Under the pieces are notes generated by a model. That model had not been told where the DNA came from and searched no databases. It saw only the letters and a program-made list of their open reading frames with translations. The position numbers and the translations under genes were made by a program. A stretch of DNA of 64,000 nucleotides from Ascidia mentula (Eukaryota > Chordata > Ascidiacea > Phlebobranchia > Ascidiidae), in the NCBI GenBank assembly GCA_947561715.1, contig OX387204.1, positions 15,133,001-15,197,000 of the forward strand, given 5' to 3'. This document shows positions 1-64,000 of the stretch, in pieces; the first letter of the stretch is position 1; each line of letters begins with the position of its first letter.

Positions 1-3000
1 AAATATTTTTTTACGATGAAACAATTTTGCTGAAATTTCCACGCAATCAACAGAAGTATTGCGAAGAGCAATTTATGCTATATGTAAGCGATGGTGGTAT
101 TAAAAAAACTTATATTTATATCTGTATCTTGAATAATCCACAAGCTATTTTGGCGCACATACATAAATAACCATATAAACAAATGCATTGACGCGTCCAT
201 CTCATGCTGCGCCAAACCGCAAGCTAAAAACATGATGACCTGAGGATAACGAAATTCAAGCGCGTCTATTCTCAAAAATCACGCGAGATAAGTCGAAGTC
301 AGAGCAAAAGCAAAAATGATACTGATTGAAATTGTGGACTGACTGGGTTGCCCGGCGTGCGACAGGGGGAATTTAAGTTTACGACAGCGTTGTGAGTCAA
401 TACAAGGTCTGGCATCCTCAGGAGTCGTGTTCGGCTGAAAGGTTTTCTGTCTAGAACAATTTGCTGTGCTTGTTTGTTCAAGGTACAGTTGATTCAGTAC
501 ATTCAGTATACTTGGCATCTTTGTCTGCTGACATTTCTTGAAGGCACAAAGCAGCAGTGTGGTTTAGAATGTTGTGGTCACAGGAAGTTTCCGCGCTTTT
601 GCAGGAAAAATACACAATGGTTTAGCCTCGGGTACATTATCTGGCAAGGATTTTATTGATGTCACGTGTGGTCAAATAAGCCCAAGCACTTGTTACGTAA
701 CTTTATACTGCGGCGTTTTAAGTACTTGTCGTTTTAAGACTTCATTTCCTTACCACCGTTCCGATTGAGTATGTTTGCTCATATGCTAGTTAAGCAGTTT
801 CAGTAGGTTGTGGGTCAAATAACCTTTTCAGTCTGGTGTTACTCAGTCAGCAGGGCAGCAAAACGGATGTTTCGCATGACTGGTTGTGCGTTGAAGGTGG
901 AAACAAGTTCATTAACACCGACGTAATTTTCAACTTAGTTTGTTTCAATTCCCGTTTGCTTGACAAGGGAGATGAAATAACTACGGTTAAATATATTTGA
1001 TTACAGGGTGGCGAATCCATTGTTTTCACAGATAATGAGAAAAACGCAGAGCGCTGCCGCAAAAATTTGCTCGTTAAAATTGCCATGGGCGAAAACACGA
1101 AGGCGACGTACTTGTTTGTACCTAAGCGAGTGCGGACCCTGAGCTGCGCATGCTGAAAACTGCTTCATTGCAGGCAGATGCCAGACGTAGTTTCGCTTCG
1201 TCGTAACCAGCAGTGTAATGCACTTGATCATCTTTTCTTTAAAAATGCGGCTGTATTGCATTAACCCTGTTGTCAACAGCGTTTAACGTGAAGGACCAAA
1301 GATCGATCGGTTGAAAGGGTAGAGCTTTTGTATAGGAAATAATCGAGAGATTCATGGCACCAAATGTGCTTTATCAAACGAGTAGCAACGGTGTCTGACA
1401 GAAAGTTTGCAGATGTTTAGACTAAACGTTTTTATGTCCCATCAAAAATGGCCTGCTGTCATTAAAGTCTATGTAGTGTTTCTTTGATGCTTTGCAGTGT
1501 ACATAGAATTATGCAATGTTGTTTTTACTAAATAATTAGTTTCATTGTTAGAAAGAAATGACAATTTAGTGAACTGCAGGTCACATCCGTGCAGCTTTTG
1601 ACTGAGTATTGTCAGTTAACTATAACCAGGCACTGATTTTTCCACTTTGTGACACTTTGCAGTCAGCGTCGATCGCTTGGGTACCAAACGAGGTCCAAGC
1701 CACCGGAGGCGAACTCATGGCGTTTCCTTTATTGTTGAGCAAAAATTTGACGCCTAAAACCGCGTCGACGTCAATATTAAACAGTGGGCTTATTTGCCGA
1801 CGCCAAGTGTGAATAGATTGAATGTGTGCCAAGTATGCAGAAGCGTAGAGGCGTCGTCACATACAGTACAATATGCTGTGATCCACGCCTCACTTCTCGC
1901 AACAAAATTGCCTTCTTATTTTAATGAAGGTAATCGGCATATATGCCTTCAAGGCTTTTCCTTTATGAACTTGTTACGTTGTATTTACAAAGTTGCGCTG
2001 GTCACTGCAATGTGCTTTGCAAATTCAAAATGCCTTACTGGCGACTGTCTACAACAGTTACACCATCACCATGTAATATATGTTTCTAAAGACACCGAAC
2101 ACGGACCATTTTATTGGGGGACAACAATAATTGATTGCCAGGCGTGTTTATAATCTTGATCTAACCTTTAAACCCAACGAAATTCGGTTAAAGTCCGGAC
2201 AGTTCGTCCTCAAAAGTGTTGATCCGTATCAAAAATTGGGAAAAACCTGCTTCTGAACGTGAGGCATAGATAACACCGTATTACGGACAAAAGGCGTATT
2301 GATTCTTCTGTCTATCTTTGTGGCGCTTGGAATCATCGACTTTCTGGTTTGCCTGAGTGTAGTGACGGGTTACCGAGGACAACTTACAGCCACGAAGTAC
2401 TGGGTCGATAGCGGGCTCATTTGCTGGAGATTTAACACGTCCTCACTCAACCTTAAAACGACAGCCTCTTAGTTGCGCGTCTTCGGAACGCATTCGTATC
2501 AGCTGTGTTAATCTGCAGATGCGTAGGCCTAGGTATTGTATTTTTAAAACAGTTGGGAATTGGATCCCGAAGCGAGTAGGTCCCTGACGCAATCATAGCG
2601 ATCTTTGAATTACTTCGGCAAGTTATCAGAAATTCTGAGGCCGAAATAGTCTGAAGACATCGGGACCAAATAGAAAAGCAGGATGGAAAAGCTGTTGTCA
2701 AACACTAGAAATCAAATTATTAAACGTGCCGTATCAGTCTATATATGTGTACAAGCTAAATTCTCTTGATTAGCACTCTTTTGTAAAAGACTGACTTTTG
2801 TAATGTAAAAAGTACACTAGCTTTCGCGAGTTTTTTTTTTGTATCGCATTGTATTTATTTACACCTGACGAAACGAGAGAAAATCGCGAAAGCTAGTGTG
2901 CTTTTTACATTACAAAAGTCAGTCTTTTACAAAAGAGTGCTTATCAAGAGAATTTAGCTTGTACTAGAAATCAACTAATGGATTTTGTGAAACAGTAATA

Positions 3001-4468
3001 AGGAGTAAATATGTTATGTTTGCGCAGATTAATAGGGGTATATGGTAACGTGACTCAAAAAGTATTTGATGCTCATTCTTTTCCCATAAACCTGAATTGT
3101 ATGACTTGATCGTTGAGCCAGAAAACCTGCGCGAACAAAAGTACCGGACATGCAAGATCTAGGTAAGTTAACTCAGAGGCAAGGTATACATTAAAGATTA
3201 TAAATTTAAAGATAAGGTCCTGTCGTTGTTTTAAATGTCACTCACATGCACCCTTTAGGTGTGGAAAGCCATATATGTCGGACAAATATACTTTTCAATG
3301 GTGGCTTTCTTTTGCGTATTTGCACACGTGTTTCAAACAAAAGACTTCTCGTTACGCACGATTCTCACACGTCGTCGAAATTTTCGAAGCTGTGAACACG
3401 AAGTACCACGTCATACGAATATATAAAGTAGTAAATTACCAATAGGGCAATACGGAAGTGAATATGAATCAAAGTGAATAAAAACATTGCACATCATGAA
3501 ATGTTAAAGCAGTTTTGTGCGATTATTTTTTCAAAATTCGTTTGAAGTGGTTTTATAATTCTTGTATATAGAAGGGTAATACGTGTGTATACGTCACTAA
3601 TGCGAAATGTGGTATGTTTACATACGAGATCAACAACATCCGCTAATATCATCGCAATGTCACCCTGACAGTTGCAAAAATGGGGCTGCCGTCCTCAACA
3701 TAATATTTGTTGTGTGTCGGGGGCTTGGGTTAAAGGTGCCGCTAATTTACTTGCCATCGATCCATGCGTTAAGTCAACATTCGACGATCGATCGACTTAC
3801 AAGTGGTTGATGGTGTGTCGTAATTACTGTCGACCATTCCGGGGCAACGTTAAAGTGCAAAATGTGATTACGCGGCCACGATAAAGTAGGTGTTTGGTAG
3901 GTGCTCCGAAATCTTACGAACATTCACCCCGGCTCATCACAGCACGTACTTTACCTTATAAGTTGAAAGAAAGCCATTAATGGTGAAATGTTTTGAAAGT
4001 TGAAATGTAATTACCCGATAAAAGGTTTTGCTAACGCATTTATTTTTTATGTGCTGCACTTATGCCCTCAAGACCTCAGATATTTTTCCTTGAGTTACAA
4101 CCGCAGCTGTCACAATATTTAAATTTGGGAAACCATGGGGGCACCGTCCGTTCGGCATCGTACAGCCTTCGGATCTTCGCGCTTTTATGCCCACGTTTAC
4201 AAGGGCGCAAAATAAAATATTCATTACTTAAAGCTCACCAGTTGCTTGCCCTATAACACCTCGCTTCATGAAATGATGAGGTAATTACCAACCTTAACGA
4301 ACGTAATAAAAGCTAAATATGCGCTTTTAGGCCACAGATAAATAGTTATGGATCCTATAAGCTGTTCATAACGTTATCGTTCGTGAATGCTTTAAAGGTA
4401 TGTACCTTGTGACTGTAAATTAATGTTCACATTTTTGTTGTTGATTATCGATTCACAAATATCTACAG
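1..4468. other. No recognisable gene (flank or upstream intron)
   Basis: Apart from the inverted-repeat element at 2750-2963 I see no exon I can name. The visible synaptotagmin-7 exons start at 4469 with two bases of a split codon, so its initiator exon must lie in this stretch or beyond the left edge. I could not find a convincing short exon with an ATG that ends with one base of a codon. Confidence 0.5.
2750..2963. repeat. Foldback (inverted-repeat) element, copy 1
   Basis: Two 80-bp arms, 2750-2829 and 2884-2963, are near-perfect reverse complements separated by a 54-bp loop. The loop holds the string CTGACGA at 2865-2871 and GAAA follows at 2888-2891, where the right arm has begun. The motif actagaaatcaa occurs just left of the element (2704-2715) and directly after its right end, which may mark a duplicated target. 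A related copy lies at 26843-26978. It looks like a MITE-type or foldback element; no coding capacity is visible. Confidence 0.8.
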
Positions 4469-7400
4469 GCCTTACGGGATCATCGGTTGTTGCGATTGTC
4501 GTCACTGCATCTACTCTCTGTTTCTTCATCGTCTCAACCTGTATCTATTGCTTTCGATCATCCGACGAATATGTAAGTGTTTTATCTTGCTCATTAAGGT
4601 AAGGAATTAGTGGTTGGGGTCTACGATGATATCAGGTTGTTGGGGTCTACAACGATATGAATTATGTTCCGGCGTCAACTTGTGGATTTAAATGTGATGA
4701 TCGTAATGACTTATTTTGCCATATTGTTAGAAATATGTGTTATATGCATTATTGGTGCAATCTACAATCGCACAACGTAAGATTATTTTGTCCCAAGCAA
4801 TCCTACGGTTTGTATTACATCAGCCTATCCTACAAAAGGATGTTTTCTAATCTGCAACAGTTGGTTTACTTGCATTTAGAAGAAAGCAGGCGTCTATTGT
4901 ATTCGTGGGTTTATGGCTCTAAACAAACGAAAACTTTTTGCCAATGGACAGTTCCTCTTCGCATGCAGTGCCTGGCAACGACAACAGCACTTTATAATTA
5001 AGTCTACTTTTCAACAAAGTTGTTATGGAGGCGTAACGTGTCTTTATTAGATTCGCAAACACCAATAGTCGTTCCAGATTTAATGAGTTTGGATCAACGC
5101 GGCTACAGACGTGGGCGTAACGACGATCACCAAAGCGCAAATATTTGAGTTTAATGAACGGAGTTTACAAGACTTCGTGTATCGGTTGAGCCGTGTATGT
5201 GCTCTGGGGTTAAACTTCAATCGAAAGAATGCGGTGGCGGAATCAACGTTTTCTATTCCGTGGCAAACCACGATTGGCTGTTTTAGGTCCAACTCCAGAT
5301 GTCGTTTCAGTTTGCTCGACCTAAGGGTACCTAAATATCACTGGGATTACTTCTGTTGTATCATTAGCTCGTTTAATATCAATCTTCGGTGCGAATATCG
5401 ACCCTTTGCAGGGCACCTACATCAAAACAGAAGGGCACTTTTTTGGGTCGCCGTAAAACTGTCGACCGCGGCATCAGTTGAGCGAAGACAATTCTAATCT
5501 ATAATTCACGAAGAGCTCTTACAAGCTTCATCTGCAATTACACCTGGGAATGTTACGTGATTCACGAAGAACGGTTCGATTTTTACCCAATGCCGGGTTG
5601 ACGCAACCGCATTTTGGCGTTTATTTCAAGATTTCGCGGTTCCCTCGCTGCAGATTTCATGAGACGGGTTGACTTTTCAAACCAACGACTGACGTTAGTA
5701 TCCCCGCACGGGGTTGTCAGTTCATCTTTCCTCATGCGGCTTTGCCTTTGTGCGCGGTTGTTGCTCACTTGTGCGACATTTTCGATGACGTACAACTATA
5801 AAATGTGTATCGTGTTTAGACAAGTTGTTTCGTCCTTTTACGTGTATCGTATTTAAATGGGAATGTCACATGATAGCATGTAATCATAGTGGCTACTGCT
5901 GTGTTTACATGAAAATTTTTTTATAGGTCCCCTATGTTATTGAATCAAATACTTTTGGGTTTGTTTTGACTTGGTGTGCATTAAGCATACGTTTTTACCG
6001 TGCTATTTTCCATGAACTTTCTTGGAAGCAATTTATTCATAAGTTGTAGCCCATGATCAATACCCATCATAACCTATAGCTAGTTATAAAGCAGCACACA
6101 ATACAAGAACCCGTTGTGCGACTACAGCTCCTAAAATCCCCAGCGCCTGATAATCTTCCATCATGTTCTACGATTTTCGGATCACTAGGTGGATTACTTA
6201 ATCTCTGCATGGATGCATAAAGTATACAACAAAGTGGCTTTCGGACAAAGATCATCCCAATGATTATCTGATATGGCAAAACGTGTTTCAACGTTCACAC
6301 CGTGATGTCATTCGACGAAAAGCATATGTGGTTACGCCATTTGCACTGCTGGGTGGGACGCACTTGGTCAACTTTCCTACTATTTACACGTCCCGAGTTG
6401 GCACTTAATCGTTGTTTGATCGAAGAAGTTTACCACCACGTCAAGTTTCGTTGGGTTATTTATAGTTGACTTTGTAACGTTAATCCCCATGTGAGAGTTT
6501 ATATGTTATACGCCGAACCGGCGAGTATCCACCTCGCTGGACTTGTTTACCAACTGCAAATCTGCAATTGCGTTCACAGAACGGCCGCAACTGACGGCAG
6601 TTTCTTGTGTCTGACCGCATCTAGACAGGAACATTCTATAGCCCAGTCTGAACTTTTCGTCCCCGACCTTGCATTTCGTTACTCTGGTTTTATTTCAAGT
6701 GCTCGCTCACTTTGGTGTCGGGTTTGCATGGGAAACGAAAATTTACGCTCGCCGAAATACGTAGAGCCACCTTTGCACGCTAAGGAGGGAACCGGACAAG
6801 TTCAAACGTGCTTCCAGTTTCCACTTCTGGCAGAACTTTTCTTCCTCTGTATAAGGAATGACGTGACGTGACTGACGCATGTTCGTGTAAAGGGAGTCTA
6901 ATTATGACGCAAATGTGGTAAGGTCTGAATTCGGACCCGAGTCTAACCCGATTTTGTAACCCAAACCGACCGGAAAAAACGGCTAAACTTATATACCTCT
7001 GTTCTATGCGTCAATTCGTGTCAAAACAGATCGAATTCGGTTTCTACCACTCTGCCATTTTCGGTTTCTGGGTGTCCTATGAAATGAAGACAGCATGTGG
7101 ATGATTCTGAAATTGGCACTACATCATCAATGACCAGACTAACAAGGACTGTCACAATTCCGACACCATGTAGCAAGAAATATTTTACTATTATATTAAT
7201 GTGCGTTGTAGCGTATGTTGGTCCCATTACAACTAAATAGATAGTCATTAAAACCGAATTGTTTTTATTCAAATGGCACGCGCGATTTAGAAAGTGACGG
7301 ACGTGAAAAATCCACAGGGTTAGTTTTAAACTTGCGGCAAACCTTCATTCAAAACAACCCCTGTGTTGTGGAGAACGCGGAGGCAAAATCAGTGACCCGT

Positions 7401-10400
7401 CACTGGATAACCGACGGGAAATTCCGACCGTTTTTAGAAACGTCGGCCTTTCGGTATTCGTGGGGAATTTACGTGAACTGGGTAAAGTGTAGCCCTGGGT
7501 CAAGAATGTCTTAGTTCGAAAATATATCCAAACACATGAGAAATGCCTTGAGGGAACCGTTTGCGCAAATATAACAAACAGTGGTTCCTAACTACACGAT
7601 ATTGTGCAGGCGTCGCCGAACTGTAGTCGCAGGTCCATAATTTTGTTTATATCTATTGTGATACTGAAATTAGGAGTCATTGTTTTAAAATGCTCCGAAC
7701 AAGGCGACCATTTTTGTAAAAGTGATCTTGTTTTGAATGGGTTATATCCGCCTCTTGATCGCGAATGCTTACCTATATATGGTCCTTTATGAAAAACGTT
7801 TGGCGGCCTTAGATGTGGCAAAAACGGAAAAACTGCGTCTCGCGAAAAGCATGCGGTTCAAATGTTTTTTGGGATCTACAGCTCAATAGCAATGTACTTT
7901 TAACTGAAATTAATAGCTTTGATTCGCTGTTCGATAAACAACACTTAGAACAAATCTGTCTCACAAATTTGGTATATCGTAAGTGCGGTGAATCTTTTGT
8001 TAAGTTTGGGAACAAAACTTCCGGCCAATTAACTATGCTCACAATAGTTAGAATTCGACAAAACAATTATATTTAAATGCGTCATGCTAACAACATAACG
8101 AAATTCGGGTTCCATGACTTTCACGAAGTGTTTTGAAGCACGACGGTCGTTTAAGATGTTGGTACACACTTCGAGGACGCGCTCCCCTGATGTGTCATAA
8201 CGGGCTTTATGACGTGGGGTCAAATATTTGTCACAAGGGCGGATATTGTTGTGAAGTTGTTTTCCGCTGCATTTAAGACCCCCATAAAAAAGTCGGAAAA
8301 GTACCCGGGCGTTTCTGTAGGGGTTCGTATTGGTATGAGGTTCTAGAAACCCCCAAGTTTCAGGGGGTTGGGTTTTATTCATCTTAGATAAGCGTGTTTG
8401 GGCCGAACAGGAATTAATGAAGAACGACTTATGTACTTTTTACGATCTTGGTGGAAATGTTAGTGATATCAAGAATGTCTTTTTGTAACGTTCGCTAACA
8501 TAACGTTTTTACAACTGACTTAACCTGTTTTTAGTGTACCACATAGAGGGTGAAAGTTTATGCCTAACCATAACGACGAGAACTAAAGGCATTTCATTAA
8601 GTCCGCCGCGTGTTTTGCACGATCTCACGTTTCGTCACACGCTTCATCGACTCTCAATGTTAAACTGGGCGTTTCCTGAAAAAGAGTATTTGCACAAAAA
8701 ACTTGCGTGCAGTTTTCTGTCACGCACTATAGTCTCCAGCTAACTTTTTTAAGGGTTCGAATGCTCAAACGGTTGCAGCAAAAGGAAATGTTGTGCGAAA
8801 GCGAATACCGCGAAATACGTTTTATTATCAAAATAAATTAATGTGACCTTGTGGATCGTGTTGCCAAAATAGTTCAGGTCAGGTTTTCAATGCTACGTTG
8901 AGGATTGTTGGGATAAATCGGTTTTATATTGTAGGAGGATTCGGTTTTGTATTGTGGATAGGATTCGGTTTGTATTGTGGAGAGGATTCGGTTTGTATTG
9001 TGCGAGGGTTCGGTTTGTATTTTGGGAGGATTCGGTTTGTATTATGAGAGGATTCGGTTTGTGTATTGTTGTTGCAAATGCGCATACAGAGGAATTCTCT
9101 TGAAATCCTATACTTTTATTCAATCGAAATGCCGAAATTTCGCCCTTTAACTTTATTGTTTTATCTTTAGAAAGCCCGGGGACAGTACGTCCTGAGGGTC
9201 TTTAAGGGGCGACTTTTTCTTTGGATATCGCGATCTGTTGATATTTTCCCGTCTAAATTCAAATTTGTCCCAAACTTTTGAGTGTTTGTCCGGCCAAAAA
9301 TATGTTTTTACCCCACGGGGTTTCGAAATCCGGGATATCCTATCCACGAACCGGAACAGGTTTTCTTTTTGGTATAAAGATTAAGCGTTTGGACTGAAAT
9401 TGTCAATCGCCATGAATTGTTTTTGTTCCGTCAGTTTTAGTTTGGTCCCGTTCTCCCTTGTGGTCATACTTATTGCGATGTACCAACCACGAGATGTCGC
9501 TACGCATTTGTTAGGAGCAGGCAGCTGCTTGACCCGTATACCAAGCAAAAACCTGATCGGGATTCGTGCCCAGGAAATCCTGGGTTCAAACCCAGGTGTG
9601 GTAAAAAAAAACTACTTGCAACAACGGTCAAGGCGCCTGGCCCAAGTTTCAAGAAGACTAAATCGTGATTCATAACCAAGAATTTATATTTAAAGTTGAA
9701 TATCAAAAACAAGACAGCTTACTTGTATTGGCGAGCATTCGGTAATATTGGTTAAGGCGTCAATTTAAATGGAGCGATCATCTGCGATCATCTGAAGGGC
9801 TTAACTGCTCAAAAGCGGTCATTGTGTGTCTAAGTTTAGCACAGAATGGAACTTCGACCACAACAGGGGCTGCAAGATACCCCATCGTGCGCGCAGCGGT
9901 GTTAAGATCGTAAATAATTGTGCTCCTGTCAGTCGGCTATTGATCGCGGTTTTACACAACCACTCGTTTGTTGGTGCAAAGGAAGGGGGGTCAGACTCGC
10001 TTGAAGGTCAGAAAGAAGAAGAAGAAAGGGCTTTTATGCGGTGTAAGAGGCAACGCGGCGACCTTTGAGTCGTTAGGATGTTTATATCGAGCTTGGGTAA
10101 TCAGATTGTGATGTTTTTCTCAAACCCTGGATTACGTGAAACCAATCAAAGACGTGATAAACAAGGTTGCCTGTAAGCTGACTGCTCCTGCTGGTCCTTT
10201 TTTCACAGGCATTGAAACTCCCGACTGCTTAAATTTTCCAGACTAACGCATCTTAAAGTGTTTAGCATTGAGAACAGCGCAAGAGTAAAACGTTGCAGTG
10301 TGAGGTCGAGTTGTATGCATTAAACGAGCATAACTTATCGCTAATGTTTAAGTCAGTGAGATCTGTGGTATTGGGAATGGCAACAAAATGTCATTTGCGT

Positions 10401-13400
10401 TTGGGTATTGCGGTATGTTGTGTTTGAGGTATCGTAACATCTCTGATATATGTTTCAGTTTTTTACGTTCGGCCAATTAATGATTGACAATTCCTAGCGA
10501 CAAGCGACAGACGGAGCAACCTGAATTCCGTCAAATCAAATGTCACGGATTCGTTTTTCCATTAATCCGGGAAACGTTTTTTGTCTCAAAAACACGCCCA
10601 CGTCTTACCAGAAACTAATTCAGGCTTCTGTTTTGATGTATTGCGCTTGCGTTTGGCTGTTGACTGTGACGTTATAAGGGTTTGACTGACAAGCTCAGAG
10701 CCCAAATGAGTTGAATTGCCCTTCAGGTCGAACCATTTCATTGACCTGCCTGGCCCCACGAACAATTAAGTAAGTTAGTTAGCGGCGTGGATGTTTATTG
10801 CGCACTACTGTGTAAGGCTGCTTGGCAAGAGGAAATTGATGGACCGTTGAATCACTTGCCGTTCTTTGCAGAATGATCGTTTGCTTTAATAATTATTACT
10901 GAATATCTGACTTTGCTGAAGTTGTTAAGATGTCGACGAATTTCATCTGGCAACTTTCGAGGACATTTGGTGTCGCTGAGGTACAACCTTATACATTTAT
11001 ATGTGCTATACAAATGTGTACAATATTAAAGGTCTGCAGTTTTGACCATTTGGAAGTGCTTTATGTACAAACTATGCTGTTGCTACGTGATATGTTAAAA
11101 ACCGTTTACAGAACTTGTACGCAACGTTGGCGTGGTTTGTAGTTTCCCCTGATAAGTTAACTTCCGTGATATTCTTTCATCCATTGAACCTAATAAGCTA
11201 CAAAGTATTTAATGTACTAATGCGCTAGCACTACACTACGATACTCACGCGATCGTCAAAGAATTAAGACCCTGAAAATCCTATTATTTGGAAATACTCA
11301 CAATGTAAACATAATAAAGGTCGAAACAGTGAACACGCTTGTTTCGCAACTGCATCAGGTCCTTACGTGCAAAACAGTTTTAGAAAGTTATTACTAACAA
11401 CTTACTACTTTAAATAGGAATGTCAAACATAAGATGTTGAACACAGTTGTGTTTGAACGTCTGCTATGTCATCTTGGCTTAGTCTTTTCTATTCAAAGTA
11501 TACCAGGTACGCTGACAAAGTTTCAATTGCCAGCACTATCTCAATAACATGCGGTAACCCCCTCAGGACCACGCCATATAGTTGCCAGGAATATAGTAAA
11601 TAACATCGATCTCCTACCATACTCCGGCGTGCTTGCACTTGTGGTGATAATAAACCAATCTTCATGCGATATTTTCATCAACAGAACATTTTCGTCACTC
11701 CCAGCCATGACGTCACGGCTTTGTACACAGACCCATGACACATTTTTTGTTTTACGTAAACGTCCGACACTAAATAACGATTTTCTTATTTCAAGTACTT
11801 TCCAATTTTCGAAAGTAAGACAAGAGTTATGGTATCGAATTTGATGTGTAGGTGTGTTTTTGTCTATGCCGTATCGCTTTGTCCATAAATTCATCAGAAC
11901 TTCAACGTTTGTGAAGTATTATTCGCCAACGGATGAAGTGTTGTGGTTACGCCTCAGTGCATTCCGCAAGGCAGCGATGACGTGCTTGCAATCCACGGCC
12001 ACATGATTGTGAATAGGGCGCAACCTTACCTGCATGTTTAACTGCGTATTCGTTACTAAAGTACGCTACGTTAAGTACAATTGCCTGTCCTATAACTGCG
12101 TTTGCGCCAGCTTGACTATTCATTCCATTATTTGCAATTATTCGACGAACAAATGGAAACACAACATGTGGGTATACCAATCCTACTCAGGAACATATTA
12201 GTGGATCAAAGCCATCATAAAGTTTTCAACCTTTTCAACCAATAACCACCTTTTCTGCATTAGGACGACGAAACAGAAAAAGCGGATGAGCAAAGCGCGA
12301 TCAAATCGCCTGTAAGCAGGGAAACCACCGAACGCAGGAGCGGAGCGATGCTTTGGCGAAAGTTAAGCACGTGGTTTACTGGAAACCCTGGTCCTTTGGG
12401 TGCAAACTCGCAAACAGATTCCGTACCGGGCGCAAGAAAAAACTCGCTGTAAGCATTTCATGGTCTTATACGTTTGCATTGTAAAAAGCCCCTACCTAAG
12501 CACTAAACAATCGTGGCCGGCAGAGCTATTCAATTAACACGCTTGCCATTATCGCCATTACTACGTAACCAGGATCACCTTACCGCGATGACCTGATGTA
12601 ACCCCACGTTCCATCCAACAGATACGACAAACCACCAATGGGGACGATGAGCATAAGAAAAGTGCAACCTCCCCAACGACAAATGTCACTAACGGCCGGT
12701 TCATCGGACGGTACGACGAGCTTCAACACTGCTAGAGGCCGATTCACGTCATCCGCTTATATTCCAGAGGGTTTTAAGTTGCCCTTCGAGCTATCGTTCG
12801 ACGTAAGTAAAAGACTGCTTTGCGAACGATAATTCGTCGTTTTGGTTGTTTTAAGAAATTCGTGCAAGTTTGAAGTTTAAGTTACTGTCAGAGTTTTATT
12901 GCCCCATTTGAAATGACTGCATAAATAAAGAATCAATATTCAAAAGCAATCAATACAGCCAACATAACCGATGGAAGATGTTTTAATTGTTGCTGCAATT
13001 AATGCGATGTTTCTGAGATAAATCAGTCTCAGAATGTTTGTGCTTTTGCGCGGAAGAAGTCAAATTTGCAGCATAGTTATAAGAGCTGCGATTTCCGCTT
13101 GTTGCAATTCCGTCATTTTCCCATCATCGCAGTACTCCTAGGGCGAGAAATTGAATCTTTACTAATGTGACAGAATGTCGCCTTAAACGACGTATTATAA
13201 GTTCGAATCTTACAGCTTCGAACTCCGAACAGCTTGGCTGTCCTGCATTCAACAGCATGCGCTTTTTGTAAAATCTAAATATATGATGAAAACGTGGAGA
13301 TAAAAGGTTCATTTTCGAGTCAAATTTAAGGGTAAAATACGGTAAAGTACGACAGAATTGCATGTAAACTCTATTCGTGTGTCCATATTCAAAGCGTTAA

Positions 13401-16400
13401 ATTGGAAAGTTGTGTAGAGGTATTGATCGTCAAAACCATCATGCGATTTATACTTTGGGCATGACTACTCGCTCATACTAATGGCTAAAAGCCCTGACCT
13501 GTATGTGATTGACTTAAAGTACCTCAAAACTTGTACATTCTTATCGAGGCCAACGTTCTTCGTCGTGTTCAAAGCAGAGGGATTTCTTTGATACTTGAAA
13601 ATTAAAAACTAATAAATTAACTGTTAGGGTATTTTGTTTCTGTTCAAGTTAATTAACGCAAATATGTTTTTTGTGTTGTTGCAACAGAACAACGACGAAC
13701 CCCCGTCTGCAAACCTAGGAATGTTGGAATTCAGCACCGTGTACGTTTTCGCAGAGAGCACACTTCATGTTAAAGTGATGAAGGTAAACTTCCCTTATTC
13801 TTAATCTGTGCATGGGTTTTACACATTTGCTGTTGCCGTGCACCATGCTGTTGGTTAGTGTGTCCATATAGTTTCCTTTTACTGATGGCGGCAGGTATAG
13901 CAATACGTGTGTTATTTTCAATCTTTTGTTTGCTGATGTGATTATATATATATATATATATATATGTACAGCCTAATATGGATGTTGTTTAATTGGCTAC
14001 TTGGTCGTGACGCTAGTTATGGCTTTTTTACATTGTATGCTGTTTTGTACTTTTTCCCGAAATCGGACATTCAGTCAATCGTATATCATTTGCAACCTAT
14101 GCGAGCAAACTTTACGGTTGTGTTTGTAGGCGACTGATCTTCCTGCGATGGATCTGTCTGGGACCAGCGACCCGTTCGTCAAATGTTGCCTTCTTCCGGA
14201 TCGAAAGAGGAAGCTGGAAACCAAAATCCGACACAAATCCCTGAATCCGAGTTGGCAGGAAACTCTTTCGTTCGAAGGTACGCGCTTGTCAATGTCAAAA
14301 CAAAATAAATGTACGATTCCTTGTTTTTGTATTGTATTTTGAAGTGAAATATGCCTTAAGCGTTGTATTTTAGTGACACCGCTGATGTCTGAGTATAGGT
14401 GAAAAAGACTTTGCGTATGCCCAATTGGGGTTGTTACATTAACGCACTTGTCGTTGTCTTTACGGAAAGTACAGAATATAAATGATTTGAACAGAAACTA
14501 TCAGTACATGCTGAGACCTGACGACTTGTGTGGTGTAATATCCTGAAAGATATATAGCAACCAATCGATGCGTTCGTCGCCTTAACACTTCATAAACTTA
14601 TCCCCCTTCGAGCCAACCGCGCTTTCATTGTGACGACACAAGTTGGCTTGGGCAGTGAGTTTCCTCAAAGCGCTTATATTTTCCTCACGTAGACTTTTGT
14701 TAACACGCCTAAGCGTCGTACAAACCCTGATAATGTTAAATGTATTTAAGCACACCGCCGTGTGACACACGCTCTGACGGCGAAATCGTTTCTGTAGCAA
14801 CCCAAGGCCTGAGGTTTCTTTGTAAATTTATCAGACGTATTGTTCATGCCGTGTAGAAAGTCGTGACCTTTATAGGAAGTCCTAAATTTCCCAAAAAGCC
14901 TTTGATTCTCATTCGACAAGAATTCCAGTGAGCAAACAATAAAAAATCCTTCCCATTCCCCTTATGTTTGTCATCGCGAAATATATGTTAGTGTGCGTAC
15001 ATACAATACACGACATGACGTCACAAAGACAACCGCGACCTCCAACGCGACTAGCTTTGGTCCGGAAACAGCAAACCGCACCAAATACAGACGCCCGCCA
15101 GCGAAGGGACCTTCGTTCGCGACTGAAGCGTTAACCGAGATATCCAAGTCCCAATCGATTAGCGAAATTGCCTGATCGCAACGCGAAGGCAAGCTGGAAC
15201 GCTGTCACATCTATTATTAAAGGGCACGTGTAATTGTAAAGTGAAATGAGAAGATTGGCAAGTATTGTCTTGATTGTGTCCTGCTGGCCAAATCGATTTA
15301 TGAATTATCGAACTGATTTTTACACGTTTGCTCTGTTATGAGATTGTGCCTCAGCATTGATTTAAGATGCGACTAATATAAGTTATTTCCGCACGTGTCC
15401 ATCCCATAAACGAGCTTCGTACCACGTGTAAAGCGGTTACACCCAACAAGATACAAATGTACAAACAAAACAGATAATTCAAAATAACCTCGAGGTTTTA
15501 TATATTTGAGAGAAAAGCGAAACAAATGAAAATGGGGTATAGACAGGTGGCAAAACATGTTTTATTGTATGATAGGTTAATTTCAGTCACTTTTTTCTTA
15601 GAAAGAAAAGTCGTTTACGTTCTGCGTTCTCCATAAATGCCAACCCAGATTTATGAAAATGACTGCAGGTGTTTTCCGTGAGCACATAACAACAGGTGTA
15701 CACGATGTGGTTTACGTCACTACATTGCCTTAGCTTACACGGTATGACGTCACCTTTACCCATATTTAGACATTTTTCCCGCACTGCCGAAGGTCACCTA
15801 TCAGTTTTGTAATTGAAAGGACCTTTCAGGTGGTTTCTTGGTCTTTCTGTATTCAGTCGAAACTGTTTTTTTTTTCAAATGCCAGCGCATCACTCACAAT
15901 CTTGCACGGAGGCAGAACCTGACGCAAGCTCTTACGCGATATTATCAACGTTAGATACCTGCCTGTACCCAATGCGGACAAGTATATAAGTATATTTTTA
16001 TAAATAGTATCCATTTCTGTGTTCTAGGGTTGACCTACGAAAAGATCCAACAGCGAGTGTTGTATCTCCAAGTGCTGGATTACGATCGATTTTCAAGGAA
16101 TGACCCCATAGGTGAAATCCTGATTCCTCTCCACACCATTAACTTGGCAGACGAGTTGGAACAGTGCATTCCCCTTCAGCCGTGCAAGGGATCGGTGAGT
16201 GATGGAAACTTGTAATTAGGCTGACATGGCGCACGATTTCAAATGTATATTCTTTGCTCGAATTGCATTGGATATCATTATGGTGGATAAGGCAGTTTTT
16301 AAAACATCTTCAACGGTTTTTAGAACAAACGAGGCGAACTTTTAATATCCCTGTGCTATCAACCGATCGAAGGTATACTGGACATCGAAATAACGAAAGG

Positions 16401-17546
16401 ACGGAATTTGAAGCCAATGGATTTGAACGGAACTTCAGGTGACATTCATCACCTGTATTATTGTGTCTTGGCCTCTTTGGCCCATTTTAACTATATAAAA
16501 AACAAAGTTTTACACTGAGGAAATATTTCTTATTTAAACCAATTTTGCCTTATGGATCAGTGTTTCTCAACTGCATGTTTGGGATTATTTTTTTTTCCGG
16601 TTCCTAAAAAGATATTCTTTTCGTATTAGTTCGATTTCTTGTGGTAGGAAGTGCATAGTTTTGCCTCATTAGGTTTTGATTTTTTCACGTTCATTATAGT
16701 TTTGATTTTGTAAGATCACCGCCAACCACAAGTAAAAAACATTTTTAGGAACCACTTCCTTAGATTACACCTTTACCGCCGCAGTACTGACATGCGTGAT
16801 CCTTAAATTCCCCCTTTGAACGCAGATCCATACGTAAAGATATGGCTCATGTACCGCGGGAAAAGGGTGGAGAAGAAGAAAACGGCGGTAATAAAAAATA
16901 CTTTGAATCCTGACTTTACGGAGGAGTTTACCTTCGCGGCCCCCATGGATCGACTGCGTGACATCCAAATGGAGATTACAGTCATGGATCATGATGCGAT
17001 TGGGAGAAACGACACGATAGGAAAGGTATGGAAATACAATCATTCTAGAAACGTTCTTTACCACCCTAAACATGTTGTGGAATTACTCGTTCTCGTTGAA
17101 AAGTATCATTATTGCACTTTGACGTAGCATTGGTATTTGCCGCTTTTTTAGCGTGGGCTATTTTTTAGGTTAGAGCAGTGATTCTTTACTCTTTTTCTTG
17201 TCGGCAGTTATTTGAAATTAACAAACAGTTTACGCACCCCATGATATAGTAGTATGTATGCAATCTACCCAATAGGGTTGAATGTAGTCATTTGGAAAAA
17301 AATTATTATGACTACGCACACCTTCAAAACAGATGTTTCAGCCCTGGTTAAGAAATCCTTGGTTTGAGGAATTCATAGACCTACTAACCTGCCCGATTGC
17401 TCGCCGACTGCCTGTTATCCTAACATATTTGTCCACTGTAGATTTATCTTGGCCACAAAAGTTCTGGACTGGAAAAACTGCATTGGAAAGAAATGCTCAC
17501 CAATGCAAGGCGCCCAGTCTCCCAGTGGCATCTTCTCAAAGTCTGA
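4469..17546 (+). CDS. SYT7: Synaptotagmin-7 (5' end not found)
   Basis: Vesicle or lysosome membrane Ca2+ sensor for exocytosis. Exons: 4469-4572, 12264-12448, 12622-12802, 13688-13783, 14130-14277, 16028-16194, 16324-16438, 16826-17025 and 17442-17546, all GT-AG and phase-consistent. The first encodes a transmembrane segment rich in V, I, T and C; the next two a linker; then C2A (13688-16194) and C2B (16324-17546). C2A shows SGTSDPFVK and [15 protein letters not shown]2B shows [18 protein letters not shown] and [11 protein letters not shown], so all five Ca2+-ligating aspartates of each C2 domain look intact. The end, [11 protein letters not shown], matches the synaptotagmin-7 C-terminus. 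About 432 residues are visible, close to the short-linker form of the family. The missing piece is the luminal N-terminus. The subtype call rests on remembered vertebrate SYT7 motifs and is firm. Confidence 0.95.
4573..12263 (+). other. Large first visible intron of synaptotagmin-7
   Basis: A 7.7-kb intron that starts with a strong donor (gtaagtg) after the transmembrane exon. Vertebrate SYT7 uses this region for alternatively spliced linker exons. Several open frames of 70-130 codons occur here (for example 5111-5497), but none has convincing splice sites or protein-like composition. It holds the minisatellite at 8911-9075. Confidence 0.6.
8911..9075. repeat. Minisatellite, about seven units of 21-25 bp
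   Basis: Tandem copies built around GGATTCGGTTTGTATTGTG recur at roughly 21-25-bp spacing, with single-base changes and small length differences; the outermost copies are more diverged. It lies in the first visible synaptotagmin-7 intron. The array is probably length-variable. Confidence 0.85.
13943..13965. repeat. (TA)n microsatellite
   Basis: An uninterrupted TA dinucleotide run of about 11 repeats, in the synaptotagmin-7 intron after the first C2A exon. Confidence 0.9.
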
Positions 17547-19627
17547 CGTCACCCCTCCCTGGTTCCGCGACGTAAAGATACGCTTGAGCGCTCGCAGAAC
17601 TGAGAGCACAACAGTTTGCGAGTTAACAGTGCATCTGGCCACATTTTGCTGGGGAAAAGGAAATGAAAAACATAAGAATTGATTGAATATCTTGGAATTA
17701 TTATGGTACTTGGTTATTTTGGTTATTTGTTACCAGGAAAAACGGCATTTTTTATATTGTGATCAATTGAAAATGGTTGAAAATAGACTTCATACGAGCT
17801 TGCTGCTGGACTGAGTCGCAAAAACAATTAACGAAATTATGTCGTGTCCTTTTTTTTGATTCAGCCCCAAGCCCGAGTACTTCTTATTTACCGACAACCC
17901 ATATATTGTTACACTGTGTTCTGTGTTCTGTGTTCTGGATATTAACTTCCCACAAAACCTGGCCGTATTGGCCTTCATCAAATGTCTCGAAGCCTGTTTT
18001 AGTCAACGATTAACGTAATATTTTATGGCAGTTACATATTTCACGATATACACAAAGTTTTTATTACCAACATAAACATGGTGCCATTCGAATTACATAC
18101 GTTGCTTTTTTTTCATTCGAATTGCAAATTTCGAGTGTGGTGGCTGTTTCTCTAAATACGCGTCTGCAAATGTATCTTCCACTAACTACATGCCCCACGT
18201 GGCTTTGAAACAACACCTGCTTGCAATTGCTAAAAACATGTTTTCGTATGCGCGCACTCTTGAATTGTACGTCCCAAGAATCCCAATTGTTCACCATTTC
18301 CCATACAATAGGGCAACTATTGAGATTTCAGCAGTGCATCGTGCGTCCAAAAGATTTCTAAAATAATATCTAGGGAATTCGCATTATCGACTAATCTCAT
18401 TGTTCCGCTGGCGCTTTTGTGGTTGAGTCTGACAAAATCGATAGCATACTTCGAAATTCCACTTGTAGTTTCCTTTGTTTGCGACAGAAAGGGACGTTGT
18501 GGCGTCACAGCATTGTTTCCTATTGCAGTTAAACCTTGTGGGATTGTCCATAATTTGACAGCTCTATTTATGTCGCACGTGTTCTTAGCTTGGCGACTGG
18601 GGCTGATCTTTAATCGAAAAGCAAAATCAGGTGCAGCACGTGACGACGCGAAAAATAGACAATGGATTCGGCCTAGAGGGGCCTTTTGCTTGAATAACAC
18701 ATGCCCTCTCATTCCTAAGCTTTATTTCCTTATTTAGAAAAATACCCCGCACTCACATGTTTAGAATTCCGATGATATTAAAGTAACGTTGCGGTCAACT
18801 TTCGAGGCCGTGTTCCGAGGCCATGTCTGATGAATTTATCTAATTGTCCGTTTTATCTTTATTGCTTGATATTTCTTTTGCTATGTAGCTTCGCCCCTGC
18901 TCCGAATATTGATGGTCGCGGTTCCTTCTTCGCAAAGCGCGTTGCGATCTTGTAGTAAACCATTTTTTTACAAATGCTCACATGTGCACGAAATAAAAGC
19001 GAAAAAGTCACCAGTTGTACGAATAAACATCGGTTAGTTTAACTGAGAAATGACTATGAACGGTTCTATTCAGGATCTTAGGCAAGTTGGGTATAATTAT
19101 TGTGCTTTGTATGCACCTAAACAGTACACACCGTCGCTTGCTTTTTCAATGTTTTGCAAACCACTTTGCGGGCATTTAAACATTTTTTGGGAATTGCGCT
19201 GCGGTTGCGCACCCAAATGTGTTTCATAAAGGCCTGTCCAAAGGATTTTTCGCATGATGGATACAAGGGTCCAGCACAGCAGGTTCAAGCGTTATTAAAA
19301 CATGAATTTTTTATAACTTGGGTAAGAAACTCAATTAAAAAAGCACCCAAGATGTTTGGACAGGGTAAAATTAATTTAAATCAATACAAGAAAAATCGAT
19401 AGGAGTTTAATGTCAGATTGTCATCGTTTAATATCCGTCCACAAGGAATAATCCAATTTTTTAAATGTCAACTCTTCGGCGCACGCGTCCTCTTTCCTTC
19501 AAAAATCAGTTCAAGAAAAATACAATAAGTTGTCTGATAAATAATAATCCCATGACTTTGCAAGGATTCGATTCGAACTCTCCAAATCCGCGATTTAGGA
19601 TCTTCCATGTGATATTTGTCCAAGAAA
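17547..19627. other. Intergenic and 3' untranslated region between convergent genes
   Basis: Synaptotagmin-7 ends at 17546 (+) and rapsyn ends at 19628 (-), so both transcripts finish here. I see no further exon. A short tandem tgtgttc repeat lies near 17918-17938. Confidence 0.6.
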
Positions 19628-22388
19628 TCACAAAATCGCTGTTTTTTGTGAGGCCTTCTGACAATTAGGGCAGCTCATAGTGTCCAGAATTCCCTGTTCG
19701 GCAACGCATCTAAAAACAGTTAAAATCTTGCTTTTTGTCTTTTCCTGTTTACGCGTTTTTCGGGTTATTGTGGTGTTAGTATGGACACATTCTCTTTGAG
19801 ATTTTACGTATATTGTTAATTAGCAAACACAATAAAAAAAATATAGTGCTGGAATTTAGTACGTGTACTTATTTTAAAACCTTTATTTTAAAACAAGCCA
19901 TTGTTTGTCATCCAACAACACAGATGTCCAATGGGAAATATGTAAATTACGAAAAAACTTTACTTTAGTCTTCAATGCAACCTATAGAAATATTACAATA
20001 AAACCTAAGTTTTATAACTCACTTCAAATGGAAGAGGTGAGCGCAGGGCAGTGCCTGCAGTAATTCGTGCTTTTCTCCTATTGGCTCAGAGCAGACCCCG
20101 CAGAAGAGCCCCAAAACTTCCATCATTCTGTGGTAACTAAGTGTGCTGCTCCTGGCGCGTTCCTGGTCAGACATTCGCTGGTACAAAACCGCCAGTTCAC
20201 CTCGGATGCGCATGGACACCATCTAGCGGAAAAAAATTCATACGTCTTGTGCACGACATTAATCATGGTGGCGGACCTTGTGGCATGTTTGGTCAAAAAT
20301 AATAACGTGGAAATAACGCTTTCTACTTAACATATCATGTGTGAAGTGTGAAACCCAAATTGTGGGACAAACCTCGTCTTACATCGTTATGTTGTCATAT
20401 CTCTTTCGATTTCTTTTAATTGTTTTATTGTTGACGGTTACCTTGCATCCTATATGATCGGCCAACTCCAACCCCGACGAGTATTGTTGAAGAGCCTGTG
20501 GAGGATGGTGGTAAGAAATAATTAAGCAAAGAAAAAACATTCTAAGACTTTTAACGTCAGCAAATAAAATGATGTTAACAACATCTAAAATACATTCAAT
20601 CAACAAGCAAACAAAACAGTTAAACCTGCTGGAAGTCTTTGCTCCTGATCAAAGCTTTGGCCTTTCCAATTGCTACCAGCACTTGTCCGTACCTATGTCC
20701 CGTCTCCACCATGAGGCCAAGGGCGGCATCATAACGTGGTAGCGATCTGTCCGCATCTTTCCTGACTCTGTGCACGTCGGCGAAGTTCAACATACAGTAA
20801 GCCTGAGCTAGGCGGTTTTTCTCATCCAACGCAACTTGCATCACGTCCTAATTGGAAACATGAAAGGTGTTAAACCTGTCGCAGCTAAAAGGGCGATAAT
20901 ACCAGCTTGCTGTACTCTTATACACAACTTCAATATTTTGCAGTTCTAATGCATACATATATCATTGTGTTAGTGCACTCCGTACATATACCCAATGGTA
21001 AAGCATTGCATGTTCTATCGAATCTAGCCAACCAAGAATGCATAGCAGCACTGCATAGGCCTTTATACTTGACGATTCTATCTATTATATATATATATGT
21101 ATTATTCCAGTTTGGTTAACGGTTTTCAGTTCTTTTGCGATTTATTCTGCTGCCACAGGATTTATCACAAACCTCAAATATTCTCATCGCTTCTTCGAGC
21201 TTTCCTACTTTTCTGTACGCAGCCGCCAAGCTAAGTTGTGTTGTGATCGAGTAACTCTTGTTCCATTCCCTACCATGTTCAGCCAGAAGCTCCGCAGCTT
21301 TTGTGGGGAAAAATGTTGCCTATTGACAAAATAGGAAGAAAATCATTGGAAGACATTAACAACGGTTTACAACTCGGAAGATTTAATACAACCAAAAAAA
21401 TATGTGTGTTTTCAACTTTAATCCTACGATATTTGGCTTTTTCGGTTGAACCGAGATGTTGTTCCCTCAACAAATTAGTTTTACTTGATCTGCTAACGCG
21501 TGACAGCTATATACAAAAATACTACCTTTTCATAATCCTTGACTTCCAAGTAAAAAGCTCCCATAGCGCAACAAGCCAAGCATTCCAAAGCCCTGTTTTC
21601 ATAGGAATGAGCCATGCTGAGTGACTTTTCAAGGCTTTCCATCGCCATTTTGAGATTACAAATTCCAAGGTGACCTTGACCTCGAATCAGGTAAGCATGT
21701 CCGCAGATTAATATGCTTTCGTTTGATCCGCCACGTATGGATCCGATGAGATCAAGGCATTTTTGCGTGTAGTCGCAAGCTTTTGCAAAGTTGGACAACA
21801 TGAGGTTTCCCCTTGGAAAAAAAATAAACGTCTTTAAACTGAAGGTTGTGATAATGTTTTAGCACTCAACCATCAATAATAAAAGCAATATTGCATGTAT
21901 CGCGAGACATAACCCCTAACTGGTCTACAAAGTTGGTGGAATGTAATATACGGGTATAGATGTCTGGCTTAACAGGCCACACCAGTCATTTACACTAAAA
22001 AGTGCAAAAAATTATACCTTGCTAGGCTGAGATACGAATCTGCCAGCAACACCACACAGCTCGAAGAGTCCGCAATTCCGTGTTTAACTGCTCCAATCGC
22101 ATTTGCCAACTCAATTTGCCGAACAGCAAAAGCCACCACCATGCGGTACTTCCCCCATGTTGAAAGTATGCGGATGGCCAATCCGACGCATTCCCACTTT
22201 GCAAGCGGCGTTTTGTATTTCCGTTTGATGGCGCTTTCGAACGCGTCACAAGCCTCTCCCTCGCTTGGCTGTTCAACGAGTTGCCGTAGCAAACGTTCTA
22301 TTTGCTTGTGAGCGTTTGCGTGCTCACCTGACGAACCGTTGTGGGAACAACCTAACGCGAATGAGTCTGTTGTCTGGTTTTGTCCCAT
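19628..22388 (-). CDS. RAPSN: Rapsyn (43-kDa receptor-associated protein of the synapse)
   Basis: Cytoplasmic scaffold that clusters nicotinic acetylcholine receptors. Exons read from the right: 22388-22018, 21811-21526, 21319-21173, 20847-20626, 20495-20442, 20222-20023 and 19709-19628; together 1362 nt, 453 residues plus stop. The start MGQNQTT is chosen because family members begin MGQ and are N-myristoylated on Gly2; an in-frame upstream ATG exists at 22418. Residues about 50-360 are helical tetratricopeptide-type repeats with family landmarks such as KDYEKATFFPTKAAELL and RLAQAYCMLNFADVHR. A RING-H2 finger follows, with ligands C401, C404, C420, H422, H425, C428, C440 and C443. At 453 residues it is longer than the roughly 412 of vertebrate rapsyn, partly through an extended N-terminal segment. 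It ends TAIL. It is tail-to-tail with synaptotagmin-7. Confidence 0.95.
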
Positions 22389-25300
22389 CTTGATTTGAAT
22401 AAGCCACACACTTTCCAAATACCTTTGTTGAAACGATCAAGTCAGTTTTGCTGATGGCGCTGAAATCTCCAATCTATAGAATTGGAGTTGAAATTACTAG
22501 CAAACATATGTAGTAAAATTAATACCTGAAAAATATTGAGGGGCATATAAATTTAATTTTCAATATATATAGAAAAATATACAAGTAGTGGGTCGCAACA
22601 CATTTGCCACCAACAAATACAATAACTTTCGCCACAGTTACACCTATGGTATTGTTTGAACAGATTATGTAAACAACAAAACGTAACAAAACCAGACAAC
22701 AATACAACCCTGGAATGCAACGTAAACTGTTAAAATCGCGACCAAGACAATAGTTACGGCGAAAACGAATGACAAGTATTGCCTCAATTAAGTTACAACA
22801 AACGAAAAGCCATAAACTTTTCTTAAACCTTTAGTGTGGTTAAACAGAACAAGCCTGTTTTCCACGACTTCGAAATTTAAAAATACTTCTGCCTGTATTC
22901 TGTACCGTTGCCTCTATCTTCTAAAAAGCGCCTACATATTAACACCGCTACAGCAATCACAAGAAAACATTGTTACACTTCTTTTGGCAACTACCCACCA
23001 TTTCACAAACAACTACGTTGGTTAAAACTTCAAAGGAACCGCCGTAAGTACGTCTGTCACTGCCTCTTCACCTCGAAAGGAAGCTCGTTGACAAATGATA
23101 ACGTGTGAATTGCTTCCATTAAGCCTTTTGCTCAGTGGTCTATAACCTCTAAGTGACCTTGTTGCACTTTACCAACCAATCCATACTGTTTCAGTCAGTG
23201 ATTGCCAACCATACACCAAGACGTTGTGTAAGGGGTTTTTCTTTCTGCAACATTAACTTTAGCATGTTAAAAGACTTTCGACTCGTTTTTTGGCAAAAAC
23301 GGGTAAGACATATTCGAATATCATCACGATTTTGAGCCTTTAAAAATTTGGCAAATGTACATTGACGTAGTTGGTTTTCCGATTGTTGCGTAGACAAAGC
23401 AAGTTTTCGTTTCACTGATCGATTTTTCGATGTTAGAATGCTAAAACCTCATTATAAAGTGATTTTGCGAAGGGTATCGTCGCCATTGTATAAATTATTT
23501 CAACATTGTAGATAACCTTTCCTGTACAAACTATAGACGCAGTTTCACATTGTTAATAGCAATAACATTTATTTAGTAGGCAGAGATAGTTGAAAACCAA
23601 AAATATCGAACCACCAGACACATTTCAAAAACCATAGATAACTGTTCATATTTCAACACTACATACATCACAAAGCTTGCGGCTGAACAAGATCAAACCC
23701 AGGCGCTGATTAGCTGGGGATGCAAGTCTCCTTGGAATTCCCACGAGACGTGACGATAGCCAGGGGAAAAACGCGAGTTCGCACTGGGTTAACTTGTAGT
23801 GCGACGCGGCATAATTAAATGTATGTTGAATTACTCGTGAAAATTCGACCACAGATTTACACATGAATCGGTCATGGTTACATGTAGCAAAGTACGTATT
23901 CGCGAAATAAATTTTGACTATACATGCGCAGCGCTTGTCTGACCTTACATGTATTTTTGTACTTTAACGGATTTTTGTTTTTTTTGATAAACAAGAACCG
24001 ATTTTAGTTTTGCTGCTTTCTGTTAATTTATTGTTTGATCCCTTGTACCTTGGTTTTGTTGTTTTAGGTTTCGTCCTATTGAAGGGTACAAGGGAGATAA
24101 CAATTAAAAAAATTAAGTGTCGAAAATTGGGGCATTTGCTCCCAAGTCACTCGACTACGCTTCAAATACGCGTATAATCTGGCTGATGGAATACATAAAC
24201 AAAGCGCCTGGACAGCAAGTTACCATCAGGATCTAAAAATTTTGTAGTCTCACTAATTTTGAAAATGTCCTGAGTATACAAACACGTGTATTGTGGTTCC
24301 AGAAAGACAGAATTCACATGTTTGAAAACAAGCAGAGTGGATCAGCAACTTCGTTCATTTAGCCTGGCATAAGCTATGCGGTGGCAAGTTGAATTACTCT
24401 CGAGCACCTTTTCTCATCACTCAAGACGTCAGAGCGGGCTGATGACGCCAAACTAACATTCGGAGCGTTTTTTCTTTGCATAATATGACGGAGGGCGAAC
24501 CCCGTTCAAACAGTTGCTTTTCAATTCTTATGTGTCAATTCTGATAGGTAATAATACCTTTGTTATGAAAACACTTCCTGGCCCACCAACTTGCAAAGGC
24601 CGATAGTAATTCGTTTACTGTGTGAAACACCAATTGCTGCACAACACATAAATCAAAACAATTGCACATGAAAAAAAGTTGAAGCAAAGTCGGACGATGT
24701 TTTTTCACGAAGCTTTCACCAATTTTGTTCATACTTTTCAAGTATCGTAAGTTTTTATATGATAAAACAGTCGGACTTATGTAACTTTCGGCAAACAAAT
24801 GATAAGCGTGTTTAACAGAGTCCACAACCACTTGTTAATTTGTAGGCGCGCTTTGCTAAGGAAAAGCAAACAAAGTGACAAAATACTTATCGGGAACTCG
24901 AACAAAACACGGAGGTTATTCGACCGCGTGAAAAGGTTCCCAACAGGCGAGAAAGTAGAAATTACAATAAAAATAGGCACCAGGTTTTATGATACGTCTT
25001 GGTTCTCACAGAAATTGGACATTAGTAATTGCATCCCGCAAAGGTTTGTATTCTTTCAAACTGGGTAAATACGAAAAAACTTCGCCTAATTCGTACAAAG
25101 TTTGAGGTACAAATGATCCGAAATGTTTCTCTCATTATCTTCGCAATTTAGGATAAAAGTTGCTCTTTTTACACCCCTAAAGTGCACAAAGTGATCGGAA
25201 ACCATTTCGTTCGGGGTAACCTTTTTTCATAAAGAGGCCCCCAAAATTGTCTCCCGGAAATATATCTCAAAAATAATTCAATACATTGAGAAACGCGGTT

Positions 25301-26084
25301 AATAAAGTTTACACTGTTTACACTAATACATGTATAGATGTGTATATCAGATTTAAATGACACAAGCGCTCCTTTTGGGAAATCTGTGAAGGTTACGTGC
25401 AAAAAATATCTAACGAATGTAGATTGACATTTTACGTTACCAAGTAATCATGTCTAAACAGTATGACAGCCTTTGGAGATATTAAATAATTGCCAGCTGT
25501 GATAATTCTCATAAGGCGACCTATTTCGCAAGTACCTTGGCATAAGAAATTTGACGGCAAGTGCAATAATATACGTTATAACCTCTGAGACGTGGAACTA
25601 CCAACAGACCGCAATGTTCTCACAAGCATTGGGAAAACACATCATTGACGTTGGAGTTCCTATATATTTTGGCGATATGAGCTGAGATCGCCAAATATAA
25701 AGGGCCTGCGCAGTGGGATCCTGCTTTGCTATGCGAAAGCATGGTAATACTTCTGCGTTGTCTGATTACGGTGGTGGAGATTCTTAAGTATGTGAAGGTC
25801 GCCTGGCAAGTTGTGCTCACCGGTGTACCTTGGCCACAATATACCTCGTGAAGCCAGAGCTCAGTTGGTAGAGCGTTGGGCCCGCGCTTAGCCACGGTCG
25901 TGCGTTCAAACCTCACCGGGAGCTTGATTTTTCATTTCTTGCTCCGACTTGTCGTGAAAAGTGGCTAATCCAGCTAGGCTGCAATGCCTCGGCTGCGAAG
26001 CCTGTAAACCTTATCATTGGCGTTGGTTTTCTTTTATATAGTGCGGAGACATTCTGGGTTCGAGGACAATATAGTTAAAGAAAA
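22389..26084. other. Intergenic region
   Basis: No firm gene. A plus-strand open stretch at 24856-25044 follows a TTTGTAG acceptor and reads with plausible composition (contains RRLFDRVKRFPTGEKVEI), but I find neither partner exons nor a family. A degenerate tRNA-like sequence lies at 25851-25925. Confidence 0.5.
25851..25925 (+). repeat. Degenerate tRNA-like sequence (pseudo-tRNA or SINE head)
   Basis: An A-box-like stretch (gagctcagttggtagagc) and a B-box-like stretch (gcgttcaaacc) sit at the right spacing for a tRNA gene. The acceptor stem pairs over only about four bases, the T stem has mismatches and the anticodon arm does not fold well. A working tRNA is therefore unlikely; a tRNA pseudogene or the 5' part of a tRNA-derived SINE fits better. 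Confidence 0.55.
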
Positions 26085-27964
26085 ATGTTATTTTCTACTT
26101 CTGTGGTTTGCTTGTGTGCCGCAATCCTTGGGTGTAAAGCTGATCGGTTATCAGGTGCTGATTCACTTTCTATCAATCAAAAAGCATTGGAAGGAAATTA
26201 CCCATATTGTCAATGTCCATACTATGATTAAGCTCTGACTCAACTTCAACAACAAATTGATGCGTTAAAAGGTTTGGGCAATATGTTAAAAACTAGTTAC
26301 TTTTGGAAAACCGTTTAAGTTGGGATTACTGCAAAGGGTCTACAGAAACGTGCTTTCATACCAATATCAGCAGAAACTAAACGTTAAAAGTTTAAATCAT
26401 AGTCAGTCACCTAATTTAATTGTGTAGAGCTTCATAAGAACACATCGTGTGGTGACATTTGGTCAAGTGGGGCAACTGAAAGTGGAATTTACACGATTTT
26501 TCCTTTTCACGATTGCAGCAAGTCGTTTGAAGTATACTGCGACTTTACTGAAGACCTACCGGGATGGATTGTAAGAAAAGTGAACTATTATGTAGAGTCT
26601 ACATTGTAGACTATCTACGGTCAAAATAAAAAAATACTTGTCGGCCGCAAGATCGTTTGACTGCACTTATTAAACCACACAGATTGCTCAGCCTAACGAC
26701 GGCCCTCGGTGCCTGATTGGCTTCAGGGCCCAGCATATAATTCAGGAAAAATATTTTTGGTAAACCTGTGACAAATTTGAAGTTTATCATCAAATTATAA
26801 AATGGGCTGTATGAGTCTTTCGTCTACAAATTATGCTGGTTTGCACTCTATAAGAAGACTGACTTGTATTTTCTACAATACACAATATTTCGCGAGCACC
26901 TCTCGCTTCATCAGGTGTTTATACATGCGAAAGCTTGTGTACTTTCGAATACAAATTTCAGTCTTCTTAAAACAGTGCCAAACCAGGATAATTCAGTTTA
27001 TTATCGTTTGCATTTATATGAAGACTTTTCAACGACGTATGGATGGATCCTTGTACTTTTACTTGTATTGGGATGATTACGTCAATGGATTCGGTGACAT
27101 GAACACAGAATTTTGGCTGGGTAAGTGTAGACATGCAAAAACAACATTTAAAAACCATGACTTGCGAATTGGATTTTGACAGGTTTGGAAACTCTTCACC
27201 AGATTACATCTGAAAAGAATTACGAGTTACGCGTAGACATGGAAGATTTTGAGGGAGAAACAAGATACGCAAAGTACAGGTAATAACAACAAATATGCTT
27301 CATACTTATAACTGGTTTACATTCATATAACTACTGTCACCTTTGTTGTTTTAGCACTTTTAAAGTAGGTGCAGGACCTGGGTACCGCCTCGAGGTTTCT
27401 GGTTACTCCGGCGATGCAGGTTCGTTTTGAGCATTTAATGGCATATTAGTTCCCAAAAAATATTTCCACCTGTTCAGTGATACAGATTAAATTTTACGTG
27501 TTTCGAACAACATATTTATATGTTGTCAACAAGCAAACAAAAAACATTTTTGAAACAAATTTTCACATAATAACTCTTAATTGGCATTGTAATTTTGTCA
27601 GTAGCAAAATCTCGTTGTCATTAATATGTACTTCGTCTACTAGTTGGCATCGTTGGATCCTACAAGCATAAGTTTTGAGTTGAATAATACGATTTTCGTA
27701 TGTACAGGAGATGCGATGTACTTCCATGATGGTATGAAGTTCAGCACAAGAGATGTTAAACAGGACGAAGGAGGTGAGGAAAATTGTGCCCAAGTGTACC
27801 AAGGGGCCTGGTGGTACAAGAAATGCCACAGGACAAATCCAAATGGATTGTATCTGGGAGGGGAACACATCTCGCATGCTGACGGAGTTGAGTGGACTCC
27901 ATGGCACGGTTACAAATACTCTCTGAAGAGAATTGAGTTTAAGATTCGACCGAGGCTCTGCTAA
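26085..27964 (+). CDS. Secreted fibrinogen-related (ficolin-like) protein
   Basis: Fibrinogen C-terminal (FReD) lectin, probably secreted and involved in innate recognition or cell adhesion. Exons: first exon from ATG 26085 to 26271, then 26428-26570, 27024-27120, 27183-27279, 27355-27419 and 27708-27964. It opens with a signal peptide (MLFSTSVVCLCAAILGC), then a short heptad-like stretch (LTQLQQQIDALK), then the FReD from SCGDIWSSG through QRRMDGS, TEFWLG, HDG-MKFSTRD, GAWWYKKCH and NGLYLGG to the final Cys. An in-frame TAA at 26229-26231 interrupts the first exon; removing a 78-nt intron (26155-26232) keeps the frame and gives 255 residues. The usual DxD calcium site reads DVK. A possible AATAAA is at 28473. 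The family call is firm, the orthologue unknown. Confidence 0.9.
26843..26978. repeat. Foldback element, copy 2, with hammerhead-like core on the minus strand
   Basis: Lies in the intron before the 27024 exon. Ends are inverted repeats (gcactctataagaagactga on the left, tcagtcttcttaaaacagtgc reversed on the right). Read on the minus strand, it shares the order CACCTGAYGAARCGAGAG ... TCGCGAAA ... AAGTCAGTCTT with the copy at 2750-2963, so the two belong to one family. The minus strand shows CTGATGA (26914-26908), a perfect 5-bp stem GCGAG/CTCGC with a 5-nt loop, then GAAA (26891-26888). Confidence 0.7.
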
Positions 27965-29178
27965 ATGCAAGGAATATTCAGAATATTGTGATTTTGGTGT
28001 TTTGTAATTCCTTTTAGCTATAACACACCTGCTTGGGATTTTGTATGTCAAGGACAAAACCAAACGATATCGAAAAATACAATCCACAGTATAAAAGTTA
28101 ATTGTTTTCCTGGTTGTATATAGTAAGACTAATTAAACGTTTGCCGAAAATAATCCGCTAAAAATCAAGCGCTGTTAGTATAAAACAACTAAAAGAAAAT
28201 GAAAGATACTATAAACAGGGTTACCACACCCCTATTTTCAAAAGCCATGTTTTAGAAAATACATAGGACTATGGGCATTTAAAAAAAAAAGGGCTCATTT
28301 ACTATTTAATTTCTGCTCAAAACATGCTTCAATGATAAGGTAGTGTGCCTGTTTACTAGTCTAGGCGGATGCAGATTAAACATAGCTAAATGGCATTGTT
28401 ATTAGTTCCGATGCATCAAGTAGAACTGTGGTGCAGTTAACAACAGATTTGGTGACGTTGGTATGCTAAACAAATAAATGCAACATATTGAAAACTCAGT
28501 GGTGTTGTTCATTTGTAAGCTTGCTTGCTATTAAGTGTAAATTTGTTTTGATCACGAATCGTTTTCAAACGCTTACTCATCTTTAGCGTACGATGGTTAC
28601 CAAAGAGGAGGCAAGCCGAACAATTCTTAATCTAATGTAAAATATTTACTACTTAGCGACTGGTATTGTTACACTGAAGTAAAGTTTAAGTTTCTGTTAA
28701 ATTTTGGTTCGATCGTGCCTAGAACAGCATATAAACTACATGCTGATGTGAGGAAAATTTTGGCATGTGGTAATAAAAATGTTCTATGTTTATTAGAAAA
28801 CAAATGATTACAAGCAAACGCGATAAGTGGCGACGTAAGCCACTCCAACATTGCAAGAAAGTTCATAAAAATGTTCTATAACAATTCATACTGTGTGCAA
28901 AAGTTACAAACGCTTCACTACTGACCTGCGGCGATGGCAACTAGGCCCTCAGCAGACCCAACGTTTAAACTAAATGTGAAAAAAATACTGATGACGAATA
29001 CGCACTTAACTAGTTGCCAAAATGCAAGCATCTGATGAACAGAAAAACATACTTTGAACATGGTACTTATAAAGTACAGAAATTTTGGCGCAAATTAAAG
29101 CATGATTTGCAGCACACTAAATATTAGTATGATAAACAAGTACAAGTGGCATGACAATTAATTTGCCACATTTGATGC
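27965..29178. other. 3' region between convergent genes
   Basis: Separates the stop of the fibrinogen-related gene from the stop of the SIT-like gene. It contains possible poly(A) signals for the plus strand (ATTAAA near 28132, AATAAA at 28473). No coding exon seen. Confidence 0.6.
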
Positions 29179-31084
29179 TTAAACTTCCTCAGATAGGAGC
29201 TTAGATTTGCTTTCTTGGTATTCTTGAAGTTTTTCCTCAAGATTTGCAACTTCAAACAGGAGCTGGCATGCCACAATATGGGGTGGAATGTGATTCGGGT
29301 CAGATATTTCCAACAAAAAATCTGGTGGCTTTACTCCCATCTTTTGAAACCTTTTTAATATCTCCTGTGGTGCAGCGTACATCTAAAACACACAACAGCA
29401 TATTTGGTTTTTAATACTTACAGTTTAAATCTTATAATGTAGTCAGAGGTTTGCAAATTAGTGATGCAGAATAATATATTCCTACAGCAAATATTTTATT
29501 TTCTCTCACAAAAAACTTTAGTGAGTATAAGCATTGGGGACATCACAATGGTGTTAATAACGTGCACTACATTAAGCTGGTGTTGAAGGTAATTAAATGC
29601 CAAAACTACAGAGTTTCAAAAACTAAATTTAACAAAAGTTTGTCAGTTAGATTTAAGCTACAGCATTTACAGTATTTTCCTATCAAAGTTTAATGGTTTA
29701 AAGACAAAAAACAGACAACTTTCTTTACCTTGTCACCAATGATACTTGGAAATGCATGAAACCTCTCTGGGTGGTGATTCAGGTAGTGTCTCAATAGGGA
29801 TTGCTTGTCTTCAGTGATTTCCACATCCAAAGATTTTACCAACACTTGTGTCATGTCAAAGGTCTGTTCTGATTTACTTACACAATCAATCTAAAATTAC
29901 ATCCAATTTTTATTATGTTCGTGATAAGCACAGTGGTGGTGAATGTTACCTGAGTTTTAAGCAATACATCATTTGCTTGTGTTAAAGTCTTTTCAAAATA
30001 TGCTTCTTCATCTTTCATTCCTGCAATATGCATGCATTAGGATTAAGTTAAACATGGTGCACTTGCACATATTACCAGAAAACACTTGACTTTCATTTAC
30101 CTGTTACTTTCCCAAGCAAGTGAGAAAGAACCCAACAAGCATGTGTTAAACCTGTAGCTTCGATAAATGTGCAAACATGATAGAAAAAGTACATTACACG
30201 AAGGTTAAGAAAGTGAACTGGATATTTGGCTGCAACAATTTGTGGCATTAGCTGACCGACAATTACAACTAGGATGCATGTAAGAAATCCTGTTTCCAAA
30301 AGACTGGCCTACAAAAACAGTTTAATCATAGTCAGCATCTATATTTTGTTGTAGTATTTTGCTTCTTCTTACATAGAGCCATGATGGGACCGGAAAGAAA
30401 AAGTCTTTGTCCAAATTTTGCAGTGTGATTGTAGTGAGTTTGGCAATGAAAAACACTAGAAATACAACAAGAACCTAAAAAGTGGTGAAAAGGGCATAAA
30501 GTCACATAACTTTTGATAGAAAGGCATTTTTAAAAGCACGTTTTGTTTCTTACCTGTCGACCCATCAGAAATCGTTCCACATTGTCCTTGGAATTGGCAA
30601 TTTGAGCCAACGCATATGACCGTGTATGTGTGTTTTTGTATGAATCTGGGTGTTGCCGTTTCAACTCCACCAATGATATCTGAAGTCCTGAATGGCATAA
30701 ACACAATTGATATCAAAATATAAACAAAATTATATTTAACAGGCAGTTAAGGCAAAGAAAAAAACACACAATTAAATGAGAAATACATAAACTGCACATA
30801 AAAATACGTTACTAGTAATAGTAGTAGTAGAATAGCCAAATCAAATCAATTAAAAAGTCAAAACTCATATGCTTTTTAAACTGTACTTTACCTTCCACGA
30901 TTCCAAGCAATATTAGGCACAACACAAACAGTGCTAATGCAGCCGGTCCAGGTACCGTTTTCCAAAACACTGTGTCTCCATTAACTATTGCATATACAGT
31001 TACAATTGCAGAAAACGCCAGCAAAGCAAAACTTATTCCGTAGCGCAAATAGTCCCACACGGTGGAGTCCCTAAGTTCGACCAT
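29179..31084 (-). CDS. Silicon-transporter-like (SIT-L) five-helix membrane protein
   Basis: Predicted plasma or vesicle membrane transporter of the silicon transporter family. Exons from the right: 31084-30892, 30687-30554, 30474-30373, 30308-30101, 30020-29950, 29890-29729 and 29382-29179; 1074 nt, 357 residues, all GT-AG and in phase. Hydrophobic segments at about 16-34, 48-63, 110-130, 147-168 and 180-205 give five helices. EGLQ at 64-67 closes helix 2 and GRQ at 107-109 opens helix 3, inside NVERFLMGRQ; these are the paired EGxQ and GRQ motifs of diatom SITs. The full SIT has ten helices with the motif pair twice; one five-helix unit matches SIT-L proteins. The C-terminal third is soluble and ends in a charged, coiled-coil-like helix (NLEEKLQEYQESKSKLLSEE). 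The substrate is inferred from family only. Confidence 0.85.
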
Positions 31085-32020
31085 TATCCTATGAGGGATA
31101 GGAGTTTATTTGTAAATAGCAACATTTTATTCTTTGTGCCGGTAATCAAAACTTTAAAATAGTTTGATAAGGTTTAAGTTGTAAATATTTTCAAAATCGA
31201 AAAGTAAAGTGCTAACCATTTTTAAAAGCACTTTTCAGTTATTTGTTTGCAACTGCAAGTATGGCGTGGCAAGGATATCACTTGCTACGCGTGGTTACAG
31301 TTTTGTAGTTAGTTCAGGGTTGCCAGCGACCTTGAACTTAAAAGAAGAATGACACTGAAAAACTAACATGATATTCTGTTGTTGTGAACACAGTATCGAA
31401 GAACATTTTTTGGGGGGATGATCGACGTCACCCGCCACAGACACGTCACCTAAAACGTGTTTGAGAATGCTTGCTTTTAATAATATTGGTGATAAAATAC
31501 ACCAACATAGGACATTTCATCACATTTGTTGCCCTTTAAAATAGGAAAAAAGTTAAATAAAGGGGCAGTATGATAAGTCTGTTTATAGCAGGCCCATGTC
31601 AAGCTGCGCTTATAGCTCTTACATGGGATTAGCTTAGTGTGGTGAATCAGAGTAACAAATAGCCTATCTTTAAAAAGAGCTCTAAATCCAGATAATGGCA
31701 ACGCCACATTTTGCTATGAACACATATTGAAACAACCATAGCAACCATATTCGTTTTTTACTATTTGAGTGTTTGTACAAATAAAGTCTCCTGATGGATT
31801 TATGACGAAGTAAAAGATATAAAAATTTATGACATGAATCCCAAGTCGTTTGCTTCACAAGGTTGATTCATATATTTATGTTGGTGTTTATGTTCTTAGC
31901 GATAGATGCTAACAAACATAGGCGAAGTATGTTTATCAAATGAAAACCTAATGTTTGTCATATAAAAACTTTCCGAAGTAGTTATAAAAGGAGTCATATT
32001 AAATGTATAACACAAATGTA
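31085..32020. other. Upstream region of the SIT-like gene, no gene seen
   Basis: Between the start of the SIT-like gene and the 3' end of the next minus-strand gene. No supported exon; its promoter should lie here. Confidence 0.5.
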
Positions 32021-32026
32021 TTTATT
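32021..32026 (-). terminator. AATAAA poly(A) signal
   Basis: The minus strand reads AATAAA nine bases after the TAA stop at 32035-32037, supporting that reading of the last exon of the 32.0-33.8-kb gene. Confidence 0.5.
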
Positions 32027-32034
32027 TGATCTAA

Positions 32035-33788
32035 TTAGCATTCGGGCCCTTCGAGTTCAGTATTTCCCTTTGCACGTTCGACGCCTATAGCTTCCTGTCT
32101 ACGTAGCGCCTCTGGGTGGACCATACACGTCAAGCTGTGGACTACTTCCTTATTAATTCATAATTTATCAGCATATTTTGTAACTGTAGACCTTTCCTTC
32201 TGGCCAAAGTATAGCTGCACTGACTTGCAATACAAGTGTCAGCCTATAATGTGCATCTCTATAATGTTTGAGAAAACGTTCATTTCTGTCGATCACATTT
32301 CGTAATTGTTTTTTTTTTTTAAAAGCACTGTGGGCATTTAACATAGACAGCCGACAGGATAATGTTTACCTCGCAGTCAACGCAAATGTACCTGTATGTT
32401 GGATGTTTCTGACAAATATGATCTGACGGCATAAGACTGTACTCTATCTGTGACTGATACATGGACGTCACTTTGCTTGCAGTCATTAACTTGCCGTGAA
32501 AGCGGCATGGAAAGTTACTGGGTAAATTCCCCTGAGTAACTTAAAGCGCGAGCTTCCTTCCATGTAACGCATCATGATCTGAGAACCATATTATTATCTT
32601 CACATCGCACCCGTCCGCTTGGGTTATGAACACTGTGGAACACCCTCTGCACGGTCTTCACATCAAATATTTATGTACTTTGTTCACTGCACAATAATAC
32701 TGCGCTATACTTGTCCGCAGTTTAAAATATGCCTGTCATTTGTTGACCTTCATTAAAAAATCATTCGTTTGTCCTTGATAGAGCATTATTAAACCTGCGT
32801 ATAATTGTCATCACCTGGTAATTGTTATTGCAACAATTCTTTCAAACGCCATCGCAGTGATGTCATAGCTATGTTTGTTTCTCATGTGACATATTATTCA
32901 TCCAATATTTTCACAACAACCTCCTACGTTATGTGCATCCTTTACCGCCTACATTCACAGCAAACAAAAAACAAACTGGCAAATTTGTAAAATGAGAGTT
33001 GTTAGAGGTGTATTTTTTGCTGTAAAATTTATCAAAATTATATTTATGTTGATGTCTTAAAAATGGAAATTGTTACCTGTTTGGAGCTCCCCAAAGTTTT
33101 AAAATTACATAAACTGCTGAAGCGTAAAATCACGTGAAAATTTGTCTGCGTCGCAACCTTTAGGTTGTATTTGAATTTCTTTCAATCAAACGCACCATTT
33201 TTGCAGTCAGAATTTATCGCAGTCTTGTAGAAATGCAAAAAATTGCAACTTTGTTGAAAAACCATGCATTGGTTATATGTACATGTAGGTGCGCTTATGG
33301 AGAACTCATGATGTTTTTGTGGCTTCATGGTCCAATTTCATATTTACGCAAAATACTGTTTTTTTGCAACAAGCAATAAAAGAAACTCAAGTGCTTGTTA
33401 TGGTTGCAAATACGCACTTAAAAAAGGTTTGACACTATATCACAAAACAAGAAGGAAATATTATGATGTGCCATTATTTGGTTAAGGGTATATATGTGTA
33501 TTGTATATAGGCTGTCCAAGCATTCCTAATTTACAAAGCAACAACACCTAACACATATGAGTATGTATACTACATATAACAATATTGTGTTTGTTTGGAT
33601 CAATACCTATTTATGTACTGTAACTGCACCTTCAAACATACTGCCCATATATGTGCATGTTTCTCTAGGTAGGCCTTTTCATTAAAGGTTTTTGGGATTT
33701 TGCTGGGTAAAGCACAGGTATTTTGGTGATTTAGTAGTTTGACCTTGATAGTATTTTGTGGGCTGCCTTTGTAAAGTGATGGGCTCAT
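32035..33788 (-). CDS. Unrecognised small Cys/His protein, six exons
   Basis: I do not recognise the family. Exons from the right: 33788-33607 (ATG start, MSPSLYKGSPQN), 33116-33077, 32655-32611, 32531-32392 or 32531-32370, 32243-32192 and 32148-32035. All junctions keep phase. With the donor at 32391 the product has 190 residues and ends TELEGPEC; with the donor at 32369 it has 176 residues, stops at 32099 and ends YGPPRGAT. The longer exon adds CVDC after CQKH, then C-x4-C, giving a B-box-like C-x2-H-x6-C-x2-C spacing. The 190-residue form has more natural composition and a poly(A) signal directly downstream. The last intron is only 43 nt. The acceptors of exons 3 and 6 are weak (AAG), so details may be wrong. 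Confidence 0.5.
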
Positions 33789-33974
33789 TGGTTAAACACT
33801 GTAGCTTACTGCTATATTGAGTAAAGAACTAATAGATTGTACTAGCAGGTGTTGAATACCATTGCAAGTATCTGTCAGGTTGGTAAAAGTTATTAACTGT
33901 TTTGCTGTTTTCATAAGTGTAGTTTATGTCAGGTTTGACTGTACCTTGGCTGAAAACTCAAGACCCGAAAACAT

Positions 33975-36371
33975 GTACAAACTCCAAAATCTCAACTGTA
34001 TCTCAGAGCAGCTCAACTCAACAGTACTGATCACGCTTGCTCACGGTAAATCTGTTATTGCTATTAAATTTAGTTTCCTAATTTTTTTGTCCCAACGCGT
34101 ATGTACATTTATTACTGACCTCTGTTCGTTCGTTGTTACGAGACAAACTTTATTTCAAATATTTCTTTTGCAATAGAAAATGCAAACCGCAACAAAACTA
34201 ATGCTGAAATACAAATCCACTAGTCTCATTGCCTGTTTAATTAGTTTGAACTTCCATGTATTTCAACCACAATATACTCATATTTCGTCAACGCTCCTTT
34301 GTGCGTTGGATTAAACTAACAAAAGGTCAAAGTGACGTTATAGATGTTGGATTAAAACAGAGGTACTTAACCGGTTGGATATAGTGTTGTAGGTGGGTAT
34401 TTAGTCTGCATCAGAATATACACAAGTAGTTGTTCTGTATTCACTGTGTGCCATACACTGATTGGCAATTGGTCACACAATGCGGTCAAAAGTGTGCAAT
34501 ATTTATATTACAAGGTGAACTTATACTAGTGGAAAAAAAGGATTCCCTCCGACCTGAAAGTAGGAAATAAGAGAAAAAAGGTTAAGAACCACTGGATTAA
34601 AATAAAAAAAAACATTCGCGCAAGATGGCAGTTTAAACGCTCATTCAATACGAGCGCAATTATATCGACGCGCGGCGGCGCCGTGGAGACATAACCACTT
34701 TCGCATGGATATCAAGTTCATCTTGCAGCGTGACCTTTTGAGTAATCTTTTTGTTGAATACTTAGCTGCTGTTATTTCGAATTCTGTTCACTTCGCCTTG
34801 AATATTTGGACTTGCATATCCGAGTTGTCATATTCTTGTTAATGGTAATATGGGACTTAATATTAGGATTGGGGCGCTGTTGAGTTCGCCCGCTATCCAA
34901 TCCGAATTTTAAGCAAAAAACAACAAAGTTAAACTTAATATCCTGTGCCCTTTACTAAAAAAGAAAGTGTTTTTAGTGGAAGCATTTCCACAAAACTTCG
35001 TGACTCCTTTATCTGTGGCTAGGCTGTAAACCTTCACTGTTTTACGTCCTAATGTCGTTCAGCTCAGAGATGTGCATATAGATCCCACTTAAATGTGTCC
35101 CAATCGTGCACCCACTGAAGTAGAGATTAATTAAACGCGATGAAAACGGAGCACTTGCATATGTCTCTTCAGACATGGAGTATGGGAAATATTGGTCCAA
35201 CAAAGTGTCTCATGTCTTCCATCATCCTAAACTCTAGTGGTTTATCGGTATCTCATCTGCTGGCTATCGGTTTGATCCGGTTTTATACGTCACACTCGGC
35301 GACGATAACAGTGATATTTTGCGGTGGAAAAACAGTCTTGAGTAGTTGAATAAGGTTGTGCCTTGGATTCCTGCTGGACTGGTGACGTTTATATAATATA
35401 CATAAAATGAACAGATTTTGAGAGTTTCTGCTAATTATGGTGATTTAGGTCATATAAATTTCTATGTAGGCCCAAACTTAAGAAAATAAAGTTAAAAAGA
35501 CGTACGGATAAACAAAATTTAGCTCAAATTCGATGGATTCGCAACAAAAAAATTCATTTGAAAAAAACCCTCAAATCTGAAATATTGTGTAATCTGAGTT
35601 CTCATAGTATTTCCACTATCGTATCCTAATTTGGACTTTGCCCGGTCTACGGGTGAGATGTTATCTCGAATGGGACAGCCAACAGTTGAATATTACCGGT
35701 TATTGTCCGGCGGTACGCGATCTTTCGCATCTGTACATAATTTTTAAAATTCCTACCTGGTTTCCCCAGAACTGTAAGCATTGTCGTGCATTCAAATATG
35801 GTATAAAGATTTACCGGTGGTCTATTGTGAAAAAAACTATCCGTCACACATTTTGCGACAGAGTTTATATTGTAACATCACAAATGCATCAAAAGGTTTA
35901 AAAAATTCGGTCTATTTATGTGGGTTTACCTTTGACCTATTGGAAATATCGATTTGGGTTTCATTCCTCCGGTGCACACAATTGCCGGATATTTGAAATG
36001 GATGCCATAATGAGCACAAAGCTATGTTTGCGCGGTACCAGAAGTATTGAATGCTGATAAGATCACTGGCATCGCAAAGAGGTTGGTTCAAAGACACCAT
36101 TTTTTCGACAAATCGGAACAAGATACAAAAAACGCGCATCCGGTGGCATTTGAACTTGAAACTATGGGCAAAGAGGGCCACAGCTTTGCCGACCAAACTA
36201 TGAAAGTCTGGCGGTTAAAGCACACACGTTTAAGAAGTTTATATTTCTGCATTTCATTCGGATTCCTAATGTCTTTTTCGGAAACTATGCTAGCCGAAAA
36301 CAAAAATAATCGACTTTTTAATCAAAGTAGCGAACGGTTTTGGAAACATGTTTGTTTGCCAGAACCAAACT
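33975..36371 (+). CDS. Candidate unrecognised gene, first two exons
   Basis: Weakly supported. A possible first exon runs from the ATG at 33975 (MYKLQNLNCISEQLNS) to a donor near 34045. A second open exon, 36042-36371 (109 codons, contains GIAKRLVQRHHFFDKSEQD), lies between an AG acceptor and a strong GTAAGC donor. The two join in phase (E at the junction). I recognise no domain and found no continuation. The hAT element at 34358-34594 would lie in the intron. The ATG is about 190 bp from, and divergent to, the minus-strand gene starting at 33788. Confidence 0.22.
34358..34594. mobile_element. Non-autonomous hAT element with intact 8-bp target duplication
   Basis: The 237-bp element starts CAGAGGTACTTAACC and ends GGTTAAGAACCACTG, imperfect terminal inverted repeats of the CAGTGGTTCTTAACC type common in hAT transposons. 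It is flanked on both sides by the same 8 bp, gattaaaa (34350-34357 and 34595-34602), the duplication length typical of hAT. There is no transposase frame inside, so it must be mobilised in trans. Confidence 0.85.
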
Positions 36372-37163
36372 GTAAGCATATTTCCGCACGACGTACAAAA
36401 TTGCAAATCATGCCTCTAAACTTCACGCGGTAAACCTCAACCGGGAAAATTTCAGACGAGTGATGTTCGATTTTCACTTTTCCACAAATCCAAGTTCACC
36501 GGTCGTGATGATTGCCATTCTCGGTGCGTGCGCTGTTTGGTGTCCTGTCGAGATGATACAGTGTATTCTACTGATCTTATAATGACCGCGTTGAGCATGG
36601 AAGTCGAGTGCGAAGAGCAATTAAAGCGTTGGCTTTGAGAGGATAATAGCCCACCTTTTCTCAGACTCACGTATAATAGATACTGAAGTCACTTGCACTA
36701 ATGAGTCGATTTGTGCCGCCTGGTCACTTAGGACACGCAGAAGCCAAAAAAGCGCGTTGTTTTAAAGTGCTTGCGTAGGTCCGATCGAACAAAATTTTAA
36801 GATCTAAAGTGGATAAGTGTGGGAAAGCAGGAATGCAAATGGTTCGACAAAATGATAAATGCGTAGTGTTTCTCCACCTGACCTTAACCCTTTTATCAAC
36901 GAACCAAAATCCCCTTTGATTTAACGACAATCCTGATAGAGAATTTTCCTTTCGCTCAAACGAAAGCAAATGTGCACTTGAATTCAAGGTGATTACCGCT
37001 TGTGGCAAATATGCTACCATAATTGTTAAATGTTCTCACGTCTGGGTTTAATATATCACCAATTATATCTTGACCTATTCTTTCCCACACGTACCCTATC
37101 GTGCGAACATTTTCAAACTTGACATATCTTCACTTCCATATGGCAACTGACGTAAACATTGAC

Positions 37164-37650
37164 CTATTCAGAATTATTTTGTTCGTTAAATCTATATGGA
37201 CCTATTTGCCCGACTGGTGCTTTGCACTGAAAGACCCTCACAGCTTGTTTTAAAGCAGTATATACAATAAAATATTCGCAGTTTGTCATGGTGAAATAGC
37301 AATATTTCCCTACGTAGGATGTTAATCTGACAGCCGTTGACGTCAAACACGAACCCACGTCAAAGGTCTTATTATTATTCAAGATTGTGTCTATTTCAGT
37401 GTCCAGATCAACAGTATTATGTGCATATTCTTTCATTATTGTGGTACATGCTTTCGTCATTCGACGCGATGACCTATATGTTTAACCGATGAATTAATGT
37501 TACTCAATGTTGTACAACTTGCCGTTGGCAAAAACACTGATTTATAAGGTGTTGTTTTACACTGACTACAGCCATAACCCGGTCGTGCGTCGTTGATTGA
37601 AGGCGATTTTTGAACAATACATTCAACCAAGCCAATTAAAACGGATTTAA
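37164..37650 (-). CDS. Candidate unrecognised gene, last two exons
   Basis: Exons 37650-37563 and 37473-37164 (stop TAG at 37164). The upstream acceptor has a good pyrimidine tract and the junction is in phase (CA|G). Together 131 residues with seven cysteines; segments include KSVLIGLVECIVQK and VDLDTEIDTILNNNKTFD. A lysine-rich open stretch at 38479-38357 (contains QFEKLLGKLRKKASD) ending in a GTATGG donor could be an upstream exon, but its phase does not fit directly, so another exon would be needed. A plus-strand ATG exon-like stretch at 37666 competes with the acceptor region. Confidence 0.33.
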
Positions 37651-38479
37651 CTTGTGTTCGATCAAAATGGAGGAAAACACTCAAGTCGTCGAGTTCAGGT
37701 ACAGTTAAAACCCGCTGTGTTTTCTCTGCGAAAATAATTCCAGTTTGTGTGTGCTGATATTAAACGTAACGTATGTAAAATCGTATCATAATTCTGTCAC
37801 TGCTGTTGTACGATACACATATGTCATGCCTTTGCTGATTGCAACTTTTCGAAATTATCACATGGTTGCGATTCACATTCGCGCTGCTGTCGGAGTTTGT
37901 GATAGTAGTTTGTTTAACGCGCACAATTTCTTTTTTATTTATAAATTTTCTCACATAATAAAGACATCGCGCATTGATTCTAGTTTATAGTTTGAAGCAA
38001 TGGCGAAAACTTTGACAGTTAAGAGAGTGTTATTATTAACTTCAAACGTCTCTGCAAATTTTCACCTGATCCTACCCCAATCATGAACAATTACCCCCAA
38101 AAATGTGTTTTGCCGACTGAAACCACTCGTTATCGTGGTCGATAAACGTCGCAAAATTGATGCCCGTCCCTGTGTGCTAATTTGATTGCAGCTGCGTTAA
38201 AATTGTCGCCCAATATTTAACTTCAAACAATGGACTAAAAATAGATCTGCCAAATTCGCCCGGTTGAACGGTGTTCCAAATAGCGACTCTGGTCATTACC
38301 TTGCCAAAGGTGTGATCAGGTAAAATTAAACAGATTCCGCACATTTTCAACCATACCCTGTTTTTATCATCGTTGGCAACAACATCACTAGCTTTCTTTC
38401 GTAATTTTCCAAGTAATTTTTCAAATTGCTGGTTGGATTTCTTGTTTTGACTGGAATCGCTTTGCGTTTTGTTCGACAA

Positions 38480-41092
38480 ATGCGTTAAAACGTAAAACTT
38501 TAGTGCGTTTTATGTAAAATCAAAGCAAATAAGCATCAGGGGCGGTTAAAAGTTTAATCACGTATTATTTGTCGATTGGTGCTAGATAACACGCACGCAG
38601 AACTTCAGTTTTGCAGAAAAACCCTATTTATTTGTCTGTTTTTCAGAGAACGATAGGGTCATGCCTTTTCCAGTAAATGCTTTTCTCAAAATTTTCAACG
38701 TATTTTAGTTGTTGGATGAGACGGTGTAATTGCTGAGTTGTCCGCATAAAGTTAACGTTTAAGTTTTTGAAATGTTACTTTATTCACTTGATTTGAGCGC
38801 GAACGTTTTCTATCGGCGCTAACCGCACCAATGCGACCAGCTTTGCGTAATAATTAAAATGGCTGATGCCACTTCGCAGGAGAAAGATGGCCTTCAAATA
38901 TTTTCTACATTAGGTGTATATCTTCTTTAAAAATGGACGAATTTCCAAAAAGTAAGTGGTTGATGTATAATTGTATCCTGACTTGTACTTAGTAGAAACT
39001 GTAATGCGTAATAAAAGTGGTTGTCGTCCATCGCCCACGTAAAACTTCCATCGTGTTTTGAGATAAGAGGTCAGGTGAATCACAGAGCTCCGAGAAGCTT
39101 CCGAACATCCGGTGTTCGATTGTTTATTTCGTGGGTGTTTTTAATCTTTTATGAAAAAGTAGTTCGCGCGTGGGTGCGGATCTCCTTGTTTTCACGTAAA
39201 TCCCCGGTTGCGCCACTGTCTATTTTCTTGTCTTCGACGCAGGTTTAAAAAAATATTTTAGACAAAAATTTTCTCGCCAGAATGGTGCAACTTTTGTTGG
39301 CTTTCTTACAACATTAAAGTTTTGCCGCCCACATACCTAATGTAAATGGCCGAACATCAATGGTACCATTTTGTCCTGACGGTTTTCTCAAATGTCGCAA
39401 GAAGATAAGTGCATAATTTGGTTCAATTAGTGCATGATTTGTCGCAATTAGTGCAACTACTTTTCTTGCATTGTGTTTTACTGCATCAAACAAATTCAAA
39501 CTGCTCTGCACAAAATGTGCGTTATGGGCCTTAGTTTTCGAAGCAGTTAGTTGACCCCAAAGGTTTTTTTGGAAAAAATTTTTCCTTTTTGAAATCAAGA
39601 ATTTTTGTGAAAAAATCATTTATCCACAAACAACTTGTTTCGTCGAGCGAATTTATTTTTTCTCTTACTTTGTAGAAAAAGCAACAAACAAGCACAAAAC
39701 AAATAAAGTTAAAAAAGCATGAATAGGCAAAATAAGCGAGAGAGACAATAAATAAATAAAGGAAAGGCGCGATAAGGAAATCGTACGGCGCGGTTTCGTG
39801 TAGAAAAATAACTTAAAAATACTCTTGTTGCTAAAGCGTGAACCTAGCCGAGGCGAAAGTAAATGCTGCTTTCAGGTATAAAAGATTACACTATGTGCAA
39901 ATGTAAGGACCGGAGGTTGGCGTTTGTTTATGCCAACGCGTGTCTGTGTCCTACACACCCTGGAAATTTGGGAGCGGTCGTATTTTTTCCACTCTTGTCT
40001 TGTCAGCAGCACAATGACGTATTTATTGTCGACGCGGAGTTCGAAATCGGGGCGTTCGTTGGAACGTCACCCGGTTAAAACCTAGTTTAAACAGCAAGTG
40101 CTGGCACGCCAAATACCAATCCAATTAGTGTTGGAGTCCTATAGTGAGGCTTGTTGTCGTCTGATACAACAGATTATCACTAATCGTCTGACTCTAGCCT
40201 AAAGTTGTGCAAAAAACGCGACCACGCGATAATAATAAACAAACTCCGGCGAACAGCGCCTGCTGTGGTTTTTGGGCATGGCGGTTTATGTTGCGTTTAG
40301 GTTTGCCAATCGTATGCATTGGTAACGGAAATTTTGTGGCGTATTTTCCCTTGTGTGGCCTCACGTAATGGGCGTATCATGCAGCCGGCCACACGCGCTG
40401 TATAGTCGCAAAAGACTGGTGACGCAGCGATTTTTAACAGTGAAGTGACATGCCCGGGTTTCCGAGGTTTCAATTCTCACTTGTCTATAACTTAGAACCG
40501 AATGTTACAGGTTGTCGTCCTGGAAATAGAAAATCGCGCAAAACAAATAATGACGACAATATCATGCCAAGCATGACTTGGCGCGGAATACAGCAAATAC
40601 ATAGGAAATAAATTATGAAGAAGTTGGAATATATCGGTCATACGTTATTCGGCTGCGTTGAAAAAAAAATAGAAGCATTGCCAGGTTTTAGAATGGCCAT
40701 TAAATGACCTGTTGCTTTGCTATGTGGATTCCGTCGCGTAAAGAGCGCAGGATGTTTCGATAAAAACCCAACCTCTGCAGATCGTAACGTTGGCTTTAGA
40801 TTCCCAGCATTTCGTCGTATTGTACAATTTGTTAGGGGCGTCAGGGGTTTTAAAAAAAAAGTCGACCAGATGTCTTGTCCGCACAGGTCGACAGACCGGC
40901 GACGTATACCCGGTAATGTTTATCTTTTTATTAAGGAACCTCTCTCGGAGCTTGCATTCCGTCACTTGGAAAAATAACTGTCGGTAAATTTCTTCAGTCG
41001 AGTTGTTGATGTACCCGTATATTTTTGCGGTCTCAGTGGACAGCAGGGTAACGTTTTTTTGGGATTTTGCGTGGATGACCTCGTGAGGGCTT
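38480..41092. other. No firm gene
   Basis: Holds short plus-strand ATG stretches in good start context followed by donor-like GT (38860, 38934), which might be first exons but have no partners I can find. The reverse strand of 40720-41146 is one long open frame, discussed under findings. Confidence 0.4.
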
Positions 41093-44000
41093 TTAAGTTC
41101 GGTGGTTGCCTCGCAGAATGATTCCCCGCTTATCGCAATTCTTTTGCTGCACAACAAAAAAATAATTTAAGTAAATTGCACCATACAGCGCTACTTGTTT
41201 CACAAACGTATTGTTACTATGCTGACACAGTCGGGCACTATTCCTGTGAGTTGAAAAAGAAGTGTGTATTCAGACAAAATGGCGGAGGACATGTTCTGCA
41301 ATTGGGAGATAACATCTCAAAGGGCACCGTGGTGTTGTGACGAGTGCCACATTTGTCAATTTATCAAATCGTGCTTGTAAATGCGGGAACACGCACCCAT
41401 GAGTAATGGTTTAAAAACTTATGGTTCTAAATATGAATTCCGCCTCCTTATGTTTTATCAGTGTGATCACAGAGTTTTCATCTTGATATAGTTGTACGAA
41501 AAACGTTATGTTGCGACCTTAGCCCTCGCGGAGTATGGCCCAGATTAACCGTACAAGCGATTTAATGTGATAGGCCATCGGGCGCGCCCTATGTAAGCGA
41601 CTACACGGGGTATTTGGGTGCGTCTGTTGCTCCAAGACTGCATATATCCAACTTAGAAAGCCCAAAGCTATGCTTGTGTGCCTCGGGACGGTAATTTTCC
41701 CTGCATGACTGTAAGTTGTTGTCATTGCTGAATAAGGGGAGCATTATATTTAGAAACTGACGGCTCGGTATAATGTTTGAGGCGTTTCTCAGTGTGAACT
41801 CGTTATGGCAAAATAACACACTGCACATTTTACCGCACCAATTCCAACCCCTTTCTATAAATAGCCAGAACGTGATGCCCCGTTAAATGCGTTTTCGGTT
41901 TGAAAGTGCTGCTATCAAGTTGACTTGCGGCATCGCGGTTTTATACCACCGCTTTCGTCTCAAAATAACCACTCGTGGTTAGTCAGTAACATTTTCTGCA
42001 AACAAATGGGTTTCCACTCACCTAGTGGAAGATTGTCTTCGTCTCCTGGAAAGTAAGTTTTTAACGTGAACCATCCTTTTGATCGCGCCTACACCCGCTT
42101 CTTGCGTTGGTTTCGACGGTTTTGAGACCTGTAACCAATAAAAGAGATTTTATTTTTCAGGCACTTTGATGCAATCAATTGTGATGAAGAAAACAGGGAA
42201 GGGCTTCTTGTGCAGGAAGCAAGCTCTTGTGATAATCTATGCCGTAGGTTATTGAAGTGTCATATACATTTGAAGTCCTTGGTGATGTAATCTACGCAAA
42301 CGACGCGCCTTTGTCATTACTGACTTCCGAATGGTAATTTGATAGGAAATGCGGCCCCGATGTCGCCGAGATACGACGCCTAGAATCAAAACCTCCTGTT
42401 AGACGCAGAAACGCGAGAAATCGATTATGACATCACTAAAACCAAAGAATATTTGAGAATTGTTGTATGGCTTTGTGTGGCTTGGACATCAGGCGCACGC
42501 ACTGCGTATAATAGACCACTGTAAGACGATTTGGCATTTAAACTGACAGCTTATCACTTATTGTGCTGCCGACACAACAACGTAATTCAGCTGCCACAAA
42601 GTGTGCGATTGTTTGTCTCACACGACAAGAGATGCTTTATTGAAAGACTGCCCAACTATTTTCAATCACATGAAAATTGGCGAATTATTTTTCCGCATGC
42701 GACAACGTCTGTCAAAGTTTGTTGAAGTTGGTTTCACGCATTTACTTGTGCGGATTAGTTGTTGCCACAATAATGCCACGGGAGCAAGTATCGTTGTGTT
42801 TGTGTTGGTGCTCACTTTATTTGGTGTTGTTAAATTACCCGTATGAAGGATTGTTTACACACGTAATCAAACATGTAAACAACCCGATTAAACCCGCGGC
42901 ACGCAGAAGCTCGCCACCAGATTTCACACCGAAAACCACGTGCTTGGGTTACCAACACACTGATTATTGGGGTCCTGTTGTTTGTAAACAAGTTGCACTG
43001 CGAAATACCAAAAAAAATGCAAATGCAATATTTGTACCTTTTGTGCGACAGGCAGGTTCCGACACACTTGCGCGTCTTGGAATGCGCTTGTTCGGCAGAG
43101 TTTCTGCAAAGTGACCTCGTCGATTTGTAAATCCGCCATTTCTTGTTTCCAAACGTCGCGTTCTGCGGAGAAAATCGAATATCGGTCAAGTCTTGAGCGA
43201 ACGCAATCTGGCCCTCAGGTGCTGCCAGGTGATCGCGGTCAAAAAAAATTTTCTAAGTGCCTACGGGATGGGCCGGTGTGCTGTCAATTCCGGATTAGAT
43301 TGTTTTGAATACCGATTGTTGGAGTGCCTAAGCTCAATGAAGTCATATAGATCGGTCCGGAAAAGTTGCAAAAAATATCAAAATAATAAAACACGAGCAG
43401 TTTGTAGTTTTCGTTTCAATTATTCACGCATCAAGATTATGCATCATGTTTCTTCACATGTTTTGGAAGTATTGTAGTTTAAACCCACTCCTATACTCTG
43501 TCCACATATATCTATTTACCTCTTGATGATGGAGCATCGGCGGGATTTTGTTTGGCTTGCGCACCACTCTGCCGTTGTCGGTAATCAAACTTCTGCAAAA
43601 TCAATAGAGAGCCATACATTAGAAGGTCCTTATCGACGGGCAATATGAGGCCGTTTTTGTTTGTGTTTTGCTTGGGCGAGGCCGGTGCGAACAGGCTGCG
43701 TTGGTGCGGTTGCTTACGTTATACCTGCCCTGTTGTTGCCGCCTAATATATACATACGGGATACGGGAGACGAATTGTTGCTGAAAAACGTGTTCTCTCA
43801 CAGGTCCGGAAACTTGAACGTGTGCGTGAGACAAAACAAATATACTGTCTCCTTTGTGAAATATTCCCGGAACGGGTCGAGCATTTTTCCCGCCACCGAG
43901 TGTCGCTATCTGCGACTCTATAATTAGGCCATAAGATATTTTCGGGAGCTAAAAAAACCAAAAAAACGTTTTCTGGAGCAGCGATGGTTGAGGTTTGCGT

Positions 44001-45179
44001 ACTTACCAACAAACTATTGCAATGGAAATGAATGCTTATTTTTCGCGTAGACAACACTATGACATGTTTTTTTGCGCTTCGTTTTCTTATTTCAAGCAAG
44101 GAAACGTGACAGGACTTCCTCAACATTGTGTAAACAGTCCAAAAAAGACTGTCGCGCTCACTTGCTTCCCGACTAATTTGGTAATTATTTTTTTTAAATT
44201 CTAAATTTAGTTACACTTCCGCGATTGCCATAGGACAAATAATCGGTTCACCGGTCGCTAATAGCGGGATTGAAAGTTACGCGCGTGGCAAACTTTAACC
44301 CCGACACCGGTAATGATATGGATCAATTATTAGCCGTGGCAATGAAGTCTCTTCCATGTACTACTAATTGGACGTTGTTTTTGGAAACTGTATTTTTTGC
44401 AATCGTGTTTTGCTTCGTTGTTTCGTTCAAAATCGCTTCGCTCGCCTCTCATTTCATTAAACGTGACTCCCTGGTTCCATTTTAAAAATAAGCCATGAGC
44501 ATTGCACCACAAATTGCTTTCAGAATGAACATATTTTTGACTGATCTTCAAATTTTAATATAGACTAAAGGCAAATTATACTTCAGCCACGATGCTAAGT
44601 GTATGAAATTAACGGCATGGGCCACGTAACCTCAAACAGTGCATGTAGCCGCAAACTCGAAGCGAAATACCCAGAATTTTATGGGCGGGATATCGCGCAT
44701 GTAATTATGTCTACACACTGTTGTGTAACAGCTTACATAACCTCAGTAGGTTATGTGTGTTTTCTACTTTCAGAATTTCGGGCAGAATGATCTTAGCGAT
44801 AACTTCATTAGTCTGAAGTTTGTAAAAACAAAACATCACTCACGTTTTGATTGGCGTTATCTTGTCCGAAGCACTTTGCGACGCATTGCATCTTGTCAGC
44901 TTGTTGTGGGAATTTATCCGTTGTCTGGCTGCAAACAGACCGCTCGCAGCTTTCCTCGCATGTTTGGGTGGCCCGCAAGCAGGTTTTGCTGCAATATCGC
45001 TTGCGTTCAAACGGAGAACCGCAGAGTGGCGATGTTGCGATCTGTCGACTCTGGAAGCTTGGTCGCGCGAGTAGAAGCGCACTTGTGAGGGAGCAAGATA
45101 CGATGGCGATAAGGCAGATTGATCTCACGATCTTTTCCAAGCTGTTTCCGAATTCTTGTCGATTTGTTTCACGATACAT
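41093..45179 (-). CDS. Candidate secreted cysteine-rich protein, four exons
   Basis: Exons from the right: 45179-44844 (strong GTGAGT donor), 43592-43520, 43162-43038 and 41146-41093, all phase-consistent; 195 residues. It starts MYRETNRQEF, then a hydrophobic stretch at about residues 21-37 (SICLIAIVSCSLTSALLL) that could be a signal peptide. A cysteine-rich part follows with CxxxC pairs (YCSKTCL, CEESCERSVC, QCVAKCF) and a basic RKR site. A helical, charged segment (ADLQIDEVTLQKLCRT) and a short tail ending RGNHRT complete it. The CxxxC spacing recalls helical disulfide-rich proteins such as ascidian vanabins, but I cannot claim homology. Exon 3 overlaps a plus-strand candidate exon. Another frame through the same exons also stays open. 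Confidence 0.42.
42006..43130 (+). CDS. Candidate small cysteine-containing protein, four exons
   Basis: Exons 42006-42052 (ATG, strong GTAAGT donor), 42161-42247 (acceptor TTTTTCAG), 42591-42716 and 43052-43130; every junction keeps phase and the product would have 112 residues, starting MGFHSPSGRLSSSPGK and ending EFLQSDLVDL. The middle is Cys-rich (SSCDNLCRSCHKVCDC). No signal peptide or known domain. It lies mostly in the last intron of the minus-strand candidate, and its last exon is antisense to that gene's third exon in codon register, so one of the two readings there is probably an artefact. Confidence 0.3.
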
Positions 45180-45672
45180 AGTTGCCTTAATTTAGGGTTT
45201 AATCTTTACTTAATTTTGTGCGTTTCTGAAACGAATTACATAACGTAAATTTTATATACTTGTTCATACAAGCGAAGCGTTATTTTCGTTTTATAATCCA
45301 TAATGCTAAATGTGGTTTAATAATGCTAACCACATTTGTTCTTTCAAAAAGATTCTTTTCAAGTTACTTATTTAATATTACAATAAGCGTTTAAGTACAA
45401 TAATGAATACTGTTAAAGTAAAAGTTTAATTTATCGGCACCGTGACAATTTCTAGAATCGTTGCTTCTTGCTGTGTCCACGGCTTTACTACTTTTCCTCT
45501 GGCAGTGATAATATATTTTCAAAATACTTCACTAGATATTCTGTGTTTTAGAATTCTGATAAAACGTATTCAGTCTGTAGTGGTAGATGGCCCTTGGCCT
45601 AATACATAGCCCATAAGGTCCTCCACACTCGGACGAGTCTCGTCGTCTGACTCCCAGTCGGCTCTACCGCGC

Positions 45673-45680
45673 CTTATATA
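45673..45680 (-). promoter_or_regulatory. TATA box (minus strand)
   Basis: The minus strand reads TATATAAG in a GC-richer surround, a near-consensus core promoter element. Transcription would start about 30 bp further left and could serve the minus-strand candidate whose ATG is at 45179. A short open frame surrounds it (45827-45570) but is probably not coding. Confidence 0.4.
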
Positions 45681-45683
45681 TTC

Positions 45684-47544
45684 TCGGGAATTGCGCGGAC
45701 TGCTGCGTTTTACACACATTCTCAACCGCGCCGCAAACTCATTCCTTCTCCCTGCGCACGGCCTGACCGCCATTGTATATTTTGTCGGGACAATTACCCA
45801 TCTGTCCGCTTGGGGGGCAAGTTGCACGAATCGCGAGTGTCGTGAAGAGTTTCAAGAATCATGACGGCGTAGCTGCAGGCTAATGCGCTGACCGAAACAA
45901 GACTTTGCCGGGCTTATGGGCTTGGTTCTTCGACCGATCATCAAACATCGGTTACTCGCCGTGACTCTGCAATGTTGCAAACTCACTGTCGTCACATTAA
46001 ATAATGCGCGCCCCAAGAGTAATCACGTTTTTGCAGGGGTGGCGACCTTTCCGTAACATGTGTGAAGGATAATTGTGCAGGACAGTACCAGGTTTACATT
46101 GTTCGTTGTCGGTCTACGTACCATACGTGCGCAAGCGACCAATCCCTATAATAATTTTCTCGGAGTCGCACATATTTCGAGGAGGTCAGAACTGACGTCA
46201 AAGCCTCTCGGTGTCCACCGCAAATGACACAAATTATCTCCTAAAATTTGCTGCTGTCACAAAAGTTCGTCTATTAAATCAAAACCACTGTGTGTACCGG
46301 TTAGACTCGACACGTTCTTGCCACTGTTTTGATTCCTTCTAACTCACCATTGCCTCCTAATTTGCGCTCTCTGAAACTACACAATTAGCCCCACGCCTTC
46401 TCGCGGACAAGAATATATAGCGTAGGTTAAGCCATCAGGGTCACGGGTGCAGATCGATTAGCGCCGCTCACAGAAAAAAACTGTTATAATATTACAGGAT
46501 AAACCGTCACGAACAAGGAGAGGAAGAGATGTTTGCGAAGTTGACCAAATTTCGTCCCCTCCTAAATCGCCAAGCACACCCTTTTGTTACGGGGAAATCT
46601 CCATGACATAATATCAGACGTTTAGCCCCAAATAGGACCGCGGCCCATAATTTAAACCGTTACCTGCCTGATAACCAGTGATCAATTTCAACAAAAAACG
46701 CTTACCAAAACTACGCTGTTGTTTTATTTGAATACTAGAAATATAGGCTCTGTCTGCGACGATTATATAATGGTCGTTAGTTTTCGAACAATGTAACAAA
46801 ACTGAAAAATCTTGCGGTTGCGTAAGTACAAAAGCAGTATCGCCTACGTCAATGTCAAAAGGTCGCCAAGTTGTGCTTGTGCGACAAGTGGAAATGGGGT
46901 GTGCCCACTAAGCCTCGCGAAGTCGTATTCTCACGATTGCTACGTCATCAGTTGTAAGTGTTGGGCATTGGGCCGACGAGACAGTGGTTGTTTTGCTAAT
47001 GTTTTCGAGGGCGTAGTTCTCAACGGCAAACGTGATGTTGAGGTCAATCAAGCAAACATTCTTAACGCGACGCAACTGTAAGATGCGTGCCGTAATAGGC
47101 TAAAAATAGCAGCGACGCTCCAGGTATACTGTGATTATGGAGCGTCGAGGCGCAAATTATGCGCAAATTATGCTTCAAGGAGTGAAAAAGCGCGGACGTC
47201 TCAGTTCACGATTTGGCAAGCGACAAAATCACCGACACCTGTTATGAGGACGTCATCTACTTTCCCCTAACATTAGCTTATGCGACGTGCATCATGTTGC
47301 GTGTGTACTGTGTTCGTATGTTGTCATGCCGTTATCGAAATGGTGCAACGGGTTACTTCCACTTGGTCCGCTTTTGTGACGTACTCCACTGTGGCCCAGT
47401 GCTACAGAATGACTCAACGCGATTTGCTTCCTGACTGCTGCTATACACCTGTGACGAGCGTAAAGGCTTGCGTTATCGGTCTATTATAAAGCTGCATAAG
47501 CTGTTGCGGCTTGCTTGCCTGTGTCACGTAGGGTAAGATTAATT
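45684..47544. other. Upstream region of the proline-rich adaptor gene
   Basis: No supported exon. Several 60-90-codon open frames occur on both strands (for example 46812-47081), without splice signals or recognisable motifs. The promoter of the gene starting at 47545 should be here. Confidence 0.5.
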
Positions 47545-50500
47545 ATGCAAAGTTCCGGGTTGTCGCTTCAAAGCAGAATCAAGGCATTAAAGGCGGCGAG
47601 TGGTGGGGATGTATTGAGTGGCAGCAAAGCGAAGACAAACGATGCAGTGGAGAGTGAAGCAGACACAGTGTACATGTCCCCACAGCCAAGGACTCCTGTA
47701 AAGCCGGGTCAATTCGACATGGTCGATATGTGGCCAATCTTAGACCAACCTCGAAAGCAAAATAAACCATCAGCTGTGATCAGCAGGGTGCCTTCGCCCA
47801 ACAAAGATTCAAGCCAGACCAGAATAACCTCAAAACTACTGCAGCCCCACCACGTCTCGCATCTAACGCTTAAGGATCGCTTTAAGGTGCCCGACGATGG
47901 AGAAACGGCCTTTCCCGTATCTTCGGAATGCGAATATGTGGAGGTAACTGCAATCGGCTTGCGGAGAAACCGCCGGCGAGAATTTATGGAGAAATTGCGT
48001 TAAGGACAATGTGTATTAAAAGAGTGTTAAGTGATGAAAAATTTTGCATAGCGCTTTGGATAGGAAGATACGATCGCAATGCATAGATTTCTCCCTTCGC
48101 ACAACCAGCAGATAAAAGAGTGCGGCGCGTTTTTCATTTACCAATCTTCCGGTTGCTTACATTGTTAGTTGACATTACGCTATGTTTACCTTATCTCAGA
48201 GAACATATCTTACACAGGGTATGGGCGTTTGGCTGTTTGTTGTGATAGCTAGATGCGGTTTAACTACCTTAACACGCTAAAGTAGTTGACAAATTCGTAT
48301 AAAAACACAAAATCCTTCATAAAGTGTTGTCAATATACTTGCTACATACAAACTTTTTTGCGTCACTTAAGCAAAGCGTGACGTCATTGCGGTAATGATT
48401 TATTGCACTGACTGACATCAAAATCCTCTTTAATACCAATCCACGGCTATTTTTGTAAGTTGATGTTACTTCGCTATCCAATACCGACAGAACTTTGCTC
48501 GTTGGCGAACCGTCGGCGTTTAGATCACACTTACAAACCTCAAATTACACGTCAAAATAAAATGGAGATCTAAAGCGTGTTCCCTGCCACTTTGTGAAAC
48601 ACAACTCAACGATCATCTGTGCGTCCGCAGAATACAATTCTACGAGGTCGTGTTCTTGTGTTTAATGAGTTCTCCGGTATGGTTTAGAACGCGCTTAACC
48701 TTTTCAACTTTGAAAATTACGGCTCTAGCTAGGTGGACTCACACGCCGTTCACCTTTCCCGGTTTCTTAGATCTTAAAGGGCGAAGAGAAATTTAGGCGC
48801 ACGCTTTCCGGCTTCCGACCCGAGACTAACGGCGCTCGATTCCTCTGCCCAATAGCCACGTTCCCCGCACGTATAATTTCACAACCCAAGTACAGGCCAC
48901 AAATCTAGCTCCATTTTTAAAGTGGTCAATATCTGCGTTGAACCTTCGGACGGCAATGTCAAGGTGAGGTCACTGACGGGAGGTATAATCACGGGGACGA
49001 GATCTTAAACGCGTTGTGCCAATAGAGCGTGCATACGTCCAAACTAAAAAGAAACACGCGCGGCGCGTTCGCGGCTTGTCGGTACATGTGTAACTGTTTG
49101 TTGTTAGTTCCCGGGGGAGTGCTAACCTTGAGTAAGCGGGCATGCACCAAAATCTTAAATCTGCTTAGCGAACATATCAACCGACTTAACGACCCGCTTC
49201 CAAAACAAGCAATTCAAAGGCTGTTTCGCGATGATTTTAACGCAAATGTCTCGTGGGTGTGGGTGCTTCCTTGCACATATATATATAGGAAATTGAGGCC
49301 GAGGGTATTTTCCGTTTCCTTTTAAACAGCACGCCAACAAATGTGGAACTGTATGTTAACATGAGATGGCATATCTTGATTTGTGGGGGTATAACAGTGG
49401 CGCCCGAGAACTTGTTCTTCGCCCACGCACAGTTATTTTTAGATGCAAGTACCACAGACGCGTACATAATTTTTTCTCGTTCCTCGCAATGATAATCTTG
49501 TTTTGGGGATTTTAATCACCGCTCTATTTTTAAATCAATGTAGTTGTTGGACAAAGTGGAACGTTGCTAATATATATACAAAAAGTTTGAACTTTTTTCA
49601 GAATTTTAATCTGGGAACGTATCAAATCTGTTTAAATTGCAGTTATCGTTATTTTTTTCCAGTTCACCCCTGTTATTTACACCCAAGTATATCTAATGTA
49701 TTCCGTGCAAAAACACATTGACACCTTCGAACGTAACTGGAGCGCCCGTTCGTGCGTCCGGTTTGACGCCTGTTGTCGTCAAATGCGCAGCCGGAAAATT
49801 TCCGTAGCTATTTCCTCCTCCTCTCGAATACCACATAACCACAAAAGTTCAATGTGTTATTTTCCGAACGTAAAACTCGCGCATGACATTTCTGGCACCA
49901 ATTTTGCGCGATTTCTGATTCGGTGACAGGTAACATATAACGCGCCAGAAAAAAAATACAACGGCTCCAGGTCGTCGTCGCTTGCGAAAGGTTTCGCATG
50001 TCTTTACGTCTTGCATTATTTAATGTATTTTTTGCTGTATGTAAATTTCCTGCGCTGTGAACGACATTAACTTACCATTGAAACTTTGAAGTGGAACGAA
50101 AAATTTGGCGATGCGCTGGAACAATTTAATCCGCTCTTAGTACAACCACGGCCGTGATAGTTATCGGATGTCACAACCTTAACTGAATATGCTGCACAGC
50201 TTGTTTGTTATAAATGTCACAATGTCCCATCACGTTTTAACTGGTTGGACTGGCTGCGCGGTTTCACCATTTTCAACATAATTCTAACAACAAGCAAGTG
50301 GCTTCTTCGTGCTACCTCTTAATGCGATTATCTATAGTAGGATATCAGAAACACACAGAAAACTATGAAATTAACGCCAAATGTTTTTGCAACAAACCGC
50401 ACTCACGACCGACATGTTGCCGCTCGCCCAATAAAAACTATAGCCGAATAATTCTTGGCACCTTGAACGCAATTTTGATTATTTGTCGCTGATCTTTAGA

Positions 50501-53500
50501 TTGTCACGTGATGGCCTAACTGGGTGTTTATCTCTGGGATTCTGACCTTTTGTACTAGCTGGCCCCATTGGCCTACATTCAGTTAGCAATGACGATGAAC
50601 GCAATATGGTGTTCGTTACGTTTGCTTCATCGTCCAAAGCAGCATACTTTTGCTTCGTGTTCTCCTTTCATTTTACAACAACGATTTTATGTACGAAGGT
50701 GGAGGACGCGATTCAGTCACCGAGTTACTACAAACCCAAATCTCCAGATACTCCGCCAAAGCTAAGCAGCAACAATGGATCGCGAAATAAGTTTATGGAC
50801 CGAGAGCTGACCAGAAAACAAAGCATCACCGTGATCGCGGGTGAATCGGAGTACGACAGCTTTATCAGGTTAGTTAATACCAGTCGGTGTACAAAGTTAA
50901 ATTACTTGAATTTTTTCTTTTTATATGGTGTAAAACAGCAACATGTTTCTTCTATTTTAATGTCACTTATTTTGGTCAGCGTGCAATATGCAAAGGTACA
51001 GTGGAATAGTTTGTTCACTATCCGACATCTTAGGGTGACACATTTTACCTGAGTAAAGAAAAAATAACTCGCAAAGTACGTACCTTCAACTGAATAAACA
51101 CTTTAAGATGGTAATGGAACCCATATATTCGTGACATTTACCGTTAGGTCAAAAATAGTATTTGGTGAGCTGTTTAAGGATCCAAGGCCCTTATCCGCCC
51201 TAAACAGGTGCAGCCAAAGTCTAAACTTACCCTGTGAGCATGACCAAGCCAGAAAGTACCCCACAAACAGTCCGATTAACATAGCGATCACACCCAATTT
51301 ACCGCTGTTTATTTATGGAAGAACACCCTCAGCAAGGCCGAGACCGATTTAGGCCGTAAAAGTAATGACGTCACTAACGAACAAGTCTATGCTGCGTCGG
51401 TAGTGGAAAACGGCTGCATTTAGATGCGACCAATAGACGCACGCCGCCTTTTTTGAATTGACCCGCAGTGTTATGTAAACCTTCGTTGTGTCCTGTCTGT
51501 TATGGTGGCATTGAAGGAGCGGCTTTTAACAAACGCGCAAAACCGCCGGTCGTGTTCGCCCTTTTGGGTGCGGTACAGATAATATGGCGACCATGAAATC
51601 GCAGACTATGTACGTGTCGGCCACGTGCCGAAATTGTCAGTCGAAGCCAAACACTCTTCCTCTTCCAGGAAGAAGTAGTTTGGTAATTTCGGGACGCTTT
51701 CAAAGGCAACAAGAAATGTTTTGCTTTGAGTGCTGAGTGCTCCACTGGCACCCACACTGTGTTTTTTGGGGAGATTGTTTCATTGCCACGGCGCACATGC
51801 ACGAGTGTTGACCAGGATATGGATATGGCAAAGCCGCGTTGCATTTCCGCGCGTAAACATTTACTAACAAACTAGAGTTGCGTTGACGACAAGTGGATGG
51901 GCAGAGGGATCACGCCACTTTCGCCGCAATTTTTGTTTACTGGGATTAACTATGGACACCTCGGAAAAATTCACGCCCGAAAAACAAAACTTGCGTTGAC
52001 TCCCCGACGTTTGGGCTTGCTCATGATCATGCCTTTCATTCCCACAGAGTTACAGGTCAACATTATTGGAAAGTGTTGGTTTAAATGTCTAATCATCGGT
52101 TTATTTTCTTGAAAGAAAAGATTTCTTGTTGCTTTGCAAAGATCTGATCCCGCGGGACAATTTTGTTGGGATTTTTTTTTCTCTTCACCAGCTTTTAAAA
52201 CCTGGTGCCCAAAATGTTTCATAGTTGAAATTACACTGGTCGTGATTTAAGGTCGCTACACCGTTCAGGAGCATCACGCAATTTTATCCATATAAATACC
52301 TTTACCAACACGTATTGATTGAACCAATCCGGCGGAAGTCAAGCAACCATTAAACCCTGGCGATGGAATCACACCTTTTATCCGACTTTCAATGGGTTAT
52401 CGTCGTATCTGGTACAAGACCTAGCCCTAGTAATCCACTTATGTATCGCAAAACCCAGAACGAGTTAGAGTTATCTCTTAAAAATCCGGGGCGATCGCTG
52501 TGTATTGCTTCTGAACGTGCTGTATATAGACACACATATACAGTGGTTCTGGGGTTGCAAGCGGCAATTGTGCTTTGCGAACACGATGTTATGTTGCCAA
52601 ACAAGTGATTACATCATCAGCATTACCCCCTTCAAACGTTGGCTGGATAAACGGCCCTGAGCGCGTTTATTTACAATGGAACGGTTATAGTCTGTCTTGC
52701 CCTGTTCTATCATGCGGCGTGAGACGAGAAAGCCTGATTTCGTTTGCTTAAGTTCGTCGACGGCTTTATACAAACAAACATCGCGGCGGCGACTTCAGTC
52801 TGAAATAAACGACACAAAATCGTGGTAAGTTTTCGCTCCGCAACGATTTTTTTGCGGCGTTTAATGCGAAAGCATTCACGTCAATGAGGACAAGGCATTT
52901 GGTCTTTTCACTAACGACGCCATTATTCGAGGCGTGACGTCAGCAATGAAGAAATGCAGCATCCAAGGGTCTGCTTTTGGGACTTGTTTCAATAACATTG
53001 AAGGTTAAACTCGGTTTATAGAGCGCCCGCCCACCCGTCGCCATCATGCCAAAATAAATAAGTGCGTCCAATACGAAAATATGTTAATGCAAATTCTAGA
53101 TGCTGCGTAATTTCTGACTAGTGACGTATGTAAACCAATAGTTTGCAACACATTTTTCTCGTTCGTTCGTAACAATCCTCAAATTGTTTGCTTTACTTAA
53201 TACTTAACTACCTCCCCGCAGTATTATGCTCAAACTGATATATCGCTGCTGAGAATCCACTTTACTTGGAAACTTATTTGAGTGTTTCTGTAAACATAAA
53301 ACGTCTACCAATGCTTCATCCAAAATGTAACATATACGTGGCGCGTCTTGTCGCAATAAGCACGGCGTTGGACGCTTAACGTTATGGACAGCAAAACTTA
53401 AACTAAAAATACCTGGCGTCATTGATCGTTTTGCCTCCGGAATTTTTTTTTAACTTGTCTTAAAGCAATCTCCTTTTCAAGGATTGTTTTCTTCCACTAA

Positions 53501-56500
53501 ATAATCCATCTGTCACATGGCAATAGAAGGAGTATTGGAATTGGTTAGAAACGACCTCTCTCTATTCAACAAATAACGACTTCTTTCCGCTTCTGTCTTT
53601 TTGTCGCTTTATTTCACTAATTGAATTCTCTCAGATATATACTTGTAAAAACGCGCACAACTTGCCGCTATCCGCCTCGAAAGATAGACATTAAGACCAG
53701 ACAAACCTTCGTTGACGGTATAAGAACAATCCCTTCTAATCACGACCGGCTGTAGCAGCTGCACAATGTGTGTTCACTGTAACCACCAGGACTTGTAGAT
53801 TGGTTACGAATTAACGGATATTTCCAAGTGGTGCCACTAATAAGGTGTAGATCTTCCATAATCCTGCGTTTACGTTACACCTCATTATCGGCTCCGGTGT
53901 TGATATCACACGCCAGGAGACGCTTTATTTAACCGCCAGTTTGTATGTTTTCCTATTGCTTTCGCGGAAACTCGATTTGGTCGCGTGGTTCGTGTCGATG
54001 CCGCGATGCACCAACCGCCTTGCGAACACTCGGTAACCGCTGTGTAATTTTTGCAAGGCTTATCCGCTACGGAGCAGAATTTGACGTCATATTTGTGGAA
54101 TTGTGTCCAGTGCCAATATACTGTTTGTGTTTTGTGTAAGCATATTCCATTCAAGTGTTTGACATATTTACTGGATTTGTTCATCGTCAACGGATATATA
54201 CAGCTTACCATGTCTATTTTTGAAGAAGCACAAAAACCAGTGTCGATATGCAAAAACAACGACGAACCTCTTCAGAAACGTTTGAAAAAGCAATTATCTA
54301 AAAACTATGTTGTGTGAAAGAGCACAGAGAAACAAACGTGGTAATCAAATTCATTCAACCTCCAACGTGTTTTTCGGCAGTGATTCACCGCAATCATTTG
54401 ACTAAAAATTTGCCTGAACCAACATTGATCCAGACTCCCAACTGCGCTCAAGTGCTTCTCGTTTGAGACTTGTACATTAGCGCGTGAATCACCAATCAGG
54501 ACGATACAGCGTGTGCCACACTGAATGCAAATCTCAGTAGCTGAGTGGGGCGAGGTTGGAATTATTTACATGCGCATAACTATGGGATTTGTGGTATAAT
54601 TGACAGCACCCTTACGTTTACCGGGAGAATCTTCGAGCACCTAAAGGAGTTGTACTTTCAAAAAGCTTATATTTGCAGGTAAAATTTTAATTGCCGGGCT
54701 CTTTCAATGGCCCGATATCGTCCACAGCAAACCTCGAAAAGGTTCGCCAGGCTTTTATGGAGCTGTTATTTCCAGTCAATCCCTCTGTTTTATTATTTTA
54801 AACCCGCGCAACAAATTTGTCACCATGCAAAGTCCTGGCTATTGTTGCAGAAAATGACGGTCACTAACACCGCGCAATGAACATCAACATAAACACATGT
54901 CACTATACTTTCGTCGCAAACATATCCTGAAAGCTTTTCTCAACGCTATAGTCTGTATGCAAATAAAAAGCACTGGTATATATGTGCTTCCAAATTCTGC
55001 ACGTCAATAAAACCATTTAAAGGCTTAAATTTAAACAGCTCCTCGCAAATCCTGGCGACAATCCAGATTTAACTCATTTCCAATTCTGGATTATGAAGTT
55101 GACCTTATAAGGAGGAAATCGCCGCAGGAAAGGTGTCATGTTGGAAGGAAGAACGTTTCGGTGACACAAAATCACGTGATGCTTTCACACTGTTTACAGT
55201 CTCGTGGTGCAACGTTAAGGGGAAAGTTTGGCCTAATTTTAATATATTTGTCAAGGTTATTTGAATAACAGGCTGAAGATATTTTCCGCAAATGTTTAAT
55301 GTGGTACAGACCCTTTTCTGTTTTGGAATTTGAACGGCTGTCCTGACAATCATGTGCTTAGAAGTATGCAAAGTTATTTACGGTCATAAACGAAATTTGG
55401 ATATAACGTGAAGCAATGCGGTTCCCAACCCGATCCATTTGTTGACTTTCCATTTCTCTCAAGAAGTAAAGAATGCAGTTTTTGTCCGTGCATGACTTCG
55501 CACATTACAAACCAGCACGTTGATGGCGCGGCGCGTTTATCCTATTCGCGAATTGAAGGGAGCTTAAATTTGCCCGTCTAACCCCAACTGCACTAGTACC
55601 CAAAAATAGCTATCCCCAACACGTATGTTTCAAAAGCATGCCGCAATTCGGCTCTGTGCAATATGTTTTAAGATAAAATCGCGAATCGGCGGCATCGCCT
55701 GTTTACGCTAGTAAATGTGAACGTGCTCGGGAAATGCATGCACAGACCACATACTGCTGAAATGGACGTTTTCGTCGTGTGCTCGCGACGCTCTTACCAT
55801 ACCTTTTTCATCGTAAGTTTGTAGGATACCGTTTCGCGCCTGGCACGTAGGTCAACAGCTTTTCCAATGAAAAGTATTTTTCTCCAAAAAGCCACAGCGT
55901 TTTCCAGAATTTAAAATTTGTTGTCTTGGCATGAGGTGAAACCCGAGGCGCGTTGAAAGGGCCACCGTTTTATGGTGTTTATTATCACAGTGATAGTAGT
56001 TGTGGAGTCGTTTTGTGGCAAATATTGGGGTTACAATTACACAACCTGCTTTATTTGGACAAATACACACGACCTCATACATTCTGTGATCATCTGAAGA
56101 GAAATACCGCAACAACATTTTGTGGATTCTGTGCTTATTTGTCTCTCCGTGAATTTTTACACTTGACCGCTTATGAGGGTTAGTTGGCTACGATATTTCC
56201 AATCATGTGGTTGAGGTTCATGAAGGTTAGCCCACATCTTCCTAATTGTGAGGTCGATGCGGAGAAGCGCTCTATAACCTAAACTATGCGTATAACCATG
56301 CGAAAAAACATGAATTGGCAACCACGTTTTTGGAATGTGTCCATGATAGAATCTAATACGCACTTTCCGCGTCAACCAAGTAATTGTAAAGCTGTGTAAT
56401 GCCGCTACTCTATTGACGCAATGAGCGCATCATGGAGAAATAATTTGACCAATTGCCATCAAGCAAGTAAAAGTGCAATTACGCTCTTTAACCAAACTAA

Positions 56501-59500
56501 TCAATCATACTCGGAGCTGCCAATCCCAACTTACCAGAGGTTATTATAACACTTCAATAAACAAGAAATGAAACATTCGTCACTATACGTTTTCACCACC
56601 GTTGTGAAACTCTTGCAAAATGAACAAATCAAAGAACATATTTAATCACATTTATTCGCATTATCGTGAATATCCTCGAGTGTCTCTGCATGGTGGATTG
56701 CAAAGGTTGTGGGCCACGGTACCCTTGGATACTCCCTTGGTTCGTTTAAGACACATTGTTTTACATAGTTCACTTCATAGAGTTACTATTAAAATAAGTA
56801 AATCTAATACGGACATGGAGCGTTTATTGCTGCGAAGCACGGTCCTGATTGTATGAAAAACATTGCCTATTCCGAGTATTCCGACCCGTTGTATATCTGG
56901 GCCTATTTAAACCAAGGGCCGGGAACATTTTTGGCCAAGGGAGCCGTGAAAGCTACGTGTTTTTAATTGTACTTCTGTGAGAGCCATACGATATTTTTCA
57001 ACACTTGGTAAACAAGTTCAAGCGTCGAAATAATGACTGCTGGCAGATAAATGTAAGTTGGCATTTCTTAGCGCGATTGTTACGAGTGGATTGTTACGTT
57101 ATGGAAAATTACAGAAAAAGTTTTATTCGTAACAATCGCGCTAAGATATGCCAACATACATTTCTCTGCGAGCCATATGCCGTGACCAAAAAAGCCACCA
57201 TCTGGCTCGCGAGCCGTAGGTTCCCGGCCTCTGCTATAAGCCAAGTTAATTTACCTCGGCCCATTTGTTAATGTTGCTTAAGCAATGCCTAATGCTTAAG
57301 CAACATTGAATGTAAATGTACATTAATTTAAAACCAATAATTCAATTCTTTCTTTACTATAAGTTACTGGAAATAAACCTTGAAATCTAGCGTCAGCATG
57401 TACATTTTTTCCCGATATTAGATTTAATACGTAGGCAAAACAGAATGATTACTGTTATGTGGAGATGGGATTTTGTTGCTTGCATTGAGTTAGTTACATT
57501 TATCGCAGTACTATCCCGCACACTTTGACATTTTTTTTTTCGTGTAATAACGTACTTTGTTGCTCTACTTTCAAATGACCTTCAAACTAAACGTCATCTC
57601 TGTTGCGCCCGAAGCCTTTTTGCAATTTTCAGTTGTAATATTGCGTGAATATCTATTATTAATTCCAAGCCGAAGAAAACAAGGAGTGATAAAAAGTTCA
57701 AACAATTCGGCAATCAATTGTTTTCGGCTGATTTGTTGCCTTGAAATCAGCTGCGCTGAAACGCAAAAAACGAACGAGAAGTCCTGTACCACCATGAAAT
57801 CGTTTTCCTCGCGGTTTATAGATGCGGGTTTTGACTTTTACAATCACTAGCAGTGAATCTACTGTTAGGGTTACTATATGGTTTGACGGTTGGCCAACAT
57901 TTTTTCTAATTATGCGGTCGATGCCACTGGAGATATGTTTCATGTTTTATGTATCTCAATTAAAACTCGCGTGGTAACATTTACGATGACATTTGGCGGC
58001 AACAATTCGCGGACCAGGACATTTCGTTACCTCGTCTCTGTAATTCATTATTGATGTCCTAACAAGGTAGCAAACTAGTTGAGGTAGTGTGAACTGCACA
58101 GTTGTAATTTGACGCTATTGCAAGCGGCACACGTTAATGTTCACTTGAGTCACTGCGATGACGTCTTGCACGATGTGTTCCGTCGGCCTCGTGGCGTCGG
58201 TCATCAAATCGAGTGTCGGTAAACAGTGTAATTTGTAACTGTGGCCGCGCCACGAGCTTAAACTTCACTTACAAGTGTATGAGTGGTAGCAGTGCTAACA
58301 CGCCCATTCTGAACCCATCGCCTGATTGGTGACCCTTCCCGGCCCGTCTAACACCGACTCATCCAAAGTCTTTTAAACAACATCCAGATAAAATCATCGA
58401 CCTCTTATAGGCAATTGCCTGATACGTAGTTGTTTATTCGTAGGTTTTGGTTGCTAGTTGGGTCAGAAGAAATAATTGCTAAGATTTGTTACACTTATAA
58501 AGGACCAGCAAGCTTGTGACTCGTATTCACTGACAGCTTTTCCGCAACTCAATTAAAAAAAAAGTAATAATACGGAAGAATATATGTGACTTTAACTAGG
58601 TTAATTTTGCATCGTCACGCTGTCACGATTCTGTTTTGCACAAGTTTTTTTTTACCTTGGTCTTGACGACATAATTAAAGGGACGATAGTCACGTTATCA
58701 TCTCACGCCATACAAAATCTTGGCTGGTTGAAACCGCTTTCTAGAAGCAATTGCTACGTTGCGGAAGCCGGCGTTGTGTTCTCTTGCTTTTCCTGGCCAA
58801 ATAATTGCATAAGCCTGTCATTTAAATATGTAATATGAAGTATTGTCGGGTTGTTTGTTGATCCTGTGCGTCGTATCGTGTCAAATAGCGCCCTAACAAC
58901 CAAACTCAATCCATTTTACGTGTACTCTTTAATCCAACGTCTAAACAAAATCTGCATATGGTTTTGTTTAGGTTTTATCGCAAGATTTTGGCTGGACTAA
59001 ATTTAGGGAAACAGCTCCTTATTAAGACATCATTTAGGGACGACGAAGCGTTTCCCCGTGCAGCGAAATATTTTCGGTTTCGCACGACCGGAACCGCATA
59101 ATCTTGGGTATCAAATCTGACAAACACAACACGCAAAGATTTTGCAATCCTAATCCTTTGTTATTCCCGTACCCCTTTCAGGCTCGGTTTTCGCGCCGCA
59201 ATTGTTTCGCTTTGGGTAACGCAATCCTCCTGGGATTAGGCTACCTTCAATGTCAACAATAGCGGTTTAAAGCGGGGTATCAATTTTGTTTCCGCAGCGT
59301 TCCGGTAGACGAAGACGAGACAACTGGATATGCCTGCGATTCATTCGCAATGCAAGTCGATAAGGTACTACAAGGCAAGATTGGCACCAATGCTGTATCA
59401 ACAGCTCTGCAGCCAACTGCAAGCCGCGCTATAAATGTTGTGCCTGCAATGGTAGTAGCGCGATCAGAACAGATTATCGGCGAATACCCTTGTTATGCCT

Positions 59501-62500
59501 GGCCGCTGTTAAAGGCCACCGCTTGTTTTCCTTCGAATAGAATCTGTTTACCTATACCCGTTCGTTTGAAGCGCTCTCTGCTGGGCTTAGCCAAGGACAA
59601 TTATCGGCTTTGCGTGGGATTTCCAAACAACATATACGTCGTTTCGTTCGATGACTATTTTCGTCACTGAATAACATTCGTTTGTTTGCTTGATAGCGAA
59701 AATAATCTCCTGTTTGCTTCTACTTTGAGGCAAAACATATCATATTTAGTTCAACGTGATTGGACACTAAATTCGAGACGTTTTCCTCACACCCAGAACC
59801 CATTATCACACAGTGAAAACATTTCCCGGTAGTTGTAAACAGTTTTTGTGGTTCATATGCAGGGAGCTCTGGAAACCATTCCAGAACAGGATTTATATTT
59901 GGACCTCGATTCAACTGGCGGTGAGTATCCGGCGATAGTGACGTCATAAACGCCAGATTGTTTCCTCTGTCCATTGTTGCGTGACAGTTGCACTGTGCCC
60001 TGTTGCAGGTTCTGATGCTACGCGTCCAACAGTTAATGCTGTTGACAACCTGAAATTAGACGACTCGGCAATGGGTGGAAAATTATCCAATCCCAAGCTG
60101 CTGGGTGGACGAAAAGAGAAAAAGGTTTGTTTTTCTTTTAAGTTCGTCGTTTCTTTTCCAGGTAACAAACCATTTCATTGCTTGCATGTGGTTTAACTCG
60201 ATGCCTGTCAGTTTTGTTTTAAAGAGATTTTTCAAGCTTAACCATCTTCATATTAAAACAAAAACCCGTTCGTACTTTTTTACACCTCTTTGTATGATTT
60301 TCCATGTATGTATATTAGTTCAATAAACAATAATCTCCACTATATATACAGTTGCATTGCACTAACAGCGCCAAATATCACCATGCAACATCATGCAAAA
60401 GTTGTTTTGTTACATTGCAATGAAAATGTTGCTATGGATTTCCTCCTTATATCATAGGAGCAAACCCACCCAGAGCAGAGGCGCGTCGGTCAGTCGACCG
60501 TGGTAAAATTGCGCAAACCTCCTTCAGAAGGCAGGCGAAGTCCTGCTGCGAGACCCATATCAATGCCCATCTCACCTCCCCCAGAACCTCCCGGCACCGT
60601 AAATTCCAACAAAACAGGCAAGTCGAACACACGTTTGTGATTTTTGTTTTTGTCAAGTTTGTGTTCACATTTAAAGCACAGTGAGTTTTCAACTGAATAA
60701 CAATATAATGTTGTACTTTGTTTTTCTTGGTTTATTTGAGCAAAGAAACATTTTATAAACGAAACATTTTCTGTTTAGAAGGTGGCGTGATTACCTTCAG
60801 CTGTTGACGTAATTTAAACCTTTATGACTTACTTACGGAAGTGTTTGATAATGCTGTCTATTACGTCACGAAACAGACTGGCAAGTTACTCTAGACTTGG
60901 TTACGTAACAAAATTAAACCCGTCTCACCGCAACAGCACAATCATTCAACGATTTAGCAGGGTTGAGTAAACGACTGACGCACTTTTTATCATTGGTTTG
61001 TGGTATTGTTAGGACTCAATAAATGCACTGATTGCTTTCGTGGTTGCCCTAATACATCAAACAAAAGCGAGTCTTATAAAAGCCATGCCGACATATGACC
61101 TTGTTGTTTCAAATTAGCTCCTCTTGTTGTTGGATCCTAGTCAAACCGCATCATGTCACGAGCTTACCAACATAAACACATTTGAAAGCCGAGAACCATC
61201 TTTTTTAGCATTATCAACAATACATTGATTGTTTGTATAACAAGCGGTCTAATCCCTTGCCCAACCACAGGTGCACGCCCGCTGCCACCGCCCCCTTTAA
61301 TGCAGACCGACGATCAGGATTCAAGCAAAAACGATCATTCTTCGGCGAGTAGGCAGTCATCGATGCCACAAGACCCTCCACCCCTGCCGCCAACCAACAT
61401 TCCTAAACTGTCGTCACCTTTATCGCCTGCATTGACTCAGTCCAACATCCGCGGGTCAACGTCACCGACAAAGCGACCAATATCGGCTGAAACTCTTCCG
61501 CCACTCCCCCCCACTGGTCAAAGACGGCCGTCTTCCGCCAGTGGTCCTCCACCGTTACCACCAGTATCAGGAAAAAGGCCTCTGAATGATTTTCTTCCCG
61601 ACCTCCCTCCTCCTCAACCACCAGTCTCCTCCCAATCATCTCACCGTCCTATTTCTGGAGGATTCGATACTACCAATCGACTTTCATCGAAACCACCTCC
61701 GATTTTAGATGATATACCAGATCTTCCCCCTCCGCCCCCACCTCCGACTTTCCCACAAAGGAACAGTGCCTCGGAACCAAATCTTCCTTCATCAGTCCCC
61801 CTTGTCATGCCAGTAGGAAGGCCGTCACTTGTTTCTCCTCCTCTGCCCACAGATCCTCCACACTTGCATCTCCTTATTTCCAAGAAGCCTCCGCCCGTCC
61901 CACCCTTGTCTGGTCCTCCAGGAATCCCTTCCTCGCCACAGGATGTCTCTCCAGATACCCCGCCACCTCCGTTGCCTAGAAACGCTGAATCTTACGCCCC
62001 GCGTCTCCCTTATCGGCCTTCTTCGCCGTTTTTGAAGTCGGCACCTGGTTACACCGAAACTCCTCCTGATACTCCAAAGCGCGAGGCAGATTTGTCTGAA
62101 GTCCCGTTGAGAATTCCCTCCGGTGAAATGAGCGTCCACCCAGTGGCCAATCTAATAAAACAGATGAAAAAACAAAACATTGACATAAAACCCAAGAAAC
62201 GAGTCGACGCAGACAAGAAACCAAGGCCAGCTAAAAAACCTCTTCCCAGTCCACCTTTAAAGCATCACAAACCGGAAATATTCCCTGTAGTTGCAGTCAA
62301 GCCGAAGCCGCCAAGTGTTCCCAACAAACCGGTTATTCGCAAACCAGTTGGTTCCCCTTCCGAAACTGCGAACACAGAGGTAGCGTCCGCAACGACAGCG
62401 AAGTATTCGAGATCATCCACGTTACCGAAGGGCGGTGTTAGTTCACCACCCGTTGCAAATTCCCCCACCTTACCGCGGAACTTGGTCACGTCGCGAAAAC

Positions 62501-63739
62501 TTCCACAACCAACTGCACCGACCGCAACATACGGTGGGGGACCTGCCTCCGGGTGCGTGGAAGACGATGGCGTTTACAGCGCCATCGACGAGTCAAGTGT
62601 TACGTCACACACCCCAATTCAAACTCCCCCCGAGCTCCCGACCAACCCCCCGCCCTCGTTACCGGAGGAGAGCTCCCATGTCAGTGGAAAGATTGTTCTT
62701 CCTTCGGCTTCCGCGTCATTTTCGAGTCCCAACTCACAAGGAATCAACCCTCGCCCTCCCACAACCATGAGGTCTCCCAGAATGAAACCAAAACCCCGAC
62801 CCACAGCCCCACCACCTCCAAGACCTAACATGACGCATCCATCACTCCCACAAGATGAAAAAGGTGTGTGCAGAATAATGTATCTTGCATTGCCCGTGCT
62901 TAAAAACGTGAATCAGAATTGTAAAGCAAGTGAGCTGCCGACGGGGCCACTGTTTCGTAAAATTGTAAAAAATTGGATGCTTATGACAGTGGTTCCCAAC
63001 CGGGGGCGTGGCACCCTAGGGCGCCATTTATAACCTCGATCAGATGGCAGATATATGGCCGTATTTTCAGAATTACGCCCTAATCAGTATTAATGAGGTT
63101 GGTTAAAATATGTGCTGGTGAAACGGGAAAAAACAACACGTGTCTGTTGTTGTGCTCAATGTATCTACCTGCAACGTAATGTAATTTAGCTGTATGAAAA
63201 GTTTATTATTCCAATCATGCTATTGCTTTATATATACAAAATATATTACCTTGACTCGACTGCAACACAATTGAGCTTGAGGTAGATTTCGGAATATATA
63301 CATTAAATGTTGTTACAATTGAGCTTGAATTACAGATATAGCAAAACTGTTTTTTTTCCTTGCAATTGTTAGCATAGAAATGTCCCTCATGGAATAGCAT
63401 CTGTGCTAAAATCATGACTAACATACAATGTATTGGGTACAGAATGCCCTGATTTGAATCAGTGTTTTTTGCTTAAGCGGATGTGTTTATTCATCTCATA
63501 GTGGAAAATATATATTTTGTACCAAGCTGGCATCACAACTTGGAAACTTTAGAATACACCGAATAGTGTGTGGGCTGGTTTTGTTGTTGTGCATAGACCT
63601 GTCATAATCTAGGCGTGGGCCCATCTAATTAGCTCTGAAACCATATTTCAACAGTAAACAAAAAGCCTGCACCCGCCCGGCCTCCGCCCCCATCGAAGAA
63701 AAACATCCAAGCTGCCGAACAAAGAAAAGTGGCCTGCAA
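47545..63739 (+). CDS. Proline-rich tyrosine-motif adaptor or scaffold (3' end not certain)
   Basis: Unnamed cytoplasmic adaptor. Exons: 47545-47943, 50699-50868, 59298-59364, 59863-59920, 60009-60124, 60458-60617, 61271-62863 and 63655-63739; about 882 codons, all junctions in phase. The start MQSSGLSLQSRIKALK is the first ATG of its open exon. Residues about 325-854 (exon 7) are dominated by SH3/EVH1-type proline motifs (PPPLPP, LPPLPP, PPPPPPP). Tyrosines in possible SH2-docking contexts: Y43 (TVYMSP), Y131 (ECEYVE), Y185 (SEYDSF), Y224 (DLYLDL) and about Y758 (DGVYSAID). The intron at 60618 has a GC donor. Exon 3 could instead end at about 59451. After 63739 the frame is unclear: one reading ends in TAA near 63924, another continues off the edge. 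No catalytic domain is visible; WIP-, FYB- or Cbl-tail-like scaffolds are possible relatives. Confidence 0.8.
57049..57163. repeat. 37-bp inverted repeat with 41-nt loop
   Basis: 57049-57085 and 57127-57163 are reverse complements with about three mismatches (core TAGCGCGATTGTTACGA). The loop repeats GATTGTTACG. It could be a short foldback element or a small-RNA hairpin. It lies in the large adaptor intron. Confidence 0.75.
57270..57307. repeat. Perfect 15-bp palindrome
   Basis: AATGTTGCTTAAGCA (57270-57284) and its exact reverse complement (57293-57307) are separated by 8 bp. It lies about 100 bp right of the 37-bp inverted repeat and may belong to the same insertion. Confidence 0.8.
62987..63030 (+). 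mobile_element. hAT terminal inverted repeat, one end only
   Basis: CAGTGGTTCCCAACCGGGGG followed by a GGCACCC...GGGCGCC palindrome is typical of a hAT element end. It lies in the adaptor intron 123 bp after the exon-7 donor. I find no matching right end before 64000, so the element is truncated or its other end has decayed. Confidence 0.5.
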
Positions 63740-64000
63740 GTACGTGACTTGCCGATTGATTTTTTTACATATCGGGTGTAATTACGTTTTGAAACATACC
63801 CGTTGGGTCGAAAATTTGTGGTGTTTATAATCTGGAAAGTACTGCTGGTTAGTTTTTCGTGTGCAAACGTTGATGTAAGACTCTTACAGCAGTGTCTGCA
63901 GACTTGAAAAATACAAATGCAAATAAACAGGATGTAGCCAAGTACTTCTCGCGCAGTACCGCACCGACGACCGTTTCTCCTACAATGCCGAGGTGAACAT

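Follow-up and report, generated by a model that had tools for sequence, protein, structure and literature searches.

What does a silicon-transporter-like gene carry out in an animal, and on which fold is its product built? Silicon transporters (SITs) supply diatom silicification, and a gene resembling them lies in the stretch of the Ascidia mentula genome analysed here (64,000 nucleotides; hereafter the window, to which all positions refer unless another sequence is named). Animal SIT-like proteins (SIT-Ls) have been known since 2016 from tunicates, copepods and polychaetes (PMC5100055). Because that study already includes tunicate SIT-Ls, the gene itself is of a known type and adds one more example to what had been described. 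The less expected part is the apparent relationship of its product to the CNNM Mg2+ transporters.

A seven-exon gene for a single-unit silicon transporter-like protein

The gene occupies 29179-31084 on the minus strand. As an earlier interpretation of the letters alone (the sequence-only reading) had proposed, it has seven exons and encodes 357 amino acids. The exons join into a 1074-nt frame that includes the stop, and all six introns run GT...AG. Exon 1 (30892..31084, residues 1-65, with only the first base of codon 65) encodes most of TM1, preceded by an additional N-terminal helix (8-34), and stops inside the EGLQ motif at a GTAAAG donor, where intron 1 interrupts the G65 codon. Exon 2 (30554..30687, residues 65-109) supplies the remaining EGLQ, a cytosolic loop and the NVERFLMGRQ block, and terminates exactly after GRQ. 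The rest of TM2 (98-133) is encoded by exon 3 (30373..30474, residues 110-143). Exon 4 (30101..30308, residues 144-213) holds TM3, with GQLMPQ (161-166), and a weak fifth helix at about 180-194. The C-terminal region begins in exon 5 (29950..30020, residues 213-236), continues through exon 6 (29729..29890, residues 237-290), which has no Pfam domain above cut-off, and ends in exon 7 (29179..29382, residues 291-357 and the stop). All exons are on the minus strand. EGLQ (64-67), GRQ (107-109; 30554..30562, minus strand) and NVERFLMGRQ (100-109) are all present at the residues that had been assigned to them.

Two structural claims of the sequence-only reading survived in part. It had described a five-helix protein; four segments are indeed strongly hydrophobic (best 19-residue Kyte-Doolittle values of 2.16-2.65), but the fifth, within residues 176-212, is weak (1.05). 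It had also placed a coiled coil at the C-terminus. A heptad register starting at residue 328 has hydrophobic residues at 7 of 9 a/d positions, but over this stretch the pLDDT of the predicted model, averaged over ten residues, ranges from 28 to 51, so that a short coiled coil at about 328-356, in exon 7, is possible and not established. Across the C-terminal region as a whole (residues 209-357) no Pfam domain exceeded its cut-off; two sub-threshold Pfam matches there were judged to be chance.

Judged from profile matches, the protein is near certain to be a member of the silicon transporter family. The profile check that had been suggested, against the silicon transporter family of Pfam, gave a strong match (PF03842, E = 3.2e-40, 138.4 bits, cut-off 26.8). 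TIGR00811 matched with E = 9.7e-31 and 106.7 bits, against a cut-off for this full-length model that lies far above (1047.6). The best stretch falls on positions 3-159 of 513 in PF03842 and on positions 221-439 of 548 in TIGR00811, and the protein fits either half of these two-unit profiles. It has one EGXQ-GRQ pair, where a full SIT (10-TM) has two. SIT-Ls are defined by one such pair plus five TMDs (PMC5100055), and the single pair together with the strong PF03842 match bears out the single-unit architecture that had been assigned to the protein. The xQxxxQx motif of SIT TMD4 corresponds to Q162 and Q166; both glutamines occur in all four SIT-Ls compared here, namely this protein and the three bacterial ones introduced below. 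A match to the Sre GPCR family (0.093) was dismissed as hydrophobic chance.

Genomic setting

The SIT-L looks like an animal nuclear gene, as had been supposed. The contig that contains its seven exons is 19.66 Mb long, and exons of rapsyn-like, C2 and fibrinogen-like type lie nearby. SITs are best known in algae, and several protist groups have SIT-Ls, which would suit a contaminant or a recent transfer into the assembly from a diatom or other alga. Such a source is nevertheless extremely improbable, given the seven exons within so long a contig, the animal neighbours, and the single-unit form itself, which PMC5100055 did not find in diatom transcriptomes but did find in tunicates.

We searched the whole assembly (195.8 Mb, 79 contigs) for further copies. 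PF03842 (E up to 0.001) marked three places, all three in exons of the SIT-L gene, and the protein query (E up to 1) marked seven, all seven being exons of the same gene. The SIT-L is single copy in the assembly as far as best-candidate searches show; the statement is limited in this way because the searches score best candidates only. PF03600, looked at for Lsi2-like genes, has 28 matches in the genome, a count of all matches to the family.

The mitochondrial COX1 of the assembly, translated with table 13, has a 539-residue open stretch with 18 AGA/AGG codons, two of which precede the likely start. Reading these codons as glycine fits at motifs such as GGFGNWL, TGWTVYPPL, GGGGDP and VPTGVKVF; the glycines there are conserved, and AGR stands for glycine in tunicate mitochondria. 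A tunicate host is thus very probable from the sequence itself.

Pfam searches of 20 ORFs of the window gave four matches at E 0.01 or better (rapsyn N, a sub-threshold TPR, C2 and fibrinogen C). The rapsyn-like pieces (21493-22436, minus strand) contain Rapsyn_N at 21990-22436 (4.8e-6) and an adjoining TPR match below its cut-off; they are about 7 kb from the SIT-L gene, on the same strand. The fibrinogen C domain (27644-27964, plus strand, E 1.5e-26) is the C-terminal exon of a fibrinogen-related protein. The C2 domain exon (16807-17127, plus strand, E 6.1e-18) we take to be possibly synaptotagmin-like. At 61186-63033 (plus strand) there is a 615-residue, highly proline-rich open frame with no Pfam match at 0.01, and at 8918-9062 a tandem repeat of 6.4 copies of a 22-bp unit. 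Rfam and tRNA scans of the 64-kb window found nothing.

Bacterial relatives

Three bacterial SIT-Ls were used for comparison: one from Rhodococcus opacus plasmid pKNR (WP_012691913.1), one from a Pseudomonadales MAG (L017, 2902-3903) and one from a Thermoanaerobaculia MAG (L018, 2596-4098). They share 25-32% identity with the core of the window protein and carry EGxQ or EAAH, GRQ and QxxPQ, while the alignment of their C-terminal regions to that of the tunicate protein is poor. L017 and L018 have canonical EGxQ and GRQ motifs; in both, the C-terminal region is long and shows no Pfam domain above cut-off. These two were the only relatives among 234 pattern matches in bacterial genome contigs. 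PF03842 was found in one of 396 and one of 398 genomes of two sampled phyla, each time in the MAG already found. Among plasmids, tblastn returned Rhodococcus opacus pKNR as the only relative, and the L018 core as query returned none at E up to 1; viral contigs, scanned once with the single protein and once with A3, gave no relatives. Eight SIT-Ls have been reported from GTDB, some of them in heterotrophic bacteria (PMC12016540), a set that may include L017 and L018. In Rhodococcus opacus B4, the SIT-L of pKNR is annotated as hypothetical and stands in a run (99000-111160; L015/L062) with radical SAM, PEP/pyruvate-binding, adenylyl/cytidylyltransferase and ABC transporter genes. This run is possibly a pathway around a silicon-transporter homologue.

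Similarity to the CNNM/CorC membrane domain

The membrane domain of the SIT-L appears to be homologous to the DUF21 domain of the CNNM/CorC Mg2+ transporters. PF01595 (CNNM, DUF21) was the only other Pfam family above cut-off for the window protein (E = 2.6e-9, 37.4 bits, cut-off 28.4), with residues 52-220 lying on profile positions 2-159 of 181. The Rhodococcus opacus SIT-L matched PF01595 under the cut-off (E = 5.9e-4, 20 bits), and L017 and L018 gave no match at E up to 10, though both match PF03842. Run exon by exon over the tunicate genome, PF01595 found two CNNM genes and did not find the SIT-L exons.

A separate CNNM profile was made from 31 membrane domains (one tunicate, 30 bacterial) out of 34 loci, of which L023, L052 and L056 had failed the seed profile at 1e-5. 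It scored 17.2 bits for the window SIT-L, 18.2 for Rhodococcus, 8.3 for L017 and -3.1 for L018. As a control, each protein was shuffled 2000 times within 10-residue blocks and the scored shuffles reaching the real value were counted. None did so for the window protein (0 of 1999, best 11.6) or for Rhodococcus (0 of 1998, best 15.8); 3 of 1999 did so for L017 and 1612 of 1991 for L018. The CNNM signal is clear in two of the four SIT-Ls, marginal in L017 and negative in L018, for which no sequence profile gave a CNNM signal. For the reverse search, a profile of the four SIT-Ls was run against 359 ORFs of the CNNM loci; the CNNM profile classes 37 of these ORFs as CNNM. Ranks 1 to 13 were all CNNM ORFs (best E 0.0016), and the top non-CNNM ORF scored 4.1 bits. 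Of the non-CNNM ORFs that were scored, 14 have at least three hydrophobic segments, and none of these exceeded 1.2. The hhalign comparison reached a probability of 87-88% (P about 3e-6) against the large CNNM alignment but only 3% against five sequences.

Other searches were negative within their scope. No CNNM model of NCBIfam matched any of the four SIT-Ls, and a sequence search of PDB chains with the SIT-L profile found none; the one match of the window protein to solved structures by sequence (E = 1) was judged to be chance. A CBS pair was not matched in the window protein at E up to 1; in the CNNM that the tunicate itself encodes (L012), CBS is matched. In the open-access literature searched, we found no work linking a silicon transporter or silicic acid to CNNM or DUF21. 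The comparison may already be contained in the modelling of silicic-acid transporters by Knight et al. 2022 (doi 10.1016/j.bbamem.2022.184056), which PMC10098502 cites. The same literature from 2021 on yielded no work on an AlphaFold structure of the diatom silicon transporter SIT1.

Fold and residue register

A CNNM-like fold is probable. For two predicted models, CNNM/CorC entries top both VIA lists; the confidence of the models is low and the plain Foldseek E-values are weak. The best 50 entries of each VIA list include none named LeuT and no human CNNM4.

The residue register was taken from hhalign against the CNNM alignment headed by MtCorB. In the N-terminal part it pairs Ser21 with L60, Ser25 with E64 (codon at 30893..30895, minus strand), Glu28 with Q67, Thr67 with R108 and Ser71 with V112. 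In TM3 it pairs Gly110 with G161, Glu111 with Q162, Ile112 with L163, Pro114 with P165 and Lys115 with Q166, so that GQLMPQ (30240..30257, minus strand) lies on Gly110-Glu111-Ile112-x-Pro114-Lys115, the pi-helical turn of CorB. An early register with E64 on Glu28 was dropped, as HMMER and hhalign both give E64 on Ser25 and Q67 on Glu28.

The Mg2+ ligands of MtCorB are Ser21, Ser25, Ser71 and Glu111 (PMC8242095), Ser71 being replaced by Asn in bacteria. This set is not retained in the SIT-L: Q162 stands for Glu111, and L60, E64 and V112 stand for the three serines, while the proline is kept as P165. Glu111 and Pro114 are found in 30 of the 30 CNNM sequences that have a letter there in the 31-sequence set. 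The serine positions vary (Ser in 15 of 30 and in 18 of 30, the third being mostly Asn or Ile), and for this reason the change of Glu111 to Gln is the strict difference between CNNMs and SIT-Ls. Q162, P165, E64, R108 and Q109 are invariant in the four SIT-Ls, and Q67 occurs in three of them. With caution, the register suggests that EGxQ and the TMD4 QxxxQ coincide with the CorB Mg2+ site and that GRQ lies one turn before Ser71, R108 being four residues N-terminal of that ligand. By the same CorB alignment, EGLQ and GRQ would share a single cavity and both lie at its cytosolic side.

Proposed architecture and alternatives

Functional background comes from two relatives. CbSITL of Coccolithus braarudii transported silicic acid in oocytes (with small n) and, in proteoliposomes, only with Na+; its Km was 27.4 and 31.8 µM, and it gave monomer and dimer bands (PMC10098502). 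In the same study, silicic-acid uptake by the living coccolithophores fell under the detection limit. In PtSIT1, glutamine mutations in the conserved motifs reduced transport, and those tested by calorimetry bound silicic acid less (PMC4912633). One of the four glutamine mutants and the mutant at the second EGxQ glutamate, a mapping made here, tell little because they were misfolded. By analogy, silicic-acid transport by the tunicate SIT-L is likely. The name 'SySIT-L' has been given to a protein of Synechococcus PCC 7002 that is aquaporin-like in the results of PMC12506029, whereas the discussion of that paper likens it to diatom SITs; a different family may thus bear the name there. Because of these two descriptions we left the protein out as functional evidence.

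We hold it quite probable that the SIT-L has the CNNM/CorC (DUF21) membrane fold, works as a homodimer and carries undissociated silicic acid coupled to Na+; here we infer the dimer, topology, substrate and coupling. Its membrane domain would consist of the extra N-terminal helix, TM1, a cytosolic hairpin of short helices, TM2, and TM3 kinked before the conserved proline. The fifth helix would be re-entrant and not membrane-crossing, and both termini would be cytosolic. Two copies would lie parallel to each other and enclose an alternating-access cavity. The acidic metal site would have become a glutamine-rich site (Q67, Q109, Q162, Q166) with the conserved E64 and R108, which would fit neutral Si(OH)4 with Na+.

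It is also fairly probable that the SIT/SIT-L family as a whole arose by neofunctionalisation within the CNNM/CorC DUF21 fold, with EGxQ and QxxxQ as the remodelled Mg2+ site, a re-entrant fifth TMD, and 10-TM SITs made of two parallel units in tandem whose motif pairs are on the same side. With the weakly hydrophobic fifth segment re-entrant, each unit would cross the membrane an even number of times and the two units would be parallel. In print, SITs are 5+5 inverted repeats likened to the LeuT fold, and SIT-Ls are suggested to be homodimers (PMC4742977, PMC10098502). In the register given above, EGxQ and the glutamines of TMD4 coincide with the Mg2+ site of CorB, and this argues against the inverted-repeat picture. 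The sequence-only reading had suggested that the coiled coil could drive dimerisation and so rebuild a ten-helix arrangement; in a CNNM-like fold, pairing would instead be through the membrane helices, which casts doubt on ten helices in inverted arrangement.

The published picture can still be applied to the SIT-L, with five crossing helices, an inverted-symmetry homodimer of LeuT-like 5+5 form, and the CNNM likeness as convergence or chance. Besides its proposal in PMC4742977, it draws on the second motif pair, located at the extracellular face in PMC5100055, and on the weak Foldseek E-values and low pLDDT. The fifth segment is weakly hydrophobic (Kyte-Doolittle 1.05), however, CNNM is the sole other Pfam family above cut-off, and the reciprocal profile search concurs with the CNNM entries that top both VIA lists, which makes this account rather improbable. 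If instead the fold was kept and the substrate changed, the tunicate protein might carry, for example, a divalent cation, as its CNNM relatives do, or a different small neutral hydroxy acid such as boric acid. The literature consulted yielded no assay of a metazoan SIT-L, and the C-terminal region lacks a Pfam domain above cut-off, both of which would suit a different substrate. We nevertheless think a changed substrate unlikely: Glu111, which binds Mg2+ and occurs in all 30 CNNMs with a letter at that position, is Gln in all four SIT-Ls, EGLQ, GRQ and the TMD4 QxxxQ are intact, and a related SIT-L carries silicic acid (PMC10098502).

If a CNNM/CorC fold common to SITs is true, solved structures can serve as templates, and simple topology tags could decide whether the architecture is inverted or parallel. 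In the tunicate gene there is also a chordate case for asking what silicon does in animals.

Comparison with known systems

The closest known group is that of the metazoan Group 1 SIT-Ls (PMC5100055), which come from tunicates, Capitella, Platynereis and Calanus, with a short Halocynthia roretzi sequence named in the methods. Compared by description, they have in common with the window protein one EGXQ-GRQ pair, half-SIT length, the TMD4 QxxxQ and an animal host. The window protein differs in that its gene is complete, with seven exons, and in its long C-terminal region. Tunicates are counted there among the groups with minor EGXQ variants, whereas the window protein has the canonical EGLQ. 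The haptophyte CbSITL (PMC10098502), likened by description, is also a single-unit SIT-L, and it is the one for which Na+-dependent transport was measured. Diatom SITs (PF03842/TIGR00811; PtSIT1, PMC4912633) share EGxQ and GRQ in each half but, unlike the window protein, have ten predicted helices and two motif pairs per chain. With CNNM/CorB/CorC (MtCorB 7M1T/7M1U, TpCorC 7CFF/7CFG), the SIT-L is predicted to share TM1, the short-helix hairpin, TM2, TM3 kinked before a proline and a further helix, which is re-entrant in CorB and would correspond to the weak fifth segment of the SIT-L. Unlike those proteins, the SIT-L showed no CBS pair, has Glu111 and the other Mg2+ ligands replaced, and carries an extra N-terminal helix and a different C-terminal region.
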